Shown here: one piece after another, positions 1 to 64,000 of the stretch
Layout of the letters: every line of letters begins with the position of its first letter
How positions within the stretch are numbered: the first letter of the stretch is position 1
Assembly: GCF_012863495.1 (NCBI RefSeq)
Contig: NZ_JAAVJL010000001.1
Coordinates: 2,662,001 to 2,726,000, forward strand
Source: Pseudanabaena yagii GIHE-NHR1
Lineage (GTDB): Bacteria > Cyanobacteriota > Cyanobacteriia > Pseudanabaenales > Pseudanabaenaceae
DNA length: 64,000 bases
Direction: 5' to 3'
The notes under the pieces: model-generated
Told to the model about the DNA's origin: nothing
Database searches by the model: none
What the model saw: the letters and a program-made list of their open reading frames with translations, nothing else
Made by a program: the position numbers and the translations under genes

Positions 1-1
1 A

Positions 2-1003
2 TTGTGTAATTATCACGGATATCGACCCTTAGCAGATTTCTGTGAGAAACATTGGCAAACCCTACAAACAAGGCTAGAGCTAGCACCAGAGAGTCGAATC
101 CCGTCATATTCGACCTTTCGTCGTGTCATTCAAGGAGTAGAAATTGAGCCAATAGTTAAACTATTTAACGAGTGGTGTAGAAATAGCTATACAGGCGAAT
201 CAGGGCAATGGCTGGCGATGGACGGAAAAAGCATCAAATGTACTGTCTCCAATCAGACTGATTCTAGGCAAAACTTTACCAGTACCGTATCAGCCTTTAC
301 CCATGAAACGGGAGAAGTAATAGCCCTTGCCGTATCCGAAAACAAACAAATTAGTGAAATCGAAGTCGTTAAACAAGTGATTACCTCTTTACAAGGGCAG
401 AAAGCCTCTTTCACCCTAGATGCCTTACATTGCCAAAAAGATACGGTGAAATTAATTGTTGAACAGGAACAGCATTATTTGATTGCGCTCAAAAATAATC
501 AACCGAATTTGCTCAAGATTTTGGATAACTTACATCAAACCACGGAAGCCCTTAGCTATGCTGAAGAGTTTGACAAATCTCATAGCCGTCAAGTGCGCCG
601 TCGCGTTTGGGTTTATCCTGCGCCGACTCACCTACGTAAACAATGGTCGTCTCTACAGTCTTTGATTTATGTGGAACGCGAGGGCTGGCGTGATGACAAG
701 CCTTTTGTCGAATCAGTTGGTTATATTTCTGACTTGTCTCTCAAGGCGGCTCAGTTTCTTGACCCGATTCGCCTACACTGGGGCATTGAAAATCGCTTAC
801 ATTGGGTGCGCGATGTCCTTTTTCAAGAGGATACGGGGTTACGTCGTGGTGGTAATGCTCCTACTATTTGGGCAATTATTCACTGTTTTATCATGACCAC
901 TGTTCGTCGCCTTGGCTTTCGGACGATTCCTCAGGGGCAACGGGTTCTCGCGAATCAGGTTCATCAAGTTTTTGATATTCTCTCCTGCTCTTATTCTTAC
1001 TGA
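2..1003 (+). CDS. ISAs1-family transposase, 5' end outside window
   Basis: The reading frame is open from the first bases of the window, so the true start almost certainly lies upstream; the TTG at position 2 is only where the frame is first seen. The 333 visible residues match ISAs1/H-repeat DDE transposases: an N-terminal 'YHGYRPLADF' block typical of the associated domain, 'LAMDGKSIKCT' with the first catalytic Asp, 'FTLDALHCQKDT' with the second, and a C-terminal 'HWGIENRLHWVRDVLFQED' block carrying the catalytic Glu. The visible part shows no frameshift, so the element may be active. Its right terminal inverted repeat could not be identified. Family assignment is confident; intactness cannot be judged. 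Confidence 0.9.
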   Translation: MCNYHGYRPLADFCEKHWQTLQTRLELAPESRIPSYSTFRRVIQGVEIEPIVKLFNEWCRNSYTGESGQWLAMDGKSIKCTVSNQTDSRQNFTSTVSAFTHETGEVIALAVSENKQISEIEVVKQVITSLQGQKASFTLDALHCQKDTVKLIVEQEQHYLIALKNNQPNLLKILDNLHQTTEALSYAEEFDKSHSRQVRRRVWVYPAPTHLRKQWSSLQSLIYVEREGWRDDKPFVESVGYISDLSLKAAQFLDPIRLHWGIENRLHWVRDVLFQEDTGLRRGGNAPTIWAIIHCFIMTTVRRLGFRTIPQGQRVLANQVHQVFDILSCSYSY

Positions 1004-1059
1004 TTTCCTCCTTCTAAATTTTCTGCTTCTCCCTTCCTGCTTGCTTTTCCGAAAATGAA

Positions 1060-1150
1060 ACCACCCTGCTGTCCCGCAAGGCGAGGGGGAGAAAGATTTA
1101 ATTATTTTCTTGTTCCCCTCTCCTGCGGGAGAGGGGCTAGGGGTGAGGGC
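1060..1150. repeat. Intergenic G+C-rich inverted repeat
   Basis: Between the transposase stop and the lipB stop lies an imperfect inverted repeat. The left arm is around CCCGCAAGGCGAGGGGGAGA and the right arm around CCCCTCTCCTGCGGGAGAGG. Read on the minus strand it encodes the 'LTPSPSPAGEG' string often seen when such intergenic repeats are translated, so it is a dispersed repeat and not a gene. It may include the right end of the insertion sequence or terminate lipB. Confidence 0.5.
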
Positions 1151-1154
1151 TTTA

Positions 1155-1859
1155 CTAACCTTCTGCGTAAGATGACTTATAAATATCTCGTTGAAGTTGC
1201 ATTTCCAAATTAAATATTTCGGCAAAGGTTTGAGCGATCGCCTTTTTTACCTGCTCAAAATCAACATTAATTGCAAATTGATTGAGATTACATACTTGGC
1301 AATTGCTAATGCCACATGGCACGATGCGATCAAAGCCTGATAAATCCATGCAGACATTCAAGGCAAAGCCATGCATCGTAATCCATTGACTGACCTTGAT
1401 TCCAACCTGAGCGATTTTCTGATACTGACCTGCTTGATCGATCCATACGCCAGTTAAACCTTGAATCCGTTGTGATTTGACATCATAACTAGCGAGGACT
1501 TGAATAATAACTTCTTCCATTTGTCGCAAATACCAATGTAAATCACGCTGATGATGTTCCAAGTTCAAGATGGGATAGGCGACTAACTGCCCGATCGCAT
1601 GGTGGGTAACTTCGCCACCGCGCTCAATGCGATGACATTCGATGTCAGGATCATCAGGATTGAACTTGAGAAACTCTAAGCTTGAACCTTGACCAAGAGT
1701 ATAGACAGCAGGATGTTCCAATAGCAATAACACATCGGGCAAGTCTTTTCCCTCACGCCTTGCTTGCTTGCGTTCCTCTACTAGTTCTTTTTGCCATTGC
1801 CATGCTGTTAGATAGGGAATAGGGCGATCGCTTTGGTACAGTAAGCAAGTTCGTTGCAT
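1155..1859 (-). CDS. lipB: Octanoyltransferase LipB
   Basis: LipB transfers the octanoyl group from acyl carrier protein to the lipoyl domains of 2-oxoacid dehydrogenases and glycine cleavage H protein, the first step of lipoate synthesis in the cytosol. The 234 residues are the usual length. Visible motifs are 'RGGEVTHHAIGQLVAYPI' (residues 80-97, substrate pocket), 'KIAQVGIKVSQWITMHGFA' with the probable catalytic Lys near 148, and 'PCGISNC' with the catalytic Cys near 182. The HxxGQ block reads HHAIGQ where other bacteria have HGPGQ. The gene stands alone. Its last ~20 codons occur a second time at 38563-38643. Confidence 0.95.
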   Translation of the reverse strand: MQRTCLLYQSDRPIPYLTAWQWQKELVEERKQARREGKDLPDVLLLLEHPAVYTLGQGSSLEFLKFNPDDPDIECHRIERGGEVTHHAIGQLVAYPILNLEHHQRDLHWYLRQMEEVIIQVLASYDVKSQRIQGLTGVWIDQAGQYQKIAQVGIKVSQWITMHGFALNVCMDLSGFDRIVPCGISNCQVCNLNQFAINVDFEQVKKAIAQTFAEIFNLEMQLQRDIYKSSYAEG

Positions 1860-1932
1860 ATCAAGCTTCTTTCAAAAGTATTAGGGTTTTCAAATGAGTA
1901 TGCACTCGTTTGAAAACAAAAAATCAATGTTT

Positions 1933-1969
1933 GTGTTTTTAATTGTGCCGTAGGCACAATTAAAAACAC
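1933..1969. repeat. Perfect 17-bp palindrome with GTA loop
   Basis: A 17-bp perfect stem closes on the loop GTA with the tip GTGCC-GTA-GGCAC. It lies upstream of lipB and downstream of nothing, so it is not an obvious terminator. The same tip (GCC-GTA-GGC) recurs with a different stem at 43582-43620 and, degenerate, at 31561-31597. Confidence 0.75.
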
Positions 1970-2071
1970 TGGGTTCATTAAAGGGAAAATCGATCATCCT
2001 GAAATGATGAGATCTAAATAATTCTATAATCTTTGCAGATTTTTATAGATTTTTAGGAATTGTTGATAATT

Positions 2072-2503
2072 ATGACAATATCTTTATCATCCCGTGCGGA
2101 ATTGCTCTCCAAATTGATTTTAGAACTAATCGAAGTTTTGCGCGATCGCCAAGGTGACACATGGGCAGCAATTACCCGCGTTGCCTCTGGTAAATCTGCC
2201 ACTATTGCGATCGATGATACCCGTCTGTATTTGCAAGCAGAGAATGGGCAAGAGTTAAGTCTCCAAATTACTACCGCCGATCCTGAAGCCAATAATTCCT
2301 TTGAGAGTACTGGTGAGGCTTTACGCAATGTCATGTTTGGGCGATCTTCCCTCGACAAAGCTGTTGCTTCTGGCAAAATATTTATCCGCGCCAGTTTTGG
2401 CGATTTATTGAAAATCCGTGCGGTTGTGTCTGCGGTTCTTGCAGATACCGCGAATGAGCCAAGATTACAGAATCTATGGGAACGATTTGATCGCGAATGG
2501 TAA
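2072..2503 (+). CDS. Conserved cyanobacterial protein, SCP2-like
   Basis: A 143-residue soluble protein. I chose the ATG at 2072 over the in-frame TTG at 2060; an AGGA lies about 13 bases upstream. The middle reads 'FESTGEALRNVMFGRSSLD' then 'AVASGKIFIRASFGDLLKI', which resembles the 'xxxGKhxhxGdxxxxxxL' end of SCP2 sterol-carrier domains, suggesting a small-molecule or lipid binding fold. There are no signal peptide, membrane segment or catalytic residues. It is a single gene, divergent from lipB and followed directly by a palindrome. The SCP2 link is my inference from pattern; function unknown. Confidence 0.7.
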   Translation: MTISLSSRAELLSKLILELIEVLRDRQGDTWAAITRVASGKSATIAIDDTRLYLQAENGQELSLQITTADPEANNSFESTGEALRNVMFGRSSLDKAVASGKIFIRASFGDLLKIRAVVSAVLADTANEPRLQNLWERFDREW

Positions 2504-2505
2504 TA

Positions 2506-2540
2506 GCGATTTAAGCCGTGCTTCGCACGGCTTAAATCGC
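2506..2540. terminator. Perfect 16-bp hairpin with TTC loop
   Basis: Three bases after the stop of the 2072 gene, a 16-bp perfect stem closes on TTC (tip GTGC-TTC-GCAC). It could stop transcription of that gene, although no long T run follows. Its tip belongs to the TTC/GAA-tip palindrome group found throughout the window. Confidence 0.6.
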
Positions 2541-2543
2541 AAA

Positions 2544-2657
2544 TTAGGGACTTGCTATTAAAGTAGCTGTGGCTTCGGCTCCGCTCAGCCACCGTTAGCT
2601 GAGCGAAGTCGAAGCTAGATAACTTTGGTGGGACATTTTTTATCCGCAAGAGCCTTA
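2544..2657. mobile_element. MITE-like element, copy 1
   Basis: A ~114-bp element begins TTAGGGACTTGC and ends with the imperfect inverted match GCAAGAGCCTTA. Its core is a palindrome of arms like GGCTTCGGCTCCGCTCAGCC and GCTGAGCGAAGTCGAAGC. Other copies are at 3433-3571, 7951-8069 and 59932-60171, with a remnant at 29427-29478. It has no coding capacity. Its right end supplies the ccdA stop codon. Confidence 0.8.
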
Positions 2658-3401
2658 AGTGATCTTACTCAAAATGGAAAGAGTGCCAAATCCAATGAGA
2701 ATGAGACCACTTCCCCAGTTGAGCCAACTTGACCAACGACGTATTTCTAAAAACTGTTTGATGATGCCTGTAAAGGTTCCTGCGATCGCTAGAGGTAAGA
2801 CTGAGCCGATCGCATAGGCTAGGAGAAACTCTGTTCCGACGAGCAAGTTTCCTGAGCCTGAAACCCATGCCAAAAGGGTAACTAAGACGGGTGTACTACA
2901 AGGTGATGCCACAAATCCAAAGGATAAACCGATTAATAGCGATCGCAATCCTTGGGGTAAACTCTGCGATACTTCCCAATTCCCCAAGTTTGGTAATCGC
3001 AAAGAAATTACTTCCAGTAGCTGCAACCCCATGATGATTGCAATGCTCCCCATGACTACTGACCAGCCCCAAGCCGTTTGTCCATAGATTTTGCCAAGTA
3101 GTGCCGCTGCTAATCCGAAACCTGTTAAAGCGATCGCAAATCCCAAACAGAACCAAGCAGATTGTAAAGCCGCCTTCCATGTACTCTTGGCTTCGTAGCC
3201 ACCGATATAGCCGATGGTTAGCGGTAACATCGATAGGGTGCAAGGGGTGAGACTGGTGACTAGTCCTGCTAGAAATACTACGCCTACACTTGTCCATGAA
3301 ACATGGTTAAGTTGACTATTTACTAGTGCATCAGCCCATTGCTCAAGGTGATAAAGCCAGCTTGGTAGCGATCGCGCTAAAGTATCGATAAATTGCATCA
3401 T
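2655..3401 (-). CDS. ccdA: Thiol-disulfide transmembrane protein CcdA
   Basis: CcdA passes reducing equivalents from cytoplasmic thioredoxin across the membrane for cytochrome c maturation; in cyanobacteria it serves the Ccs (system II) pathway for cytochromes f and c6. The 248-residue protein has about six membrane segments after a ~35-residue N-terminal tail. The two redox cysteines lie in 'SLTPCTLSMLP' (Cys54) and 'ASPCSTPVL' (Cys168), the paired hallmark of the family. No ccs1 or thioredoxin-like partner is nearby. The gene is bracketed on both sides by copies of one MITE, the downstream copy touching its stop codon. Confidence 0.92.
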   Translation of the reverse strand: MMQFIDTLARSLPSWLYHLEQWADALVNSQLNHVSWTSVGVVFLAGLVTSLTPCTLSMLPLTIGYIGGYEAKSTWKAALQSAWFCLGFAIALTGFGLAAALLGKIYGQTAWGWSVVMGSIAIIMGLQLLEVISLRLPNLGNWEVSQSLPQGLRSLLIGLSFGFVASPCSTPVLVTLLAWVSGSGNLLVGTEFLLAYAIGSVLPLAIAGTFTGIIKQFLEIRRWSSWLNWGSGLILIGFGTLSILSKIT

Positions 3402-3432
3402 AGAAATTGATGATACAAGATTTCCTTAAGAA

Positions 3433-3571
3433 TTAGGGACTTGCTATTAATTAAAGTACCTGTGGCTTCGACGCTTCGACAGGCTCAGTGCATCGCTCCG
3501 CTCAGCCAACGTTAGCTGAGCGAAGTCGAAGCTAGATAATTTGGTGGGACTTTTTATCCGCAAGTCCCTTA
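3433..3571. mobile_element. MITE-like element, copy 2
   Basis: Same orientation and ends as the copy at 2544 (TTAGGGACTTGC to GCAAGTCCCTTA), about 139 bp. It carries roughly 26 extra bases in the left arm (around GACGCTTCGACAGGCTCAGT), which look like a rearranged duplicate of the arm itself. It lies just upstream of ccdA, so it may alter ccdA expression. Confidence 0.8.
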
Positions 3572-3580
3572 CAGCCAGTG

Positions 3581-4126
3581 TTAGGCTCCTTTCAAGGCGA
3601 AATTAGATAGAACTTGCCATTGTTGCTGATCATGCGAAAGTAATGTAATTTCCTTTGGTGCAAATTCAAAATTAATTTGGCGATCGCTGAATTCAGCCCA
3701 TGCTAGCTCGAAGTTTTCAGGGGTTAAATCTCGAAAACCAACCGTCATATGTGGCACAAAAGGTCTATTCGCGTAGGGATCGACAATGCCAAGCTCATTA
3801 GACAATGTGGCAGCGATATCTACATATAGACTTTGCAAAGTTGGGTTTGTTTGGACATCGATGTAAATTACACGCGGAGGAAAAGCGGCAAATCCTGATA
3901 AGTGAATCAGAAAAGGCGATCGCGTTTTGGCAAATTGGGCTAGTTCACTTTGTAATGGCTCAAGGCGATCACTAGATAACTCAAAGGGAGGTATGAGAGT
4001 GATGTGGGGAGGTGCTTTGAGAGTGGCTTTAGTGCCGTAGCGATCGCGAAAATAATTTTGAATTTGAAGAACTTCTGTTTGTATTGCCATAGGTGGCAAT
4101 AGGGCGATAAAAAATCTTTGATTCAT
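3581..4126 (-). CDS. 2'-5' RNA ligase / 2H phosphoesterase family protein
   Basis: A 181-residue 2H-superfamily protein. The two HxT signatures that form the active site are visible: 'PPHITLIPPF' (His41-Thr43) and 'VPHMTVGF' (His126-Thr128), at the spacing expected for LigT/ThpR. Bacterial members hydrolyse 2',3'-cyclic phosphates or join tRNA-like ends; the natural substrate here is unknown. Its ATG lies 4 bp after the stop of the upstream CheB-CheR kinase, so the two genes are probably cotranscribed, although no functional link is known to me. Confidence 0.85.
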   Translation of the reverse strand: MNQRFFIALLPPMAIQTEVLQIQNYFRDRYGTKATLKAPPHITLIPPFELSSDRLEPLQSELAQFAKTRSPFLIHLSGFAAFPPRVIYIDVQTNPTLQSLYVDIAATLSNELGIVDPYANRPFVPHMTVGFRDLTPENFELAWAEFSDRQINFEFAPKEITLLSHDQQQWQVLSNFALKGA

Positions 4127-4130
4127 ATTG

Positions 4131-7100
4131 CTAAGTAGTTGGTTCGGCTAAGTCTAATTCAAAGCTAAAAGTGCTGCCCACCCCAACCTCACTTGTAACT
4201 ATAATTTCGCCGCCCATTTTTCTGACCAGATTTTGGCTAATCGCTAAGCCTAAGCCCGTACCTTGATTTTTTACTTTTGTTTCACCAAGCTGCTCAAAAG
4301 GTCGAAATATTCTTCCTAAATCAGAATCTGCAATCCCAATGCCCGTATCAGTGATCGTAAATCTAATTAACTCACGGTGATTGGCGGATGGCAACTTGCT
4401 CACAGCAAAGATAATTTCACCAGTGGATGTAAACTTAATCGCATTGCTCAATAAATTTAGCAGCACTTGTCTTAAGCGATGTTCGTCGGCATAGATATTT
4501 TCAGGAAGATCATCGGCAAATTGAGTTATCAAGGTCAGATTTTTTGCTTCGGCATTTTTGTAAACCATCTCCATTGTCATTTGTAAAAAATTGGCGAACA
4601 ATAAATGATTTGGCTCAATCTCCATTTTATCAGCTTCAATTCTGGCGATATCTAGCAGATCTTGAATTAAGAACAGCAGATACTCACCAGATTGTCGAAT
4701 CATCTCTACAAAGTCCTTGGTTTCGGTATCTAGGTTTGGACTGAGTTGGAGAAGTTGGGTAAAGCCCATGATCGCATTGAGGGGAGTGCGTAATTCATGA
4801 CTCATATTGCCTAGAAATCGACTCTTGGCACGATTGGCTACCTCAGAAGCGATAATTGCCTCAGATAATTCCTGATTTTTGGTAAGCATTTGTTGCTTTT
4901 GGAGTTTCTGTTCGGTGATGTCTTCGATCGCAATTAAAATCATCTTGCCAATATCACTTTGCTCGATCTGACAAGCATTGAGCAACATCGTGCGCGTGCC
5001 TAATTGCGAAAAGTTTTGGGTAACTTCGTAGTCATGCACGGAAATATCCATTAGCAATGTTTCATTTAGGAGCGATCGCATTTTGGGCATATCCCAATCT
5101 CCTCGTCCTAGCTCGAAAATTGATTGCTGCTCTACTTGAGCAGGATTCATTTGGAAGATTTCATAAAAGGCGCGGTTTGCCGTAATTACTGTTAGCTCAG
5201 AGTTGAGTACGATCAAGGGCTGGCGTAAGGTTTCAATGATTGTATGAGCGTAGTTACGGGCTGATTCTAGGGCGAGTGCATTGCGTTTGAGCACATCAAT
5301 ATCTATTAAGCTAATGACTACTCCATCAATGCGATCATCAGTAGTGCGATAGGGACGGATACGGAGGCTAAACCAATGACCTCCACGATCCTGTACATCC
5401 TGCTCATAGGGAATCAAGGTATCAATTACTGATGTTACTAGTTCGATGAGGTGGGGAACCTCAATATTGGTTTGAATATCGCTAAAGGGTCGTCCTACAT
5501 CACTAGAAATCAGGTTAAATAACTGTTCTGCCATGGGTGTAAAGCGTCTAATCCGCAAGTCGCCTGACAGCATCAAAATCGGGATATTCACACTACTCAG
5601 CAGATTTTGTAAATCGTTATTAACTGTATGTAATTGAATATTGCGATCGCGTAACTCGTCATTGATTGTGCTTAGTTCTTCATTCGTGGCTTGAATTTCT
5701 TCCTTAGCAGTTTCTAGTTCCTCATTAGCACTTTGCAATTCCTCATTACTAGATAGAAACTCTTCGCTAGCCACCTTAAGATCTTGATTGGTCGCCTCTT
5801 GAGACTCAATGATTGATCGCAAATATTCCTTGGTGTTTTCTAACTCGTAGGTGAGGCGCATGACTTCAATTTCTGCCTCCGTCTGCCGCACTTTACGAGA
5901 TTTTGTGAGAGACCTGATCGTGAAGTTAGTGGATAGAGAGGGATTAGGACGACTCTCGAACAGTACTAAAAAGAAGCGATCGCTATTAATGCGTAGGGGA
6001 ATTACATCGATCTTCACCAGCAAGTTTTGCTGCATCTCAATGCCATCCTTACAAACGGGAATGTCCTGATTTTTAGCACTATGAATCAGCGATCGCAATT
6101 CTAGCTTTAATTCCGAACGCGCCATTTTTAATAAGTTCAAACTCGCTTTACCTGGAGCAGGTTCGAGAAAAAGACTAGTCTGTCCACGAAATTTCAAGAT
6201 TTCCAAATTGTAATCAACTGTCACACCCACAGGTGCATAGCGATTCAGAACTACTTGATCGGCTAATTGTTCTATATTAATGTCATCAACTAAACTAGAA
6301 TTGTCTTCCAAATTGCCTGCTTCGCTCGTATAAGTGCTTTTGCCAAAGTTGAAGTTCATGCGAGGTGGTGTGAGTTTACGCTGATAAATACGATATTTTT
6401 TATCAATGATTGCAAACAGATCCGTAGCATTGCCAATTCCCTCAGAACTTCCCAACATCAAAAAGCGATCGGGATTCAGTGCATAGTGAAATATTGGCAT
6501 GATCTTCTTTTGCAGAGATGGCTCTAGATAAATCAGCATATTTCGACAACTGATCAAGTCTAGCCGCGAAAAGGGTGGATCGCTAGTCAAATTCTGCCGT
6601 GCAAATACACATAATTCTCTGACAGATTTACCAATTTGATAGCTTCCCTGCATTGGTGTAAAAAAGCGTCGTAATCTCTCTGGAGACACATCGGTTAATA
6701 CATTTTGACTATAAATTCCTTGACGGGCTTTCTCGATCGCAATTTCGCTAATATCGGTTGCAAAAATCTGAATTGGCGGTCTTATAGGTAGATTATCAAA
6801 AAATTCTAATAAACAGATGGCAATGGAATAAGCTTCTTCACCTGTTGAGCAACCCACCACCCAAATGCGAATTGGTACATCGAAGCTTTTATTTTGACAA
6901 ATTACGGGAAATACCAGTTGTTGGAGTGCGCTAAAAGATTCTGAATCCCGAAAAAAGCTGGTCACATTAATCAAAATGTCGTGGTATAGCTTCTCAACTT
7001 CATGGGGATACTCTTGTAAATATTGGACATATTGATCGAGATTTTGGATGTTTATTAAACCCATTCGCCTCGAAATTCTTCTTCTGACCGTGCCTTGTTT

Positions 7101-7892
7101 GTAATGGCTAAAGTCTACCCCCATCGCTTTTTGCAGCATTATAAATATTTGAGTGAGAGATTCTGGACTTTCCTCAAATATTGACGAAACTTCGTCATTT
7201 GTTTCATCCGAAGCATTCTCGTCATCGATCTCCATATTTGCTATTTCATTTTTACTCTGACTGATGTTGACGATTTCATTGGCAATCTCCGCAGGTGAGA
7301 GGACAAAATCCACATAGCCTGAAGCGATCGCAATCATTGGCATTGTGGGAAATTCGGCTGAGATAATATCCTGCGCGAAGGTAATGCCCCCTACAGACTT
7401 AATTACCCCCAAACCTGCTGTGCCATCTTCATTACTACCTGATAGGACAACTGCGATCGCTAGATTACCGCGATCTGCTGCAAGCGAACTAAAAAAGCCA
7501 TCAATCACCATGTATTTTCCCCGCACTCGCCGTCGAGGTTCTAGCTTTAAAATGCCCTGTTCCAGCGTCATCAGTGTATTAGGCGGAATCACATATATAG
7601 AGTTAGGAATAATTTTCATTCCTTCACTGGCTTGATGGACAGGCATTTCTGTAGAGCGTTGCAAAATCTCACTGAGCTGACTGATATGTAAAGGTGCTAA
7701 ATGTTGAATTAGCACAAATCCCATACCTGTATCACTAGGCAAGTTTTGTAAGATTTGCGTAAATGCTTCTAATCCCCCCGCAGATGCCCCAATCCCCACT
7801 ATTGGAAAATATTCCTGCTGATTTTGCTCAGACTCTATCGATAGATTTGAGAAGCTATTTTCTTCTGGATTTGAGTCTGGCTCAGAAATCAT
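4131..7892 (-). CDS. CheB-CheR-PAS-histidine kinase hybrid
   Basis: A 1253-residue signalling protein. Order from the N terminus: a CheB methylesterase domain at about 28-210 ('GIGASAGG' with the catalytic Ser, 'QHLAP' with His, 'SGSNEDGTAGL' with Asp); a CheR methyltransferase domain at about 240-510 ('VVGCSTGEEAYSIAI' SAM-binding loop); a coiled coil rich in NEEL/ATNEEL heptads at about 670-770; two PAS-like domains; a HisKA with 'SHELRTPLN' (His about 1032); and an HATPase_c with 'LSNAIKF', 'DTGIGI' and 'GTGLGL'. There is no CheB receiver domain. Such fusions are regarded as sensory kinases not tied to flagellar chemotaxis. It probably forms an operon with the following phosphoesterase; the ligand is unknown. 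Confidence 0.95.
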   Translation of the reverse strand: MISEPDSNPEENSFSNLSIESEQNQQEYFPIVGIGASAGGLEAFTQILQNLPSDTGMGFVLIQHLAPLHISQLSEILQRSTEMPVHQASEGMKIIPNSIYVIPPNTLMTLEQGILKLEPRRRVRGKYMVIDGFFSSLAADRGNLAIAVVLSGSNEDGTAGLGVIKSVGGITFAQDIISAEFPTMPMIAIASGYVDFVLSPAEIANEIVNISQSKNEIANMEIDDENASDETNDEVSSIFEESPESLTQIFIMLQKAMGVDFSHYKQGTVRRRISRRMGLINIQNLDQYVQYLQEYPHEVEKLYHDILINVTSFFRDSESFSALQQLVFPVICQNKSFDVPIRIWVVGCSTGEEAYSIAICLLEFFDNLPIRPPIQIFATDISEIAIEKARQGIYSQNVLTDVSPERLRRFFTPMQGSYQIGKSVRELCVFARQNLTSDPPFSRLDLISCRNMLIYLEPSLQKKIMPIFHYALNPDRFLMLGSSEGIGNATDLFAIIDKKYRIYQRKLTPPRMNFNFGKSTYTSEAGNLEDNSSLVDDINIEQLADQVVLNRYAPVGVTVDYNLEILKFRGQTSLFLEPAPGKASLNLLKMARSELKLELRSLIHSAKNQDIPVCKDGIEMQQNLLVKIDVIPLRINSDRFFLVLFESRPNPSLSTNFTIRSLTKSRKVRQTEAEIEVMRLTYELENTKEYLRSIIESQEATNQDLKVASEEFLSSNEELQSANEELETAKEEIQATNEELSTINDELRDRNIQLHTVNNDLQNLLSSVNIPILMLSGDLRIRRFTPMAEQLFNLISSDVGRPFSDIQTNIEVPHLIELVTSVIDTLIPYEQDVQDRGGHWFSLRIRPYRTTDDRIDGVVISLIDIDVLKRNALALESARNYAHTIIETLRQPLIVLNSELTVITANRAFYEIFQMNPAQVEQQSIFELGRGDWDMPKMRSLLNETLLMDISVHDYEVTQNFSQLGTRTMLLNACQIEQSDIGKMILIAIEDITEQKLQKQQMLTKNQELSEAIIASEVANRAKSRFLGNMSHELRTPLNAIMGFTQLLQLSPNLDTETKDFVEMIRQSGEYLLFLIQDLLDIARIEADKMEIEPNHLLFANFLQMTMEMVYKNAEAKNLTLITQFADDLPENIYADEHRLRQVLLNLLSNAIKFTSTGEIIFAVSKLPSANHRELIRFTITDTGIGIADSDLGRIFRPFEQLGETKVKNQGTGLGLAISQNLVRKMGGEIIVTSEVGVGSTFSFELDLAEPTT

Positions 7893-7950
7893 TTGCTTCT
7901 CTTGATTTAATAGTTAATTGTCACTAATTATAACTATAACATTTAGAGTA

Positions 7951-8069
7951 TTAGGCTCTTGTGAATAAAAAATGTCCCACTAAAGTTATCTAGCTTCGAC
8001 TTCGCTCAGCTAACGTTGGCTGAGCGGAGTCGAAGCCACAGGTACTTTAATTAGTGGCAAATTCCTTAC
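7951..8069. mobile_element. MITE-like element, copy 3 (inverted)
   Basis: About 119 bp, opposite in orientation to the copies at 2544 and 3433. It begins TTAGGCTCTTG, has core arms TAGCTTCGACTTCGCTCAGC and GCTGAGCGGAGTCGAAGCC, and ends GCAAATTCCTTAC. The terminal repeats are less well matched than in copy 2. It sits upstream of the CheB-CheR kinase. Confidence 0.75.
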
Positions 8070-8101
8070 TTAGTAGCTTTATTAAGATTACTATCAACCC
8101 C

Positions 8102-8140
8102 ATAAACAGAGAAGAACGCTTCGCGTTCCTCTCTGTTTAT
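8102..8140. terminator. 18-bp hairpin with TTC loop
   Basis: The arms run from ATAAACAGAGA, one mismatch in 18 bp, with tip AACGC-TTC-GCGTT. It lies 6 bp from the stop of the 8146 gene (minus strand), so it is likely that gene's terminator or a palindrome lodged there. Confidence 0.6.
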
Positions 8141-8145
8141 AAAAA

Positions 8146-8775
8146 TTATTTGGGAAACCAAAAATGCCAACTAGTATTAGATTTTTGGGGTGGTGTATAC
8201 AAATCAGAATTACCTGTAAAGAGAACTTCTGCAATTAATGGAAAGCTCTCTGTTTGAATCGGTGGACAGCCCCAGTCAGGATGATGCCATTCATCCAACT
8301 GTAAGACTTCTATTAATCCTTCAGGAATGAATTTCTCATATTCATCTCTAGAGGCAAGTAACTCTTCGCGATAGTCGGCTAATAGAGCGATCGCAATATC
8401 AAACTCACGATCTGCATACAGATCAGGATGGGCAATAATTTCTAACTCGGTAATAGGAATAGACTTATTGCGAACATTCACCCTATAAGTATCCAGTAAT
8501 TCATCATACTGAATTTGCCCAGTGATAAAAATGCGATCGCTATCAAAGCCCTGTCTGCCCTGCACACAATTACCAACACATTCCACTATCGTCGTTAACC
8601 CTTGTCCCGCAGGACACCAAGTAATCGAGTTAAACAAAAGCATCCATCGTGTCTCATCACGAAAAGCTAATAGTCTTGAGGAAACATAGTCAATATTCAT
8701 ATTGCCAAAGCAAGGCATTTCAATCGCATTAAATCGGCGATCGAGAAATTCAAGAATTTGCTGTGGTGATTCCAT
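8146..8775 (-). CDS. Hypothetical protein resembling DUF7003
   Basis: A 209-residue soluble protein without signal peptide or membrane segment. It begins 'QQILEFLDRRFNAIEMPCF', continues with 'RLLAFRDETRWMLLF', has a conserved-looking 'HPDLYADREFDIAIALLAD' and 'LQLDEWHHPDW', and ends with an 'NTSWHFWFP' block. From memory this pattern fits the uncharacterised family DUF7003, whose role is unknown; the conserved His/Trp residues could bind a metal or ligand, which is speculation. It stands alone between repeats, with no partner gene. Single-gene immunity-like or housekeeping roles are both possible. Confidence 0.7.
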   Translation of the reverse strand: MESPQQILEFLDRRFNAIEMPCFGNMNIDYVSSRLLAFRDETRWMLLFNSITWCPAGQGLTTIVECVGNCVQGRQGFDSDRIFITGQIQYDELLDTYRVNVRNKSIPITELEIIAHPDLYADREFDIAIALLADYREELLASRDEYEKFIPEGLIEVLQLDEWHHPDWGCPPIQTESFPLIAEVLFTGNSDLYTPPQKSNTSWHFWFPK

Positions 8776-8844
8776 ATACTACTTCCTTCCTATTCAAGGA
8801 ATGTTGGTGTAGGACTTCGACCTGTAACGCCATTTGACTTTTTA

Positions 8845-9011
8845 ACTGATGTTACGTGGAAGGAAGTCCTGCAATCTTGAGAGTCGGGGCTGGCACGGGG
8901 GATTGCCCCTACCCCAAATTTAAATTATTATAGGTAGGGGCAATCCCCCCGTGGTTGCCCTGCTCTGCTAGCAGCAAGAAATTCTTACCCTGAGTTCCAC
9001 GTAACATCAGT
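8845..9011. repeat. Nested inverted-repeat element
   Basis: A 167-bp non-coding element has perfect 16-bp outer arms (ACTGATGTTACGTGGA at 8845 and its inverse at 8996) and inner arms GGGGGATTGCCCCTACC / GGTAGGGGCAATCCCCCC. It lies between the 8146 gene and csaB. The nested design resembles the element at 42727-42891, with unrelated sequence. Confidence 0.7.
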
Positions 9012-9045
9012 CATTATGTAAGTTCCATTTATGCAAGCTATGGCT

Positions 9046-10086
9046 TTAACTTAATATTTTTTTGTGAATGAGAGCCTGTTGTTTTAACTGATCAATACGG
9101 GACACGATCGCTCCATCTTTATTCTCTAAATCCTTAATCCAAACATCCGTAAGTGATTGAGCATCATCAGGTAAATTCTCTAACTCCCAACCCGAAATTC
9201 CCAAATCTTCCATTAAATAGGAAACCTTCGGATCATAGCTAATTGCTGAACATTGACAACCTTCGCTAGCCGCCATTATCACACCATGTAGACGCATGGC
9301 GATCGCTAAATCCACACCTCGGAAAATCCCCTTCAGTTTACGCGGATCTTTTTGAATGATGATTTGACTCTGTTTGGGAAACTTGTCATTCAGAGAATCA
9401 CAAATTGCCTGAGCGATCGCCTTGTCCTGTGATGGCTGAAATGGAACTAGTAAAATATAAGCATTGGTTTGCGCTTGTAAATTTTGCAAGGCTTCTGTAA
9501 TCGTGGCGAGGCGACAAGATGTTAAAGCAGGATGCGATCGCAAAACTACCGCCACAAGAGGCGAAGCAATATCACCATATATATCCATCGGTGTGGATGC
9601 CAATGCCCAGACAGGATCGGGCGCAATAATGCTTGTGATTTGCCAATCAGCTAGTAACTCGGCGGAGTGGCGATCGCGTACCGATACCGCATGACATCCT
9701 TGAAAAGCACGTTTGGCAATCCATTTACTTAAGCCACGCTTCAAGGGACCAACTCCCTGCGCCCATGCGACTGTCTGCAAACCCATCCCCTGCGCTAAGC
9801 CCATTAAACCGCCATAGTAAATGGGATTTCTGGCACTGGTGGCATCCTGCATCAAGCTGCCGCCACCCCAAATAAATAAATCTGATTGCTTGAATGCATT
9901 AATCAATCCAAATACCGAATAGCGATCGCTAGCCTCGACCTGATGTAAAGTTTCGGTAGCTTTTGGGCTAGCCGATAAAATAAGCGGTTGGATATCCTGA
10001 GGTAGCATTTGTAGCAAGGTGGCAAGCAACGCCTCATCGCCACCATTTCCCATCCCGTAATATCCACATAACACCGCACGTCGCAT
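9046..10086 (-). CDS. csaB: Polysaccharide pyruvyl transferase CsaB
   Basis: CsaB-type enzymes transfer pyruvate from phosphoenolpyruvate to cell-wall-linked polysaccharide, which anchors S-layer proteins carrying SLH domains. The 346-residue protein shows the family's features: 'CGYYGMGNGGDEALLA' at residues 7-22, 'WGGGSLMQDATS' near 73-84, 'WAQGVGPL' and the late 'MRLHGVIMAASEGC' block. It starts at an ATG immediately after a gap of about 200 bp and has no operon partner. Length and motifs are complete. Confidence 0.9.
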   Translation of the reverse strand: MRRAVLCGYYGMGNGGDEALLATLLQMLPQDIQPLILSASPKATETLHQVEASDRYSVFGLINAFKQSDLFIWGGGSLMQDATSARNPIYYGGLMGLAQGMGLQTVAWAQGVGPLKRGLSKWIAKRAFQGCHAVSVRDRHSAELLADWQITSIIAPDPVWALASTPMDIYGDIASPLVAVVLRSHPALTSCRLATITEALQNLQAQTNAYILLVPFQPSQDKAIAQAICDSLNDKFPKQSQIIIQKDPRKLKGIFRGVDLAIAMRLHGVIMAASEGCQCSAISYDPKVSYLMEDLGISGWELENLPDDAQSLTDVWIKDLENKDGAIVSRIDQLKQQALIHKKILS

Positions 10087-10187
10087 ATTATTCGCCTAAG
10101 TATTTACTAGATTGATTTGCTAGATTTTTTGTATTTCTCCAGAATCTCATTGTCGCGCATTTAGACATATAGCGTTTACCAGTCTAG

Positions 10188-10244
10188 TGAAGTACGGAGG
10201 ATTGTTTCCCCGCCTTCGGCGGGGAAACAATCCTCCGTACTTCA
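10188..10244. repeat. Perfect 27-bp palindrome with TTC loop
   Basis: The stem is 27 bp without mismatch (tip CCCGCC-TTC-GGCGGG) and lies between csaB and the 10288 gene. It is much longer than a normal terminator stem and belongs to the TTC/GAA-tip palindromes. Confidence 0.8.
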
Positions 10245-10250
10245 AAAACA

Positions 10251-10285
10251 AAGAAAAAGACGGCACTTAGTGCCGTCTTTTTCTT
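10251..10285. terminator. Terminator of the 10288 gene
   Basis: A 16-bp perfect stem with loop TTA; the arms start AAGAAAAAGACGGCAC and end in a T run on either strand. It ends 3 bp from the stop of the minus-strand gene, a good position for an intrinsic terminator. Confidence 0.75.
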
Positions 10286-10287
10286 GA

Positions 10288-10779
10288 CTATTCCCAAATA
10301 GCCCCTATAAATAGCGCTAACCCAATTAACAGCCAAATAAGAGGCATTAAGTCAAAATTAATCAAACCATTGCTAAATTGCAGCAAAGCGATTGCTATGC
10401 CTGTCACACTCGCGATCGCGATCGCCACTAGCCAACGCCAACCAGATTGACCTGAATGCCGAGGCGATATTTTTGATGGTTTTGCCAAGGTTTTGGGATG
10501 ATAAAACTGAGTTTTGTGTGGAGGCATGTGATTTGCATTGCCATTGTAACGATGTGAGGCTGTGCTTGCCATAATGGTTTTCGCCATTTTGGGATAATTT
10601 CTCGTGGCAAATCTCTGGTTTCGATGCTTACGACTCAGATATATGCGTTTTTCGAGTTTTTTGAGTCGCAACCAAAACAATAAGCCCATGGCGATCGCAA
10701 TTACACCTACTGCGATCGCCACTTTAACTAACGTAAGCAGCAATTCGATGTTGTCTTGAGTGGATAAAACAATTGCCAT
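10288..10779 (-). CDS. Hypothetical membrane protein
   Basis: 163 residues. One membrane segment lies at about 14-36 ('LVKVAIAVGVIAIAMGLLFW'), followed by a basic loop of ~70 residues rich in His, Lys and Arg, then two more hydrophobic stretches near the C terminus ('WLVAIAIASVTGIAIALLQF' and a Leu-rich segment). I do not recognise a family. It lies between csaB and the FHA genes with a terminator just after its stop, so it is probably transcribed alone. Confidence 0.65.
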   Translation of the reverse strand: MAIVLSTQDNIELLLTLVKVAIAVGVIAIAMGLLFWLRLKKLEKRIYLSRKHRNQRFATRNYPKMAKTIMASTASHRYNGNANHMPPHKTQFYHPKTLAKPSKISPRHSGQSGWRWLVAIAIASVTGIAIALLQFSNGLINFDLMPLIWLLIGLALFIGAIWE

Positions 10780-10888
10780 ATTTGCTGCAATTAAGCCAAA
10801 TTGCTAATTTACTAGTTTTCATTTTTCCATTTAGCACCAGACTAGACGGACTAGAAATCATCAGCAAAAATGTCAGCAAAAACATGAC

Positions 10889-10941
10889 AAAACCAAAAGA
10901 TGGGTGGCTGCGCGAAGCGCAGCCACCCATCTTTTGGTTTT
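10889..10941. repeat. Perfect 25-bp palindrome with shared flanks
   Basis: A 25-bp stem without mismatch, tip TGCGC-GAA-GCGCA. The outer context (GACAAAACC on the left, GGTTTTTATGTCC on the right) is the reverse of the GGACATAAAA ... TTTTGGTTTGT context at 29531-29600, so it is an inverted copy of the same element family with an entirely different stem. Confidence 0.75.
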
Positions 10942-10971
10942 TATGTCCTCTAAGCAAAGCGCCGCATTTGT

Positions 10972-11319
10972 TTAATTAGGAGTACTCAAATAGGTTAATT
11001 CCACATTGGGCGCAAGCGTAATCACATCTCCATTGCGTAAATCATAGGAAGACGCAACTTTCATGTGGTGATTAATGATGACACCATTGACACTCGGCTT
11101 ACCAGACAAATCCCCATCAATAATTCGATAAGAATATTTGCCCCCTTCCCCTGGGACTCTAAGCAATACAGCATGTTGACGGGACACAAACCGTGAATAA
11201 AGCTGAATATTATTATTCACATCCCGCCCAATTGTGTACTTTAAGCCATCAAGTGCGAGTTTTCTACTACCTCTCGCATCTGTAATTAATAGCGTGTGAC
11301 TAACGTGTGTTTCGCTCAT
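10972..11319 (-). CDS. Single-domain FHA protein
   Basis: A 115-residue protein that is essentially one forkhead-associated domain, which binds phosphothreonine peptides. Visible signatures: 'YTIGRDVNNNIQLYSRFVSRQHAVLL' begins the fold (conserved Gly-Arg, then Ser-Arg-x-His at about 43-46), and 'DGDLSGKPSVNGVIIN' ends it (Asn-Gly). It has no linked kinase or effector domain. The next FHA gene at 11541 is a clear paralogue with the same layout; the 220-bp gap suggests separate promoters. Confidence 0.85.
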   Translation of the reverse strand: MSETHVSHTLLITDARGSRKLALDGLKYTIGRDVNNNIQLYSRFVSRQHAVLLRVPGEGGKYSYRIIDGDLSGKPSVNGVIINHHMKVASSYDLRNGDVITLAPNVELTYLSTPN

Positions 11320-11540
11320 TAGCTCACCAAGAAAAGAAGTAGATGTCGCTTACCAGCGAAAAGTATAAGGCTACTAGTAAGCATTTGGGTTAATCTCGCT
11401 CTACTTTACTCTACAAATGGCTGGAATTATAGATTTTTATCAAGAGTTAGAGAAGTAACTCGACTTAATACCTTAAAACCTATACATTAAAATTTAGTCG
11501 TTAGCTGTGCATTCAACCTTATTGCATTAAAACTTAAACT

Positions 11541-11921
11541 TCAAGTTAGCTTTGGCGAAAGATAGAGAATATGGACTTCAGGGGCAAAGGTAATAATATC
11601 GCCATCTTGGAGTTCATAGGAGGAAACTTTTTTCACCGCATTAAGGACAATGCCATTTTTGCTGAGTTTACCTGAGGAGCTACCATCAACAATTCGATAG
11701 CCATCAGGTCGATTGTTATGGCGAACTTTTATCAAGATTGCATGATAGCGAGAGACAAAGTCAGAATTTAGCTTCACTGTGTTGTCTGCTTCACGCCCGA
11801 TAGTATATTTATCAGCAATTAAATATATTTTGCGTGTTCCACTATCGTCAGTAACCACTAATGTGGGATTTTCGGTCAAGTTAACGCTAAGTTCGGTTTC
11901 ATCATGATGGGGGGCTGTCAT
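11541..11921 (-). CDS. Single-domain FHA protein, paralogue
   Basis: A 126-residue protein built like its downstream neighbour: 'YTIGREADNTVKLNSDFVSRYHAILI' and 'DGSSSGKLSKNGIVLNAVKK'. The Gly-Arg and Ser-Arg-x-His residues for phosphothreonine binding are kept. The two proteins share the order of short motifs along their whole length and so arose by tandem duplication. A Ser/Thr kinase partner should exist elsewhere in the genome; none is in the window. Confidence 0.85.
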   Translation of the reverse strand: MTAPHHDETELSVNLTENPTLVVTDDSGTRKIYLIADKYTIGREADNTVKLNSDFVSRYHAILIKVRHNNRPDGYRIVDGSSSGKLSKNGIVLNAVKKVSSYELQDGDIITFAPEVHILYLSPKLT

Positions 11922-12363
11922 ATTTGGTATCCATACTCCTTGATTTTTATTTCATGTTAAAGTATTTATTCTGAAAATATGATAGCTACTCTATAGGAAT
12001 AGTATTCGTAGATATCTATGATTTAGAGCTTCATAGAAGTCTACAGGTTAAACTAACCTATATTTATAGACCAAGCAAATCACCTTTAAGGTTATATTTT
12101 CAGACTTAAGACTATGCCAATGAACGTAGTTTAGAGCAATGTAGTTCCCAATATCTTTTGTTTCTGCATAGGGGACATGCAGGAAAATAAGGAACCGATT
12201 TTTTGTGGCGCGGCTTTGCCGCGCCACAAAAAATTTGGTTCTTTATTAAGTCGCGGAACCCTATGTACCTTAGCGATCGCTTTTTGCCAAAAGATACTCT
12301 CATAGCGATTGCTATACAATACTTATTGGAAAACTAATCGTTATATTCGGAGACATATTGTCA
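11922..12363. other. Intergenic region with one hairpin
   Basis: About 440 bp between the divergent FHA gene and prfB. It is AT-rich with one strong hairpin at about 12193-12240 (GTGGCGCGGC-TTT-GCCGCGCCAC flanked by A/T runs). Just before prfB is GGAG at 12348. No open frame here looks coding. Confidence 0.6.
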
Positions 12364-13471
12364 GTGGACGTTACGGAGATCGCGCGCCAAACTCAACTTT
12401 TATCTCAGCGCCTGAGCATTGCTCAGGACTATCTTTGACGTACCTGCGATCGCAGCAAAAATCAGTGACTTAGAGCAAACTGCTTCCCAGCCAGAATTTT
12501 GGGAAAATAGCGACCAAGCGCAAAAAACAATGCGTGAGCTAGATGCCCTGAAATCCTATCTCGAAAAATTTGATCGCTGGCGTAAAAATATCGAAAACCT
12601 AGAGGCGATCGCTGAATTGCTTGCCCTCGAAGATGACCCATCCCTAGCCAATGAAGCCAAGCAAAGCCTTCGTGAACTATCGCAAGAACTAGATCGCTGG
12701 GATCTAGAACAATTGTTATCTGGTACTTATGACAAATACGACGCAGTATTAACGATCAATGCGGGGGCAGGTGGCACTGACTCACAGGATTGGACAGAAA
12801 TGCTCCTCAGAATGTATACCCGATTTTGTGAATCGCAAGGTTATAAAGTCGAAATTTCGGAAATATCTGAGGGGGAAGAAGCAGGCATTAAGTCTGTCAC
12901 CCTATTAGTTCATGGGCGTTATGCCTATGGCTATCTTGCTCCCGAAAAAGGTACGCATCGTCTAGTCAGGATTTCCCCATTTAATGCCAATGACAAGCGC
13001 CAAACTAGTTTTGCTGGTGTGGAAGTGATGCCATTGCTGGAGGAAGATGTCGATCTCGATATTGATCCCAAGGAACTCGAAATTACGACTACTCGGGCAG
13101 GCGGCAAGGGTGGGCAAAATGTTAACAAGGTTGAAACGGCGGTACGCATTACCCATTTACCCACAGGTATCTCAGTGCGATGCACCCAAGAGCGATCGCA
13201 ATTACAAAACAAAGAAAATGCGATGCGTTTGCTCAAAGCCAAGTTGCTAATTATTGCCCAAGAGCAACGCGCTCAAAAAATTGCCGATATTCGTGGTGAT
13301 ATGGTCGAAGCCGCTTGGGGAAATCAGATCCGCAATTATGTGTTTCATCCCTACCAACTAGTAAAAGATTTGCGTACAGGTGAAGAAACTACGAATATTC
13401 AAAATGTGATGGATGGAGATCTCGAACCTTTCATTCAGTCATATTTGCGGCAACAAAATCAGATTGTTTGA
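12364..13471 (+). CDS. prfB: Peptide chain release factor 2 (programmed +1 frameshift)
   Basis: RF2 ends translation at UGA and UAA codons. The gene is in two frames: a GTG at 12364 opens 24 codons ending CAG GAC TAT CTT TGA at 12436, and a +1 shift on CTT continues into the main frame ('[10 protein letters not shown]...') to 13471. The short first part ('[17 protein letters not shown]') matches RF2 N termini, so 12364 is the right start; GGAG at 12348 is its likely ribosome site. The protein has the 'GGQNVNK' motif ('[15 protein letters not shown]') that drives peptide release. The UGA tests RF2 abundance: when RF2 is scarce the ribosome shifts, giving autoregulation. Confidence 0.95.
12425..12439 (+). 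promoter_or_regulatory. prfB programmed frameshift site
   Basis: The site reads AGGACTATCTTTGAC: an internal Shine-Dalgarno-like AGGA followed by the slippery CTT and an in-frame TGA followed by C, a poor termination context. Spacing and sequence follow the well-studied Escherichia coli signal. Confidence 0.92.
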
Positions 13472-13524
13472 GTCAATATTTTGTATATACGTCCTTAGTA
13501 GTTTTGGCATAGTGGCGCTTAGTT

Positions 13525-14076
13525 ATGAATATGCAGTATCAGAGGCATTCAGGTAATCTCAAAAATAATTTCCCAAAGTATGTAGCCGATCTCAAGAGAG
13601 GAATAGGTAGGGCTAGTTTACTTGGCTTATGTTTAGCAATATCGATGATTGTGGAGCCTTTAATTAATCGCGATCGTTCCTTAACTTTTGCTCAAACCGA
13701 TCAATCAGTAACCCAATTAAATAATATTTTGGCTCAGGCCGTTTTTGGGGATGACCAGTTAACTCGCTATGCCTCAGCCGTAAATGCGATCGAAAACAAA
13801 CGTTTAGAAATTTTTCGGACTGCCAAAAATAATTCTAATTGGTCAACTGTCGCCAATCTTGCCGAATCACAACAAACCAAAGTTTGCGACATCTCTCAAC
13901 CACCCGAATTTTTGCAGGATCTTTGTAATCAACTGCGGAGTTTCACCGAAAAAGAAATTCACCGTCGTGGTTTTACCAATAAGGAATTTAATCAGATTAC
14001 CCGTGAACAAAGACAAAATCCGTATTTACGAGGCTTAATCCAAGCCAAACAGATGGAACTACGCAAGAGCAAGTAA
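13525..14076 (+). CDS. DUF4168 domain-containing protein
   Basis: 183 residues. A basic N terminus is followed by a hydrophobic stretch at about 30-45 ('ASLLGLCLAISMIVEPLI') that is probably a signal peptide or anchor, so the rest should be periplasmic. The C-terminal part fits DUF4168: 'LTRYASAVNAIENKRLEIF' and 'FTNKEFNQITREQRQNPYL', with two Cys in between ('VCDISQPPEFLQDLCNQL') that could form a disulfide. The function of the family is unknown. It lies 53 bp after prfB without a clear terminator between them. Confidence 0.75.
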   Translation: MNMQYQRHSGNLKNNFPKYVADLKRGIGRASLLGLCLAISMIVEPLINRDRSLTFAQTDQSVTQLNNILAQAVFGDDQLTRYASAVNAIENKRLEIFRTAKNNSNWSTVANLAESQQTKVCDISQPPEFLQDLCNQLRSFTEKEIHRRGFTNKEFNQITREQRQNPYLRGLIQAKQMELRKSK

Positions 14077-14082
14077 AGAAAC

Positions 14083-14156
14083 AACTTTTTGTGACTTGGC
14101 AAAGCCAAGTCACAAAAAGTTGAGAGAGGATTGGCTTAGCCAATCCTCTCTCAACT
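14083..14156. repeat. Two abutting perfect palindromes
   Basis: Two palindromes share about four bases: 14083-14121 (18-bp stem, loop AAA, tip TTGGC-AAA-GCCAA) and 14118-14156 (18-bp stem, loop TTA, tip TTGGC-TTA-GCCAA). The apical five base pairs are the same but the lower stems differ. The pair lies just after the DUF4168 gene and may end its transcript. Confidence 0.75.
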
Positions 14157-14209
14157 ACTGTTTTAAATTACATCACAGCAAAGAGCTAGAGACTCTTGGG
14201 TTTTCGTGC

Positions 14210-14259
14210 AAACAAAATAAAAAAGCGTTGGTATATGCCAACGCTTTTTTATTTTGTTT
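14210..14259. terminator. 22-bp hairpin, probable terminator
   Basis: The arms AAACAAAATAAAAAAGCGTT are perfectly inverted around TATATG and followed by T-rich sequence. The remaining sequence from 14157 to 14343 shows no coding frame I believe. Confidence 0.65.
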
Positions 14260-14343
14260 GCTAAAACAACCAAAATCGTCTATAAGAAACAAGGCAAAAT
14301 CAGACATCTACGACATTGGACATGATTATTTTTTCTTGTCCTA

Positions 14344-14371
14344 TTGACAATGGACACTTACAGTCTATAAT
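14344..14371 (+). promoter_or_regulatory. Consensus sigma-70-type promoter of pilM
   Basis: TTGACA at 14344-14349 and TATAAT at 14366-14371 are separated by 16 bp, both exact consensus hexamers. The pilM ATG is 60 bp downstream. This is the strongest promoter-like sequence I saw and should drive pilMNO. Confidence 0.75.
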
Positions 14372-14431
14372 CCCTCCATTGTTTAGTATGCCCAGTGCTA
14401 CAAAAGCTACAAAACTCGTAAAGACACGCTT

Positions 14432-15541
14432 ATGTTCGGCTTAAAGTTTGGCGGAAAGTCTAAAAAAGGCATCGGAATAGAAATCACTTCCGAGAAAGTT
14501 AATCTTGTTCAATTGCGCCGCAAGGGGCAATCTTCCTATAAGTTAGTCACTCATGGTAGTGTCGAACTTCCTGAAGGAACCGTTGAAGAAGGACGTATTC
14601 TCGACCCTGTAGCGCTGGGAGAAATCATTCGCAGTTTGCTCTCAGAGAAAAAGATCAAGGTCAAAAAAGTTGCTACAGCGTTACCTGGTCGTGAGACAGT
14701 TAGTCGCTTGATTCGCTTACCTGCGGAAATTCCTGATTTGGAATTACGGGAAATGGTACTCAATCAAGAAGCTAGTCTGTATTTACCATTCCCCCGTGAA
14801 GACGCAGATGTGGACTATCAAAAGCTGGGTACATCACTAGATGATGATGGGATCGAGCGTATTGAAATTCTGATGGTAGCAACACCAAAAGAAGTAACAG
14901 ATAGCTATATTCAGGCTTTAGAGATAGCCCAGCTACAGGTAGACATTGTGGAGGTCAGTAGCTTTGCTCTGATTCGTGCAATGCATAATGAGCTATCTAG
15001 ATTTAGTACCCTAGCAGAAGCTGTAGCGATTGTTGATATTGAGTATGAAGCAACGGAAATTACGGTAACAGTTGATGGTGTACCACAGTTTTCGCGCACC
15101 TTCCCAATTGGTACTGCTCAAATTCAAAATGCTCAATTAAGAGCTATTAATTTGCCACCACGTCGGACGACAGATATGGAGATGTTAAGCTCAACGGTTG
15201 TGCCTGTGCAGTCTATGGATACAGCCAGCTTAGCAGGTGGTGGCAATACGCCTGGTGATGCGGCAATTATGCGGGTTGTTGGCGACCTTTCCGATGAATT
15301 GCGCCGTTCAATTGATTTCTATACCAGTCAGTCTCCCGGTTCCGATGTGGTTCAATTGCTGATCGCAGGTCCTGGAGCTTGCATTGGTCAGTTGAATGAG
15401 TTCTTTAGCCAACGCCTCGGCATTGCAGCAAGTGCGATCGATCCACTCACTGCTATAGGTGTATCTGTTGATGGGGATATTCCCATCCAAGATCGTATGG
15501 CAATGTCTGTGTCTCTAGGTTTAGGTTTGAGGGAGGTTTGA
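14432..15541 (+). CDS. pilM: Type IV pilus assembly protein PilM
   Basis: PilM is a cytoplasmic actin-like (FtsA-fold) ATPase that binds the N-terminal tail of PilN and joins the pilus alignment complex to the motor. The 369 residues are the usual length; 'GIGIEITSEKVNLVQLRR' is the phosphate-1 loop, 'AVAIVDIEYEATEITV' the phosphate-2 strand, and 'LLIAGPGACIGQL' the adenosine site. It is the first gene of pilM-pilN-pilO-pilQ; only 4 bp separate it from pilN. Confidence 0.95.
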   Translation: MFGLKFGGKSKKGIGIEITSEKVNLVQLRRKGQSSYKLVTHGSVELPEGTVEEGRILDPVALGEIIRSLLSEKKIKVKKVATALPGRETVSRLIRLPAEIPDLELREMVLNQEASLYLPFPREDADVDYQKLGTSLDDDGIERIEILMVATPKEVTDSYIQALEIAQLQVDIVEVSSFALIRAMHNELSRFSTLAEAVAIVDIEYEATEITVTVDGVPQFSRTFPIGTAQIQNAQLRAINLPPRRTTDMEMLSSTVVPVQSMDTASLAGGGNTPGDAAIMRVVGDLSDELRRSIDFYTSQSPGSDVVQLLIAGPGACIGQLNEFFSQRLGIAASAIDPLTAIGVSVDGDIPIQDRMAMSVSLGLGLREV

Positions 15542-15545
15542 AACT

Positions 15546-16256
15546 ATGTATACACTTGACATTAACTTTTTAAATGATCGTGCTGCTGCTGAAGCGCAGG
15601 GCGTAGAAAGACAGCCGATCGCTGATTCTCAATTTTTGATTTATGGTGGTGCTGTAGCTGTAGTGGCACTTGCTTTAGTTGGTGGTGCATTCTTTTTCCT
15701 CAATTCCGCTAACGAAGGAATCCAACAGGAATTGGCTACTTTGACAGCCAAAGAGACCTCGCTGAACGGCAAGATCAAGTCCTTGGAAGATCAAGAAAAA
15801 CAACTTCAAGCAATCCAAGATAGAACTAATCAGATTTTAAATCTCTTTGTTGGTAATTTGCCTGTGAGTGCGATCGCAGATGATCTTAGAAAACGCACTC
15901 CCCTCACAGTACAAATTAAATCTATTACACAACAAGCTGTTACTGCCGCAACACCACAAGCTACTAGTCAGTCAACGATAACTCTAGATGGAACAGCTAC
16001 TAACTACAACGAGTTAAATGACTACATATTATTGCTAAAAGCTTCTCCTCTTTTAGATAGCGATAAAACAAAGCTAGTGTCTTCAACTCTACAACCTGCT
16101 ACCGCTGACAAGAACTTTACATTAGTTAATTTTCAACTTCAAGCAACAACAACATCTAAAAGTCCAGCAGAATTATTACCTCAGCTACAAAAGTTAGGAG
16201 CCGATGGACTAGTTGCGAGAGTTAATCTATTAAGACAAAAAGGAGTGATCAAATAA
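15546..16256 (+). CDS. pilN: Type IV pilus assembly protein PilN
   Basis: PilN is a bitopic inner-membrane protein: a short cytoplasmic tail that binds PilM ('YTLDINFLNDRAAAEAQG', in the place of the usual INLLP motif), one membrane segment at about 34-55 ('YGGAVAVVALALVGGAFFFL'), a periplasmic coiled coil (about 58-105) and a ferredoxin-like domain that pairs with PilO. The 236 residues fit cyanobacterial members, which are longer at the C terminus than those of proteobacteria. pilO starts 2 bp after its stop. Confidence 0.92.
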   Translation: MYTLDINFLNDRAAAEAQGVERQPIADSQFLIYGGAVAVVALALVGGAFFFLNSANEGIQQELATLTAKETSLNGKIKSLEDQEKQLQAIQDRTNQILNLFVGNLPVSAIADDLRKRTPLTVQIKSITQQAVTAATPQATSQSTITLDGTATNYNELNDYILLLKASPLLDSDKTKLVSSTLQPATADKNFTLVNFQLQATTTSKSPAELLPQLQKLGADGLVARVNLLRQKGVIK

Positions 16257-16257
16257 A

Positions 16258-17004
16258 ATGACGAATGCTGGAGTTATATCAAATGATGAGGGCGGATCAG
16301 GTGGAATTACTCTATTTGGAGTGACTTTAACTTCTAAAGTTTTAGGCATTCTGATAGGGGTTGGCGGACTTGTTCTTGCCGCCTATGTTGCTAACACTTA
16401 TGTGATGCCTATTTGGGATCAAGTGCAGTCTGGGCAAAATAATATTGCTACTAAAAAGTCTGGTCTTACAGCTTTGGAACAAAAAGTAGCAAGTAAAGGC
16501 AACGTTGCTCAAAAAATTGAAGATGCAACCAAGCAGAATCAATTTATTCTATCTCTTTTGCCAAATGTTGATAACATCGACACTATGATGCGGGACATTC
16601 AGGAGCAGATCCCAAAAACGATTGTCATTGCTTTACCGCCAGACTTTTCCTATGAGATCGCAGGTACAATGCGAGCTTTTCAACCCGCAGAACCAATTAA
16701 GGGACCCCAGTACAATACCTACTCATTCACTATTGGTTTTGATGGCAAATTTGAAGATGTTTTCAATACAATCCAAAGAATTGAGAGATTGAAGCCCTTA
16801 CTAGTTGTCAAAAATTTGAAATTGACTAAAAGACCACTGCCTAGTGAGAAGTTTAAATTCTCTCGTCCGATCGCAGCAGGTAAAGAAAAAGAGATTATCG
16901 ATATTCTTCCACCTTTGATCGGAGCTGATTTCACGTTGGAAGCTTTCGTGCCATTGACCGAAGCAGAACTTAAGGCTGCGGCTGCGGCTCCACCCAAAAA
17001 ATAA
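16258..17004 (+). CDS. pilO: Type IV pilus assembly protein PilO
   Basis: PilO is the inner-membrane partner of PilN. The 248-residue protein has a ~25-residue cytoplasmic tail, a membrane segment at about 28-48 ('VLGILIGVGGLVLAAYVANT'), a coiled coil ('SGLTALEQKVASKGNVAQKI') and a periplasmic ferredoxin-like domain. The C terminus is rich in Ala and Pro. No PilP lipoprotein gene follows, as is usual in cyanobacteria. Position directly after pilN with a 1-bp gap supports the call. Confidence 0.92.
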   Translation: MTNAGVISNDEGGSGGITLFGVTLTSKVLGILIGVGGLVLAAYVANTYVMPIWDQVQSGQNNIATKKSGLTALEQKVASKGNVAQKIEDATKQNQFILSLLPNVDNIDTMMRDIQEQIPKTIVIALPPDFSYEIAGTMRAFQPAEPIKGPQYNTYSFTIGFDGKFEDVFNTIQRIERLKPLLVVKNLKLTKRPLPSEKFKFSRPIAAGKEKEIIDILPPLIGADFTLEAFVPLTEAELKAAAAAPPKK

Positions 17005-17118
17005 TCAATATTTAAGTGGAAATTATAATAGGGCAAGAAGCCTAGGCTCCTTGTAAGACAAGCAATCTAAGTTGATTGGGGAGCCTTATTATTTTTTTGA
17101 TTTGAAATTGACAAGATG

Positions 17119-17127
17119 TGGTATAAT
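17119..17127 (+). promoter_or_regulatory. Extended -10 promoter upstream of pilQ
   Basis: TGGTATAAT forms a TGn-TATAAT extended -10 element about 117 bp before pilQ; a poor -35 lies upstream. A weak hairpin (AGGCTCC ... GGGGAGCCT, about 17042-17088) with a T run precedes it, so pilQ may have its own transcript as well as readthrough from pilO. Confidence 0.5.
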
Positions 17128-17243
17128 CTCGACCCATAATCGTGTCAATTCTGTCTTGGTTCTGTCGTTCCTTTAGTTAGGAAATGTGCAAGTTCTTACA
17201 GGTTTACTAAAAAGATTAAGCGTATTGAGTTCCGAGAGGAACC

Positions 17244-19580
17244 ATGAGGAGTGTAATTATGAGTGCCAAGTTGAATGCCAAATTGAGCGGAAAATCGAAG
17301 GTCAAGTCTTTGGCTTGCTGGCTGTTAATGGCTGCAAGTTGCCCACAGGTACTTGCGATCGCCCCAATTCAGGCGCAAAATCAAAATCAAGTATCAGCCA
17401 ATCAAAGTGATGTCGTTGCTGTTGCTAGCCGCATTACTGATATCAATACCAGTGTGACAGGCGATCGCCTCAATCTCACTTTAAATTTTGCTAGTAGCGA
17501 TCGACCTCAAGTCACCTACGCTCGGCAGGGTAAGGCATGGGTAGCATTACTAAATGGAGCGCAACTGCAACTCGGTAATGGCAATGCTACCTATGCACAA
17601 GTAAATCCCATGCCAGGGATCACCTCAATTGAAGCAACTCAATACGCAGCAAATAAAGTTAAGATTCGTGTAAATACTACAGATCCAGAAGTACTTAAGG
17701 AGCTTATTAAGCGTCAGGATACTCCCGAAGGTTTGGTTTTGAGTCTAGAGACACAGCCTTCAGCTATCCAGAATAGCTCTATCTCTTCGACCAATGCACC
17801 TGAAACTGGTGTTGTCCCTAGCCAACAGAACTCCCCTGAAACAAGTAAAGTCCTGACTACTCAAAATACTACTAGCCAATCTTCAGTGGGGAATCCATTA
17901 TTTGAGCCGAAGGTTACTATTACATCTCCTGACGGTAAGACTCGTGTTGCTCAGGCTAACCAAACAAATAATGCACCACCACCTGTTTCAAATCCAGTTA
18001 CTCCCCAGCTACCGGGTCGTGTTCCAGGTGTTGTACCTCCATTTCGCCAATTAAAGACTCCTCCTGTTGGAGACATCGCAACAACAACTGCTAAACTTCG
18101 TCCAGATATTGTCGATTTAGGCACGGCGGAACGAGTCCCAAGGATTACTTTGCGTGAAGCACCAGCGATTGAGGTATTGACATTAATCGGTCGTGTTGCT
18201 GGCTTAAGTGTTGTTTCTGCGGAAGCACCTGCTGCGGCTGGTGCGCCAGCTGCTACATCTGGTGGTCTAAAACAACCTGTTAGTCTTTCGATTGAGAATG
18301 AAACTGCTCAAGATGTTTTTAACAATGTATTGAGAATTTCTGGACTAGAGGCAAACCGTATCGGTCAAACAATTTTTGTGGCAACTAAGCTTCCGATAAC
18401 CTTGAAAAACCTAGTCACAAAAAGCTATCGTCTTAACCAAATTACAGTTGGCGAGGCATCAGCCTATCTAATTGGATTAGGGGCATCTCGTGTTGTAAAC
18501 CGTCAACGACCTATTCCTGGTACTCAAACTGCAACTATTGGTTCTGCTGCCACCACAGTGGTAAATATCCCCACAGAAGCAGTGCCAACATTAGAAACTG
18601 TTGCAATTACACCAGAGTCAGGCGCTACGCCTCTTTTGAAGGGATTGCAAGTTATAGCTGAAGAGCGTGGTAACTCACTAACATTAATTGGTAGTCCTAG
18701 ACAGGTTGAATTTGCTGAAGCTCAGCTAGCGAGACTTGATTTTCGCAAGAGACAGGTTGTGGTTAACGTAAAAGTTGTTGAAGTCCGCTTAGGGGCTAAC
18801 CAAACATTTAGTTCTTCCCTTGCCTTTAATCCTAGTAGTAATGGTGGAGGGACTACCGCAGTGCTAAATTCTAATGCTGGTACATTGTTCGTAGATCTAA
18901 ATCGAGGTAATGGACTAGTTACACCTCAAACACTTTTTGCTTCTTTAAACTTTAGTGTTGCTAACAACAACGCTAAAATCATAACCGATCCTTCTATTAC
19001 TGTCCAAGAGGGAGAAACAGGAACGGTAAGCCTAACAGAAGGAGTAGCAACTAAGAGCACAGTCACGGCTGCGACATTTAATGCAAATGGTACGGTTTTG
19101 ACTCCTGCTACTCAGACCATTACTGTAGAAGATGTGGGTCTTGCCTTAAACATCCAAATTGATAGAGTTGATGATAATGGATTCGTCAATCTATCTGTTT
19201 CACCTTCAGTAACTGCTCCAGGAGAGTTGCTTGTCAATAGAGTAGATAACAATGGTATCCCAGTTTTTGTTAGGTCTCTAAGCAAGCGTATTTTGAATTC
19301 AGGTAAAATACGTATGCGAGATGGTCAAACTCTTGTGCTGTCTGGAATTATTCGCGATCAAGACACTCTAAGTGTAACCAAAGTTCCGTTCCTTGGCGAT
19401 CTCCCTATCATTGGTGCTTTATTCCGTCAGGAAACTAATACTAATAACCGTAGTGAAATAGTCATAGTTGTCACTCCACGTGTCATTGATGATAGTCAGA
19501 ATGCGAACTGGGGTTATACCTATCAACCAGGTCCAGAGGTTCAGAAGGTGATTGATAGCAATCAACGTAAGGCTCAGTAA
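17244..19580 (+). CDS. pilQ: Type IV pilus secretin PilQ
   Basis: PilQ forms the outer-membrane channel through which the pilus fibre passes. The 778-residue protein has a signal peptide (about 20-45, 'SLACWLLMAASCPQVLA'), an AMIN domain (about 55-170) that binds peptidoglycan, a Pro/Asn-rich linker, an STN/N0 domain (about 290-380), N1 domains and a C-terminal secretin barrel (about 510-760; 'VPFLGDLPIIGALFR' is the family hallmark). Two starts are possible: ATG 17244 (GAGAGGA upstream) and ATG 17259, preceded by GAGGAG at better spacing. The gene is complete. Confidence 0.95.
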   Translation: MRSVIMSAKLNAKLSGKSKVKSLACWLLMAASCPQVLAIAPIQAQNQNQVSANQSDVVAVASRITDINTSVTGDRLNLTLNFASSDRPQVTYARQGKAWVALLNGAQLQLGNGNATYAQVNPMPGITSIEATQYAANKVKIRVNTTDPEVLKELIKRQDTPEGLVLSLETQPSAIQNSSISSTNAPETGVVPSQQNSPETSKVLTTQNTTSQSSVGNPLFEPKVTITSPDGKTRVAQANQTNNAPPPVSNPVTPQLPGRVPGVVPPFRQLKTPPVGDIATTTAKLRPDIVDLGTAERVPRITLREAPAIEVLTLIGRVAGLSVVSAEAPAAAGAPAATSGGLKQPVSLSIENETAQDVFNNVLRISGLEANRIGQTIFVATKLPITLKNLVTKSYRLNQITVGEASAYLIGLGASRVVNRQRPIPGTQTATIGSAATTVVNIPTEAVPTLETVAITPESGATPLLKGLQVIAEERGNSLTLIGSPRQVEFAEAQLARLDFRKRQVVVNVKVVEVRLGANQTFSSSLAFNPSSNGGGTTAVLNSNAGTLFVDLNRGNGLVTPQTLFASLNFSVANNNAKIITDPSITVQEGETGTVSLTEGVATKSTVTAATFNANGTVLTPATQTITVEDVGLALNIQIDRVDDNGFVNLSVSPSVTAPGELLVNRVDNNGIPVFVRSLSKRILNSGKIRMRDGQTLVLSGIIRDQDTLSVTKVPFLGDLPIIGALFRQETNTNNRSEIVIVVTPRVIDDSQNANWGYTYQPGPEVQKVIDSNQRKAQ

Positions 19581-19617
19581 GGTTTTCGATTTTCCTTTTC
19601 ATTTACACTCCTTTTTG

Positions 19618-19645
19618 ACAGCCGTAGATATGTTTCTGCGGCTGT
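19618..19645 (+). terminator. pilQ terminator
   Basis: The arms ACAGCCG and CGGCTGT close on a loop and are followed by TTTTTTAT; 38 bp after the pilQ stop. A standard intrinsic terminator. Confidence 0.75.
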
Positions 19646-19680
19646 TTTTTATCGAAAAATGAGGGCATTGCTTTGTTATC

Positions 19681-19793
19681 TATAGCCATTTAAGTTTTGT
19701 TTAGGTAAAACCCAAATAAGTGAAGGCGGCACGAAGTGCCGCCTTCACTTATTTGGGTTTTGATTTGTCCTAGTTATCTCTTACATTGCTATA
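19681..19793. repeat. Palindromic element with terminal arms
   Basis: A perfect 26-bp stem (19707-19761, tip GGCAC-GAA-GTGCC) lies inside outer inverted arms TATAGCCATTTAAG and CTTACATTGCTATA. It also carries the flanks GTTTTGTTTAGG and TTTTGATTTGTCC seen at 29513-29603 and, in part, at 21795 and 10880. This is the best preserved full-length copy of the variable-stem family. Confidence 0.75.
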
Positions 19794-19861
19794 CAAATAT
19801 TTTTTCTAAGCTTGCAAAAAATGCACAGCATTGTGTCATAATTACAAAGCGTCAAAAAAAC

Positions 19862-19933
19862 GCCCTCATGGCTCAGGGGTAGAGCATTCCCTTGGTAAGG
19901 GAAAGGTCACGGGTTCAAATCCCGTTGAGGGCT
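19862..19933 (+). tRNA. tRNA-Thr (anticodon GGU)
   Basis: A 72-nt cloverleaf: acceptor stem GCCCTCA/TGAGGGC, D arm GCTC-AGGGGTA-GAGC, anticodon arm TTCCC-TTGGTAA-GGGAA with anticodon GGT, T arm ACGGG-TTCAAAT-CCCGT. CCA is not encoded. It reads ACC and ACU threonine codons. Confidence 0.97.
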
Positions 19934-19947
19934 TAACACTAAAAATA

Positions 19948-19974
19948 AAAAAGCGTTGCTTAGCAGCGCTTTTT
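19948..19974. terminator. Terminator after tRNA-Thr
   Basis: AAAAAGCGTTGC-TTA-GCAGCGCTTTTT with one mismatch, 15 bp after the tRNA. It may also serve the minus-strand TPR gene, whose stop codon touches it. Confidence 0.7.
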
Positions 19975-21290
19975 CATTTTTGCTCGCTTTCTAGATCGAA
20001 AACTACCTTTTGCCAGTACCAAACTTCGGGCATATTTGGATGATCTTGTTTGGCAATGTCGATGAGACGCTGAGCGATCGCCATATTGCCTCCGACTAAA
20101 GCGAGTAAACGTTGCTGCAATTCCAGACTGGGCATCTGCATTAAATCGATTGTTGCTGCGGCTTTATCCTGTTTACGTTTCGCCTCTTGGGTTTGTTTTT
20201 CCAATTCTGATTGCCAAAGATTGATGCGAGCTAGGGCATAGCGATAACGATCCATGATGGACTGGTTAAACCAAATATTGGCGGCTTGTTGATAGTCAGC
20301 GATCGCACCTTTCAGATCACCAAAGTCATATCTTGCTTCAGCACGATCGCAATATAGTTGGGGATTATTTGTATCTATAGCTAGCGATCTCGAAAAATCT
20401 TCAATCGCCGTGCGATAGTCCTTAAGCTTGAGATAGGCTCTAGCGCGATTTATGTAAATTTCACTATTGCTGGGATATTCGCGGAGTAACTCGTTAAAAT
20501 CAGCGATCGCACCCTGTGCGTCGCCAATTTCTACCCGAATTTTGCCACGACCGATGCGAATTTCAGGATTCTGAGGCTCTAGAAATAGCGCTTGATTGAG
20601 ATCTTTGATTGCACCTTGAGAATCACCAAGTTTGCCTAAAACTAGACCCCGCAAACAGAAAGCTCTAGCATTTTTTGGCTCAATTTGTATGAGCCAATTG
20701 AGATCGATTAAGGCGTTGGTATAGTCACTCTGATCGATTTTTTGCTGGACATTTGCGAAGATTTCCTCCTGAGATGGTGGTAGCAGTGCTTCTAAAGGTT
20801 TATAGCTCTCGATACAACGACGACAATTATCTTCATCGCGCAGTTCTAAAAATAGGCTTGCGGCTTTTTTGTAGGTAGCGATCGCCTTTTCAATTTGATT
20901 TTGTTGCTTGTAGGTCAAGCCTAGTAACTGGTGAGCCGTCGCTGATTTAGGATTAAGTTCCAGCGCTTGGGCAATATCAGCTTGAGCAGCAGTGAGATCG
21001 GCGATCGCAATTTTAGCCATGCTCCGTGCAATATACGTATCTAGATATTGGGGATGAAGACTTAAGGCTTGGTTATAGTCGGCGATCGCGCCTTGATGAT
21101 CTCCCAAATCAAAAAGTAACAATCCCCTTTGATAGTAAGCTTCCACAAACTCAGCGTCAGTGGCAATTACTTTGCTAAAACATTGGATCGCCCCATAGCG
21201 ATCTCCAGCCTTGGCTTTAGCTAAGCCTTGATTGTAAAAATCTTGATGTGAATCTGAGTCCAGATTAGTTTGATGGAAATCTTGTGTCAT
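19974..21290 (-). CDS. Tetratricopeptide repeat protein
   Basis: 438 residues made of about nine to ten TPR units, for example 'AEFVEAYYQRGLLLFDLGDH' and 'NSEIYINRARAYLKLKDYRT', in two blocks (about 15-160 and 185-365) separated by a Cys-containing linker ('DEDNCRRCIES'). The C-terminal ~70 residues are not TPR ('LQQRLLALVGGNMAIAQRLI'). No signal peptide or membrane segment, so it is cytoplasmic. TPR proteins serve as scaffolds; the partner cannot be told from the sequence. It is probably transcribed alone. Confidence 0.85.
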   Translation of the reverse strand: MTQDFHQTNLDSDSHQDFYNQGLAKAKAGDRYGAIQCFSKVIATDAEFVEAYYQRGLLLFDLGDHQGAIADYNQALSLHPQYLDTYIARSMAKIAIADLTAAQADIAQALELNPKSATAHQLLGLTYKQQNQIEKAIATYKKAASLFLELRDEDNCRRCIESYKPLEALLPPSQEEIFANVQQKIDQSDYTNALIDLNWLIQIEPKNARAFCLRGLVLGKLGDSQGAIKDLNQALFLEPQNPEIRIGRGKIRVEIGDAQGAIADFNELLREYPSNSEIYINRARAYLKLKDYRTAIEDFSRSLAIDTNNPQLYCDRAEARYDFGDLKGAIADYQQAANIWFNQSIMDRYRYALARINLWQSELEKQTQEAKRKQDKAAATIDLMQMPSLELQQRLLALVGGNMAIAQRLIDIAKQDHPNMPEVWYWQKVVFDLESEQK

Positions 21291-21388
21291 TGTGAGTGCT
21301 TGCTTAGCTCTTTGCCAAGATTGGCGATCGCACTAGTATTATAGTTAAAACCCATACTTTTGCAGTGGCTCACTCAGGAGTTGTCGCC

Positions 21389-21685
21389 ATGCCCAAACAG
21401 CGCAAAGACCTAAAGCAACATCTGGAAAAAACACTACATACGGTTGCTGATGTGGCTCAAGAGCAGTATCAAAAAAATATCAAAAAAGCTCACAAAACTG
21501 TAGATAAGCAAGTTGATGTCGTTCGCGATCGCCTTGAGGAATTTGACAGTTGGGCAGTGGATGCCGTGAATGAGACTCTGGAAAATGTGGAAAAGAAATT
21601 AGAGAAACAAGTTACTAAAACCGTCAGCCGCCTTCAAAAAGCTGTCCAAAAAGCAGCAAAATCGGCTTTAGATAAACTGACCTAA
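21389..21685 (+). CDS. Small basic coiled-coil protein
   Basis: 98 residues from the ATG at 21389, chosen over the in-frame GTG at 21365 because AGGAG at 21376-21380 lies eight bases before it. The protein is rich in Lys, Glu and Val, with a heptad-like pattern ('RDRLEEFDSWAVDAVNETLENV' region, then 'KKLEKQVTKTVSRLQKAVQK'), predicted to be one long amphipathic helix. It resembles small helical proteins of the apolipophorin/phasin kind only in composition. No family recognised; function unknown. Confidence 0.65.
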   Translation: MPKQRKDLKQHLEKTLHTVADVAQEQYQKNIKKAHKTVDKQVDVVRDRLEEFDSWAVDAVNETLENVEKKLEKQVTKTVSRLQKAVQKAAKSALDKLT

Positions 21686-21709
21686 AATACTTTGCACTGA
21701 AACCCAAAC

Positions 21710-21760
21710 CTAGAAAAACTTTACAAGTGGTGCAAAGCACTATTTGTAAAGTTTTTCTAG
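21710..21760. terminator. Hairpin after the coiled-coil gene
   Basis: 17-bp arms (CTAGAAAAACTTTACAA and its inverse) enclose a smaller inner hairpin (AGTG...CACT). It starts 25 bp after the stop codon and is a plausible terminator. Confidence 0.6.
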
Positions 21761-21802
21761 TGTCTCGTTTGCGTATATCTGTCACCAGTCTTGTTAGGTC
21801 AT

Positions 21803-21847
21803 AAAAACCAAATATAGTGAGGCAGCGTTTCACTATATTTGGTTTTT
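21803..21847. repeat. 18-bp palindrome with shared flanks
   Basis: Stem AAAAACCAAATATAGTGA around GGCAGCGTT. It is preceded by GTTAGGTCATAAAA and followed by TTTTGATTTGTC, the flanks of the variable-stem family; its tip differs from the other copies. Confidence 0.65.
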
Positions 21848-21975
21848 GATTTGTCTAGTGATATACAAAACAATACAAATGTTAATATTCATCAATTTTG
21901 CCCTGATCACCCTAGGGGCAATGTTAACATCCAAAATAGTTAAACCCTGATTAAACATAGCTTTAGGAGCGCATT

Positions 21976-23196
21976 TTGACATTACGAGTTGCTGTTGTAG
22001 GCGGCGGACCTGCGGGTTCTTGTGCGGCTGAAACACTTGCCAAAGCAGGTATTGAGACCTATATATTTGAACGGAAGCTGGACAACGCCAAACCCTGCGG
22101 CGGAGCAATTCCTCTATGTATGGTTTCCGAGTTTGAGTTACCTCCAGAGATCATCGATCGCCGCGTTCGCAATATGAAAATGATCTCTCCCAGTAATGTG
22201 GAAGTAGACATTAAGCTAGACAATCCCGATGAATATATCGGCATGTGTCGCCGCGAAGTCTTAGATGCTTTCTTACGCAATCGTGCCGCCGATCTTGGTG
22301 CAAAACTGATTAACGGGCGTGTCCTTGATATCAAGATTAATAACAATGGCAATCAGCCCTACGTGATCACCTACTCAGACTTTGCTGATGGTGGCAAAGA
22401 AGGTGTTATCCGTACCCTAGAAATCGATCTGATTATTGGGGCTGATGGTGCTAACTCTGTAGTTGCTAAGGCAATGGATGCTGGTGACTACAACTATGCG
22501 ATCGCTTTCCAAGAGCGAATCCGCATCCCTGAAGACAAGATGGAATATTACAAAGATCTTGCAGAAATGTATGTTGGCGATGATGTATCGCCCGATTTCT
22601 ATGCATGGGTCTTCCCTAAATACGATCACGTGGCAGTTGGTACTGGCACAATGCACAAAAACCAACGCCTGATCAAGCAATTGCAAGCGGGGATTCGTGC
22701 CCGTGCTTTGCCTCGCATCGAAGGTGGCGAAGTGATTAAGGTCGAAGCCCACCCCATTCCTGAGCATCCTCGTCCTCGCCGTGTAGTCGGTCGGATCGCC
22801 CTCGTTGGTGATGCCGCAGGCTATGTCACCAAGTCCAGTGGCGAAGGCATTTACTTTGCTGCGAAATCGGGTCGCATGTGTGCTGAAGCGATCGTCGAGT
22901 TTGCCGAAGCAGGTAAGCGCATTCCTACCGAAGCTGATCTCAAGGTTTACATCAAGCGTTGGGACAAGCAGTATGGCTTGACCTATAAAGTCCTAGACAT
23001 TCTCCAGAATGTGTTTTATGCCACCAACGCCACCCGTGAAGCTTTTGTGGAAATGTGTGCCGATAAGGATGTGCAAAAGCTCACCTTTGACAGCTATCTT
23101 TACAAAACCGTTGTCCCCGCTAATCCTTTCACCCAGTTGAAGATTACATTAAAGACAATTGGCAGCTTGTTTAGAGGCAATGCCTTAGCCCCCTAA
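21976..23196 (+). CDS. chlP: Geranylgeranyl reductase ChlP
   Basis: ChlP reduces three double bonds of geranylgeranyl diphosphate or geranylgeranyl-chlorophyll to give the phytyl tail of chlorophyll and tocopherol, at the thylakoid membrane with NADPH. The start is a TTG at 21976, supported by AGGAG eight bases upstream and by the N terminus 'LRVAVVGGGPAGSCAAETLA', the FAD-binding Rossmann motif. Further family marks are 'KPCGGAIPLCM' (about residues 37-47), 'IIGADGANS' and 'ALVGDAAGYVTKSSGEGI' (second FAD motif). The 406 residues are the usual length. Monocistronic, with a strong terminator. Confidence 0.95.
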   Translation: MTLRVAVVGGGPAGSCAAETLAKAGIETYIFERKLDNAKPCGGAIPLCMVSEFELPPEIIDRRVRNMKMISPSNVEVDIKLDNPDEYIGMCRREVLDAFLRNRAADLGAKLINGRVLDIKINNNGNQPYVITYSDFADGGKEGVIRTLEIDLIIGADGANSVVAKAMDAGDYNYAIAFQERIRIPEDKMEYYKDLAEMYVGDDVSPDFYAWVFPKYDHVAVGTGTMHKNQRLIKQLQAGIRARALPRIEGGEVIKVEAHPIPEHPRPRRVVGRIALVGDAAGYVTKSSGEGIYFAAKSGRMCAEAIVEFAEAGKRIPTEADLKVYIKRWDKQYGLTYKVLDILQNVFYATNATREAFVEMCADKDVQKLTFDSYLYKTVVPANPFTQLKITLKTIGSLFRGNALAP

Positions 23197-23198
23197 CT

Positions 23199-23229
23199 AA
23201 AAAAGGAGCGCGTTACGCGCTCCTTTTTT
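23199..23229 (+). terminator. chlP terminator
   Basis: AAAAAAGGAGCGCG-TTA-CGCGCTCCTTTTTT, a perfect 14-bp stem directly after the chlP stop, ending in a T run on both strands. Confidence 0.9.
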
Positions 23230-23245
23230 ATGGCATTCTAAAACC

Positions 23246-23275
23246 AAAAATCACAGCCTTATGGCTGTGATTTTT
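23246..23275 (-). terminator. psbM terminator
   Basis: AAAAATCACAGCC-TTAT-GGCTGTGATTTTT, 13-bp stem, ending 2 bp from the psbM stop codon. With the chlP hairpin it separates two converging genes. Confidence 0.85.
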
Positions 23276-23276
23276 G

Positions 23277-23396
23277 CTATTTATTTGCTTGACCTTCTTC
23301 ACGGCTGGCTGTTTGGATATACAGGGTCAGCAAGAAGACGGTAGGTACGAATACTGCTAGGACAGTAGCTAGAAGACCAAGAAAATTAGTTTCCAT
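23277..23396 (-). CDS. psbM: Photosystem II protein M
   Basis: A 39-residue protein starting 'METNFLGLLATVLAVFVPTV' and ending 'YIQTASREEGQANK'. The motifs NFLGLLAT, VPTVFLLTLY and TASRE are typical of PsbM, a single-helix subunit at the monomer interface of the photosystem II dimer in the thylakoid membrane. Too short for many gene finders. It is on the minus strand, 146 bp after the S1-protein gene, and followed by its own terminator. The family match is strong by eye. Confidence 0.93.
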   Translation of the reverse strand: METNFLGLLATVLAVFVPTVFLLTLYIQTASREEGQANK

Positions 23397-23542
23397 AAAT
23401 TTGAGTTTGAGGGCTGATTTTAAATATTTTAATGACTATTAATATATTAGGCTCAAAGATTACTTACTGTTGCCAAAACAATTATAGAAGTTCTAGGGAG
23501 AAAATAGAGATAGCACCAAGTAGTATCTCTATTTTTGGAGAT

Positions 23543-24433
23543 CTACGCTTCCCAGAGCTTGCTGATATTTTTTTCGAGACGCTCCTCAGCTTCGGCAAAG
23601 ACCTGTGCGGAGTTATCAAGCATCTCGCCTGCGTGCAGTTCGAGCAGCTTGGTGGACAGGGCAATGCGATCGCGAGATTCATCAATATCGATAATTACCG
23701 CCTTGATGATGTCATTGATTTGAAAGACACGGGTGGGATCACTCACAGGCTTTTGGCTCATTTCCTTGACATGCAACAAGCCAGATACACCAGCAAACTC
23801 CACAAATGCGCCAAAAGGACGAATGTTGCTTACCTTGCCACTAATTAGCTGTCCTTTAGCGAGTTGACCGATCGCTGCAAGTTTAGCCGCTTGACGGTTT
23901 GATAGTACTAGCTTTTTACGAGTTTCATCAGCATCTAGCACCATTACAGGAATTTTTTTGCCAACGAGTTTCGCTAGATCTGTAGCATCAGTGAGGTGAG
24001 ATCGCGGCACAAAACCACGCAAACCAACGGCATCGACAATCACACCACCGCTATTAGTACCAATCACCTTAGTCTCGAATACCTTTGACTCGGTTTGGTA
24101 ATCCTTCAGAGTTTGCCAAGCTTGCTTGAATAATAGGCGGCGCACCGATAGCTTTACTTCACCATCAGCATTCTGGCTACTAATAATCAGAAACTCATAC
24201 TCATTGCCGATGGGGAAAGCATCACCAGAGCGGGAAGAACCACTCAGGGTTGCTTCTTCGATGGGGAGAAAACCTAAAGATTTAGCACCAATATCGACAT
24301 AAATGCCACTACTTTCAACTGAGATCACCTTGCCCTTCACGACTTGCCCCACAGCAAACTCATAGTTATGCTCGGCGAGGGCATTGGCAAAATCATCGGC
24401 AGAAAAGGGCTGAATATTTTTTGTGGCGTTCAT
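23543..24433 (-). CDS. S1-domain RNA-binding protein (ribosomal protein S1, Rps1b type)
   Basis: 296 residues with three S1 RNA-binding domains at about 27-100 ('GQVVKGKVISVESSGIYVDI'), 112-178 (divergent, 'GVIVDAVGLRGFVPRSHL') and 192-262 ('GQLISGKVSNIRPFGAFVEF'), followed by a short acidic tail. Cyanobacteria have a long S1 (Rps1a) and a shorter S1-like protein of about 300 residues (Rps1b); length and the 'LPIEEA' spelling suggest the second. It binds mRNA leaders and helps the 30S subunit. Transcribed toward psbM. Confidence 0.85.
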   Translation of the reverse strand: MNATKNIQPFSADDFANALAEHNYEFAVGQVVKGKVISVESSGIYVDIGAKSLGFLPIEEATLSGSSRSGDAFPIGNEYEFLIISSQNADGEVKLSVRRLLFKQAWQTLKDYQTESKVFETKVIGTNSGGVIVDAVGLRGFVPRSHLTDATDLAKLVGKKIPVMVLDADETRKKLVLSNRQAAKLAAIGQLAKGQLISGKVSNIRPFGAFVEFAGVSGLLHVKEMSQKPVSDPTRVFQINDIIKAVIIDIDESRDRIALSTKLLELHAGEMLDNSAQVFAEAEERLEKNISKLWEA

Positions 24434-24635
24434 GGATAGAGATAAATAAGCTAAATATGATAAAGATGCGAAGCGTTACTTGCGTGTATTTTAATGCAAT
24501 TGTCTCACAGTGATAAATATTAAAGTAAGGTCACTGCTTTGCGTTGACCTTACTTTATATTGGGAATGCACTAGACTAGTAGTTAAATAAAGTCAACCGA
24601 TACCGCATTGACGGGGTTATAAGGAGCAACAGGGC

Positions 24636-26528
24636 GTGATGTCTTCTGCAAAACAATTCTTTAGGTCAAACTTGTGGCGGCGCGTCAAAACGACGGTCGT
24701 GAGTTTCGCGATCTTGCAAAGTGTGGCGATCGCTGTGCCCACCTCTGCGCGAGCGGATGGCGAAACAGCAACGACAATAGGCTATACCGACTTACTTTCT
24801 AATGTCAAAGAAAATCGAGTCCAAAAGATCGATATCGAAAGTAATGGTTTAGCTGCAGAAGCCGTTTTGAAGGATGGGCGCAAAGTACGAGTTGATTTGA
24901 TCGCTCGTGATGGCAATACCGAATTAATGAAGGCTTTGCGTGAGAATAATGTTGATATTGCGGTCAGAGCGCCTCAACAGCCAACATTACTATGGCAGCT
25001 CGCAAGTACATTTTTTGTGCCATTGCTATTGATTTTTATCTTGCTAATGGTGCTTCGTCGCCTCAGCAATGCCCCCGGCGGTCCCGGACAGACTTTAAGT
25101 TTTGGCAAAACAAAGGCGCGATTCTCTCCTGAAGCGAAAACGGGGATTTTGTTTGAAGATGTCGCAGGAATTGATACTGCTAAAGAAGAATTACAGGAAG
25201 TTGTTACATTTCTTAAACAGCCCGATCGCTTTACGGCTGTCGGTGCAAAAATCCCTAAGGGTGTATTGCTGATTGGCCCCCCCGGAACTGGTAAGACTCT
25301 TTTGGCTAAGGCGATCGCAGGGGAAGCGGGTGTACCATTTTTCTCGCTATCGGGTTCTGAGTTTGTAGAAATGTTTGTCGGCGTTGGCGCATCCCGTGTT
25401 CGTGACTTATTCCAAAAAGCAAAAGACAATGCACCTTGCATTATTTTCATTGATGAAATTGATGCGGTCGGTCGTCAGCGTGGGGCTGGTATAGGCGGCG
25501 GCAATGATGAGCGTGAACAAACCCTTAACCAAATGCTCACAGAAATGGATGGATTCCAAGGCAACACAGGCGTAATCGTCGTTGCTGCAACCAATCGTCC
25601 TGATGTCTTAGATAGCGCATTACTCCGTCCGGGAAGATTCGATCGCCAAATCACGGTGGACTATCCCGATTACAAGGGTCGCCAAGAAATTCTCAAAGTC
25701 CATGCGCGTAATAAAAAGCTGGAAGAAAATGTCTCCATTGAGTCGATCGCTCGTTTAACTCCTGGATTTGCGGGAGCCGATCTAGCGAACTTGCTCAATG
25801 AAGCTGCTATTCTCGCGGCAAGGCGCTACAAAGAGGCGATTGGTGAATTGGAAATTGCCGATGCGATTGATCGGATTACGATCGGTTTAAGTATGAAACC
25901 GATGCTCGATAGCTCCAAGAAGCGTTTAGTTGCCTATCATGAAGTTGGTCACGCCTTGGTGATGACTTTGCTCAAGAATGCTTCACTCCTCGACAAAATT
26001 ACGATTGTGCCACGCTCTGGTGGTATCGGAGGCTTTGCTAAGGGTGTGCCCGATGAGGAATATGGTCTCGAATCGCGATCGCAAATTATTGACACGATCA
26101 CCATGATGCTCGGTGGGCGTGCTGCTGAAGAAGTGGTCTTTGGCGATGCCGAAATTACCACAGGTGCATCGGGTGATTTCCAACAGGTTGCTCGACTCGC
26201 AAGGCTGATGGTGACTCAATTTGGAATGTCGGAGTTAGGCTTAGGAGCACTCGAATCTGAAAGTGGCGAAGTTTTCCTAGGACGTAACTTTATGCCCCAA
26301 AGTGATTATTCTGTGAAGTTAGGCGATCGCATTGATCGCCAAATCCGCCAAATCGCCCAAACCTGCTACGAAACCGCTAAAAAACTGATCGAGGAAAATC
26401 GTGATTTGTGCGATCGCCTAGTCGATATTCTCCTTGATGTGGAAACCCTTGACGGTGAAGAATTCCGTAAGATTGTGGCGGAATATACCCAGCTACCTGA
26501 AAAGAAAACTGCTTCGGTAAAGTTTTAA
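24636..26528 (+). CDS. ftsH: ATP-dependent zinc metalloprotease FtsH
   Basis: FtsH hexamers extract and degrade membrane proteins; in cyanobacteria they take part in photosystem II repair. The 630-residue protein has an N-terminal signal-like membrane segment (about 20-40), a lumenal domain, a second membrane segment ('[19 protein letters not shown]', about 125-145), an AAA+ domain with 'GPPGTGKT' near 214 and '[11 protein letters not shown]' (Walker B), the SRH, and a peptidase domain with the zinc site 'HEVGH' near 435 and the third ligand Asp in '[10 protein letters not shown]'. GTG 24636 or ATG 24639 may be the start; AAGGAG at 24621 precedes both. Which of the four cyanobacterial FtsH types it is cannot be fixed by eye. 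Confidence 0.95.
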
Positions 26529-26551
26529 CTAGCAAAAACAACTGATTATCT

Positions 26552-26594
26552 ATAAAAATATAGAGGAGTCACAATGTGGCTCCTCTATATTTTT
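26552..26594 (+). terminator. ftsH terminator
   Basis: TATAGAGGAGTCACA...TGTGGCTCCTCTATATTTTTT, a nearly perfect stem with a T run, 24 bp after the ftsH stop. Confidence 0.8.
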
Positions 26595-26604
26595 TGGATT
26601 TATC

Positions 26605-27441
26605 ATGACAATGATCGCTTATCTTGGTCCCGCAGGTACATTTACAGAGATGGCAGCCCTGCGGTATTTGCAACTTAAATATCCTGACCTAGAGCATTAT
26701 CCTTCCAGAATGTGCCCATATCCCACCATTTCCCAAGCGATTAAGGCTGCTGAGAATGGAGAAGTGGAAATTGCAGTTGTACCAATCGAGAACTCGATCC
26801 AAGGCGGCGTAACCATGACCCTCGATAGTCTTTGGCAATCGGAGCTATTACAAATCCAGCAGGCGATCGTCCTACCGATCGCCCATGCCTTGATTACCCG
26901 TGCGGAAAAGCTCACAGATATTAAAACCGTCTATTCCCATCCCCAAGGCTTAGCGCAGTGCCAACAATGGCTTGATCAACATTTACCTACAGTGCAGCAG
27001 ATCGCCACAGACTCCACTACCGAAGGTTTACATACTGTTGCTGAAGATATCACTGCCGCCGCGATCGCTTCAGAACGCGCCGCCGAAATTTACAATTTAC
27101 CGATTTTAGAATTTCCGATTAACGATCAACCTGATAATTTCACGCGCTTTCTGGTACTAGGGCGTACTGCTACTACGACCCAAGGTACACATTCTTCTTT
27201 AGCATTTAGCCTCAAACGAAATATGCCTGGAGCATTGGTCAAACCCTTATTAGTATTCGCCGATCGCCAAATTAACTTAAGCCGCATCGAGTCACGTCCC
27301 ACTAAGCGATCGCTCGGTGAATATATATTCTTCATCGATATCGATGCACCGATCGACGATCCCAATTTCTATGAAGCCTTACAGGAACTCCAATCTGTCA
27401 CCGAAAATCTCAAAATCTTAGGTAGCTATGAAGTTTGCTAA
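26605..27441 (+). CDS. pheA: Prephenate dehydratase
   Basis: PheA converts prephenate to phenylpyruvate in phenylalanine synthesis. The 278-residue monofunctional enzyme has the two-lobe dehydratase domain (about 4-185): 'AYLGPAGTFTEMAA', 'VVPIENSIQGGV', and 'DNFTRFLVLG' with the essential Thr-Arg-Phe; then a regulatory ACT domain (about 200-275) with 'LSRIESRPTKRSLGEYIFFI', whose ESRP motif binds phenylalanine. No chorismate mutase domain is fused; that activity is encoded separately by aroH at 59282. Alternative start at ATG 26611. Confidence 0.95.
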   Translation: MTMIAYLGPAGTFTEMAALRYLQLKYPDLEHYPSRMCPYPTISQAIKAAENGEVEIAVVPIENSIQGGVTMTLDSLWQSELLQIQQAIVLPIAHALITRAEKLTDIKTVYSHPQGLAQCQQWLDQHLPTVQQIATDSTTEGLHTVAEDITAAAIASERAAEIYNLPILEFPINDQPDNFTRFLVLGRTATTTQGTHSSLAFSLKRNMPGALVKPLLVFADRQINLSRIESRPTKRSLGEYIFFIDIDAPIDDPNFYEALQELQSVTENLKILGSYEVC

Positions 27442-27478
27442 AAAATAGGCGACGCGAAGCGTCGCCTATTTTTTAGCA
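27436..27478. terminator. Bidirectional terminator pheA / 27473 gene
   Basis: A perfect 20-bp stem (arm TGCTAAAAAATAGGCGACGC, loop GAA). It includes the last codons of pheA and the stop of the converging hydrolase gene, so both genes end inside the hairpin. Confidence 0.85.
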
Positions 27479-28246
27479 GGAGATAATGTTTTGATTTTGC
27501 TGGCGACAGCTTGCTACCAGATTGAGAGACTGCCAAAAGCAACGTATTTGCTTATTCACTGCTTGCCATTGCGTGTAATGAAAAAAGTGTTTGCCCTGTT
27601 CACATAACCAAAGGCGATCGCTATCTTTGAGATATGAGCGCCACTTTTGGTAGGAGTTAGTACCACCATTACCGATCACATAATCATCCATCCCTCCACA
27701 TACCAAAATTGGCACGAGGATCGCAGTTGGCATGATATGAGATGCTGCTGGTGAGAAAGAATAGGGAATTAAAGAGCTATCCAGATCCTGCTTGAGTAAA
27801 TCGGCTAACCAATGCAGCATTTCTGAATCCCGATACCCAAATAAATAAAAAGCTGTCCGCATCAGCATAGTTTCACGGCTACAACTCATTAACTGACGTT
27901 GCTCATAATAGTGACTATGCCAACTGGTCGTTAAATTTATTCCCACCGATAGCAAAGTTAGCGATCGCACATAGTCAGGATATTGTTGCGTATATAACCA
28001 ACCAATCAATCCCGCAATCCCATGTCCCACTAGATGCACAGCCCCTTGGCAAGATTGTAAGTACTCGTGCAATGACGCGATCGCTAGATTTACATCAACT
28101 GGCTCATCGGGATCTTGGCAATATTCCCATTGTGCGATCGCATATTGTTTCGATAGCGATCGGAGTAGTGGTAGATCAAACCGACGCAAAGCTTGACTGG
28201 TACAAATACTGACAACTTGGGGAGAGGTAGATTGTCTAAAGGTCAT
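27473..28246 (-). CDS. Alpha/beta-hydrolase fold protein lacking the nucleophile Ser
   Basis: 257 residues. The strand-turn-helix that normally carries GxSxG reads 'VHLVGHGIAGLIGWLY' (about 71-86), so the nucleophile position is Gly. A possible acid ('CGGMDDYVIG') and a His ('GKHFFHYT') are still present. Length and order of these elements are typical of small alpha/beta hydrolases. The protein may be non-catalytic, or act by another mechanism. It converges on pheA and shares the terminator. Substrate unknown. Confidence 0.7.
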   Translation of the reverse strand: MTFRQSTSPQVVSICTSQALRRFDLPLLRSLSKQYAIAQWEYCQDPDEPVDVNLAIASLHEYLQSCQGAVHLVGHGIAGLIGWLYTQQYPDYVRSLTLLSVGINLTTSWHSHYYEQRQLMSCSRETMLMRTAFYLFGYRDSEMLHWLADLLKQDLDSSLIPYSFSPAASHIMPTAILVPILVCGGMDDYVIGNGGTNSYQKWRSYLKDSDRLWLCEQGKHFFHYTQWQAVNKQIRCFWQSLNLVASCRQQNQNIISC

Positions 28247-28466
28247 ATTATTGAGAATTTATACTATTAAAATCTTAAATAGGGACTCATTGCCCAGATT
28301 GCCTAATTGACAATAACGCGATAAAAAAGACTGGGTGACAAAGGCTCCTTTTACTTTTGCCACCTCAGCAAAAACGCATTTGAACTATGAATAATGAAAC
28401 GGTGCTGAGTCAAACTTCCGCATCAAGACTTCACTGATGACACCTTAACTTTATTGAATATAATTG

Positions 28467-28527
28467 TCAATAGTTGATAGTTATTTTCGACGTTCGTTGT
28501 ACATAGAAAATAACTATCAACTATTGA
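28467..28527 (-). terminator. 22-bp hairpin after the 28533 gene
   Basis: Perfect arms TCAATAGTTGATAGTTATTT and inverse around a 17-base loop, 5 bp after the stop of the minus-strand gene. The rest of the 286-bp gap (28247-28532) shows no coding frame. Confidence 0.6.
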
Positions 28528-28532
28528 GGTCT

Positions 28533-29294
28533 CTATTTTCGAGAATTAGCAAGGCGCTTATTTCGCATTAACACATTTGTCCCCTCATTCGTTTGCTCAA
28601 TCACTAGTAGTGGTGTGGGCTTAGCATTTTGATCCCAACTAATGACCGCTAACCTGCCTTGAATCGTGGGTTGCCAATTCCGATTTTCATCTGAAGCTGA
28701 GACAAAATTTTCTAAGCCAGCTTCCAACTCCTTGAGAATACTGTGCGAACCATGGGTAGGAATTTTCGATAGCTTGACATGGATGCGAAAGAGAACACGA
28801 AGCTGTGAATCATCATGGTGTTCAGGTTGATAGGACACATCAAAAACCACATCGACCTTACGCACCTGTCCACTATCTGCTGCTGTTGGCATCAAAGCGG
28901 GGGCAACCTTTTGCCGAAGATTTACTTTAATCTGTGCCAAGATCACATCACAAAAATGTGGCTCCTCCATCCTCATACTGAGATAATCCAAATTAAATTC
29001 GCGAGAATGAATTAAATCGGGATTACGCTCATGCTCATTAATAGTGTGTAGTGCTAGTTTGAGCTTCTTGGCAAGTTCATGACTTTTGACCTTCTCGATC
29101 TTCAGTTGTTTCTGTGTCTTGTGCAATTTCCAATAATAGTAAGCTGTTGCACCGATCGCCCCCCATAGTAATACCAGCAATAGGCTAACACCGCCCGCAT
29201 TTTGCAGTGGTAGGGTTGATTGGTTGATTGATCCTAGAAAACCTTCGCGATCGCTAGTTTTCACTGTTGTTAGAACTTTTGAGGCGTACAACAT
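28533..29294 (-). CDS. Hypothetical protein with one membrane anchor
   Basis: 253 residues. After a ~34-residue N-terminal tail comes one hydrophobic segment ('GVSLLLVLLWGAIGATAYYYW', about 35-55), a Lys-rich helix ('KLHKTQKQLKIEKVKSHELA') and a ~190-residue soluble part with 'DYLSMRMEEPHFCDVILAQI' and 'RKVDVVFDVSYQPEHHDDSQ'. I do not recognise a family, although the pattern looks like a conserved cyanobacterial protein of unknown function. It has no operon partner. Confidence 0.7.
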   Translation of the reverse strand: MLYASKVLTTVKTSDREGFLGSINQSTLPLQNAGGVSLLLVLLWGAIGATAYYYWKLHKTQKQLKIEKVKSHELAKKLKLALHTINEHERNPDLIHSREFNLDYLSMRMEEPHFCDVILAQIKVNLRQKVAPALMPTAADSGQVRKVDVVFDVSYQPEHHDDSQLRVLFRIHVKLSKIPTHGSHSILKELEAGLENFVSASDENRNWQPTIQGRLAVISWDQNAKPTPLLVIEQTNEGTNVLMRNKRLANSRK

Positions 29295-29509
29295 AACAAT
29301 GTCTCAACAGCGTAAATAAAGTTTAGTTAAAGATGTCCTTACAGATATTTTGCTAGTCCCCCCTAAGACTATTCCCATAGTTCATTTAGAAATTAATCTT
29401 ATTGATAATTCAAATAAGAACTACAGCTTCGACTTCGCTCAGCTAGCTTACACCGATGGCTGAGCGGAGTCGAAGCCCATCTGCAAATTATTTAAAACAA
29501 CTATAACTA

Positions 29510-29603
29510 TAGCAATGTAAGTTTTGTTTAGGACATAAAATCTAAGAAGATGAGTTGCGGCGCTTCGCGCCGCAACTCATCTTCTTAGATTTTGGTTTGT
29601 ACA
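29510..29603. repeat. Palindromic element, 27-bp perfect stem
   Basis: Stem arms at 29537-29563 and 29567-29593, loop TTC (tip GGCGC-TTC-GCGCC). It is preceded by CTATAGCAATGTAAG and GTTTTGTTTAGGACATAAAA and followed by GGTTTGT, the flanks seen at 19681-19793. The right outer arm is missing. Confidence 0.75.
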
Positions 29604-29650
29604 GATAAACTTTCAAAAACTTTACTTGGGAAGGTTTTTGAAAGTTTATC
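29604..29650. terminator. 17-bp hairpin downstream of lepA
   Basis: GATAAACTTTCAAAAAC and its perfect inverse around a 13-base spacer, about 44 bp past the lepA stop (minus strand). Possible lepA terminator. Confidence 0.5.
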
Positions 29651-29693
29651 AGGTCTTTTAAACTGAGCAAAGTGCCGCTTTTAGTACCTCGTT

Positions 29694-31505
29694 TTAATCT
29701 CCATTCAATTGCAAAATTGCCATAAATGCGGCTTGTGGCACTTCCACCGTACCAATCGACTTCATTCGCTTTTTACCTTTCTTTTGCTTCTCCAATAGTT
29801 TCTTCTTACGGGAAATGTCACCGCCATAGCACTTACTCAACACGTTTTTACGCAGTGCCGAAATATTTTCACGGGCAAGAATCTTAGAACCGATCGCTGC
29901 TTGAATTGGGATTTGGAACTGTTGCTTAGGAATTAGCTCTCTCAGCTTCGATACTAGTGCCCGACCGACGTTATATGCCTTTTCGCGGTGGACGATACAT
30001 GCCAAGGCATCGACAGGTTCTTCATTTACCAAGATATCAACGAGTACCAGATCGTTAGGACGATAGCCGATTACTTGATATTCCATGCTGGCATAGCCCT
30101 TAGTCCGAGACTTCATCTGATCGAAGAAATCCGTCACCATTTCCGCAAGGGGAAGCTCGTAAATTAAAGTAGCGCGTTCAGTCGTGATGTACTTGGTATC
30201 GACAAACAAGCCTCTTCTTGCCACACAGAGATCCATCAATGTTCCGATATAGGATTGCGGAGTCATAATCTCTAACTTGACATAAGGCTCTTCGATTGAC
30301 TTTCGCGAATTAGGCGGAGGCAATTCACTAGGATTGTCAATCATCAAGATTTCATCGTTGTTGGTCGTTACTTTATAAACTACCGATGGCGCAGTCACAA
30401 TCAGATCGAGGTTATATTCCCGTTCTAGACGCTCCTGCACGATCTCCATATGCAGCATCCCCAAAAATCCGCAACGGAAGCCGAAGCCCATCGCGTTAGA
30501 GGTTTCTGGCTCATAATTCAAAGCCGCATCATTGAGTTTGAGTTTAGTAAGTGCTTCACGCAATTCCTCAAACTGATCGGCATCGGTGGGGAACATCCCA
30601 CAAAATACCATCGGCTTAGCTTCTTCGTAGCCCGGAAAAGGCTCAGGAGCAGAGTCGATCGCTGAAGTGATCGTGTCACCAACCCGCGCATGGGCAACGG
30701 TTTTAATTGCCGCCGCCAAATAACCTACTTCGCCAGCGTGCAATTCATCCACTTGGATCTGGCTCGGTGCTAATACACCTAACTCATCAATTACATATTC
30801 CTGCCCCGATGCCATGAATTTAATGCGATCGCCCTTTTTGACCGTGCCATCCATGACACGAAAATAGACAATTACCCCCCGATAGGCATCGTAATAACTA
30901 TCAAAAATCAATGCCCGTAAGGGTTGATCAACCGTATCCTTGGGTGCTGGCACTTTAGAGACGATCGCTTCCAAAATCTCACGAATACCGATCCCTTGTT
31001 TTGCTGAAGCATGAATTGCATCTGTACAATCTAAGCCGATTAATTCTTCAATCTCATGGGAAATGCGCTCAGGATCTGCCCCCGGTAGATCGATTTTATT
31101 AAGAACAGGCACAATTTCCAGATCGTTTTCTAGAGCTAAGTACACATTCGCCAAGGTTTGGGCTTCTACACCTTGCGAAGCATCTACTACCAGCAAAGCC
31201 CCTTCACAAGCCGCTAAACTACGCGATACCTCATAGGAAAAGTCCACATGTCCGGGGGTATCGATCAAATTAATCGTATATTCCTCTCCATTAAGAGCTT
31301 CATAACGCATCCTTGCTGCTTGCAATTTAATGGTGATCCCCCGTTCGCGCTCCAAATCCATATTGTCTAGGAATTGGGCTTTCATGTCTCGATCCGCGAC
31401 CGTGCCTGTAAACTGCAACAAGCGATCGGCAAGCGTAGACTTACCATGATCGATATGGGCAATGATTGAAAAGTTACGAATTCGAGAAACAGGTACGTTG
31501 GTCAT
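29694..31505 (-). CDS. lepA: Elongation factor 4 (LepA)
   Basis: LepA is a ribosome-bound GTPase that acts on stalled or back-translocated ribosomes. I set the start at the ATG at 31505 (N terminus '[20 protein letters not shown]'), which gives 603 residues, the normal length; the longer open frame adds 11 unlikely residues. Motifs: 'AHIDHGKST' (P-loop), '[10 protein letters not shown]' (switch I), 'DTPGHVDF' (G3), 'NKIDLPGAD' (G4); the LepA-specific C-terminal domain ends '[19 protein letters not shown]'. The downstream gap is full of repeats; it is probably transcribed alone. Confidence 0.96.
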
Positions 31506-31648
31506 AGAATCAAAACACTGCGGTTCAAAACACGGCAAGATTATCCGATCCTATCTTATCGCGGTTTTTAATTTGCCATAGGTAAATTAAAAACCGCAAT
31601 AACTGACTGAGATTGCCTTTGGGTTTTCCCATACATCTATAGCAATGC

Positions 31649-31707
31649 TTGACTACTACAAGATGAATACCTGCACGAAGTGCAGGTATTCATCTTGTAG
31701 TAGTCAA
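31649..31707. repeat. Perfect 28-bp palindrome with GAA loop
   Basis: Stem of 28 bp without mismatch, tip CTGCAC-GAA-GTGCAG. Just left of it is CTATAGCAATG, the beginning of the outer arm of the variable-stem family. Confidence 0.75.
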
Positions 31708-31832
31708 AACTTATATCCCTATATTTAAGTAGCTAGGCGTAATTAAAAAAACAGAACCCCAACCTATGGCGCACGCTGCGTGTGTGCCATAGGTTGGGGG
31801 GACATTTAATTGCACCCAGATACTTGGCAATA

Positions 31833-31923
31833 TATAGCAGTCCTAAATCATTTGTAGATTTTTTGTTTTGTGGAAGCGCATCCCGAAGAGGTGCGCTTCC
31901 ACAAAACCTTTAGGATTGCTATA
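31833..31923. repeat. Palindromic element with outer arms
   Basis: Outer arms TATAGCAGTCCTAAA and TTTAGGATTGCTATA (one mismatch) enclose a 17-bp stem (31866-31906, arm TTTTGTGGAAGCGCA, tip around CCGAAG). The outer arms begin TATAGCA as in the element at 19681. Confidence 0.7.
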
Positions 31924-32379
31924 GGCATCGGAAAATCACGTTAAAGTAAAGTAGTGTAAACAATATGCCACCAAGTTTTGAGGTTTGGCTTGTCCATAGG
32001 AATGCAAATATCCAAATTAGTTTTGGTAAAAGCGCATCTTATAAAGACTTTCCCCAAAACTAATTTGCATCATAAAAATTGCTGTAGAGTTAACGTACAA
32101 GTGCTAGTAAACTGAGTGAGATTTTGCCAAAGTTTGTGAGCTAAGTTGTCTAACTTCTCATATTACTTAGGTTTCATGAGTAATAATAGCTATAGTAGTT
32201 TCATCTAAAAATTTGAAACATACTCGCTAGCCTGCTTAGCAGGAATAGCTAGGCGCTTCTAAGATTAACTATGGTCAATGTAATTCAGTCAATGTAATTC
32301 AACCTAGCAAAAGATAGGAAGCAACTTCTATGTAAATTCAATTCATCGTGTACAACAGTTACGCAGGGCAGAGTAAGCA

Positions 32380-35300
32380 ATGAGTATAAGCAATCGAGTT
32401 CGACTATATGAACTCTCACGAGAGCTAGACCTTGACACTAAAGATGTGATCGCCGTGTGCGAACAATTAAATATAGTTGTCAAAAGTCATAGTAGTACAA
32501 TTACCGAATCAGAGGCGGAATTGGTGCGTACCAAAGCCCCTCAACACCATCCCAAAACTGCCGATCCCAAAGCTGCGGACAAGAAAGCTGCTGCTACGGT
32601 AAAGCCGAAAGAGTCCGAAGCACGCGCTAAGCAACAAATTCTTGCTGTCAGCAAACCAACAATTCGGCTCAACTCTCCACCTGTCTCTGCTAATGTAGGA
32701 GCTATACCTCCTGCTAACCCACCTGCGATCGCTGAGCCTAGCTCAGAGCCTCCTGCCAAAACTGCTGTTGTTAACCCTCCCTCGCCCATGCCCCCTGCTT
32801 CATCGTTAATCAAGCCTCCTAGTCGTCCTCTTGTCTCAGACAGTGACCTAGCAAATTCCGAAACTACACCTGTATCAAAAATCGAATTGACATCAGAAAC
32901 AGCATTGACCCCACCAGAGAATCCCCAATCTAGTAAAGAATTGCAGCCACCATTGCCAAAAGCAGAATTAATCACACCACCAGTTCCCCCTAAATCTTTA
33001 GACAAATCTGATAAAGACAAGTCTAGTTCAACTGTTGTGGCTAACTCCGTAAAAGCTCCTGTGGAAGAATCGACTCGTGTCAGTCCACCCAAAGATCAAG
33101 CTCCCAAAGAGCAACAAGTGCGTAAGGATACTCCAAGGGGAGAGCGTCCACCAGCAGAAAAAGCAGAACGACCACTCACACCTAAGCAGTCTTTGATGAG
33201 TGTTTCACCACCACAGGTAAAATTGACCAACAAGCCTGTGGCTCCAGAGCGTCCTAAACCACCTGTGGCGATCGCACCGAAGGCAATTGTTGCCCCGAAG
33301 CCACCCGCCGCTAAACCTGCTGATGATGTAAGAACAACTGCTAAAGGACATCAGGGGAAAGAGCAGGTCAAAAATGATCATGGCAAGGACTATAAGGGTG
33401 GGAATGAAGCAGGCTCAGCACCAAAACAAGAAGCTGTCAAAACTAATCGACCTGAAAGACCAAAACTGAATCGACCAGTTGAGCAACCTGCACCTGCTGG
33501 CGGTAGACCACAGAGTCGTGTACCGAAACTAGTGAAAGATTCGGTACTGATCGAACGGGGAATCACGGCTCCAACTGAACCACCGCACAATTTGCGTCCT
33601 CCGATGCCAACATTGATGCGTGCGCCTGAAAAGCCTGTTATTGCTGATAAGAACGCCAAGAAGCCTGAAGCTGCGGGAGGGTTTGCGCCTGTACTGCCTG
33701 AGCTTTTGGAAAAACCAACGCTACCGAACAAAGCTAATAAGCGCAAAGGTAAATCTAAGGAAGAAGAAGAAAAAGATTTACTCGAGCTGAAAGAAAAAAA
33801 TCGTTTGAATAAGCCTAAGCGCTATTTACGCGATTTTGATGATGATGATGATGATGCATCGGATCTCGATAGTGGTGCGGACTTTGCTCAGATCAGTTTG
33901 TCCTTGGCACGCCCAACTGCCCGTCCTAAGACCATTAGTGTCCCAGCGAAGCCAACTATGGCAGCGGATCTCAAACCCACTCAAAAATCTAAAAAATCTG
34001 CACCAAGTCGCGATCGCCGCAACCAGCAAGTTGAAATCGTTCCCGAAAAGCCCACCTCCGTGGAAATCGAAGAGGGTATGACTGTGGCAGTATTGGCGAA
34101 GCGTCTAGTATTGTCTGAGACTGAGGTCATTCGCACCCTATTTATGAAGGGGATTATGGCGAATATCAACCAGACCCTTGATGTCGGTACTGCCAAAATG
34201 GTGGCGACTGAGTTGGGTTATGAGGTACATGATCCCGAAATTATCGAACTGGCGGTCAAGACTGAGATGATCGAGCTAGAGGATCTCGATAAGCTCGAAC
34301 GCCGTCCACCTGTCGTCACCATCATGGGACACGTTGACCACGGGAAAACCACATTGCTGGATGCCATTCGTAAGAGTAAGGTTGCTCAAGGCGAAGCAGG
34401 TGGGATCACTCAGCATATTGGTGCTTACCACGTTGATGTTGAGCATAATGGCGAGAAACAACAGATTGTCTTCCTTGACACCCCCGGACACGAAGCATTT
34501 ACTGCCATGCGTGCTAGAGGAACCAAAGTTACGGACATCGCCGTTCTTGTGGTTGCTGCCGATGATGGTGTCCAACCTCAAACCATCGAAGCGATTAGCC
34601 ATGCCCGTGCGGCAAAAGTACCGATCGTGGTTGCTATTAACAAAGTTGACAAGATCGAGGCTCAGCCCGATCGCATTCGTCAAGAACTCACTGAGTACTC
34701 CCTCGTTGCTGAGGAATGGGGCGGCGATACGATTATGGTTCCCGTCAGTGCCATCCGTCGTGAGAACCTCGATACCTTGCTGGAAATGATCTTGCTAGTT
34801 GCTGAAGTCGAAGATCTCCAAGCTAACCCCAACCGTACAGCGAAGGGAACTGTTATTGAAGCTCACCTCGACAAGGCAAAAGGTCCCGTGGCAACATTGC
34901 TCGTTCAGAATGGTACGTTGCGCGTTGGTGATATCTTCGTTGCGGGTGCTGCCTTTGGTAAGGTACGGGCGATGGTTGACGATCGCGGCGCAAGAGTTGG
35001 TAAGGCTTCACCATCCTTTGCTGTGGAAGTCCTCGGTTTGGGTGATGTACCTGCGGCGGGTGATGAGTTTGAGGTCTATCTCGATGAAAAACAAGCCCGT
35101 GCGATCGCTGATCAACGCACGATGGATCAGCGTCAAGCTCGCTTGGTTCAGGCGATGGCTTCTCGTCGTGTCACCCTTGGTACTTTGTCCGAAAAGGTCA
35201 AAGAAGGCGATCTCAAGGAACTCAATATTATTCTCAAGGCAGACGTACAAGGTTCTCTCGAAGCAATTCTTGGCGCACTTGCCCAACTACCTCAGCGTGA

Positions 35301-35832
35301 AGTCCAGCTCCGTATCCTCCTCTCTGCTCCTGGTGAAATCACCGAAAATGACATCAGTTTGGCAGCAGCTAGCTCGGCGGTAGTATTAGGCTTTAATACC
35401 ACAATGGCTCCTGGTGCAAGACAAGCGGCTGACGACCTCGGTGTTGACTTCCGTGACTACAACGTCATCTATAAGCTCTTGGAAGATATCCAAGATGCGA
35501 TGGAAGGCTTGCTCGATCCTGAAATGGTTGAGGAATACCTCGGTCAAGCTGAAGTCCGCGCTATCTTTACGATTGGTAAGGGTGCTGTGGCTGGTTGTTA
35601 TGTCCAAAATGGTAAGTTAATCCGTAACTGTAATGTCCGCGTTAAGCGTGGTAATGAGATCGTCCATTCTGGTGTATTGGAATCTCTCAGAAGGGTTAAG
35701 GATGATGCTAAGGAGGTTGCCTCTGGGTTTGAGTGCGGTATATCTCTTGGTAAGTTCTCTGCATGGAAAGAGGGCGATGTCATCGAGGCATATCGTATGG
35801 TCACGAAGCGTCGTACACTAGCTACTTCTTAA
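32380..35832 (+). CDS. infB: Translation initiation factor IF-2
   Basis: IF-2 is the GTPase that brings initiator fMet-tRNA to the 30S subunit. 1150 residues: an N-terminal IF2-N helix bundle ('[20 protein letters not shown]'), a very long disordered Pro/Lys/Ala-rich region (about 50-560) with an acidic Asp run near 487-492 encoded by repeated GAT at 33836, a second IF2-N module ('[19 protein letters not shown]'), then the G domain with 'GHVDHGKTT' near 650, '[11 protein letters not shown]' and 'NKVDK', and domains II-IV. Long N-terminal extensions are known in cyanobacteria. No nusA or rimP is adjacent. Confidence 0.96.
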
Positions 35833-35837
35833 TAGAT

Positions 35838-35866
35838 AAAAAAGCGCCCCAAGGGGCGCTTTTTTA
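35838..35866. terminator. infB terminator, bidirectional
   Basis: AAAAAAGCGCCCC-AA-GGGGCGCTTTTTT, a perfect 13-bp stem 5 bp after the infB stop; it overlaps the stop of the converging protease gene. Confidence 0.9.
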
Positions 35867-36235
35867 TTCTGGCAATTCAATTGTTACTTTACCGCCTTCT
35901 ACAGCACGAATTCGTAAGTCATAGCCATAAATTAAGCCCATCCCAACTAAGGGATCTGTTTCCGCTTCATTGACTGGAATAGTTCGGTATTGACCATCCC
36001 AAATGATTGTTGCTGCATAAACCTCAAAGGTTACTTCACTGCCATCACCTAAAGTCCCCCGATCAACCCCTGTCCAAGGTAAGTCTAAAGCTTCAATAAT
36101 TTCACTTGGTAAGCTTAAGTAACCTGTATAGCCTGTGTCAATAACGGCATCAATCAGTTTGGTCTGTTTCTTTTCGTTGATGATGACTAGTGGAATTGTT
36201 GCTTCACAGCTTTGATTAACTACACCGTGAATCAT
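35864..36235 (-). CDS. Clan AA (retropepsin-like) aspartic protease
   Basis: 123 residues. The active-site motif is 'AVIDTGYTGYLSLP' (DTG at about 34-36), followed by a flap-like region ('TFEVYAATIIWDG') and 'VGMGLIYGYDLRI', in which the hydrophobic-hydrophobic-Gly pair typical of the fold is seen. Such single-lobe proteases work as dimers. Its ATG overlaps the TGA of the upstream 91-residue gene (ATGA), so the two are translationally coupled. This pairing is, to my recollection, frequent in cyanobacteria; its purpose is unknown. Confidence 0.85.
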   Translation of the reverse strand: MIHGVVNQSCEATIPLVIINEKKQTKLIDAVIDTGYTGYLSLPSEIIEALDLPWTGVDRGTLGDGSEVTFEVYAATIIWDGQYRTIPVNEAETDPLVGMGLIYGYDLRIRAVEGGKVTIELPE

Positions 36236-36507
36236 ACTGTCTTTTTCAGGCTCCTTGCACCAAACCGATGAACGGCTCTATGTCCAATGCGAACGATCCA
36301 AGGTTGGGCATCAGGAATGCGTTTGAATAGGCTACCAGTTGCGGTCAATATTTCATCGGCGACTTCAAAGGCTCCAGTTTCAATATCGATCGCAACAATT
36401 TTGCCATAATTACCCATTTCGACTTGTGGGCGTACCTGAGTTTCATAAATCTCATCGCCACGCCTAGCGAATTCTTCTTTGCTATATCGGGGCTGTCTTA
36501 CTGCCAT
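36232..36507 (-). CDS. Small partner protein of the aspartic protease
   Basis: 91 residues: a charged N terminus ('RYSKEEFARRGDEIYETQVR') predicted helical, then a beta-rich part ('GKIVAIDIETGAFEVADEIL'), and a basic tail ('RIGHRAVHRFGARSLKKT'). It looks like a small regulatory or antitoxin-like protein and overlaps the protease start by 4 bases. I do not know a formal family name. It opens a two-gene operon next to an OLD-like nuclease. Its sequence suggests a substrate, inhibitor or targeting role, but that is inference. Confidence 0.7.
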   Translation of the reverse strand: MAVRQPRYSKEEFARRGDEIYETQVRPQVEMGNYGKIVAIDIETGAFEVADEILTATGSLFKRIPDAQPWIVRIGHRAVHRFGARSLKKTV

Positions 36508-36538
36508 GATTGTTAGTTTTGTGAGATCGCACTATTTT

Positions 36539-38380
36539 TTAAGTCTCTGTGAATAGTTTAGCTAAAATATCTGAGATTTCTTTTAAAGATTCAGGCTTAT
36601 TTGCAATTAGCCATTCCGTCAGTTTTACGGAATCTCTAGTTTTTGAAAACTCTACTCTACTTTCTGTTAACTTTAAAAATATGTCTTTTAGCGTATTTGC
36701 ACCATCAATTAAACTGCCATCTGGTGAGTCTTTTTTGCAGTTAGCTTTTTTACATTCTTCTAGAATTGCATCAACATCTGAAACTGTAATTATTTTCTCT
36801 TGACCTTCATCTAATTCATTAACAACACTTGCTATAGCGTCAGAATCTAGCAAATAGTTTTCATACATACGGCGAGGTAAAAATTTAACTGGATTTGAAC
36901 TTCGCTTTCGCAAATCTTCCATTTCTTGTTCAGTACGTTTTTCTCTATCAAATATAAACCCTATCGCTGGTGGAAATAGATTGTGACTGCCACTTAATTT
37001 ATCGTAAACGTCAAAAATGATATGTGCGCGTCTACCTTCTAGATCGCCAGTATTTTTAACACCAAGAATTTGAATCCCTCTCATGGATTTATTGAGGATC
37101 TTTGTAATAATTTGTGGATAACATTTTTCTTCTGTTGGTCCTTCAACCCAAAGTATTTTATCCATGCCAAATACATCAGAAAGTCTAACTCCTACTTCAT
37201 CCAAAAGATATCTCAATTCTCTTGTATCCTTTGAATCCATTGTAAATACCTTTGTTTCACAATCATCAGTATATTTGAGCATTGTAATAGTCGCTGGTTC
37301 GGCAGCAGCAATTATAGTTGGTGAATGTGTAGAAATAATATACTGATGTTCTTGAAATCTTTCATCTTTACCTAATTCTTTGAGGATTTCTATAAGTTTC
37401 TTTGCTGCCCCAGGATGTAAGAAAGATTGGGGTTCGTCAATGATAATTATTCTTGGATGATTTGCTGTAAGCACAACAAATAAAATTGATAAAACTTGTC
37501 CAATGCCAGTACCACAAGCAGATAATGGAAAAGATAAATCATCTCTCATTGTTGATGGAGCAATGTGCCACACCTTAATTTCAATAGCTATTCCTTGTGA
37601 AATTGAAATTTGTTTGATCTGAGGAAATATTATTGATACATAATGGTTGAAAATCTTAAATAATTCTGGGTTATTACCTTGCAATATACCAAGTACTTCT
37701 GGCAGATTTGAAGCATTAGTTAAAAGCTCAGAATTATATGACCTACTACAGCTACCAACATTTAGACGTTCTGCAAGAAATCTGTATATTCTCTTTTGAG
37801 AAATCTTTAAAAAAGCTGTGAAAGAGTTCTGTGATAACGTAAGTAATGAATAATATGCACCTATAGTCCAATCTCCAGCCTGAGTTGGATCAGGAATTAT
37901 CTGAGAATGTGAGCATCCACCATTAACTATGGGTTCTGTTTCATATAAATCAAAACTTGGCTTGTCATTATTGCCATTGCAAAAGAAATTTAACTGACCA
38001 GATACAGATGTGCTCAAAGTTTGCTGTTTTGGATTAACTAACCATGCTTGAAATGGTGATATTGCTTTACCTTCACCGCCTATAGAATTAGGAATAATAT
38101 ATGGAACTGGAAGTTGTACTGCAATTTCTTCAAACTCTATATCTTTAAGATGCAAACTAAAATGTACCTGTGATTCTGGTTTTAGTAATGACGATTTTGT
38201 TGGTAGTGTACTAAGACTTTTATGAGGAGTATCGTTAAATTCAAGCGTCAAAGCTTCAAGCAAAGCTGTTTTACCTGCACTGTTTTGCCCCGTGATAATG
38301 TTTATTCCTGTTCTAAACTCCATCCATCCAGAATCACGAAAAGATTTATAGTTTAAAACTTGAACTTTTAAAATGAGCAT
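36539..38380 (-). CDS. OLD-family ATPase with TOPRIM-like nuclease domain
   Basis: 613 residues. ABC/SMC-type ATPase: Walker A 'GQNSAGKTALLEA' at 31-43, signature-like 'LSACGTGIGQVLSI' near 286-299, Walker B 'IIIIDEPQSFLHP' at 311-323, and 'YIISTHSPTII' (H-loop) near 347-357. The C-terminal part has 'LWVEGPTEEKCYPQI' (Glu near 413) and 'GFIFDREKR' (Asp near 478), the acidic residues of an OLD TOPRIM nuclease. OLD proteins defend against phage or act in DNA repair. The gene is AT-rich, stands next to other accessory genes and lacks HIP1 octamers. GajA and PtuA are related ATPases, but no matching partner is present. Confidence 0.85.
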   Translation of the reverse strand: MLILKVQVLNYKSFRDSGWMEFRTGINIITGQNSAGKTALLEALTLEFNDTPHKSLSTLPTKSSLLKPESQVHFSLHLKDIEFEEIAVQLPVPYIIPNSIGGEGKAISPFQAWLVNPKQQTLSTSVSGQLNFFCNGNNDKPSFDLYETEPIVNGGCSHSQIIPDPTQAGDWTIGAYYSLLTLSQNSFTAFLKISQKRIYRFLAERLNVGSCSRSYNSELLTNASNLPEVLGILQGNNPELFKIFNHYVSIIFPQIKQISISQGIAIEIKVWHIAPSTMRDDLSFPLSACGTGIGQVLSILFVVLTANHPRIIIIDEPQSFLHPGAAKKLIEILKELGKDERFQEHQYIISTHSPTIIAAAEPATITMLKYTDDCETKVFTMDSKDTRELRYLLDEVGVRLSDVFGMDKILWVEGPTEEKCYPQIITKILNKSMRGIQILGVKNTGDLEGRRAHIIFDVYDKLSGSHNLFPPAIGFIFDREKRTEQEMEDLRKRSSNPVKFLPRRMYENYLLDSDAIASVVNELDEGQEKIITVSDVDAILEECKKANCKKDSPDGSLIDGANTLKDIFLKLTESRVEFSKTRDSVKLTEWLIANKPESLKEISDILAKLFTET

Positions 38381-38562
38381 ATAAGAACTAGTTTAGTGAA
38401 TAAATAATAAATGATTTTCTTAACTTTACTAAGACTATAAAATTTATACCTTAGTCTATTGAAATATAGTATTTATCGTAGATTGTCGTCAAAAATAAAC
38501 TACTCCTATTGAGTCCTCTTTACAATCGCTTGAGATTTAGAAAGATATACTAGATATTTCAA

Positions 38563-38643
38563 TCAACTCATAGTGGCTGAATAATGCTGCTGTTGCAATT
38601 GCATTTCCAAATTAAATATTTCAGCGAAGGTTTGCGAGATCGC
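38563..38643 (-). pseudogene. lipB 3' fragment
   Basis: Read on the minus strand this stretch encodes 'AISQTFAEIFNLEMQLQQQH' and soon stops. The real LipB C terminus is 'AIAQTFAEIFNLEMQLQRDI', a match of 16 in the first 17 residues, with nucleotide identity over about 48 bp (compare 1195-1241). The rest of lipB is absent: the HNH stop codon lies 4 bp upstream. It is a scar of recombination into or beside a lipB gene. Confidence 0.85.
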
Positions 38644-38646
38644 AGC

Positions 38647-39090
38647 TTACAAACAAGGATCACCATCGGGAGGATGCCAACCACCTCTAGGCCATAACGC
38701 TCTCGCTCGAATGATAAATTTGTCATTGTGGTGATCGTCATTGAGATCCAGTCTGTGGCAAGTAGCGCGACCAACTGCGGTTTTACCAACAATCTGTAAT
38801 CTATCAACCGACCAAACATAATGCTCTGACCAGTTCTGTTGACGTGGGTTAAAAAGAGTTACTTCCATTTCCGTCTCAGGATCGATACCCGTCATAAAAT
38901 TGTAGCGGCGACCATTACATCGTGAACAAGCAAGTGCAAGATTGTCCACATCATCCGTACCCCCTAAAGATTGCGGCAGAAGATGCTCCATTGTAAAGCG
39001 ATCGCTATTTAGATATTCTGGCGAATGGCAGTATTCACAGAGACTTCGGGCGCGTTCTTGGACAAATTTTCTGGCTTGAGAGGACACCAT
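38647..39090 (-). CDS. HNH endonuclease
   Basis: 147 residues with a treble-clef HNH: 'CEYCHSPEYLNSDRFTMEHL' (first CxxC and the His pair), 'SLGGTDDVDNLALACSRCNG' (Asn and second CxxC), and 'FNPRQQNWSEHYVW', a C-terminal block seen in this common cyanobacterial HNH type. Its start overlaps the end of the upstream 106-residue gene by 82 bases in another frame. Such pairs are frequent in cyanobacteria and are thought to be mobile or defence related; the target is unknown. No phage genes are close. Confidence 0.88.
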   Translation of the reverse strand: MVSSQARKFVQERARSLCEYCHSPEYLNSDRFTMEHLLPQSLGGTDDVDNLALACSRCNGRRYNFMTGIDPETEMEVTLFNPRQQNWSEHYVWSVDRLQIVGKTAVGRATCHRLDLNDDHHNDKFIIRARALWPRGGWHPPDGDPCL

Positions 39091-39329
39091 GCGGCTTTTT
39101 CAGCAATTTGGGCATTAATTAGAGTAAAGATACGAGATAGTTCCGTAATACCTTCAAGTTCAGCAATTTGCTCATTAGTGAGGGCATCTGCTTTCTTTTG
39201 ATCTAGAAGATTTTCTAAGCGATCTTGTAAATCATCTGTGAGCTGAAATAGAAAGACATTACCTAAAGGAACAATATTCATCCCTACAGGTATGAGTGAT
39301 GATGGCTGAACCATTGGTTGGGTAATCAT
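39009..39329 (-). CDS. Small partner of the HNH protein
   Basis: 106 residues. 'PLGNVFLFQLTDDLQDRLEN' and 'LTNEQIAELEGITELSRIFT' form a helical core; the last ~27 residues run in a different frame over the HNH start and look like readthrough past an ancestral end. It lies directly upstream of the HNH gene, with the reading frames coupled. No known motif. Could be a DNA-binding or regulatory subunit; unverified. Confidence 0.6.
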   Translation of the reverse strand: MITQPMVQPSSLIPVGMNIVPLGNVFLFQLTDDLQDRLENLLDQKKADALTNEQIAELEGITELSRIFTLINAQIAEKAAWCPLKPENLSKNAPEVSVNTAIRQNI

Positions 39330-39579
39330 TTCTTACCTTGCATCTTTACTAAGAAACTTTATTTAGCATAGCGCAATTTTTTGGGCTAGTGCGATTTAGG
39401 AAACAGACTTATTCTAATGATCCGCTATCACATCATTGAGAAAATCGATAACCAATATAAACTAGTGCTACTAGTTCAGAGAGAAGATAAACTGAATATT
39501 TGCTAGCCTATAGCAAAATATGAGAGTAGCGATCTTAAAGAATTAACTGAAAAATAAATGATTTCGTGGTCAGCCGATC

Positions 39580-39628
39580 ACTTGCAACTGCTAATAAAGC
39601 TGATCGCTTGCAACTGCTAATAAATAAA
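39580..39628 (+). repeat. 25-bp tandem duplication
   Basis: GATCACTTGCAACTGCTAATAAAGCT is followed by GATCGCTTGCAACTGCTAATAAA, two units differing at one base, just before the antitoxin ATG. It duplicates the leader of the toxin-antitoxin remnant. Confidence 0.75.
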
Positions 39629-39865
39629 ATGACTATCACCGTCACCATTCCCGAATCCAGTCAACAATTTTCTCAACTAATGGGACAAGTCCTGCTTGGC
39701 AAAGAAATCATCATCTGTGAAAACGGTATAGCAATAGCCACAATCACACCTACCAAGAAGAAACGTCAACCTCGCGTATCAGGACAAGACAAAGGCAAAA
39801 TTTTTATTGCCCCCGACTTTAATGCTCCATTACCCGATGAAATTCTTGCTGATTTTCTAGGCTAA
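39629..39865 (+). CDS. Phd/YefM-like antitoxin
   Basis: 78 residues from the ATG at 39629, chosen over the upstream frame because that part only translates the leader duplication. 'TITVTIPESSQQFSQLMGQV' followed by 'LGKEIIICENGIAIATITP' fits the Phd/YefM N-terminal fold (beta strands plus helix) and the 'PDEILADFLG' end fits antitoxins that wrap a PIN toxin. The gene is intact, but the toxin that should follow 5 bp later is broken. Confidence 0.75.
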   Translation: MTITVTIPESSQQFSQLMGQVLLGKEIIICENGIAIATITPTKKKRQPRVSGQDKGKIFIAPDFNAPLPDEILADFLG

Positions 39866-39870
39866 TAGGC

Positions 39871-39942
39871 ATGAAAATATTACTTGATACGCACACTTTG
39901 ATCCATTTTGTGTTTCTTAAATTGCCATATCAGCAGTTATAA
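39871..39942 (+). pseudogene. Truncated VapC-type PIN toxin
   Basis: The frame starts 'MKILLDTHTLIHF', the standard beginning of VapC/PIN toxins with the first catalytic Asp, 5 bp after the antitoxin stop. It then departs from the family and stops after 23 codons. No other PIN motif follows in the next 300 bp in any frame I could read, so the toxin has been lost. Confidence 0.75.
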
Positions 39943-39981
39943 ATAGCATAGAAATTAACGTTATTATCAATAAGCTTTCGT

Positions 39982-40030
39982 TAATTGAGAATGTATAGAG
40001 TAATTGAGAATAACTGTCCTTAATTGAGAA
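39982..40030 (+). promoter_or_regulatory. Three direct repeats upstream of xfp
   Basis: TAATTGAGAA occurs at 39982, 40001 and 40021, with periods of 19 and 20 bp (about two helical turns), 208-256 bp before the xfp ATG. Regular same-face spacing suggests a regulator binding array. Farther along is an (AG)n run at 40158-40171. No consensus promoter hexamers stand out. Confidence 0.5.
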
Positions 40031-40237
40031 CTAGAGATTATTTGCTATTTGCTAAAACCTTTTAAATAAAGGCTTTTACGACTTAGATCCCTATACTTGA
40101 CTATAAGTAATAATCAATAGATTCTCAACGCAAATCTAAAGGAAATATACATATAATAGAGAGAGAGAGAAATCTCATGTAAGGTTATGGTGTGAGAAGT
40201 CAAAACACTAATTATTGACAGGAACAATCGTAATTTT

Positions 40238-42697
40238 ATGGTATCTACTCCTCTCAAATTGTCTGAGCCAGACCTATCGAACAACTCTATTCATGGGTCG
40301 ATTAGTAGCTATGGTATTGCTCGTTCCACCGTTACAGGGACTCCTCTTAGTGCTGAAGAACTCCGTAAGATCGATGCCTACTGGCGTGCTTGTAATTATC
40401 TAGCGATCGGCATGATCTATCTACGCGAAAATCCACTTTTGCGTGAACCTTTAAAATCAGAACATGTCAAAAATCGTTTGCTAGGACATTGGGGATCAAG
40501 TCCTGGAATGAGTTTCGTCTATACCCATCTCAATCGCTTGATCAAGAAATATGATCTCAATACGATCTTTCTTGCTGGTCCCGGACATGGGGCTCCTGGA
40601 ATTTTAGGCCCTGTGTATTTAGAGGGAACCTACTCTGAGGTTTATCACGATATTAGCGAAGACGAAGAAGGGCTAAAGCGTTTCTTTAAGCAGTTTTCAT
40701 TCCCCGGGGGAATTGGTAGCCACTGTACACCTGAAACCCCTGGTTCGATTCATGAAGGTGGCGAACTTGGTTATAGCGTTTCCCATGCCTATGGAACTGT
40801 CTTTGATAATCCCGACTTGATCTCTGTGGTGATGGTTGGTGATGGTGAGTCGGAAACTGGTCCTCTCGCAACGGCGTGGCATTCTAACAAGTTTATTAAT
40901 CCTATTCGTGACGGTGCGGTACTCCCAATTCTGCATTTGAACGGTTACAAGATTAATAACCCGACAGTGCTATCGCGGATTAGTCATGAAGAATTAGAAA
41001 GCCTATTTATTGGCTATGGCTATCAGCCCTACTTTGTAGAAGGTTCTGATCCTGAGTCAATGCACCAAGCGATCGCGGCAACCCTAGAGCATTGCATTAA
41101 CGAAATTAGAAGCATCCAGCAAGAATCGAGGAGTACGGGTATTCCTCAACGTGCCAAATTCCCCATGATCGTATTGCGGACTCCTAAGGGCTGGACGGGG
41201 CCTGCGGAAGTGGATGGGCATAAGGTTGAGGGATTCTGGAGAGCACATCAAGTACCACTATCAGGAATGCACAACAATCCTGAGCATTTAAAAATGTTAT
41301 CTGATTGGATGCTCAGCTATAAACCTAATGAATTGTTTGATGAGTCAGGTAAGTTGCTCCCTGAACTGAAGGAACTTGCACCAAAAGGCGATCGCCGCAT
41401 GAGTGCCAACCCGATCGCAAATGGTGGGTTACTCCGTCGTGCTTTGAGAATGCCCGATTTCCGCAACTATGGCGTAAATATTGCTAAGGCGGGGACAACT
41501 GAAGCGGAAAATACGAAGCCATTAGGTGTATTCCTGCGTGATGTGATGCGTCAAAACATGGAGAATTTCCGTGTATTTGGCCCCGATGAAAATACATCGA
41601 ATAAACTGCAAGCCGTTTACGAAGTTAGTAAGAAGTTCTGGATTGCGGAATATCTGCCTGAAGATGCCGATGGTGGTGAACTTGCTACCGATGGGCGCGT
41701 GATGGAAATTCTCAGCGAACATACCCTAGAGGGCTGGCTAGAGGGTTATCTATTAACAGGAAGACATGGATTCTTCTCGACCTATGAATCCTTTGTCCAT
41801 GTTATTGACTCAATGATCAACCAGCATTGTAAATGGTTGGAAATCAGTAAAGATATTCCTTGGCGATCGCCGATCGCTTCTCTAAATTTGTTGATTACTT
41901 CCACAGTTTGGCGGCAGGATCACAATGGCTTCACCCATCAAGACCCCGGCTTCTTGGATGTGGTAGTCAATAAGAGCGCCGAAGTAACGCGCATCTATTT
42001 ACCACCTGATGTAAATACATTGCTATCGGTTGCCGATCATTGCTTGCGTAGTACCGACTATGTGAATGTGATTGTTTCTGATAAGCAATCACATTTGCAA
42101 TTCTTGAGCATGGATGAGGCGATTAAGCATTGCACCAAGGGCTTAGGAATTTGGGACTGGGCAAGTAACGATCAAGGTACGGAACCTGATGTGGTGATGG
42201 TGGGCTGTGGTGATGTACTCACTCAAGAGGCTCTAGCCGCTACGATCTTGCTATGGGAGCATTTCCCTGAGTTGAAGATTCGCTTTATCAATGTGGTGGA
42301 TCTGTTCAAGCTACAACCTGATACAGAACATCCTCATGGTTTAAGCGATCGCGATTTTGATTCTCTTTTCACCACAGACAAGCCAATTATTTTCAACTTC
42401 CACGGTTATCCTTGGTTGATTCACCGTCTCGCCTATCGCCGCACTAATCACAAAAATCTCCACGTGCGCGGTTACAAAGAGAAAGGCAATATCAACACAC
42501 CTTTGGAGTTGGCGATTAATAACCAAGTTGACCGCTTTAGTCTGGCGATCGATGTGATCGATCGCGTGCCTAAGTTGCAAAATATCGGCGCTCATGCGAA
42601 GCAGAACTTACTCGATCAGCAAATCGAATGTCGTCAATATGCCTACGAACATGGCATCGATAAACCTGAAATTGTGAACTGGCGCTATCCCCATTAA
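40238..42697 (+). CDS. xfp: Phosphoketolase (Xfp/Xpk)
   Basis: A thiamine diphosphate enzyme that cleaves xylulose 5-phosphate (and often fructose 6-phosphate) with phosphate to acetyl phosphate plus a triose or tetrose phosphate, a carbon-saving bypass used in cyanobacteria in the dark or during mixotrophy. 819 residues, full length. Motifs: '[13 protein letters not shown]' (about 83-95), '[10 protein letters not shown]', the diphosphate motif '[18 protein letters not shown]' near 200-217, '[10 protein letters not shown]' and '[14 protein letters not shown]' at the C-terminal end. Single gene; AGGA lies about 15 bases before the start. Confidence 0.96.
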
Positions 42698-42726
42698 ACC
42701 CTCTCCCTCTTCCCCATAGGAGTTAC

Positions 42727-42891
42727 GTGTACACACAAGTCATAAAACCCATTCAAGTCAACAATTAATCGCCCCCTAGCCCCCAATTCTGGGGGGACAA
42801 GAAAATAAAAGTCTTTCAAAGTCCCCCAGAATTGGGGGATTTAGGGGGCTTAGATAAATCGAAACGTAGACAGGTAAACTTGTGTGTACAC
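42727..42891. repeat. Nested inverted-repeat (MITE-like) element
   Basis: Perfect outer arms GTGTACACACAAG and CTTGTGTGTACAC with inner arms CCCCCTAGCCCCCAATTCTG and the inverse with one gap. About 165 bp, non-coding, between xfp and the phosphatase. The CCCCCAATTCTGGGGG centre is common in cyanobacterial intergenic repeats. Confidence 0.75.
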
Positions 42892-42932
42892 CGTGGCTCA
42901 ATGGGAGAGGGGGAGCAAATCAATAAGGAATC

Positions 42933-43571
42933 ATGAGCTTAAAATTATATCTACTCCGTCATGGCGAAACTGCCTATAGTCGCACTGGTGGCTATTGTGG
43001 CGAGCTTGATCCTGAATTAACAGAGAATGGCGAAAAAATGGCACAAGCCTTTAGCGATGCTTATAAAGTGATCGCATGGGATGCCGTGTTTGTTAGCCCG
43101 ATGAAACGCACGATCGCCACAGCTACACCTCTATGCCGAGCCGTCAACATAGAAATGCAATTTCGAGATGGATTAAAAGAATTGCGCTATGGCAAATGGG
43201 AAGGATTAACTAATGAGTTTGTGAAGGAGAACTATAGCGAAGATTATCTGCGATGGTTAACGGAACCTGCATGGAATCCTCCCACAGGTGGCGAAACCGC
43301 CGTCCAACTTGCTAGCCGAGCCTCATTTGTAATTGCTGAAATCCAAGAGATGTATCCATCGGGAAATGTGTTAGTTGTTTCCCACAAGGCAACGATTCGC
43401 GTAATTCTCTGTAGCCTATTGGGAATTGATATGGGTCGATATCGCGATCGCATTGATGTTCCTGCTGCCTCACTCAGCATTGTCCAATTTGGCGCACTTG
43501 GTCCCATGCTCAAGGTTTTAGGCGATCGCAGTTTCATGGATGCTGACCTGCGATCGCTAGTTGGAACTTAA
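42933..43571 (+). CDS. Histidine phosphatase family protein
   Basis: 212 residues of the phosphoglycerate mutase-like superfamily. 'YLLRHGETAYSRTG' carries the phosphorylated His and Arg (residues 9-10), 'VSPMKRTIATA' the second Arg, 'ELRYGKWEGL' the acid, and 'VLVVSHKATIRVILC' the second His. Such proteins may be cofactor-dependent mutases, alpha-ribazole phosphatases (CobC) or phosphosugar phosphatases; sequence alone does not decide. AAGGA lies 6 bases before the ATG. A palindrome ends the gene. Confidence 0.9.
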   Translation: MSLKLYLLRHGETAYSRTGGYCGELDPELTENGEKMAQAFSDAYKVIAWDAVFVSPMKRTIATATPLCRAVNIEMQFRDGLKELRYGKWEGLTNEFVKENYSEDYLRWLTEPAWNPPTGGETAVQLASRASFVIAEIQEMYPSGNVLVVSHKATIRVILCSLLGIDMGRYRDRIDVPAASLSIVQFGALGPMLKVLGDRSFMDADLRSLVGT

Positions 43572-43581
43572 TCTTGCTCTA

Positions 43582-43620
43582 AAGGGGTTTTGCTTTTGCC
43601 GTAGGCAAAAGCAAAACCTT
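43582..43620. terminator. Palindrome shared by two converging genes
   Basis: A 17-bp stem with loop GTA (tip TTTTGCC-GTA-GGCAAAA), one bulge. It lies between the phosphatase stop and the purL stop and probably terminates both. Tip as at 1933-1969. Confidence 0.7.
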
Positions 43621-45943
43621 ATAGTGTATGTCCCATGCGTTTGGGAATAGCCTCACTGAAGTTTTTAGTGATTTCCGCGAGAGATACCGCGATCGCTTTT
43701 TCTCCCGCAACAACAATCTCCAAATTGCTAGTTGCATCACTGACCATGCCAATATGTTGCCAAGAATTACCTAGTTGACTGGTGAGATAAGCTTCCCAAG
43801 TGGGGCGATCGCTAGCTTTAACCGAAACGACAATCCGACTTGCACCTTCACCAAAGAGAAGTTGGGTGAGATTTAAACCGTCTGGCAGAGACAGTTGAAT
43901 CTGTGCGGTAAGTTTTCCAGAAATCGAGGATTCAGCGATCGCTACTGCTAGACCACCTTCAGCACAATCATGGGCGGATTGGATTAAGCCTTGGGCGATG
44001 CCTTGGCGACAGGTAAATTGAACTTTGCGCTCTAGCTCAAAATCAACAGGTTGGGGACGACCAGTGACTTCACCGATAACTGAGGCGAGATATTCTGAAC
44101 CCGCAAGACTAGCGCGATCGCTGCCGAGTAAATAAATGGCGTCACCAACATTCTGCCAACCTTGACCGACGACTTTGGTGACATCTTCGACTAAACCAAC
44201 CATACCGATCACAGGTGTGGGATAGATTGGTTGCGCGTTACCTTCGGAGTCGATGGTTTCGTTATAGAGGGAGACGTTACCACCAGTCACAGGTGTGGAC
44301 AATTCACGACAAGCATCGGCAATACCCCGACAAGCTTCGTGTAACTGCCAGTAGCCGATCGCATGTTCAGGGCTGCCAAAGTTCAAATTATCTGTAACCG
44401 ATAACGGCTCAGAACCAACACAGGAAAGATTTCTGGCTGCCTCCGCAACGGCTAGTTTTGCGCCTTCATAGGGGTCAAGATAGACATAACGGGCATTGCA
44501 GTCAACGGTGGCAGCAACACCCGCAAGGGAATTAATTTGGCATTGAGCAGAACTTACTTCACCAGCACCAAAACCTTGACTGCGTAAACGAATTACTGCC
44601 GCATCAGCCCCTCCGGGGAAGATCACCGTATTATTTTGAACTTGGTGATCGTATTGGCGATAGACCCATGCTTTGGAAGCAATCGCAGGAGTATCAAGTA
44701 ATTTCAATAGAGCTTCGTTGGGATTAATTTCGGGGAAAGAGGCGATCGCAGATTTCTCATCCCATGCCCAAGCTTTCTTGGCATAGTCGGGCGTATCTGC
44801 TAGCTGACGATGATAAATCGGTGTATTATCTGCCAAAGCCGTTGCAGGAATCTCCGCCGCAACTTCACCATGCCAGAGAATGCGGACAATCGGCTCCGCG
44901 AGAACTTCTCCCGCAACTACCGCATGAAGTCCCCAACGTTCAAAAATCTCAATTAGCTCTGCTTCTCTTCCCTTATGGGCAACAAAAAGCATTCGCTCCT
45001 GAGATTCCGAAAGTAGATATTCGTAAGGAGTCATGCCCGATTCTCTAGCAGGAATCTTATCCAAATCTAGAACTACGCCAACGCCACCTTTCGCCGCCAT
45101 CTCTGAAGTGGAACAGGTTAAACCTGCTGCGCCCATATCCTGTGCGGCAACGACTGCACCTGTTTTGAAAGCTTCCAAACAAGCTTCCACTAGGGACTTT
45201 TCTAAAAAGGGATCGCCCACTTGGACAGCAGGACGGCTTTGCTCGGATTTATCAGAAAGCTCGGCACTGGCGAAACTTGCGCCTTTCATACCATCACGCC
45301 CAGTAGTAGAACCCACGTAAACCACAGGATTGCCGACACCCGCAGCCCCAGATTTGACGATTTCCTTAGTTTCCATAATCCCGATCGCCATCGCATTTAC
45401 AAGCGGATTACGGTTATAAGCCTTATCAAAATAAACTTCGCCGCCAACGGTCGGAACACCAATACAGTTGCCATAGCCAGCGATGCCATTGACGATGCCA
45501 TTGACGCGACTCCGCACCCAAGGATCGGAAAGTTCGCCAAAGCGTAGTGAGTTCAAAATCGCAACAGGACGCGCTCCCATCGTGAAAATATCGCGCAAAA
45601 TACCACCCACGCCTGTCGCTGCACCTTGGTATGGCTCAACAGCCGAAGGACGATTATGGCTTTCAATCTTAAAACTAATCGCAATATCATCGGTAATCTT
45701 GACTACGCCTGCATTTTCCCCCGGCCCAACCAAAATGCGATCGCCTGTGGTCGGAAATTGTTTGAGCAAAGGACGCGAATTTTTGTAGCAGCAATGCTCT
45801 GACCACATCACGCCAAACATCCCCAATTCGGCTTTGTTGGGTTCACGACCAAGGCGATCGCAAATCATTTGATATTCGTCTAGGGTCAAACCTTCAGACT
45901 TAATTTCGGCTGGGGAAAATTTGAATGTGGTACTGACGGTCAT
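43619..45943 (-). CDS. purL: Phosphoribosylformylglycinamidine synthase subunit PurL
   Basis: The synthetase subunit of the FGAM step in purine synthesis, working with PurQ and PurS. 774 residues identify the small (three-subunit) form. Motifs: '[15 protein letters not shown]' (about 47-61), '[12 protein letters not shown]', '[20 protein letters not shown]' (ATP and auxiliary nucleotide sites), '[16 protein letters not shown]', and '[18 protein letters not shown]' in the second half. purQ and purS are not beside it. The stop codon lies inside a palindrome. The ATG at 45943 is the only sensible start. Confidence 0.96.
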
Positions 45944-46040
45944 GATTAATGTGAAACAAAGTTTTGAGTAGTGAGTATGATCTTATCGCATTGAACCAGC
46001 CTAAAATGACTTCATGTTGTCCAAAAGGAGATCAACTTTT

Positions 46041-46619
46041 ATGACAGTACAGCTACTTACTGATAGCCCGATCACCTCAAAGTTTAAATTCACAACCCAG
46101 CAATATCACCTCATGCACGAAGCTGGTGTTTTTAATGAAGGCGATCGCCTTGAGTTAATTAATGGAGAAATTAAAACCATGTCCCCCATTGGCAGAAAAC
46201 ATGTTGCCTGTATTATTCGTCTCGATAAACTGATCCAGAAAAAACTAGGCGATCGCGTGATGGTTTCAACGCAAAACTCTATTTGCTTAGATGATAATTC
46301 ACAGCCACAGCCTGATTTGGCAATTTTGAAGCCCCGTGATGATTTTTATGAGGCAGGATTGCCAACGCCAGAGGATATTTTGTTGATTATTGAGGTGGCG
46401 GATAGTTCCATTGATTATGATCGCCATGAGAAAGCACCTTTGTATGCATCGGTAGGCATTCCTGAAATGTGGTTATTTGATGTCAATAAAAAAGCGATCG
46501 AGGGATATTCCCAACCTTCAGCATTAGGCTATAAACACATCCATCGCTATGATGAAGGTGATACTTTAGCAATGCGAGCTTTTCCCGATATTACTTTCAA
46601 TTGGAATGAACTGTTCTAG
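46041..46619 (+). CDS. Uma2-family (DUF820) PD-(D/E)XK protein
   Basis: 192 residues from the ATG at 46041; AGGAG ten bases upstream supports it over an in-frame ATG at 46014. The restriction-endonuclease-like core is visible: 'RLELINGEIKTMSPIGRKH', 'QPQPDLAILKPR' (catalytic Asp), and 'ILLIIEVADSSIDYDRHEK' (Glu; the Lys is displaced, as is usual in this family). Cyanobacterial genomes carry tens to hundreds of these genes; their function is unsettled. It stands alone between purL and the chemosensory cluster. Confidence 0.88.
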   Translation: MTVQLLTDSPITSKFKFTTQQYHLMHEAGVFNEGDRLELINGEIKTMSPIGRKHVACIIRLDKLIQKKLGDRVMVSTQNSICLDDNSQPQPDLAILKPRDDFYEAGLPTPEDILLIIEVADSSIDYDRHEKAPLYASVGIPEMWLFDVNKKAIEGYSQPSALGYKHIHRYDEGDTLAMRAFPDITFNWNELF

Positions 46620-46638
46620 ATTTAAATCAATTGATTAC

Positions 46639-47169
46639 CTACTGCTTTTCGGGTGCACTACTTCTTTTCAAAACTGTATCCGCAAGGCGATCGCTATCAA
46701 TCATGAATAGGGAAGGGCGGTCTTTATTGGGCAGGGTCATGGAAGTAATGAAGTCTACTTTCCATCTTTGACTATAGGTTGTGGGTAAAGAGACGATTTC
46801 ATCTTGAGAAACTCTTTGTAGTGCGGGTTGTGAGTTGCTTAGGATCCCTACTAGATGATCCGTTTGATTGCGGGCAACGATTAGGGATGGTTTAGCGGCA
46901 ACAACTGCACCATTAACTACTAATTGCTGAATATCACTACTTTGAAATTTGATTTGACTAAATAATAATTTCCCAAGGTCAATGATGGGAATATTTTCCC
47001 CTGCGGCTGTAATCTTAGGAACTTGTTTCTCTAACGGAATAGCACGATAGATTGATTCTATTGGCAAGATAAACCAAGCAATGCGGAGTCGAAAAGCAAC
47101 ATATTGGAGTCCAATATCAGGGCGTAGTTCTAGAAGTCTTTGCGATCGCAGGGAAGAAATGGCGGGCAT
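46639..47169 (-). CDS. CheW-like protein, divergent
   Basis: 176 residues. A CheW-like beta-barrel can be followed: 'QYVAFRLRIAWFILPIESIY' (strand 1 and the interface), 'IPIIDLGKLLF' (the conserved 'vpvidL' strand), 'PSLIVARNQTDHLVGILSNS', and 'LFMIDSDRLADTV' (the usual 'llldvdrLl'). The N-terminal and second-barrel parts are weakly conserved. It is the last gene of the minus-strand chemosensory run, separated from the CheA-like kinase by a PD-(D/E)XK gene. It probably couples another receptor, or has lost function. Confidence 0.75.
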   Translation of the reverse strand: MPAISSLRSQRLLELRPDIGLQYVAFRLRIAWFILPIESIYRAIPLEKQVPKITAAGENIPIIDLGKLLFSQIKFQSSDIQQLVVNGAVVAAKPSLIVARNQTDHLVGILSNSQPALQRVSQDEIVSLPTTYSQRWKVDFITSMTLPNKDRPSLFMIDSDRLADTVLKRSSAPEKQ

Positions 47170-47230
47170 AATTGATACCTGATAGTTGAAATTAGAAGTT
47201 AATATGTACTATGCAAACTGCCATGCAAAG

Positions 47231-47866
47231 TTATTGTAAAATTATTGAGCGAATTTGTTTGAGAATTTGTAGAACTTCTCGTAATTGATTGCGCTGGGGT
47301 ATTAGCGTATAAAATACGTTGGATAAATCATATTCAGGGTTAGCATCTGTTTTCATTTTAATAAATAGAAACTCATCGCCACTAGTAACCATGCCATAGA
47401 CAAATTGAGATGGATTAGGATTTGCCATCATATAAGTCATTGCCTGTGGTAGAGCTATATTGAAAGACAGAGAATCTTTTGATTCTACTACTAGTACCCA
47501 AAGCCTTTGATGAATAATTAATGTGTCAATACGTCCACGCAAAATTTCATTCTGATTTTCAATTTCTAAATTAACACTTGGTTCTGTTGTGATAAAGAAT
47601 GGTTCATCGTAAAGCTTAGCTAAGGTTAGCAAAGGCGCAACTAGCAGATGATTAACTGTACCTTCCGCTAGAGAACTATGTTTACGATGACGGAAATAGC
47701 GCTGATAAATTTGATCGATCGCTTCTATCTCTATATTTGTCAGTTCAGGCAGACTCTCTTGCCATTCAGGGAAAAAATGACTATTTTGAGTAGGCAATAA
47801 CTGAAACCTTTCTTCCAGATCTCCTAAAGTTCGGATTGTTTTTGATATAGGCTTTGTAACTAACAT
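47231..47866 (-). CDS. PD-(D/E)XK nuclease-like protein
   Basis: 211 residues. 'EILRGRIDTLIIHQRLWVLV' followed by 'VESKDSLSFNIALPQAMTYM' shows Asp at the end of one strand and Glu-x-Lys at the next, the PD-(D/E)XK pattern, plus a helix with Gln as in many restriction-type nucleases. Homologues in cyanobacteria are often called 'restriction endonuclease subunit R'; there is no helicase, methylase or specificity subunit here. It interrupts the chemosensory cluster between the CheA kinase and a CheW-like gene, so it is probably an insertion. Confidence 0.75.
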   Translation of the reverse strand: MLVTKPISKTIRTLGDLEERFQLLPTQNSHFFPEWQESLPELTNIEIEAIDQIYQRYFRHRKHSSLAEGTVNHLLVAPLLTLAKLYDEPFFITTEPSVNLEIENQNEILRGRIDTLIIHQRLWVLVVESKDSLSFNIALPQAMTYMMANPNPSQFVYGMVTSGDEFLFIKMKTDANPEYDLSNVFYTLIPQRNQLREVLQILKQIRSIILQ

Positions 47867-47904
47867 AATATTTATAATTTATTGGCAATTTATTTATAAC
47901 TTGT

Positions 47905-50832
47905 TTATAAATTGGTGTTTACAAGTTGCGACAAAGTCTGTAACAGCTCATTATCTTTAAATGGTTTCGCAAAATATGCTGAGGCTCCTAGACGCATCGC
48001 CAAATCACGGTGTTTAGAGCCACTGCGTGAAGTGAGCATAATTACAGGAATGTCTTTGCAGTAATCATCACCACGGGATTGCACCAAGAAACCAAATCCA
48101 TCTAGTCTAGGCATTTCAATATCACAGATTACAGCACTGACTAGAGAACTGCTAGCTAGGGTTTGGAGCTTTCGCAATTTCTCCATCGCCTCATAACCAT
48201 CCTTAGCCTGCTCGACCCGATAGCCCGATTTCTCTAAGGTCATAGCTAGAAATCGCCGTACATTGATGGAGTCATCAACTATGAGAATTGTGGTGCGTCG
48301 ATCATTCTTGGTTGGGAGCGTGAGAGGTTTACTAGGTGTTTCATCAATATCAACGATCGCCCAATCGAGGAGATTATCGATATCGACTAACGGCACAATT
48401 TTACCGCCGCCCAAAATAGCACAGCCCATAAAGCCCGTCGGCATGGGGATTACACTTTGCACACCGCGAATGGTGACTTCCTGTTCCCCCCAATAGCGAT
48501 CAACTTGCAATCCAAAGGGCACATTATTTTTGGCGACGATTAATATTAGCGATTCATCGACAACGGGACGGTTTTCTGTCTCAAATTGGAATTGAGGACG
48601 CGAAAAATGCAGGCGATCGCTAAGTCGTAACAATGGTACAGAATAGCCTTCCCAATCTAATACTTCTTGATTGGCTACGGTATGAATGGAAGTATCGCGG
48701 ATTAGCAAAATTTCCTCAACCGCACTGGTGAGAATTGCCATCTGTAAGCCATTACTTTCAAATAGCAGTACACGGGCGATCGATAGTGATACGGGTACGG
48801 TCAAAACAAAGGTTGTTCCTTTACCAGCTTCGGTTTCAATCCGTACATTACCGCCGATTATATTCAGATTTGACCGCACCACGTCCATGCCTACGCCCCG
48901 CCCCGAGAGTTCGGTGACGCGATCAGCGGTACTAAATCCCGCTTCAAAAATCAATTCTAAGAGCGCTTCATCACTAGAACCATCCAGATCGCTTTCGCTT
49001 AGCCCCATTTGCAAAGCGCGATCGCGTAGTTTCGCAAAATTGACCCCATTGCCATCATCACTGACAGTGATTACAGTTTGGTTGCCGCGATAACCTGCGG
49101 CGATTTCGATTTTGCCTTTAGGTGGTTTACCCGCAGCAATCCTTGCTTCAGGTGTTTCGATGCCATGATCGAAAGCGTTGCGAACCAGATGTAGAAGTGG
49201 ATCTTCAAGGATTTCTAAAACTGATCGCTCCACTAAAGTAGAACTACCACGTACGACTAGCTCGACCTGCTTACCATAGTTGAGAGACAAATCGCGCAGT
49301 AAGCGGGGAAATCTGCCCAGAATTTCGCTGAGCATCCGCATTCTGGCTTGCTCGATCGCGGTTTGCATTTGCCGTGAGGCACGCCCTAATTCCCGTTCTG
49401 TTCCTTCTGTATCTGTTAATGCTGTTTCCAAATCGCTCGAGACTTCCTGTAACTGCACCACGCTATCCATAATTTCCCGTGATAGTACATGCAGTTCGCT
49501 ATAGCGATCCATTTCTAGTAAGTCGAAGCGACTGGCATAGGGTAAGAATCCTTCACTAGATGCTTCAGCATAGTTACCTGTAATTGGGCTATTGATGGCA
49601 GTAATGACAGGGAGCAAGGATTCTGAAGAAGTGACTACGCGATCGTAGGCTTCTCGAAGTTGAGCATTAGACTGCTCTAAGCCATGCATTCTGGTATTTA
49701 AAAGTTGTACAAGATCGCGCATCCGTTTCAGTTGTAAACGTAAGCCACTTCTCTCTGCATTTAATTCTCCAAAGCGATCGCTTAAGGCTTCGAGGTGGCG
49801 TAAAGGAATACGGATGGTGCTATCTAGATTGGTGACAGTACTTATCTCACTGGAAGGATTAATCGTTGCGATATCTTGGATATTTGCTAAATTGAGATCA
49901 CTATGATTGAGAGCGAGGGTTTCATCCTCATATCTTAAACCAGTGTTAGTTAGTGATAATTCCTCAATAGAAGCTGCATCAAAAGGATTAATATTTTCGG
50001 CGACTTTTTCGACAACCTTTTGAATGGTTTGTTCTGCTGGTTTTACAGGCAGAGGTGATAATTCAAAACGTTTTGGTAAAGCATCAAATTGACCAACCAA
50101 GACAAGAGCTTGCGATCGCCGCCAAGCTTCTAAAGCAGCAGTGGTTACTTCGATGAGGCTGTTATCTTTATTATCGAGTGCGAGACTAATGCCTTCGCAG
50201 AGACTAGTGAATGCTGGTAGTTCCAACATTTCGCCAAGACAGCCAAATTCTTGACTAGTAATTTCAAATTCTTCGCGCAATACTTGCGAATTAGGATCGG
50301 CAATCACATTTGTGAGCCGTTCTAGACAAGCATCAACTTCAGTAGCAAACATGAGGACACGCATATCCTGACCTGCCTCTTCAGACAGAAGATTTGCCTC
50401 ATCTTGTGCTGACAAATCCCCTAGGATTTTATGCAAGCGATTAAAGGGGGGCAAAATCTGTTGCTGAATCCATTCATCCTTAGGCGCTTTACGCTGTTTG
50501 TGAATGGTGGTAATTTTGCCCATGCCATCGATCGCTGACAGAAATAGACTTTCGATTTCTGAGGTGATCGCAGTTTGGTTATTTGCTTGAATAATTTTAA
50601 AAAAGTCTTCGAGACGGTGGGCTAAATCACTGAGGCTATGAAAGCCCATCATGGCGGCTCCACCTTTCATTGAGTGGGCAGCCCGTAAAATCTTATTAGC
50701 CGCCGATCGCTGTAAACCGCGATCGCTTAAGCCGATTAATTCGGACTCAATATCTGCTAAAAAATCTCGAACTTCCTCGAGAAATAGCAATCGAACTTCC
50801 CACTCGCGATCGGTTAAGGTATTAGTTGACAT
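47905..50832 (-). CDS. pilL: CheA-type hybrid histidine kinase of the pil chemosensory system
   Basis: 975 residues from the ATG at 50832, chosen because AGAGG lies six bases before it; the longer frame begins in the upstream palindrome. Domains: Hpt (about 10-115) with 'RAAHSMKGGAAMM' (phosphorylated His near 53), a long linker, a dimerisation and HATPase region (about 470-690) with 'LVRNAFDHGIETPEAR' and 'ELSGRGVGMDVV', a CheW domain (about 690-820), and a C-terminal receiver with 'TILIVDDSINVRRFLAM' and 'AVICDIEMPRLDG'. The fused receiver identifies it as a PilL-type kinase. It acts with PilJ, PilI and the PilG/PilH regulators. Confidence 0.93.
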   Translation of the reverse strand: MSTNTLTDREWEVRLLFLEEVRDFLADIESELIGLSDRGLQRSAANKILRAAHSMKGGAAMMGFHSLSDLAHRLEDFFKIIQANNQTAITSEIESLFLSAIDGMGKITTIHKQRKAPKDEWIQQQILPPFNRLHKILGDLSAQDEANLLSEEAGQDMRVLMFATEVDACLERLTNVIADPNSQVLREEFEITSQEFGCLGEMLELPAFTSLCEGISLALDNKDNSLIEVTTAALEAWRRSQALVLVGQFDALPKRFELSPLPVKPAEQTIQKVVEKVAENINPFDAASIEELSLTNTGLRYEDETLALNHSDLNLANIQDIATINPSSEISTVTNLDSTIRIPLRHLEALSDRFGELNAERSGLRLQLKRMRDLVQLLNTRMHGLEQSNAQLREAYDRVVTSSESLLPVITAINSPITGNYAEASSEGFLPYASRFDLLEMDRYSELHVLSREIMDSVVQLQEVSSDLETALTDTEGTERELGRASRQMQTAIEQARMRMLSEILGRFPRLLRDLSLNYGKQVELVVRGSSTLVERSVLEILEDPLLHLVRNAFDHGIETPEARIAAGKPPKGKIEIAAGYRGNQTVITVSDDGNGVNFAKLRDRALQMGLSESDLDGSSDEALLELIFEAGFSTADRVTELSGRGVGMDVVRSNLNIIGGNVRIETEAGKGTTFVLTVPVSLSIARVLLFESNGLQMAILTSAVEEILLIRDTSIHTVANQEVLDWEGYSVPLLRLSDRLHFSRPQFQFETENRPVVDESLILIVAKNNVPFGLQVDRYWGEQEVTIRGVQSVIPMPTGFMGCAILGGGKIVPLVDIDNLLDWAIVDIDETPSKPLTLPTKNDRRTTILIVDDSINVRRFLAMTLEKSGYRVEQAKDGYEAMEKLRKLQTLASSSLVSAVICDIEMPRLDGFGFLVQSRGDDYCKDIPVIMLTSRSGSKHRDLAMRLGASAYFAKPFKDNELLQTLSQLVNTNL

Positions 50833-50860
50833 ATCGACCTCTAAATAACTGTTGAATTGT

Positions 50861-50893
50861 GTTTTAAGTTTGTGCAAGGCACAAACTTAAAAC
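50861..50893 (-). terminator. Palindrome between pilJ and pilL
   Basis: Stem GTTTTAAGTTTGTGC (15 bp, perfect) around AAG, 3 bp past the pilJ stop and about 30 bp before the pilL ATG. No T run follows, so it may attenuate, or protect the pilJ mRNA end, and set the receptor-to-kinase ratio. Confidence 0.5.
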
Positions 50894-50895
50894 AA

Positions 50896-53748
50896 CTAAG
50901 CTGCATCAACTTTAAATGTTTCTACGGAAGCCTGTAGCTTACTAGCAACGTTAGCGGTTTCCTGTAGGGCGATCGCAACTTCGCGAGAAGTTTCAGAGGA
51001 CTTTTGCGATTGTGTAGAGAGGGTTTCCATAACCTGCTTCACCGATTGCGATGTTTGCACCTGCGAAGTTGTAGCGCTAGAAATACCTTGGAAGAGTTCG
51101 TTTACTTTTCGAGCCACTTCCACAATTTGACTCAAGCTCTTTCTCGCATCTTCAACCTTGTTTGTACCTTCAACCACCTGTACCGTACTCGCTTCCATCG
51201 ATTCGACTACTTCACTGGTTTCCTGTTGAATGCTTTCAACGATGCGAGCGATTTCCTTGGTTGCAGTTGCAGACTGAGCCGCCAGCGCACCGACTTCTTC
51301 CGCAACTACCGCAAAGCCTCGACCTTCTTCACCTGCACGCGCCGCCTCAATACTGGCGTTAACTGCGAGCATGTTCGTTTTCAGTGCGATTTGGTCGATC
51401 AGAACGACTACTTTTGAAATCTGTTGCGATGCTTCACCGAGTCTCTTGACCTTTTTGGCTGTTTCCGCAACGGTTTGCCGTAGTTGTAAGATACTGCTTG
51501 CGGATTGCTCGATCGCTTGACTACCAGTTTCTGCGGTTGCTGCTGCGACGTTAGATGCATCAGCCGCTTGTCTTGCGTTACTTGCCACCTGTTGAATCGA
51601 ATCCGTCATTTGTTCTACGGATTGCAGCGCTTCATCCAGTTGTTCCGCTTGGAGAGTCGCATCTTTTGCGAGAGTCCGAATCGATTCATTGTTGGTATTG
51701 ACCGAAGTGTTTACCTGCAAAGTCGCTTCTTTTACCTGCGTTACAACCTCCCGTAAGTTTTCCACGATCGCATTAAAGAAGTCGGCAACGATCCCAATTT
51801 CACCAGCCGAGATTTGAGCACGAACGGTTAAGTCTCCACTTACTGCGCCTTCAACGTCAGTTAAGAGGTTAATTAATTCGCGTTGAATTGCTTCACTCCG
51901 TTGACGTTCCTGTTCTGCGACGATGCGCTGTTGTTCTACTGTGGCAAGACCGCCGAGTGCACGTCCAATGTCTTCAGCATAGCTCTGCATCAATTTAATC
52001 TCAGGCTCTTGCCATTCACGCACCTGTCCACAGGAATGGGCAATTAACAAACTATCCAATTCACCTGCACGGACTACAGGCACGATGAGATTTGATTTAA
52101 TTTGCAATTTCCGCATTAACTCAAGGTGAGCAGGCGCAAATCCTGCGTTCAGCACATCACGATATTGAACCACTTGCCCTTGCTTATAGTTATCCAGAAG
52201 CTCTTTGGGAATACAAGGATCATTTAGACCTGCACTTTTGGCACTAGGTAAATGTGTTAAACCAGATTCAGCAACGACAATTCCCTGACTGCCAGTACCT
52301 GTATTGACAAATCGATAAATGACAATGCGATCGCTATTGAGTTCTTGGCGAATTTCGTTAACATAGCGGCTTAATGGTTCTTCTAGCTCAGTAATATCAC
52401 GCGATCGCGAGACTTCGGCAAGAATTTGCGATCGTCTTGCTTGCGTCTCTTGCAAAGCCAAGAAGGTCTGTAACTGTCCCGCCATGGAGTTGATGTTATC
52501 CCCTAATTGTGCCAGTTCATCTTGCCCCTGTACCGTCAGGCGCGTATCGAGATTACCTTTACCTAGCTCAACCACTGCGGCTGTTGCGTCGATAACAGGT
52601 TTAGTAGCGCGTTGGGCGATCACAATTGCTAAAATAGCCGCTAACGCACCGACGACACCAGTTGCTGCTAACAGAATGAAGATTAACTGTTGTTGTGGTT
52701 TGAGAACAATATCAGTATCCACCGCAATTACTGCATCCCACTTTAACTCAGGTAATCCTTCTAGTTTTGGTAAAGGTGCATAGCCGACAAACTGTTCACG
52801 GTTAGTGAGATTATCGATCGCTGTAGCTGAGCCAGATTCTCGTTTTTCAATGAGAGGTGTTAATAGCGGGAAGTCTGCTTTGAGATCGCGCCCAATTTGC
52901 TCCTTTTCTAAGGCAACAAAGAACTTACCATCTGACTCAATTAAGTGATATTGATCCCCACCAACTCCATAGTCTTTAACCAGAGTATCAAGATACTCCG
53001 CAGGCATCCGTGAGCGGATCACACCAATTGTTTTACCTGTAGTAGCTTCTTTAATAGGAGCAGCAATGTGGATTACCACCTTACCAGATGATTTGGAGAG
53101 TTCTGGTTGGCTAATGACAGGGGCATTAGTTTTGAGCACTTCTTGGAAATAAACCCGATCCTTGTGATTGGACAATGCATCACCTTGAGATTGCACAATC
53201 ACATCGCCATTGAGGTCAAATGCAGCGATACTATCGTAAACAAGATAGCTTTTGATGTAGTCATTAAAAACTGCTTGACGCTCTTGTAACGAAGTTGCCG
53301 CAGTAACTTTCGGATTAGTCAAAAATGATGTCTTCGATAATATCTGAATGTCCCCATATCGTTCTCGCATGAAGTAGGCAACCCGATAGGACATATCAGT
53401 AGCGTTTTTTGCTTCTTTTTGTTTGGTTGTTTGCGTGAGGTTTTGCCCAACGTATATAGAGGTAAATCCACCAACTAGAATCAAGGGAATTGTGATTGTA
53501 GAAACAGCAATAAGTGTTGCTTTTGTCCGCAAGCCTAACTTTTCCCACCATCGTCCAATGGGGTTTTGGCTAACCCTAGGAGCAATAGGTACAGAAGCAG
53601 GAGGAGGAGGAGTAATTATCTCTATGTTTGGATAGCTGCCATTGCTAGAGCCATTACTAGAACCGTTGGTAGCATTGGTCGTAGACCTTGTGCCATTGCC
53701 ATTCGATACTTCAGCACCATCAACGCGAGAACGTGAATCAAGAACCAT
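50896..53748 (-). CDS. pilJ: Methyl-accepting chemotaxis protein PilJ
   Basis: 950 residues from the ATG at 53748 (GGAG nine bases upstream). Order: a Ser/Asn/Gly-rich cytoplasmic tail, a membrane segment at about 77-100, a periplasmic dCache-type sensor (about 105-345), a second membrane segment ('LIFILLAATGVVGALAAILA', about 352-375), HAMP, a GAF domain (about 440-590, no chromophore Cys recognised), a second HAMP-like stretch, and the signalling hairpin with 'EAARAGEEGRGFAVVAEEVG'. The GAF domain makes it a PilJ/TaxD-like receptor of motility systems. It transmits to CheA (pilL). Confidence 0.93.
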   Translation of the reverse strand: MVLDSRSRVDGAEVSNGNGTRSTTNATNGSSNGSSNGSYPNIEIITPPPPASVPIAPRVSQNPIGRWWEKLGLRTKATLIAVSTITIPLILVGGFTSIYVGQNLTQTTKQKEAKNATDMSYRVAYFMRERYGDIQILSKTSFLTNPKVTAATSLQERQAVFNDYIKSYLVYDSIAAFDLNGDVIVQSQGDALSNHKDRVYFQEVLKTNAPVISQPELSKSSGKVVIHIAAPIKEATTGKTIGVIRSRMPAEYLDTLVKDYGVGGDQYHLIESDGKFFVALEKEQIGRDLKADFPLLTPLIEKRESGSATAIDNLTNREQFVGYAPLPKLEGLPELKWDAVIAVDTDIVLKPQQQLIFILLAATGVVGALAAILAIVIAQRATKPVIDATAAVVELGKGNLDTRLTVQGQDELAQLGDNINSMAGQLQTFLALQETQARRSQILAEVSRSRDITELEEPLSRYVNEIRQELNSDRIVIYRFVNTGTGSQGIVVAESGLTHLPSAKSAGLNDPCIPKELLDNYKQGQVVQYRDVLNAGFAPAHLELMRKLQIKSNLIVPVVRAGELDSLLIAHSCGQVREWQEPEIKLMQSYAEDIGRALGGLATVEQQRIVAEQERQRSEAIQRELINLLTDVEGAVSGDLTVRAQISAGEIGIVADFFNAIVENLREVVTQVKEATLQVNTSVNTNNESIRTLAKDATLQAEQLDEALQSVEQMTDSIQQVASNARQAADASNVAAATAETGSQAIEQSASSILQLRQTVAETAKKVKRLGEASQQISKVVVLIDQIALKTNMLAVNASIEAARAGEEGRGFAVVAEEVGALAAQSATATKEIARIVESIQQETSEVVESMEASTVQVVEGTNKVEDARKSLSQIVEVARKVNELFQGISSATTSQVQTSQSVKQVMETLSTQSQKSSETSREVAIALQETANVASKLQASVETFKVDAA

Positions 53749-53802
53749 GATGAGAAACTCCGTTTTGTAAATAAAGTTTTGAAGAAGATGCAATATCCTC
53801 TC

Positions 53803-54315
53803 CTATAGAGCAAATTTGTGGCTGGCGATCGCCTCTGCATCTAGTACATGTAGATGTTCGCTAGTTTCCCCCGACTGAGCCACCCAACCACGCAAAAATG
53901 GCACAGTTTCAATTAGAATATTTGTCTTCGGTAATTCTTGTGGTGAAACAATCTCTGTCTCACTAAAACGGACTACACGTCCAATGCGATATACCCCCAG
54001 ACCCAAAAATGCATCACCAATCTGTAAGACGGCGATGTGGGTCTCGATCGCACTGGACTCAAGGGGTGTAAAGCCTAGTAACTGGGGCAAGTCCAGCACC
54101 CAAAAAACGTTACTGCGATGTTCCACCAAGCCCATCAGACAGGGATGGACATTGGGCATTTGCGTAAAGCGCTCGGCAGCTAGGACGAGAGTCTCGCGGA
54201 CAAATTTGAGTTGCACAGCGGCGACTATATCTTGCCCAAGATTTAAACTTAAGTGTGGCAATCCTGCGATCGCCTGTGTCTGCTCCTCGCGTAATTCGAT
54301 CGTTAAGCTGCTCAT
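53803..54315 (-). CDS. pilI: CheW-type coupling protein PilI
   Basis: 170 residues. 'LSLNLGQDIVAAVQLKFVRE' and 'VHPCLMGLVEHRSNVFWVLD' followed by 'LPQLLGFTPL' give the two beta-barrel halves of CheW; 'HIAVLQIGDAFLGLGVYRIG' is the usual second half. It links the PilJ receptor to the CheA-type kinase. Its ATG starts one base after the stop of the response regulator upstream (54317), and pilJ follows after 54 bp, a clear operon order PilH-PilI-PilJ-PilL. Confidence 0.9.
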   Translation of the reverse strand: MSSLTIELREEQTQAIAGLPHLSLNLGQDIVAAVQLKFVRETLVLAAERFTQMPNVHPCLMGLVEHRSNVFWVLDLPQLLGFTPLESSAIETHIAVLQIGDAFLGLGVYRIGRVVRFSETEIVSPQELPKTNILIETVPFLRGWVAQSGETSEHLHVLDAEAIASHKFAL

Positions 54316-54316
54316 A

Positions 54317-54682
54317 TCATCCTCCTACACCCAGCGATCGCACTGCCTGCACAATATCGTCCTTGGTAAATGGCTTGGTGAGGTAGACATCCACACCCTG
54401 CTTCATGCCCCAGAGGCGATCGAGTTCTTGATTCTTAGAAGTACAGGCAATGACAGGAACCTTAGTCGTCGCAACTTTTTTGATTGCTCGGCATAGCTCT
54501 AATCCACTCATCCCTGGCATTACCAAATCCGTAATGACGACATTAGGTTTGGTCTTCTCAAATTTCTCTAAACCTTCAGCCCCATCAGCCGCACTGACCA
54601 CAGCATAGCCCCCCTGCCGCAGGTACTCACAAATTAACTCTCGTTCAGACGGGGTATCTTCGACAACTAATACTGTAATCAA
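54317..54682 (-). CDS. pilH: Response regulator, PilH type
   Basis: 121 residues, a lone receiver domain: 'VLVVEDTPSERELICEYLRQ' with the acidic pocket, 'PNVVITDLVMPGMSGLELC' with the phosphorylated Asp near 52, 'VIACTSKNQELD' with Thr/Ser, and 'TKPFTKDDIVQ' with Lys. In pil systems PilH modulates pilus retraction. It is a close paralogue of the 54809 gene; both keep the 'CTSKNQELDRLWGMKQG' stretch nearly unchanged. Confidence 0.9.
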   Translation of the reverse strand: MITVLVVEDTPSERELICEYLRQGGYAVVSAADGAEGLEKFEKTKPNVVITDLVMPGMSGLELCRAIKKVATTKVPVIACTSKNQELDRLWGMKQGVDVYLTKPFTKDDIVQAVRSLGVGG

Positions 54683-54808
54683 GACATTTTCTCCTTGTTA
54701 TAGCGATGATGGAAACTTGGGCTGTGAGTTAAGATGAAAGTTCAAAACTTGGTTAGGATTGAACTTATAGAGATTAAAGCTGGAATCAATTTTTGTTAGG
54801 AGTGATTT

Positions 54809-55168
54809 CTAAGCAACAGAGCGAACGGCACGTAGAATATCTTCACGGGAGAATGGCTTAGTGAGATACACATCAATTCCCTGTTTCATGCCCCATAGTT
54901 TATCCAGTTCTTGATTCTTAGAAGTACAGGCAACAATAGGCACATCCTTGGTTTCACTATTCTTTTTTAAACTACGGCATAGTTCCAAACCACTCATTCC
55001 AGGCATGACTAAATCGGTAATTACAACATCAGGTTTCTTTCCTTCGATTTTCTTGAGAGCTTCTTGTCCGTTGGTGGCACTAATTACGGTATACCCACTT
55101 TCGACCAAATAGTTAACAATTAAGTCCTGCTCAGAGGCAGTGTCTTCAACTACAAGCACTGTTGTCAT
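54809..55168 (-). CDS. Response regulator, PilH paralogue
   Basis: 119 residues. 'VLVVEDTASEQDLIVNYLVE', 'PDVVITDLVMPGMSGLELC' (Asp near 53), 'VPIVACTSKNQELDKLWGMK' and 'TKPFSREDILRAV' show an active receiver with every key residue. The similarity to the next gene points to tandem duplication; the 126-bp gap suggests a separate ribosome site and perhaps promoter. Which of the two is PilH in function is unclear. Confidence 0.88.
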   Translation of the reverse strand: MTTVLVVEDTASEQDLIVNYLVESGYTVISATNGQEALKKIEGKKPDVVITDLVMPGMSGLELCRSLKKNSETKDVPIVACTSKNQELDKLWGMKQGIDVYLTKPFSREDILRAVRSVA

Positions 55169-55335
55169 AATGAATCTCCAATTTGATTGATTTTGTATTG
55201 TTGTTTGAGTTTAACTTGAGGGGATAGATAGAAATTTGTTTAACAGAATTTATACCTAGATAAATTCCTATCATTTTATTGCATCTTGCAATTCTTCATA
55301 AATCATAAACATACCATAGATAAAGATACCTAGAT

Positions 55336-55376
55336 TAGAATTTAGAACTTAATTCATGATTAAGTTCTAAATTCTA
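55336..55376 (-). terminator. Perfect 18-bp hairpin between pilG and pilH
   Basis: TAGAATTTAGAACTTAAT and its perfect inverse around TCATG, 30 bp after the pilG stop (minus strand). Likely terminates or attenuates the pilG transcript. Confidence 0.6.
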
Positions 55377-55405
55377 TGAAGTAATCTCCATATTTGTACA
55401 TATAT

Positions 55406-56695
55406 CTAGATGAGATGTCGCATCATCATTTTTAGTAAATCAGCTTGGACAAAGGGTTTGGTTAGATAGTCAGTGGCTCCTGCGATACGTGCTCTTGCGC
55501 GATCAATTATTCCTTTATTACCAGTTACCATCACAATCGGAATATCTTTTAAGCTGGATGATTTGCGAATTAAAGTACAAAGTTGATAACCGTCAACACT
55601 TGGCATTCCAATGTCTAGCAGGATTAAATCAGGACGAATCGAATTGATTTTCATTAACGCTTTCATTGAATCCTGAATGAGCGTGACCTGAAAATCTTCA
55701 CTTCCTAAATAGCTGCTAATAATGCTGAGCATGGATTCACTGTCATCAATGCAGACGATTTTCCATGTTTTGGATTCCTGATTGGTGAACACCTGTGAAA
55801 TACTGGAAATATCATCTCCTGCATTTGTCTCATCAGTAAAGGTCTCGGAAAGCTTTTCAATATTTTCACGTTCCTCCTCTGGTGCTAGATAATAGGTGCG
55901 TGGCAACATATCAAAGGGAGATAAGGGATCGCGCAAGAGAATTGAGCCATCACTCACTAACGGACAGAGTTGTCTTGCGATCGCTAGGGGATCTTTGCCT
56001 AGCAAGGCTCCTAACTGACAGAAATTAAAACCTCGGAGAATCCGCCCCAACCTATGTACAGTTTCCAAAGACATTCGCTTAGCTGCTGATGTTTGACTGA
56101 CTAAATAAGGGCATTGATAGGGAGAAGAAATAGTGGGACCGAGGTCATACCATGCTTTGAGGCGTTGCTCAACTACTTCTAAAATGCGATCAATGGATAG
56201 ACTACAATAGGTATCTTGCAATAAATGTTCGTAGTAGATTCCTTTAAACTCTCCATTAGGCAGACAGAGAAAAGCTTCAATCACCTCTTGAATGACACGG
56301 GCAATGAGCTTACTCGCCATATTGCTAGGTAGATGATGTTCATTAACTAGCCAAAGGATTGCAATATATTCAATACAGAGAATCTCACTAGTAACTTTAT
56401 ACTTGGCATTTTCTGGGTCAGGATCATCAAACATCAGCCGCAATTGCGATCGCAATTTGTCATCTAAGTTTGGCAATTCACGGCTAAGAGCGCGGAGATG
56501 TCTTTCTAGTCTTTCAAAACTTTCTAAAGAATGAGAGGCATATACGAGCTTCCCTCCCTTTACATAAAATGCCCAACGAATGCGATCGCGAACAACGTAG
56601 ATGCATCCATCTTTAGTTGACTCTAGACTTTTTAAAAGCTCTTTAGCAGAAGATTGTGTTTGATTCTTAGGCATACTAATACCAGCACAAACCAT
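55406..56695 (-). CDS. pilG: PatA-like response regulator PilG
   Basis: 429 residues from the ATG at 56695, since GGAG lies six bases before it; the earlier TTG frame is unlikely. The N terminus is a DUF4388/PATAN domain (about 10-160; 'YVVRDRIRWAFYVKGGKLVY'), followed by a PATAN helical extension and a C-terminal receiver (about 305-428) with 'WKIVCIDDSESMLSIISS', 'DLILLDIGMPSVDGYQLC' (phosphorylated Asp) and 'DYLTKPF'. PatA-type regulators (PixG, PilG, PatA) link photoreceptors or MCPs to pili or cell pattern. It is the first gene of the chemosensory run. Confidence 0.9.
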   Translation of the reverse strand: MVCAGISMPKNQTQSSAKELLKSLESTKDGCIYVVRDRIRWAFYVKGGKLVYASHSLESFERLERHLRALSRELPNLDDKLRSQLRLMFDDPDPENAKYKVTSEILCIEYIAILWLVNEHHLPSNMASKLIARVIQEVIEAFLCLPNGEFKGIYYEHLLQDTYCSLSIDRILEVVEQRLKAWYDLGPTISSPYQCPYLVSQTSAAKRMSLETVHRLGRILRGFNFCQLGALLGKDPLAIARQLCPLVSDGSILLRDPLSPFDMLPRTYYLAPEEERENIEKLSETFTDETNAGDDISSISQVFTNQESKTWKIVCIDDSESMLSIISSYLGSEDFQVTLIQDSMKALMKINSIRPDLILLDIGMPSVDGYQLCTLIRKSSSLKDIPIVMVTGNKGIIDRARARIAGATDYLTKPFVQADLLKMMMRHLI

Positions 56696-57115
56696 AAGTG
56701 GCTCCAATTGTGAAACTCATTTTTAAAAGATGTCTCAGTTCCCCCAGGTTTTTGCACTATTCTACTTTCAGGACATAAAAGCTAGATCGAGTTTCTATAT
56801 CTTGCAAAGTATGCTGAAGAATGGGTAGCTTTAACTCCAATTCTTACTTGATCTACAAGACGGGATACAGATCAATTAGAAATCGTATAAAGCATTACAA
56901 ATCATAGGCTTTAAGTTATTAAATTTTAAGCCATGTTCCTATTAAAGCATTATTAATTTATTTTACTAAGCTCTTTGTCATGCAATTTGCATTAAAAAGT
57001 GAGTAAAATTTTCTCAGATGCGTGATTTTACTCGGATTTACATATTTTTTGGCTTTGTTGATGAATTGATTTTATATTTGTGAAATTAAAAATCTAGTTC
57101 TTGCCTTTGGGATTA
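56696..57115. other. Intergenic region, 420 bp, no gene seen
   Basis: Very AT-rich, especially 56920-57090. It contains no strong palindrome, no repeat family member and no convincing frame. Since pilG reads leftward and the EVE-TPR gene ends at 57116, it must hold the promoter of the chemosensory operon; I could not fix its hexamers. Confidence 0.5.
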
Positions 57116-59194
57116 CTACTCAAATTGGGGCATTTCTAAGGCAATGGGGGATTGTTCTAGCCTTAACGCTGATTGCTTGACCTTGGCGGCGAAGGCAAGA
57201 GGGTCTAGGTCAAACTGCTCGAATAGCTCACGTCCACGAATACAACGTAACTCAGGATTTTCGGCTGCGCCACTGACTACCCAGAGCACAAAATCCTTAT
57301 TGCTACGGGCATTTTCAATTTCGATCGCAGAAATGGCAAAGGACTCGCGATCGCTAGTAAAGCTTTTAATTACTACAGCTTCGCTTTGAGCATCTTTAGT
57401 ACATTCGAGATCGTAACCCACTTGCGATTTATCGACCGATCGCACCATCCAGCCGTCACGCATATATTGCGCCATCACCGAGATCATCGCCAGTTTTTCG
57501 GCAGTGCTAGGATCTTCTATCGAGAAAGGAACTGGTTTCTCAACAACGCGATCCACGACTTTTTCGACGACGCGATCGACTAGCTTCTCCACTTCCACAA
57601 TTTTTTCGACTTCAACTAGCTTCTCGACCTCGACTAGCTTCTCGACTTCAACGATTTTTTCGACTTCAACAATCTTCTCAACTTCGACTAGTTTTTCAAC
57701 CTCGACAATCTTTTCGACTACTTTTTCGACTTCAACGATTTGAGCAGGTTCCGATGGATAGGCAATTTCAGCACTGGAGAAAGCTGCGATCGCTTCTTCG
57801 CTAGTAATTGATTCCGAAACAGGAATTGCAATTGGCTGCTCATCAGGTTGGACTGCTACAATCAAGTCACTAGTTTCTTCGGCATCATCAACGGGAATTG
57901 ACTTGGAGATTGCAATGGGGATATCAGGCTCGGCAATAGCTTCTGATGTTGTATCCTCCGATGGCGCGATCGCATAGCTACTTCTGGGCTTAGCCTTGGG
58001 CAACGAGTCGATCGCTAGAGTTTCTAGAAATTCCTTTGCCTTTCTTGCCTTTTCGGGTTTGCCTTGAGTTTGATACAAAACAATTGCTTTCCGCAAATCA
58101 TCACCTGCAAGGGTTTCATCGGCGATGTTAGGTTGTGAATAGGTCAAGCCGCGATAGTAATAGGCATCGACATTGCTAGGCTGTAGCTCGATCGCATGGC
58201 TAAAGTCCCGTAATGCTTCGGGGTATTCCTTCAGAATGTAATGCGATCGCCCGCGCCGAAATGCTGCCAAATCACGGTTGGGATCTAAATCAAGGGTGCG
58301 GCTATAGCAAGCGATCGCCTGTTCGTAACTCTTGAGCTTGAAATAGGTATTACCTAAGGAAAAATGGGCATCGACATAGCTGGGATCAATGTCGATCGCT
58401 GCCTGAAAATCTGCCAATGCTTGCTGGAACTGATTCAATAAAAAATTAATTTCGCCCCGTTTGTAATAGGCAATCCTTGCTTTATCAGGACGCATGGAAA
58501 TAGCCTTGCCATAGTCGCCGACTGCCTTGGCATATTCGCGCAAACTCACATGGGCATCGCCTAAACCTAAATATGCCTTAATAAAATTGGGATTCAGCTT
58601 GAGTGCTTGGCGAAAAGATTCCAGCGCATCCTGTGGAAATCCTTGCTGAATATCCTCTAAGCCCCATCGATAATAGACATCAACTAAACTCACGCCCTTG
58701 CCAGCCCTAATTGCCTTTTGGGTTTGGCGTTCCCACTCGCGATCGAGCATCCGTACATATTCTTCGCGAAATACCCCCGCATCGGTTTGTGGTTCGAGGG
58801 GCATTCCTTGAAAGTGGGGCAATTGCCGTAGGTAATCTGTTCTTAGGGGTTCATCAAACGTGACACAAGAATCCCAAGCCACCCATACTCGAAAATTATT
58901 TGCCTGCGAGTCGATGTCATAGGCTTCGCTGAGTTCGCGGTAACGAGCTGATCGCAGTTTGAGTTGATATTCCCGATCCGCAGGTACAACCGTACCTGCG
59001 GCAAAATAGCCCTGATTAGCACTACCGATCCGCTTGAAATAAGCGCGATCGCCAACCTTGAGAGTTTGAATGTTGCCGCAGTTCCAAGTAACGATATACT
59101 GCTCCCCCTCTGAGATCTCAGCGATCGCTTCACGAATGAAATCGCGAATCTCTGGCTCTGTTTGCTCGTTACACAGGAAAATTCTTGTGACCAT
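57116..59194 (-). CDS. EVE-like / TPR / hexapeptide / DUF3883-like fusion protein
   Basis: 692 residues in four parts. (1) about 30-145 looks like an EVE/PUA-type domain: 'KVGDRAYFKRIGSANQGYFA' then 'AGTVVPAD', and 'PLRTDYLRQLPHFQG'. (2) about 172-385 holds six TPRs. (3) 485-554 is a run of V-E-V-E-K-(I/L) hexapeptides, about 11 units. (4) about 565-690 resembles DUF3883-type PD-(D/E)XK domains: 'SQVGYDLECTKDAQSEAVVI' then 'KSF' and 'AIEIENARSNKDFVLWVV', but the expected E-V-K reads V-I-K, so the nuclease is probably inactive. EVE and DUF3883 modules are known from modification-dependent restriction. The role here is unknown. Confidence 0.75.
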   Translation of the reverse strand: MVTRIFLCNEQTEPEIRDFIREAIAEISEGEQYIVTWNCGNIQTLKVGDRAYFKRIGSANQGYFAAGTVVPADREYQLKLRSARYRELSEAYDIDSQANNFRVWVAWDSCVTFDEPLRTDYLRQLPHFQGMPLEPQTDAGVFREEYVRMLDREWERQTQKAIRAGKGVSLVDVYYRWGLEDIQQGFPQDALESFRQALKLNPNFIKAYLGLGDAHVSLREYAKAVGDYGKAISMRPDKARIAYYKRGEINFLLNQFQQALADFQAAIDIDPSYVDAHFSLGNTYFKLKSYEQAIACYSRTLDLDPNRDLAAFRRGRSHYILKEYPEALRDFSHAIELQPSNVDAYYYRGLTYSQPNIADETLAGDDLRKAIVLYQTQGKPEKARKAKEFLETLAIDSLPKAKPRSSYAIAPSEDTTSEAIAEPDIPIAISKSIPVDDAEETSDLIVAVQPDEQPIAIPVSESITSEEAIAAFSSAEIAYPSEPAQIVEVEKVVEKIVEVEKLVEVEKIVEVEKIVEVEKLVEVEKLVEVEKIVEVEKLVDRVVEKVVDRVVEKPVPFSIEDPSTAEKLAMISVMAQYMRDGWMVRSVDKSQVGYDLECTKDAQSEAVVIKSFTSDRESFAISAIEIENARSNKDFVLWVVSGAAENPELRCIRGRELFEQFDLDPLAFAAKVKQSALRLEQSPIALEMPQFE

Positions 59195-59231
59195 AGGGGC
59201 TATATATCTTACGTTTGCACTGATTGTATCT

Positions 59232-59270
59232 AGAAAATAGAGGGAGCGCTTGGCACTCCCTCTATTTTCT
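59232..59270. terminator. Hairpin between aroH and EVE-TPR gene
   Basis: AGAAAATAGAGGGAG and inverse around CGCTTGGCA; 15-bp perfect stem. On the minus strand it ends in T-rich sequence 12 bp after the aroH stop, so it terminates aroH. Confidence 0.75.
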
Positions 59271-59281
59271 CAAATATTTTC

Positions 59282-59662
59282 TCAAATTTGGGCGTAAACA
59301 AGATCGGGGCGGAGATCTCTGGCTCCATTTAAGTAAACATGCTTAATCTGATGTTGCTCAAGGGGTGTATTCACATGAATGAGGACACGAATACAACGCT
59401 CTAAGCTGCCCTCGACATACATTTGCTGCACATCTAAAAGTGGCACATGCTCCCAATGCGATCGCGATCGGGCAATTTTGGCAGGAAAAACCACATCAAT
59501 ATCTGTTGTTGCCGAAAAAGTGGCACTTACGATTTCACGCGGATCGATATCATTTTGCGCTTCGATCTCCTCCATAAGCTCTAGCACAGCCCTTTCTAAG
59601 GCTGCGTATGTATTTGCTTCAACTGTGGTTGCACCACGAACGCCACGTACACGCCAACCCAC
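59282..59662 (-). CDS. aroH: Chorismate mutase, AroH type
   Basis: 126 residues, monofunctional. Chorismate is rearranged to prephenate, the substrate of PheA at 26605. Typical AroH residues are seen: 'WRVRGVRGATTVEANTYA' with Arg near 7, 'SATFSATTDIDVVFPAKIAR' (Thr/Asp and Arg of the active site), 'PLLDVQQMYVEGSLERCIRV' (Glu/Arg), and 'HVYLNGARDLRPDL' at the C-terminal end (Tyr and Arg). The trimeric barrel enzyme is complete; transcribed on its own. Confidence 0.94.
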   Translation of the reverse strand: MGWRVRGVRGATTVEANTYAALERAVLELMEEIEAQNDIDPREIVSATFSATTDIDVVFPAKIARSRSHWEHVPLLDVQQMYVEGSLERCIRVLIHVNTPLEQHQIKHVYLNGARDLRPDLVYAQI

Positions 59663-59931
59663 GTTTTACACCATCCGTACTGTATGTAATTATGCTTGAT
59701 TGAGTCAGAGAATGTTTGTTAGAAGGCAAAGTGCCGTAACAGACATTACTCGACTGTTAATCATATCTGTCATTTATTAGATTACCCCTAAAAAACAATG
59801 TTAATTTAATTGCGATCAATTGCCAAATAAACTGAGTGCTTCGTGAGTCCTTGATTTAGTTCCTGTGCTTGGGGATGCACAGTAAAATAAGGAACCAGAA
59901 TTTTTATAGCGTGGCGAAGCACTACAAAATA

Positions 59932-60171
59932 TTAGGCTCTTGCCGATAAAACATGTCCCACCGAAGAGTTATCTAGCTTCGACTTCGCTCAGCTAACCTC
60001 GACTTCGCTCAGCTAACCTCGACTTCGCTCAGCTAACCTCGACTTCGCTCAGCTAACCTCGACTTCGCTCAGCTAACCTCGACTTCGCTCAGCTAACCTC
60101 GACTTCGCTCAGCTAACGTTGGCTGAGCGGAGTCGAAGCCACAGGTACTTTAATTAATAGTAAGTCCCTTA
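59932..60171. mobile_element. MITE-like element, copy 5 with expanded arm
   Basis: Starts TTAGGCTCTTG, contains AACATGTCCCACC and the core arm as in copy 3, ends GTAAGTCCCTTAA. At 240 bp it is twice as long as the other copies because the left core arm is present seven times. The right arm (GTTGGCTGAGCGGAGTCGAA) is present once. Confidence 0.85.
59981..60120 (+). repeat. Seven tandem 20-bp units
   Basis: Units of GACTTCGCTCAGCTAACCTC begin at 59981, 60001, 60021, 60041, 60061, 60081 and 60101. They are identical except that the last ends GTT and rejoins the normal MITE sequence. There are no spacers, so this is a tandem array, not a CRISPR. Identity of all units indicates very recent expansion. 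Confidence 0.95.
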
Positions 60172-60197
60172 AAAATAGTAAAAAACTTATTTTATTT

Positions 60198-60779
60198 ATG
60201 ACTGAACCACGAATAGCCTCAAATTCAGCAAATTCAGGCGCTAGTGAGATTTTTTATATATCGCCATTAATTCGGATTACTTTGTTGCTGCTGTATCTAG
60301 TACTGACTGTACCTTTACCATTCTTGAGCAACTTTACACATTCCGCAATTCCTGCTTCATGGCTAGGTTGGGGCTTAGCGATCGGATTTGTATTTTTGTA
60401 TGGGGCATTAAGCGATCGCGTAATTATTGATGATCAAGGCATTAGTTTGGTTTATCCCCGATGGTTTCCCACTTTTTTTCGTAAAGGTTGGTCATTGCCT
60501 TGGCAAGATATCCAAGCATTAAAGCCCAGAATTACAGGACAGGGCGGGATTGTTTATTATTTTGTGAGTAAAAAATCCGATCAGGCTTATTTGCTACCGA
60601 TGCGAGTAGTGGGGTTTGCTCGATTAGTCCAACGGGTTCAGGAGCGTACAGGTATTGATACCAGTGATGTACGCCCTTTAGCTCAGCCTTGGATGTATTT
60701 AATTTTGTTGGTATTTACGTTGCTAATGCTAGCGATCGATAGTTGGACAATTTATACAGCCCTAACCCTCACGCATTAG
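60198..60779 (+). CDS. Hypothetical membrane protein with PH-like domain
   Basis: 193 residues. Two membrane helices at about 28-46 ('ITLLLLYLVLTVPLPFL') and 55-72 ('WLGWGLAIGFVFLYGAL') precede a beta-rich cytoplasmic part ('DRVIIDDQGISLVYP' then 'GWSLPWQDIQALKPR'), typical of bacterial PH (bPH) domains, and a C-terminal helix ('WMYLILLVFTLLMLAI'). Probably a membrane protein of unknown function. It starts 27 bp after the MITE, which probably affects its promoter. Confidence 0.75.
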   Translation: MTEPRIASNSANSGASEIFYISPLIRITLLLLYLVLTVPLPFLSNFTHSAIPASWLGWGLAIGFVFLYGALSDRVIIDDQGISLVYPRWFPTFFRKGWSLPWQDIQALKPRITGQGGIVYYFVSKKSDQAYLLPMRVVGFARLVQRVQERTGIDTSDVRPLAQPWMYLILLVFTLLMLAIDSWTIYTALTLTH

Positions 60780-60796
60780 AGTTTTACAGTCAAGTC

Positions 60797-60836
60797 GAGA
60801 TATTTGAAAGCGCAGCACTGCGCTTTCAAAATCTCT
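60797..60836. terminator. Hairpin between converging genes
   Basis: GAGATATTTGAAAGCGCAG-CA-CTGCGCTTTCAAAATCTC, with one bulge. It lies between the stops of the PH-like gene and the GAF gene and probably serves both. Confidence 0.7.
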
Positions 60837-60838
60837 GG

Positions 60839-61480
60839 TTATAACTCTAAAGGGCGATATTCCGCATGAAGCTGGGCATTTAGGATAATCGCGGCGATGC
60901 TTTCCATGCTGTACTGCATCATTGTGGCGATCGCATCATCGAAATGGTTAGTTTGTGAATGGGTTAATGTGATAACTCCAATTACATTGATGCCATATAT
61001 TAGGGGTACTGTTAGCGCCGAACGAGCTGTGTATGGTTGATCGGGCAACTGTAACCAGCGCTCATCAGTGATCGCATCATAAATGACCCCAATCTGGCGA
61101 TGGCGTAAAGTCCACCCCGCGAGTCCACCATCTAAGACTTTAGAAATTACGGCATCCTTGCGATCGCGTGTAACTGGCCCCCGTGCCAAAATACTTTCGA
61201 TGATTACACCATCTTCGTCGATCAAAAAAATGCTTCCCTCATCCGCCTCAGTATATTTGGTGAGGGTTTCTACCGTATTTTTGAGTGTGGTTTTGAGAAT
61301 GAGACCACCACTAACAGACTGAGCATAGGAAATGGAGTTTTTGAGCAAGGTTGCTTGTAGTTGGAGCGCAGATTGAGCCACAGCTAGCAAAGTGTGGTCT
61401 TCTAAATTGCTTTGAAAAGGGATGACACCTAGCTGACTATGGATTGATGGATCTGGTGAGTTGATCGTTTTAAGGTTCAT
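60839..61480 (-). CDS. GAF domain protein
   Basis: 213 residues. One GAF domain spans about 55-205: 'TVETLTKYTEADEGSIFLID', 'ILARGPVTRDRKDAVISKVL', 'GGLAGWTLRHRQIGVIYDAI', and 'ARSALTVPLIYGINVIGVIT' followed by 'LTHSQTNHF'. There is no conserved chromophore Cys of phytochromes or cyanobacteriochromes at the expected place, and no output domain is attached. It may bind a nucleotide or small ligand and act on a partner. Transcribed alone. Confidence 0.85.
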   Translation of the reverse strand: MNLKTINSPDPSIHSQLGVIPFQSNLEDHTLLAVAQSALQLQATLLKNSISYAQSVSGGLILKTTLKNTVETLTKYTEADEGSIFLIDEDGVIIESILARGPVTRDRKDAVISKVLDGGLAGWTLRHRQIGVIYDAITDERWLQLPDQPYTARSALTVPLIYGINVIGVITLTHSQTNHFDDAIATMMQYSMESIAAIILNAQLHAEYRPLEL

Positions 61481-61600
61481 TTACAATTCCCCCGTTTTGG
61501 GCGGATGCTGAGAAATTTTGCGAGGGTAGCTCAATAAAATTGCCAATTCAGTCCTTGTGTGCTATAAATCTTAGCCTAAATTCCCTAACGAATTGCACCT

Positions 61601-62155
61601 ATGAATGCCACAGTAAATGCCCTCGCGAATCCATCGGACAACATGACAGCAAATCTTCAACAGGAAATCAATTTACTTAAGGTTGAGCTAGAGCAGAAGG
61701 ATCTGCTAGTGCAGCAGCTTTCTGAAGAGCTTTTTCGTTTGGTGAAGGGTAATACCGCCTTTTTGCCTAATGTTGAGGTGCATGAGCAACATTCAGAAGA
61801 AATGCGCTTTTTAGAACAAAAACTTGCTATGGTCGAAAACCAACTACTGGCAACTCAAGCGCAAATCCAAGATCGCGATCGCGAAGCTATCGAGCTGCGT
61901 CAAACTATCCAAGAAATGAGCGATCGCAATCGGATGTTGGAGCAAGTGGTGCAGGAGCTGCCTAATATTTATCGTGCTAAGTTTGCTGAGCGGATCGTGC
62001 CGATCAAACAAAAAATCGAAGCCCTACAAAAGGAAAATCGTCAATTGCATATCGAGCTACAAAGCCTCAGTTTCCGTCTATCGGGGCGTACTACCCGTCG
62101 CTCTACGTCACAGCAACGTCTAGAGCTACCGAGAGTTGTACCTGCATTGGGCTAA
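61601..62155 (+). CDS. Coiled-coil protein
   Basis: 184 residues. After a short N terminus there is a nearly continuous coiled coil (about 20-160): 'QEINLLKVELEQKDLLVQQL', 'RFLEQKLAMVENQLLATQAQ' and 'KIEALQKENRQLHIELQSL'. A break at about 105-125 ('VVQELPNIYRAKFAERIVPI') separates two helices. The C terminus is basic ('RTTRRSTSQQRLE'). It looks like a conserved cyanobacterial protein of unknown function; probably cytoplasmic. Confidence 0.7.
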   Translation: MNATVNALANPSDNMTANLQQEINLLKVELEQKDLLVQQLSEELFRLVKGNTAFLPNVEVHEQHSEEMRFLEQKLAMVENQLLATQAQIQDRDREAIELRQTIQEMSDRNRMLEQVVQELPNIYRAKFAERIVPIKQKIEALQKENRQLHIELQSLSFRLSGRTTRRSTSQQRLELPRVVPALG

Positions 62156-62660
62156 CTTGCAGCGCTTTGTGCTCAAAACCGAATCAAGAAAAAATTTTAA
62201 AAGTGTGGCTGAGCCACACTTTTAAAATTTTTTCTTGGGTTCAGTAAATTAAGGTTTTTTTCCTCACCCTCAGCAGAGAAATAAAAAAATCCCAGCCACC
62301 AAAAGAGGTCAGTGCTTCGCACTGACCTCTTTTGGTGGCTGGGATTTTGTACGGTAAAAAATCAAAATCACTTATGGGTGATATCAAGATGTCCTATGCA
62401 AATGAACTGAAAATCTGAGGACTAGCGGCTAAAAGGTCACTAATAAAGGATATGTGCAGAAGTGAGCATAATTGCTGCTGACGACAAAGGACAACAAAAC
62501 AATTGATAAGCGATGTGGCAAAAGATTAATAAGATTAACTTTTTCTGTAGAATTAACTTGCAAGGTTATAACTTTAAAAGTTTTTTGGCGATCGCGAAAA
62601 AATTAAGCGTAATTAAAAGTAAGCAAGAGTTTTTAAGAATAAATTTGAGGAAAGCAAAGT
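62156..62660. other. 505-bp intergenic region with two long palindromes
   Basis: Hairpins at 62186-62236 (tip GTGGC-TGA-GCCAC, A/T-rich lower stem, likely terminator of the coiled-coil gene) and 62286-62348 (30-bp perfect stem, tip AGTGC-TTC-GCACT). From 62349 to 62660 there is a long AT-rich leader for the 62661 gene with AGGAAAG before its ATG. Confidence 0.7.
62286..62348. repeat. Perfect 30-bp palindrome with TTC loop
   Basis: The longest perfect stem in the window: 30 bp, loop TTC at 62316-62318. Same tip group as those at 2506, 10188 and 29537 but an unrelated stem. Confidence 0.85.
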
Positions 62661-63239
62661 ATGAGCACAACTAACGAAGGAAAAGCTGAAAGCACTAAGC
62701 CAGAAAGCCCCAAAACTGAAGACAAGTCTCCTCGCGCTCCAAAAGCTAAGTCAGACAGTGAAACTACTGCAAAAACAGGTACTGTAGATATTTCAGCCTT
62801 GGCAGTTAAAGAAGAGTCTAAGCCTGTGGTTTCATCAATCGAACAAAAGGGATCATTAATCGTGACGGAAACTCTTAAGCATTATGGCGATCGCCCCATT
62901 GTTGATGGCGGCTTTCGTGCCTTTGAATATTTTAATAGCTCTGGCGAACGCCCCATCGAAGCTAGCAAGCTCGTGGTTAGCAGCACCTATACCACGATGG
63001 GTGGTGTGCGCCCCATCACCAATAGTGGTGTTCATGTAACTAGTACATTTATGTCCTCTGGCGAACGTCCTATCGTTGAAGATGGCTTTGTAATTGTTGA
63101 GAAATTTTATATTGCTGGCGAACGTCCTGTTGGTTCCGCAGGTTTGGTTGTGAGTGACACCTATTCCCAAATGGGTGGTACTAGACCTGTGGCTTCTAAT
63201 GCGATCGACAATGCAGGATTGATGGGATACATCGACTAA
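62661..63239 (+). CDS. Repeat protein with six ~20-residue GxRPI units
   Basis: 192 residues. The first ~60 are Lys/Glu/Ser/Thr-rich and disordered. From about 72 to 187 there are six units of 19-20 residues, consensus hydrophobic-x-V-x-x-(T/F)-(Y/F)-x-x-x-G-x-R-P-(I/V)-x-x-x-G-(F/L): for instance 'VVSSTYTTMGGVRPITNSGV' and 'HVTSTFMSSGERPIVEDGF'. Each unit should be two short strands, so the whole may be a small beta solenoid or propeller-like fold. There is no signal peptide. I recognise no family. A strong terminator follows, and AGGAAAG precedes the ATG. Confidence 0.8.
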   Translation: MSTTNEGKAESTKPESPKTEDKSPRAPKAKSDSETTAKTGTVDISALAVKEESKPVVSSIEQKGSLIVTETLKHYGDRPIVDGGFRAFEYFNSSGERPIEASKLVVSSTYTTMGGVRPITNSGVHVTSTFMSSGERPIVEDGFVIVEKFYIAGERPVGSAGLVVSDTYSQMGGTRPVASNAIDNAGLMGYID

Positions 63240-63250
63240 TTGTTGAAACA

Positions 63251-63287
63251 CTTAAAAAGCAGCACTCAATAGGTGCTGCTTTTTAAG
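63251..63287 (+). terminator. Terminator of the repeat-protein gene
   Basis: CTTAAAAAGCAGCAC and perfect inverse around a 7-base loop, 12 bp after the stop, T run on both strands. Confidence 0.85.
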
Positions 63288-63321
63288 TATTGATTTCATT
63301 TTCGTGATTTTTTAAAGTCTG

Positions 63322-64000
63322 ATGGATACAACACTGACCACGTTAAGAGATAAGTTATTTTCAGGTAAAGAGTCGAGTCAATTACCTGCGATCGCTGAAT
63401 TAGCAAATTCTGGAGAAGATGGTTTGCTAATACTAGATGAGTTTATTCAATCCCGTAAAGCGGCTAATACTGAGGTGACATGGATCGATGGCAAAATCCA
63501 TCAAACCCTCTTGAAAAGTGATTTGCCCAAAGCGATCGAATTAGCGCAAACTCATTATCCTCAAGGTGTGGTAGCTCTACATTCAGAAAAAGGGATTGAT
63601 TATCAACCAATTCAAAATTTATTAGCGCAGCAGGACTTTGAAGAAGCTGATCGCTTAACTAGCAAGAAACTATGTGAGGCAGCAGGTGAAGCAGCCTTAG
63701 AACGCGGTTGGCTATATTTTACTGAGGCTCAATTAATTCCTATTAGTGACTTGCGGACAATTAATCAACTTTGGCTAGTATATTCCGAAGGTAAGTTTGG
63801 CTTTTCAGTCCAGCGCAAGATCTGGCTAGGGCTTGGTAAGGGATGGGAAAAGTTTTGGTTGAAAATTGGCTGGAAAAAAGATGGCTCCTTTACCCGCTAT
63901 CCCAATGAGTTTATTTGGAGTCTTGATGCCCCAAGAGGACATTTGCCGCTTTCTAATCAATTGCGCGGCAATAAAACGATGCAGGCAATTTTTTCGCATC
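63322..64000 (+). CDS. gun4: GUN4, Mg-chelatase activator (3' end outside window)
   Basis: The frame is open from the ATG at 63322 to the window end (226 codons). An N-terminal helical repeat ('LPAIAELANSGEDGLLILDE', about 20-40) is followed by the GUN4 core: 'GIDYQPIQNLLAQQDFEEAD', 'EAAGEAALERGWLYFTEAQL', 'LRTINQLWLVYSEGKFGFSV' and 'RYPNEFIWSLDAPRGHLPLS'. GUN4 binds protoporphyrin IX and Mg-protoporphyrin and activates Mg-chelatase at the branch to chlorophyll. Its known length (about 230) means only the last few residues are missing. No good ribosome site is seen upstream. Confidence 0.93.
   Translation, partial: MDTTLTTLRDKLFSGKESSQLPAIAELANSGEDGLLILDEFIQSRKAANTEVTWIDGKIHQTLLKSDLPKAIELAQTHYPQGVVALHSEKGIDYQPIQNLLAQQDFEEADRLTSKKLCEAAGEAALERGWLYFTEAQLIPISDLRTINQLWLVYSEGKFGFSVQRKIWLGLGKGWEKFWLKIGWKKDGSFTRYPNEFIWSLDAPRGHLPLSNQLRGNKTMQAIFSH

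Follow-up and report, generated by a model that had tools for sequence, protein, structure and literature searches.

The array-bearing MITE and its hairpin

In the window, by which we mean the whole stretch of 64,000 nucleotides analysed from Pseudanabaena yagii GIHE-NHR1, a complete MITE is located between a chorismate mutase type I gene and an open reading frame of 193 amino acids, and one arm of its hairpin is expanded into a tandem array (Table 1). The 193-aa frame, whose start codon lies 80 bp from the array, had no Pfam match (E 0.001), no Rfam family was found across 58500-61000, and a consensus scan with a simple sigma-70 consensus revealed no promoter- or terminator-like sites inside the element. 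The element is absent at the same site in the relatives G002, G021, G023 and G025, and in G021 the same intergenic region runs continuously through one TTA. Relatives have other insertions in this intergenic region (59663-60197; L061, L062): that of G021 is palindromic, and G002 has an unrelated one of about 200 bp with its own 31-bp tandem duplication. Elsewhere in the window, 18-bp repeats and their multiples correspond to a VEKLVEVEKIVE-type stretch at 57576-57719, within a minus-strand open reading frame of 692 amino acids; the genome also shows a frequent GCGATCGC motif, known as HIP1, which points to a cyanobacterium.

Table 1. Coordinates of the features at the array locus (positions of the window).
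Feature	Position	Strand	Details
Chorismate mutase type I gene (PF07736)	59282-59662	-	Divergent from the 193-aa frame
Left target-site duplication TTA	59932-59934	+	From the sequence; single TTA in the G021 empty site
Complete MITE	59935-60168	+	234 bp; ends GGCTCTTGC ... GTAAGTCCC
MITE left flank, outside the hairpin	59935-59975	+	By-eye comparison with other copies
Stem base and first left-arm unit	59976-59997	+	91% complementary to 60118-60139 over 22 nt
Tandem array	59979-60117	+	7 units of 20 bp, the last 19 bp; TCGACTTCGCTCAGCTAACC
Hairpin loop TAACGTTG	60114-60121	+	In units 1-6, junction TAACC in the loop's place
Single right arm	60122-60139	-	GCTGAGCGGAGTCGAAGC on the + strand
Right target-site duplication TTA	60169-60171	+
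193-aa open reading frame	60198-60779	+	Hydrophobic stretches by eye; start 26 nt past the MITE's TTA duplication

Tandem Repeats Finder assigned the array a period of 20, 6.9 copies, 100% matches and a score of 278, the highest of its 20 rows for the window. The seven units start every 20 bases from 59979 and 59999 to 60099, each reading TCGACTTCGCTCAGCTAAC(C); unit 1 is preceded by AGCT and units 2-7 by AACC, while the final unit continues into the loop (GTTG) and then into the right arm. The repeated segment is the left arm plus half of the loop, placed seven times head to tail. An earlier note on this DNA had described seven abutting units at 59981-60120 with a single right arm; both the identical units and the single arm were recovered, and its array limits were off by 2-3 bases. 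Chance origin of the arm-like matches is excluded, since 15 were observed in the window against 0.46 expected and a maximum of 3 in 100 shuffles.

The first unit is complementary to the right arm at 91% of 22 nt across a distance of 120 nt. The last left unit lies only 8 nt from that arm and could by its sequence form a compact, slightly shorter hairpin with it, contrary to the earlier statement that no simple full hairpin is possible. For a plain core (7993-8036) the predicted single-stranded DNA fold was -20.3 kcal/mol (z -7.7); for the expanded form it was -30.1 (z -3.3), with the centroid pairing the first unit with the right arm. The loop TAACGTTG is the commonest one among plain copies (64/94).

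The MITE family and its expanded copies

The arm CTTCGACTYCGCTCAGC occurs 345 times in the genome of the window (5.57 Mb, 9 contigs). A census was compiled from all 95 places matching left flank plus arm, 100 of the 118 right-anchored places and other loci of the arm scan, which after deduplication gave 138 arm clusters: 124 with the flanks of this MITE and 14 without them, which were set aside (L205 and L206 were fetched after the census and stand outside its counts). One arm of each kind was present in 98/124 copies, 94 of these 98 having an arm spacing of 24 bases. The commonest end-to-end length was 112 bp (45/95 left-anchored copies, 25 being without a measured length), and the core of this 112-bp family is an 18-bp palindrome. 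Outer flanks were not shared between any two copies of the census, and target duplications of TAA/TAA or TTA/TTA were found in 78 of the 90 copies with both ends readable. The terminal inverted repeats are short and imperfect (left GGCTCTTGC or GGGACTTGC, right GCAAGTCCC), matching at 7 or 9 of 9 positions, and at 6 of 9 in the window copy with its right end GTAAGTCCC. Many copies that are too short for a transposase gene, terminal inverted repeats and a target duplication with its empty site identify the element as a MITE, as had been proposed; its expansion is confined to one arm, again in line with the earlier note.

Elements of the IS5 family make TNA target duplications, and 3-bp target duplications are a product of DDE transposition. 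The TWA duplication found here fits the IS5 family. At the only PF13359 locus of the genome, just one sequence resembled the left end (two mismatches) and the right end was absent, the nine PF13340 loci had no MITE end at up to one mismatch, and by-eye comparison of 94 left-end matches with the known copies left two over, both variant MITEs. A transposase bearing the ends of this MITE was thus found neither at the PF13359 and PF13340 loci nor at the two leftover left ends.

Four further places in the window had been listed as copies with one arm each. Three of them are the same MITE (2573-2614, the 3515 region and 7994-8035), and one arm each is nearly right, except that a 24-bp insertion disrupts one right arm. 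At the fourth place (29427-29475) the arms are again the same, but the loop is longer and the flanks are different; by eye, its arms and spacing are those of a second palindromic element, which uses the same arms at a spacing of 31 nt, ends near TATAG and is nested in this MITE at L020, L052 and L187. The identical 24-bp insertion, which contains CTGAGCCTGTCGAAG, interrupts the right arm in the 3515 region (L108, L173), at L156 and at L205. Modified copies of the MITE seem to spread, since this insertion is common to three unrelated places.

The genome search that the earlier note had proposed revealed left-arm arrays of 20-21 bp with 2 to 7 units in 11/124 copies, the window copy included. 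The window array is the longest with seven units, followed by L048 (six) and L054 (five); L027, L041, L046, L101 and L186 have three units each, and L098, L103 and L157 have two each. A twelfth array, at L020, consists of two units split by the nested second element. Apart from the 20-bp array of the window, the period is 21. Right-arm arrays of 20-21 bp were not found among the 124 copies fetched, which cover 100/118 right-anchored places. With loci treated as independent, the left arm outnumbered the right by 12 to 0 among 20-21-bp arrays (p = 0.0005) and by 15 to 3 when extra arms of any period were counted (p = 0.008). A strand-neutral scan for perfect arms gave six loci at 20-21-bp spacing, all on the left arm; at other spacings it gave one locus of 19 bp, on the right arm, and otherwise spacings of 25, 26 and 44 bp. 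Array elements were found in both orientations.

Several loci were kept out of the 20-21-bp class. Six of them carry duplications with other periods, three on the left arm (L058, 25 bp; L133, 48 bp; L017, 77 bp) and three on the right (L039, 26 bp; L043, 19 bp; L011, 57 bp). L042 was left out because its flanks resemble the other arm-bearing element. Four others (L052, L059, L147 and L206) have two same-direction arms 26 bp apart and lack an opposite one of their own; arm inversion between short inverted repeats may be the cause. At L011, L017 and L133 the tandem repeats, with periods of 57, 77 and 48 bp, comprise about half an element, and possibly arose when one MITE was inserted into or beside another and recombination followed; the L011 junction, judged from its sequence, would fit an insertion into the loop of another MITE with subsequent recombination.

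By eye, the junction between units is of a GT type at L020, L027, L046, L054, L098, L103, L157 and L186, and otherwise AT (L048, L101), TGT (L041) or CC (window). In the GT class, TAACG of the loop is joined to TTCGAC of the stem base (one L186 joint has TTCAAC); the loop is usually AACGTT, and the stem base reads GCTTCG. Each of the eight arrays of three or more units keeps one junction type throughout (six CC in the window, five AT at L048, four GT at L054 and two in each of five others), but the type differs between arrays, again by eye. Units are diverged within the arrays L048, L101 and L186, and units 1 and 2 differ at a CTCC/CTTC site in 5/12 arrays (L020, L098, L101, L103 and L157). 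CTCC was enriched in first units, with 5/11 arrays versus 9/94 plain copies (p = 0.006); as this comparison was made after inspection of the data, it is only a hint of recombination between copies. The reading of perfect unit identity as a sign of a very recent or ongoing event is weak, since 74/94 plain copies have an identical 16-nt left arm and identity of units therefore says little on age.

A scan of 26 genomes of the genus revealed the arm in 19/26 and a pair of perfect arms in the same direction, no farther apart than the gap scanned, in 4/26, the genome of the window included; the perfect-arm scan gave no 20-21-bp period in the other three of those four. In G004, a genome of the genus with 323 arms, eight 26-bp units and part of a ninth form a one-arm array; its outer flanks are not clearly those of this MITE. 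Further arrays of G004 may be missed, since its assembly has about 770 contigs and the scan was limited to perfect arms. A scan of genome contigs, in which the genome itself and very near ones were possibly not covered, matched only Flavobacterium sp. H122, of another phylum, where a 20-bp unit, TCGACTCCGCTCAGCTAACA, that closely resembles the one in the window is repeated in tandem at L110 (5850-6500). The search of plasmids, with the same possible limit of coverage, gave no match.

Origin of the one-arm arrays

We conclude that the array is a real minisatellite which grew out of a single MITE arm, and that about a dozen of this kind were found in the genome. On balance, we regard slippage at the hairpin as the likeliest start of a one-arm minisatellite in this non-autonomous transposon, and among the readings considered it is also the best fit of those raised in the earlier note. 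In this model, DNA synthesis would first copy one arm and the loop; the second arm would then re-pair in the template and eject the nascent end, which would slip back by about 21 nt and re-anneal to the base of that newly copied arm, using a TT present both in the loop (AACGTT) and in the stem base (GCTTCG), so that the arm would be copied again. From two units on, ordinary slippage or unequal exchange could add units while retaining the junction variant of that array (CC in the window), and junctions that are uniform within arrays and differ between them are as growth in place predicts. Support for slippage comes from the recurrence of left-arm arrays (11/124 copies and L020) with similar GT-class joints at eight loci, from the strong hairpin predicted for the plain core in single-stranded DNA, and from the duplications of other periods on both arms together with the 26-bp one-arm array of G004. 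In addition, the flanks do not group the expanded copies: pairwise distances averaged 15.1 among them and 13.4 under permutation (p = 0.73 for closer grouping), in a test covering 65/124 copies and 8/12 arrays, the 59 copies that failed the filter including the window copy, L103, L186 and L020.

Several observations weigh against this explanation. The TT match is equally available on the right arm, which nevertheless showed no 20-21-bp array, a result that simple hairpin slippage would not predict; at the CC junction of the window this match is missing, and L027, L101 and L103 have loops other than AACGTT. The candidate rule that perfect palindromes expand more was rejected, these making up 3/11 expanded copies versus 33/94 (p = 0.74), and this lack of enrichment also counts against slippage. 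The first units that differ in 5/12 arrays argue against plain duplication in place, unless mutation or conversion followed, and none of the comparisons made caught a plain copy turning into an array, which counts against growth in place.

The main rival to slippage is the spread of already expanded copies, in which one or a few ancestral expanded MITEs were distributed by transposition or gene conversion and later changed only in unit number and by point changes. We hold this to be possible, though doubtful. It would account for 20-21-bp arrays on the left arm only, and it draws support from the single GT junction type at eight array loci, the rarer AT junction common to L048 and L101 (about 2.4 kb apart), the matching target-site duplications in all nine of the 12 array elements whose two ends could be read, and the apparent mobility of modified copies suggested by the 24-bp arm insertion common to the copy near 3515, L156 and L205. 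However, the flanks of expanded copies showed no clustering in the 8/12 arrays tested, there are four junction types, and a common GT junction is equally expected from a preferred microhomology.

Three other explanations appear far less likely. A selected array, with repeated protein-binding sites or control of spacing for the downstream gene and unit number as the tuning, is improbable: the start codon 80 bp downstream and the promoter elements that BrickBuilt of Porphyromonas gingivalis is reported to hold, according to the available text of PMC4596501, favour it, but the consensus scan gave no regulatory site inside the element and the MITE is missing at this site in the four relatives. The array is probably a selectively neutral repeat, and no function is claimed for it. 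Even less probable is a REP-type system, in which a RAYT/HUH transposase would cut the arms as REP sequences and copy them, perhaps by a rolling circle. Three Y1_Tnp matches above the family cut-off, the arm clusters without the flanks of this MITE (14/138) and the similar unit in Flavobacterium sp. H122 are in its favour. The 3-bp target duplications, as from DDE transposition, are against it, and none of the three Y1_Tnp matches has the arm motif (at up to one mismatch) within its surrounding locus of 3.1-3.4 kb; RAYT action was rejected on this ground, as was the rolling-type copying raised in the earlier note, which is without support. Least probable is an assembly artefact with an inflated number of units or units copied from other loci; the unit number of tandem repeats is easily misassembled, but a 35-nt two-unit CC pattern (at up to 3 mismatches) matches the genome six times, all at this array, and the same assembly has eleven further array loci with different units or junctions.

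Comparison with known systems and significance

According to the available text of PMC4596501, BrickBuilt of P. gingivalis is a bacterial intergenic MITE with a head-to-tail minisatellite, in which units of 23 nt (1 to 22.8 copies, strain-dependent) lie between a leader and a tail in 19 elements of strain ATCC 33277; the words "slippage" and "hairpin" do not appear in the main text of that source. The present family likewise has head-to-tail repeats whose unit number differs between copies (2 to 7 units, 11/124). Unlike in BrickBuilt, the unit here is a single arm of the hairpin carried by the element itself, and most copies are plain, about a tenth being expanded. MITE464/PgRS of P. gingivalis, as described in the same text (PMC4596501), is another MITE that contains tandem direct repeats, of 41 nt; it differs in unit length and layout. 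The foldback element Tetris of Drosophila virilis, in the available text of PMC4079207, has variable tandem repeats of about 220 bp inside its terminal inverted repeats, differs in repeat number between alleles and was proposed as a seed of satellite DNA; it is eukaryotic and its unit is about ten times longer than the bacterial one of 20 bp. REP palindromes, following the available text of PMC3733652, resemble the present arms in being short, palindromic and paired in inverted orientation, with hundreds in a genome, whereas the arms studied here lie inside an element with 3-bp target duplications and no RAYT link was found. A search of the open-access literature by titles and the start of abstracts brought up nothing about this MITE, nor about bacterial MITEs in which one arm is expanded. 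Minisatellites borne by MITEs are thus already known, and what is new is the unit being one arm of a palindrome and the recurrence of this event.

The conversion of palindromes to direct repeats has usually been inferred from single mutants or reporter assays. Here, one genome contains more than 120 similar hairpins, 98/124 with a single arm of each kind and about a dozen with 2, 3, 5, 6 or 7 units and readable junctions, and the family can serve as a natural experiment on how hairpins drive slippage and how minisatellites arise; its array loci are candidate markers for strain typing. A more far-reaching reading, which we put forward tentatively and consider rather unlikely, is that the MITE family acts as a stereotyped minisatellite generator, in which hairpin-driven jumps of DNA synthesis over about 21 nt, from the loop back to the stem base, would have copied the left arm anew and turned plain hairpins into one-sided arrays, independently and repeatedly across the genome. 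If this is true, a 21-nt jump restricted to the left arm in both orientations would mean that a polarity internal to the element, and not the chromosome strand, picks the arm.
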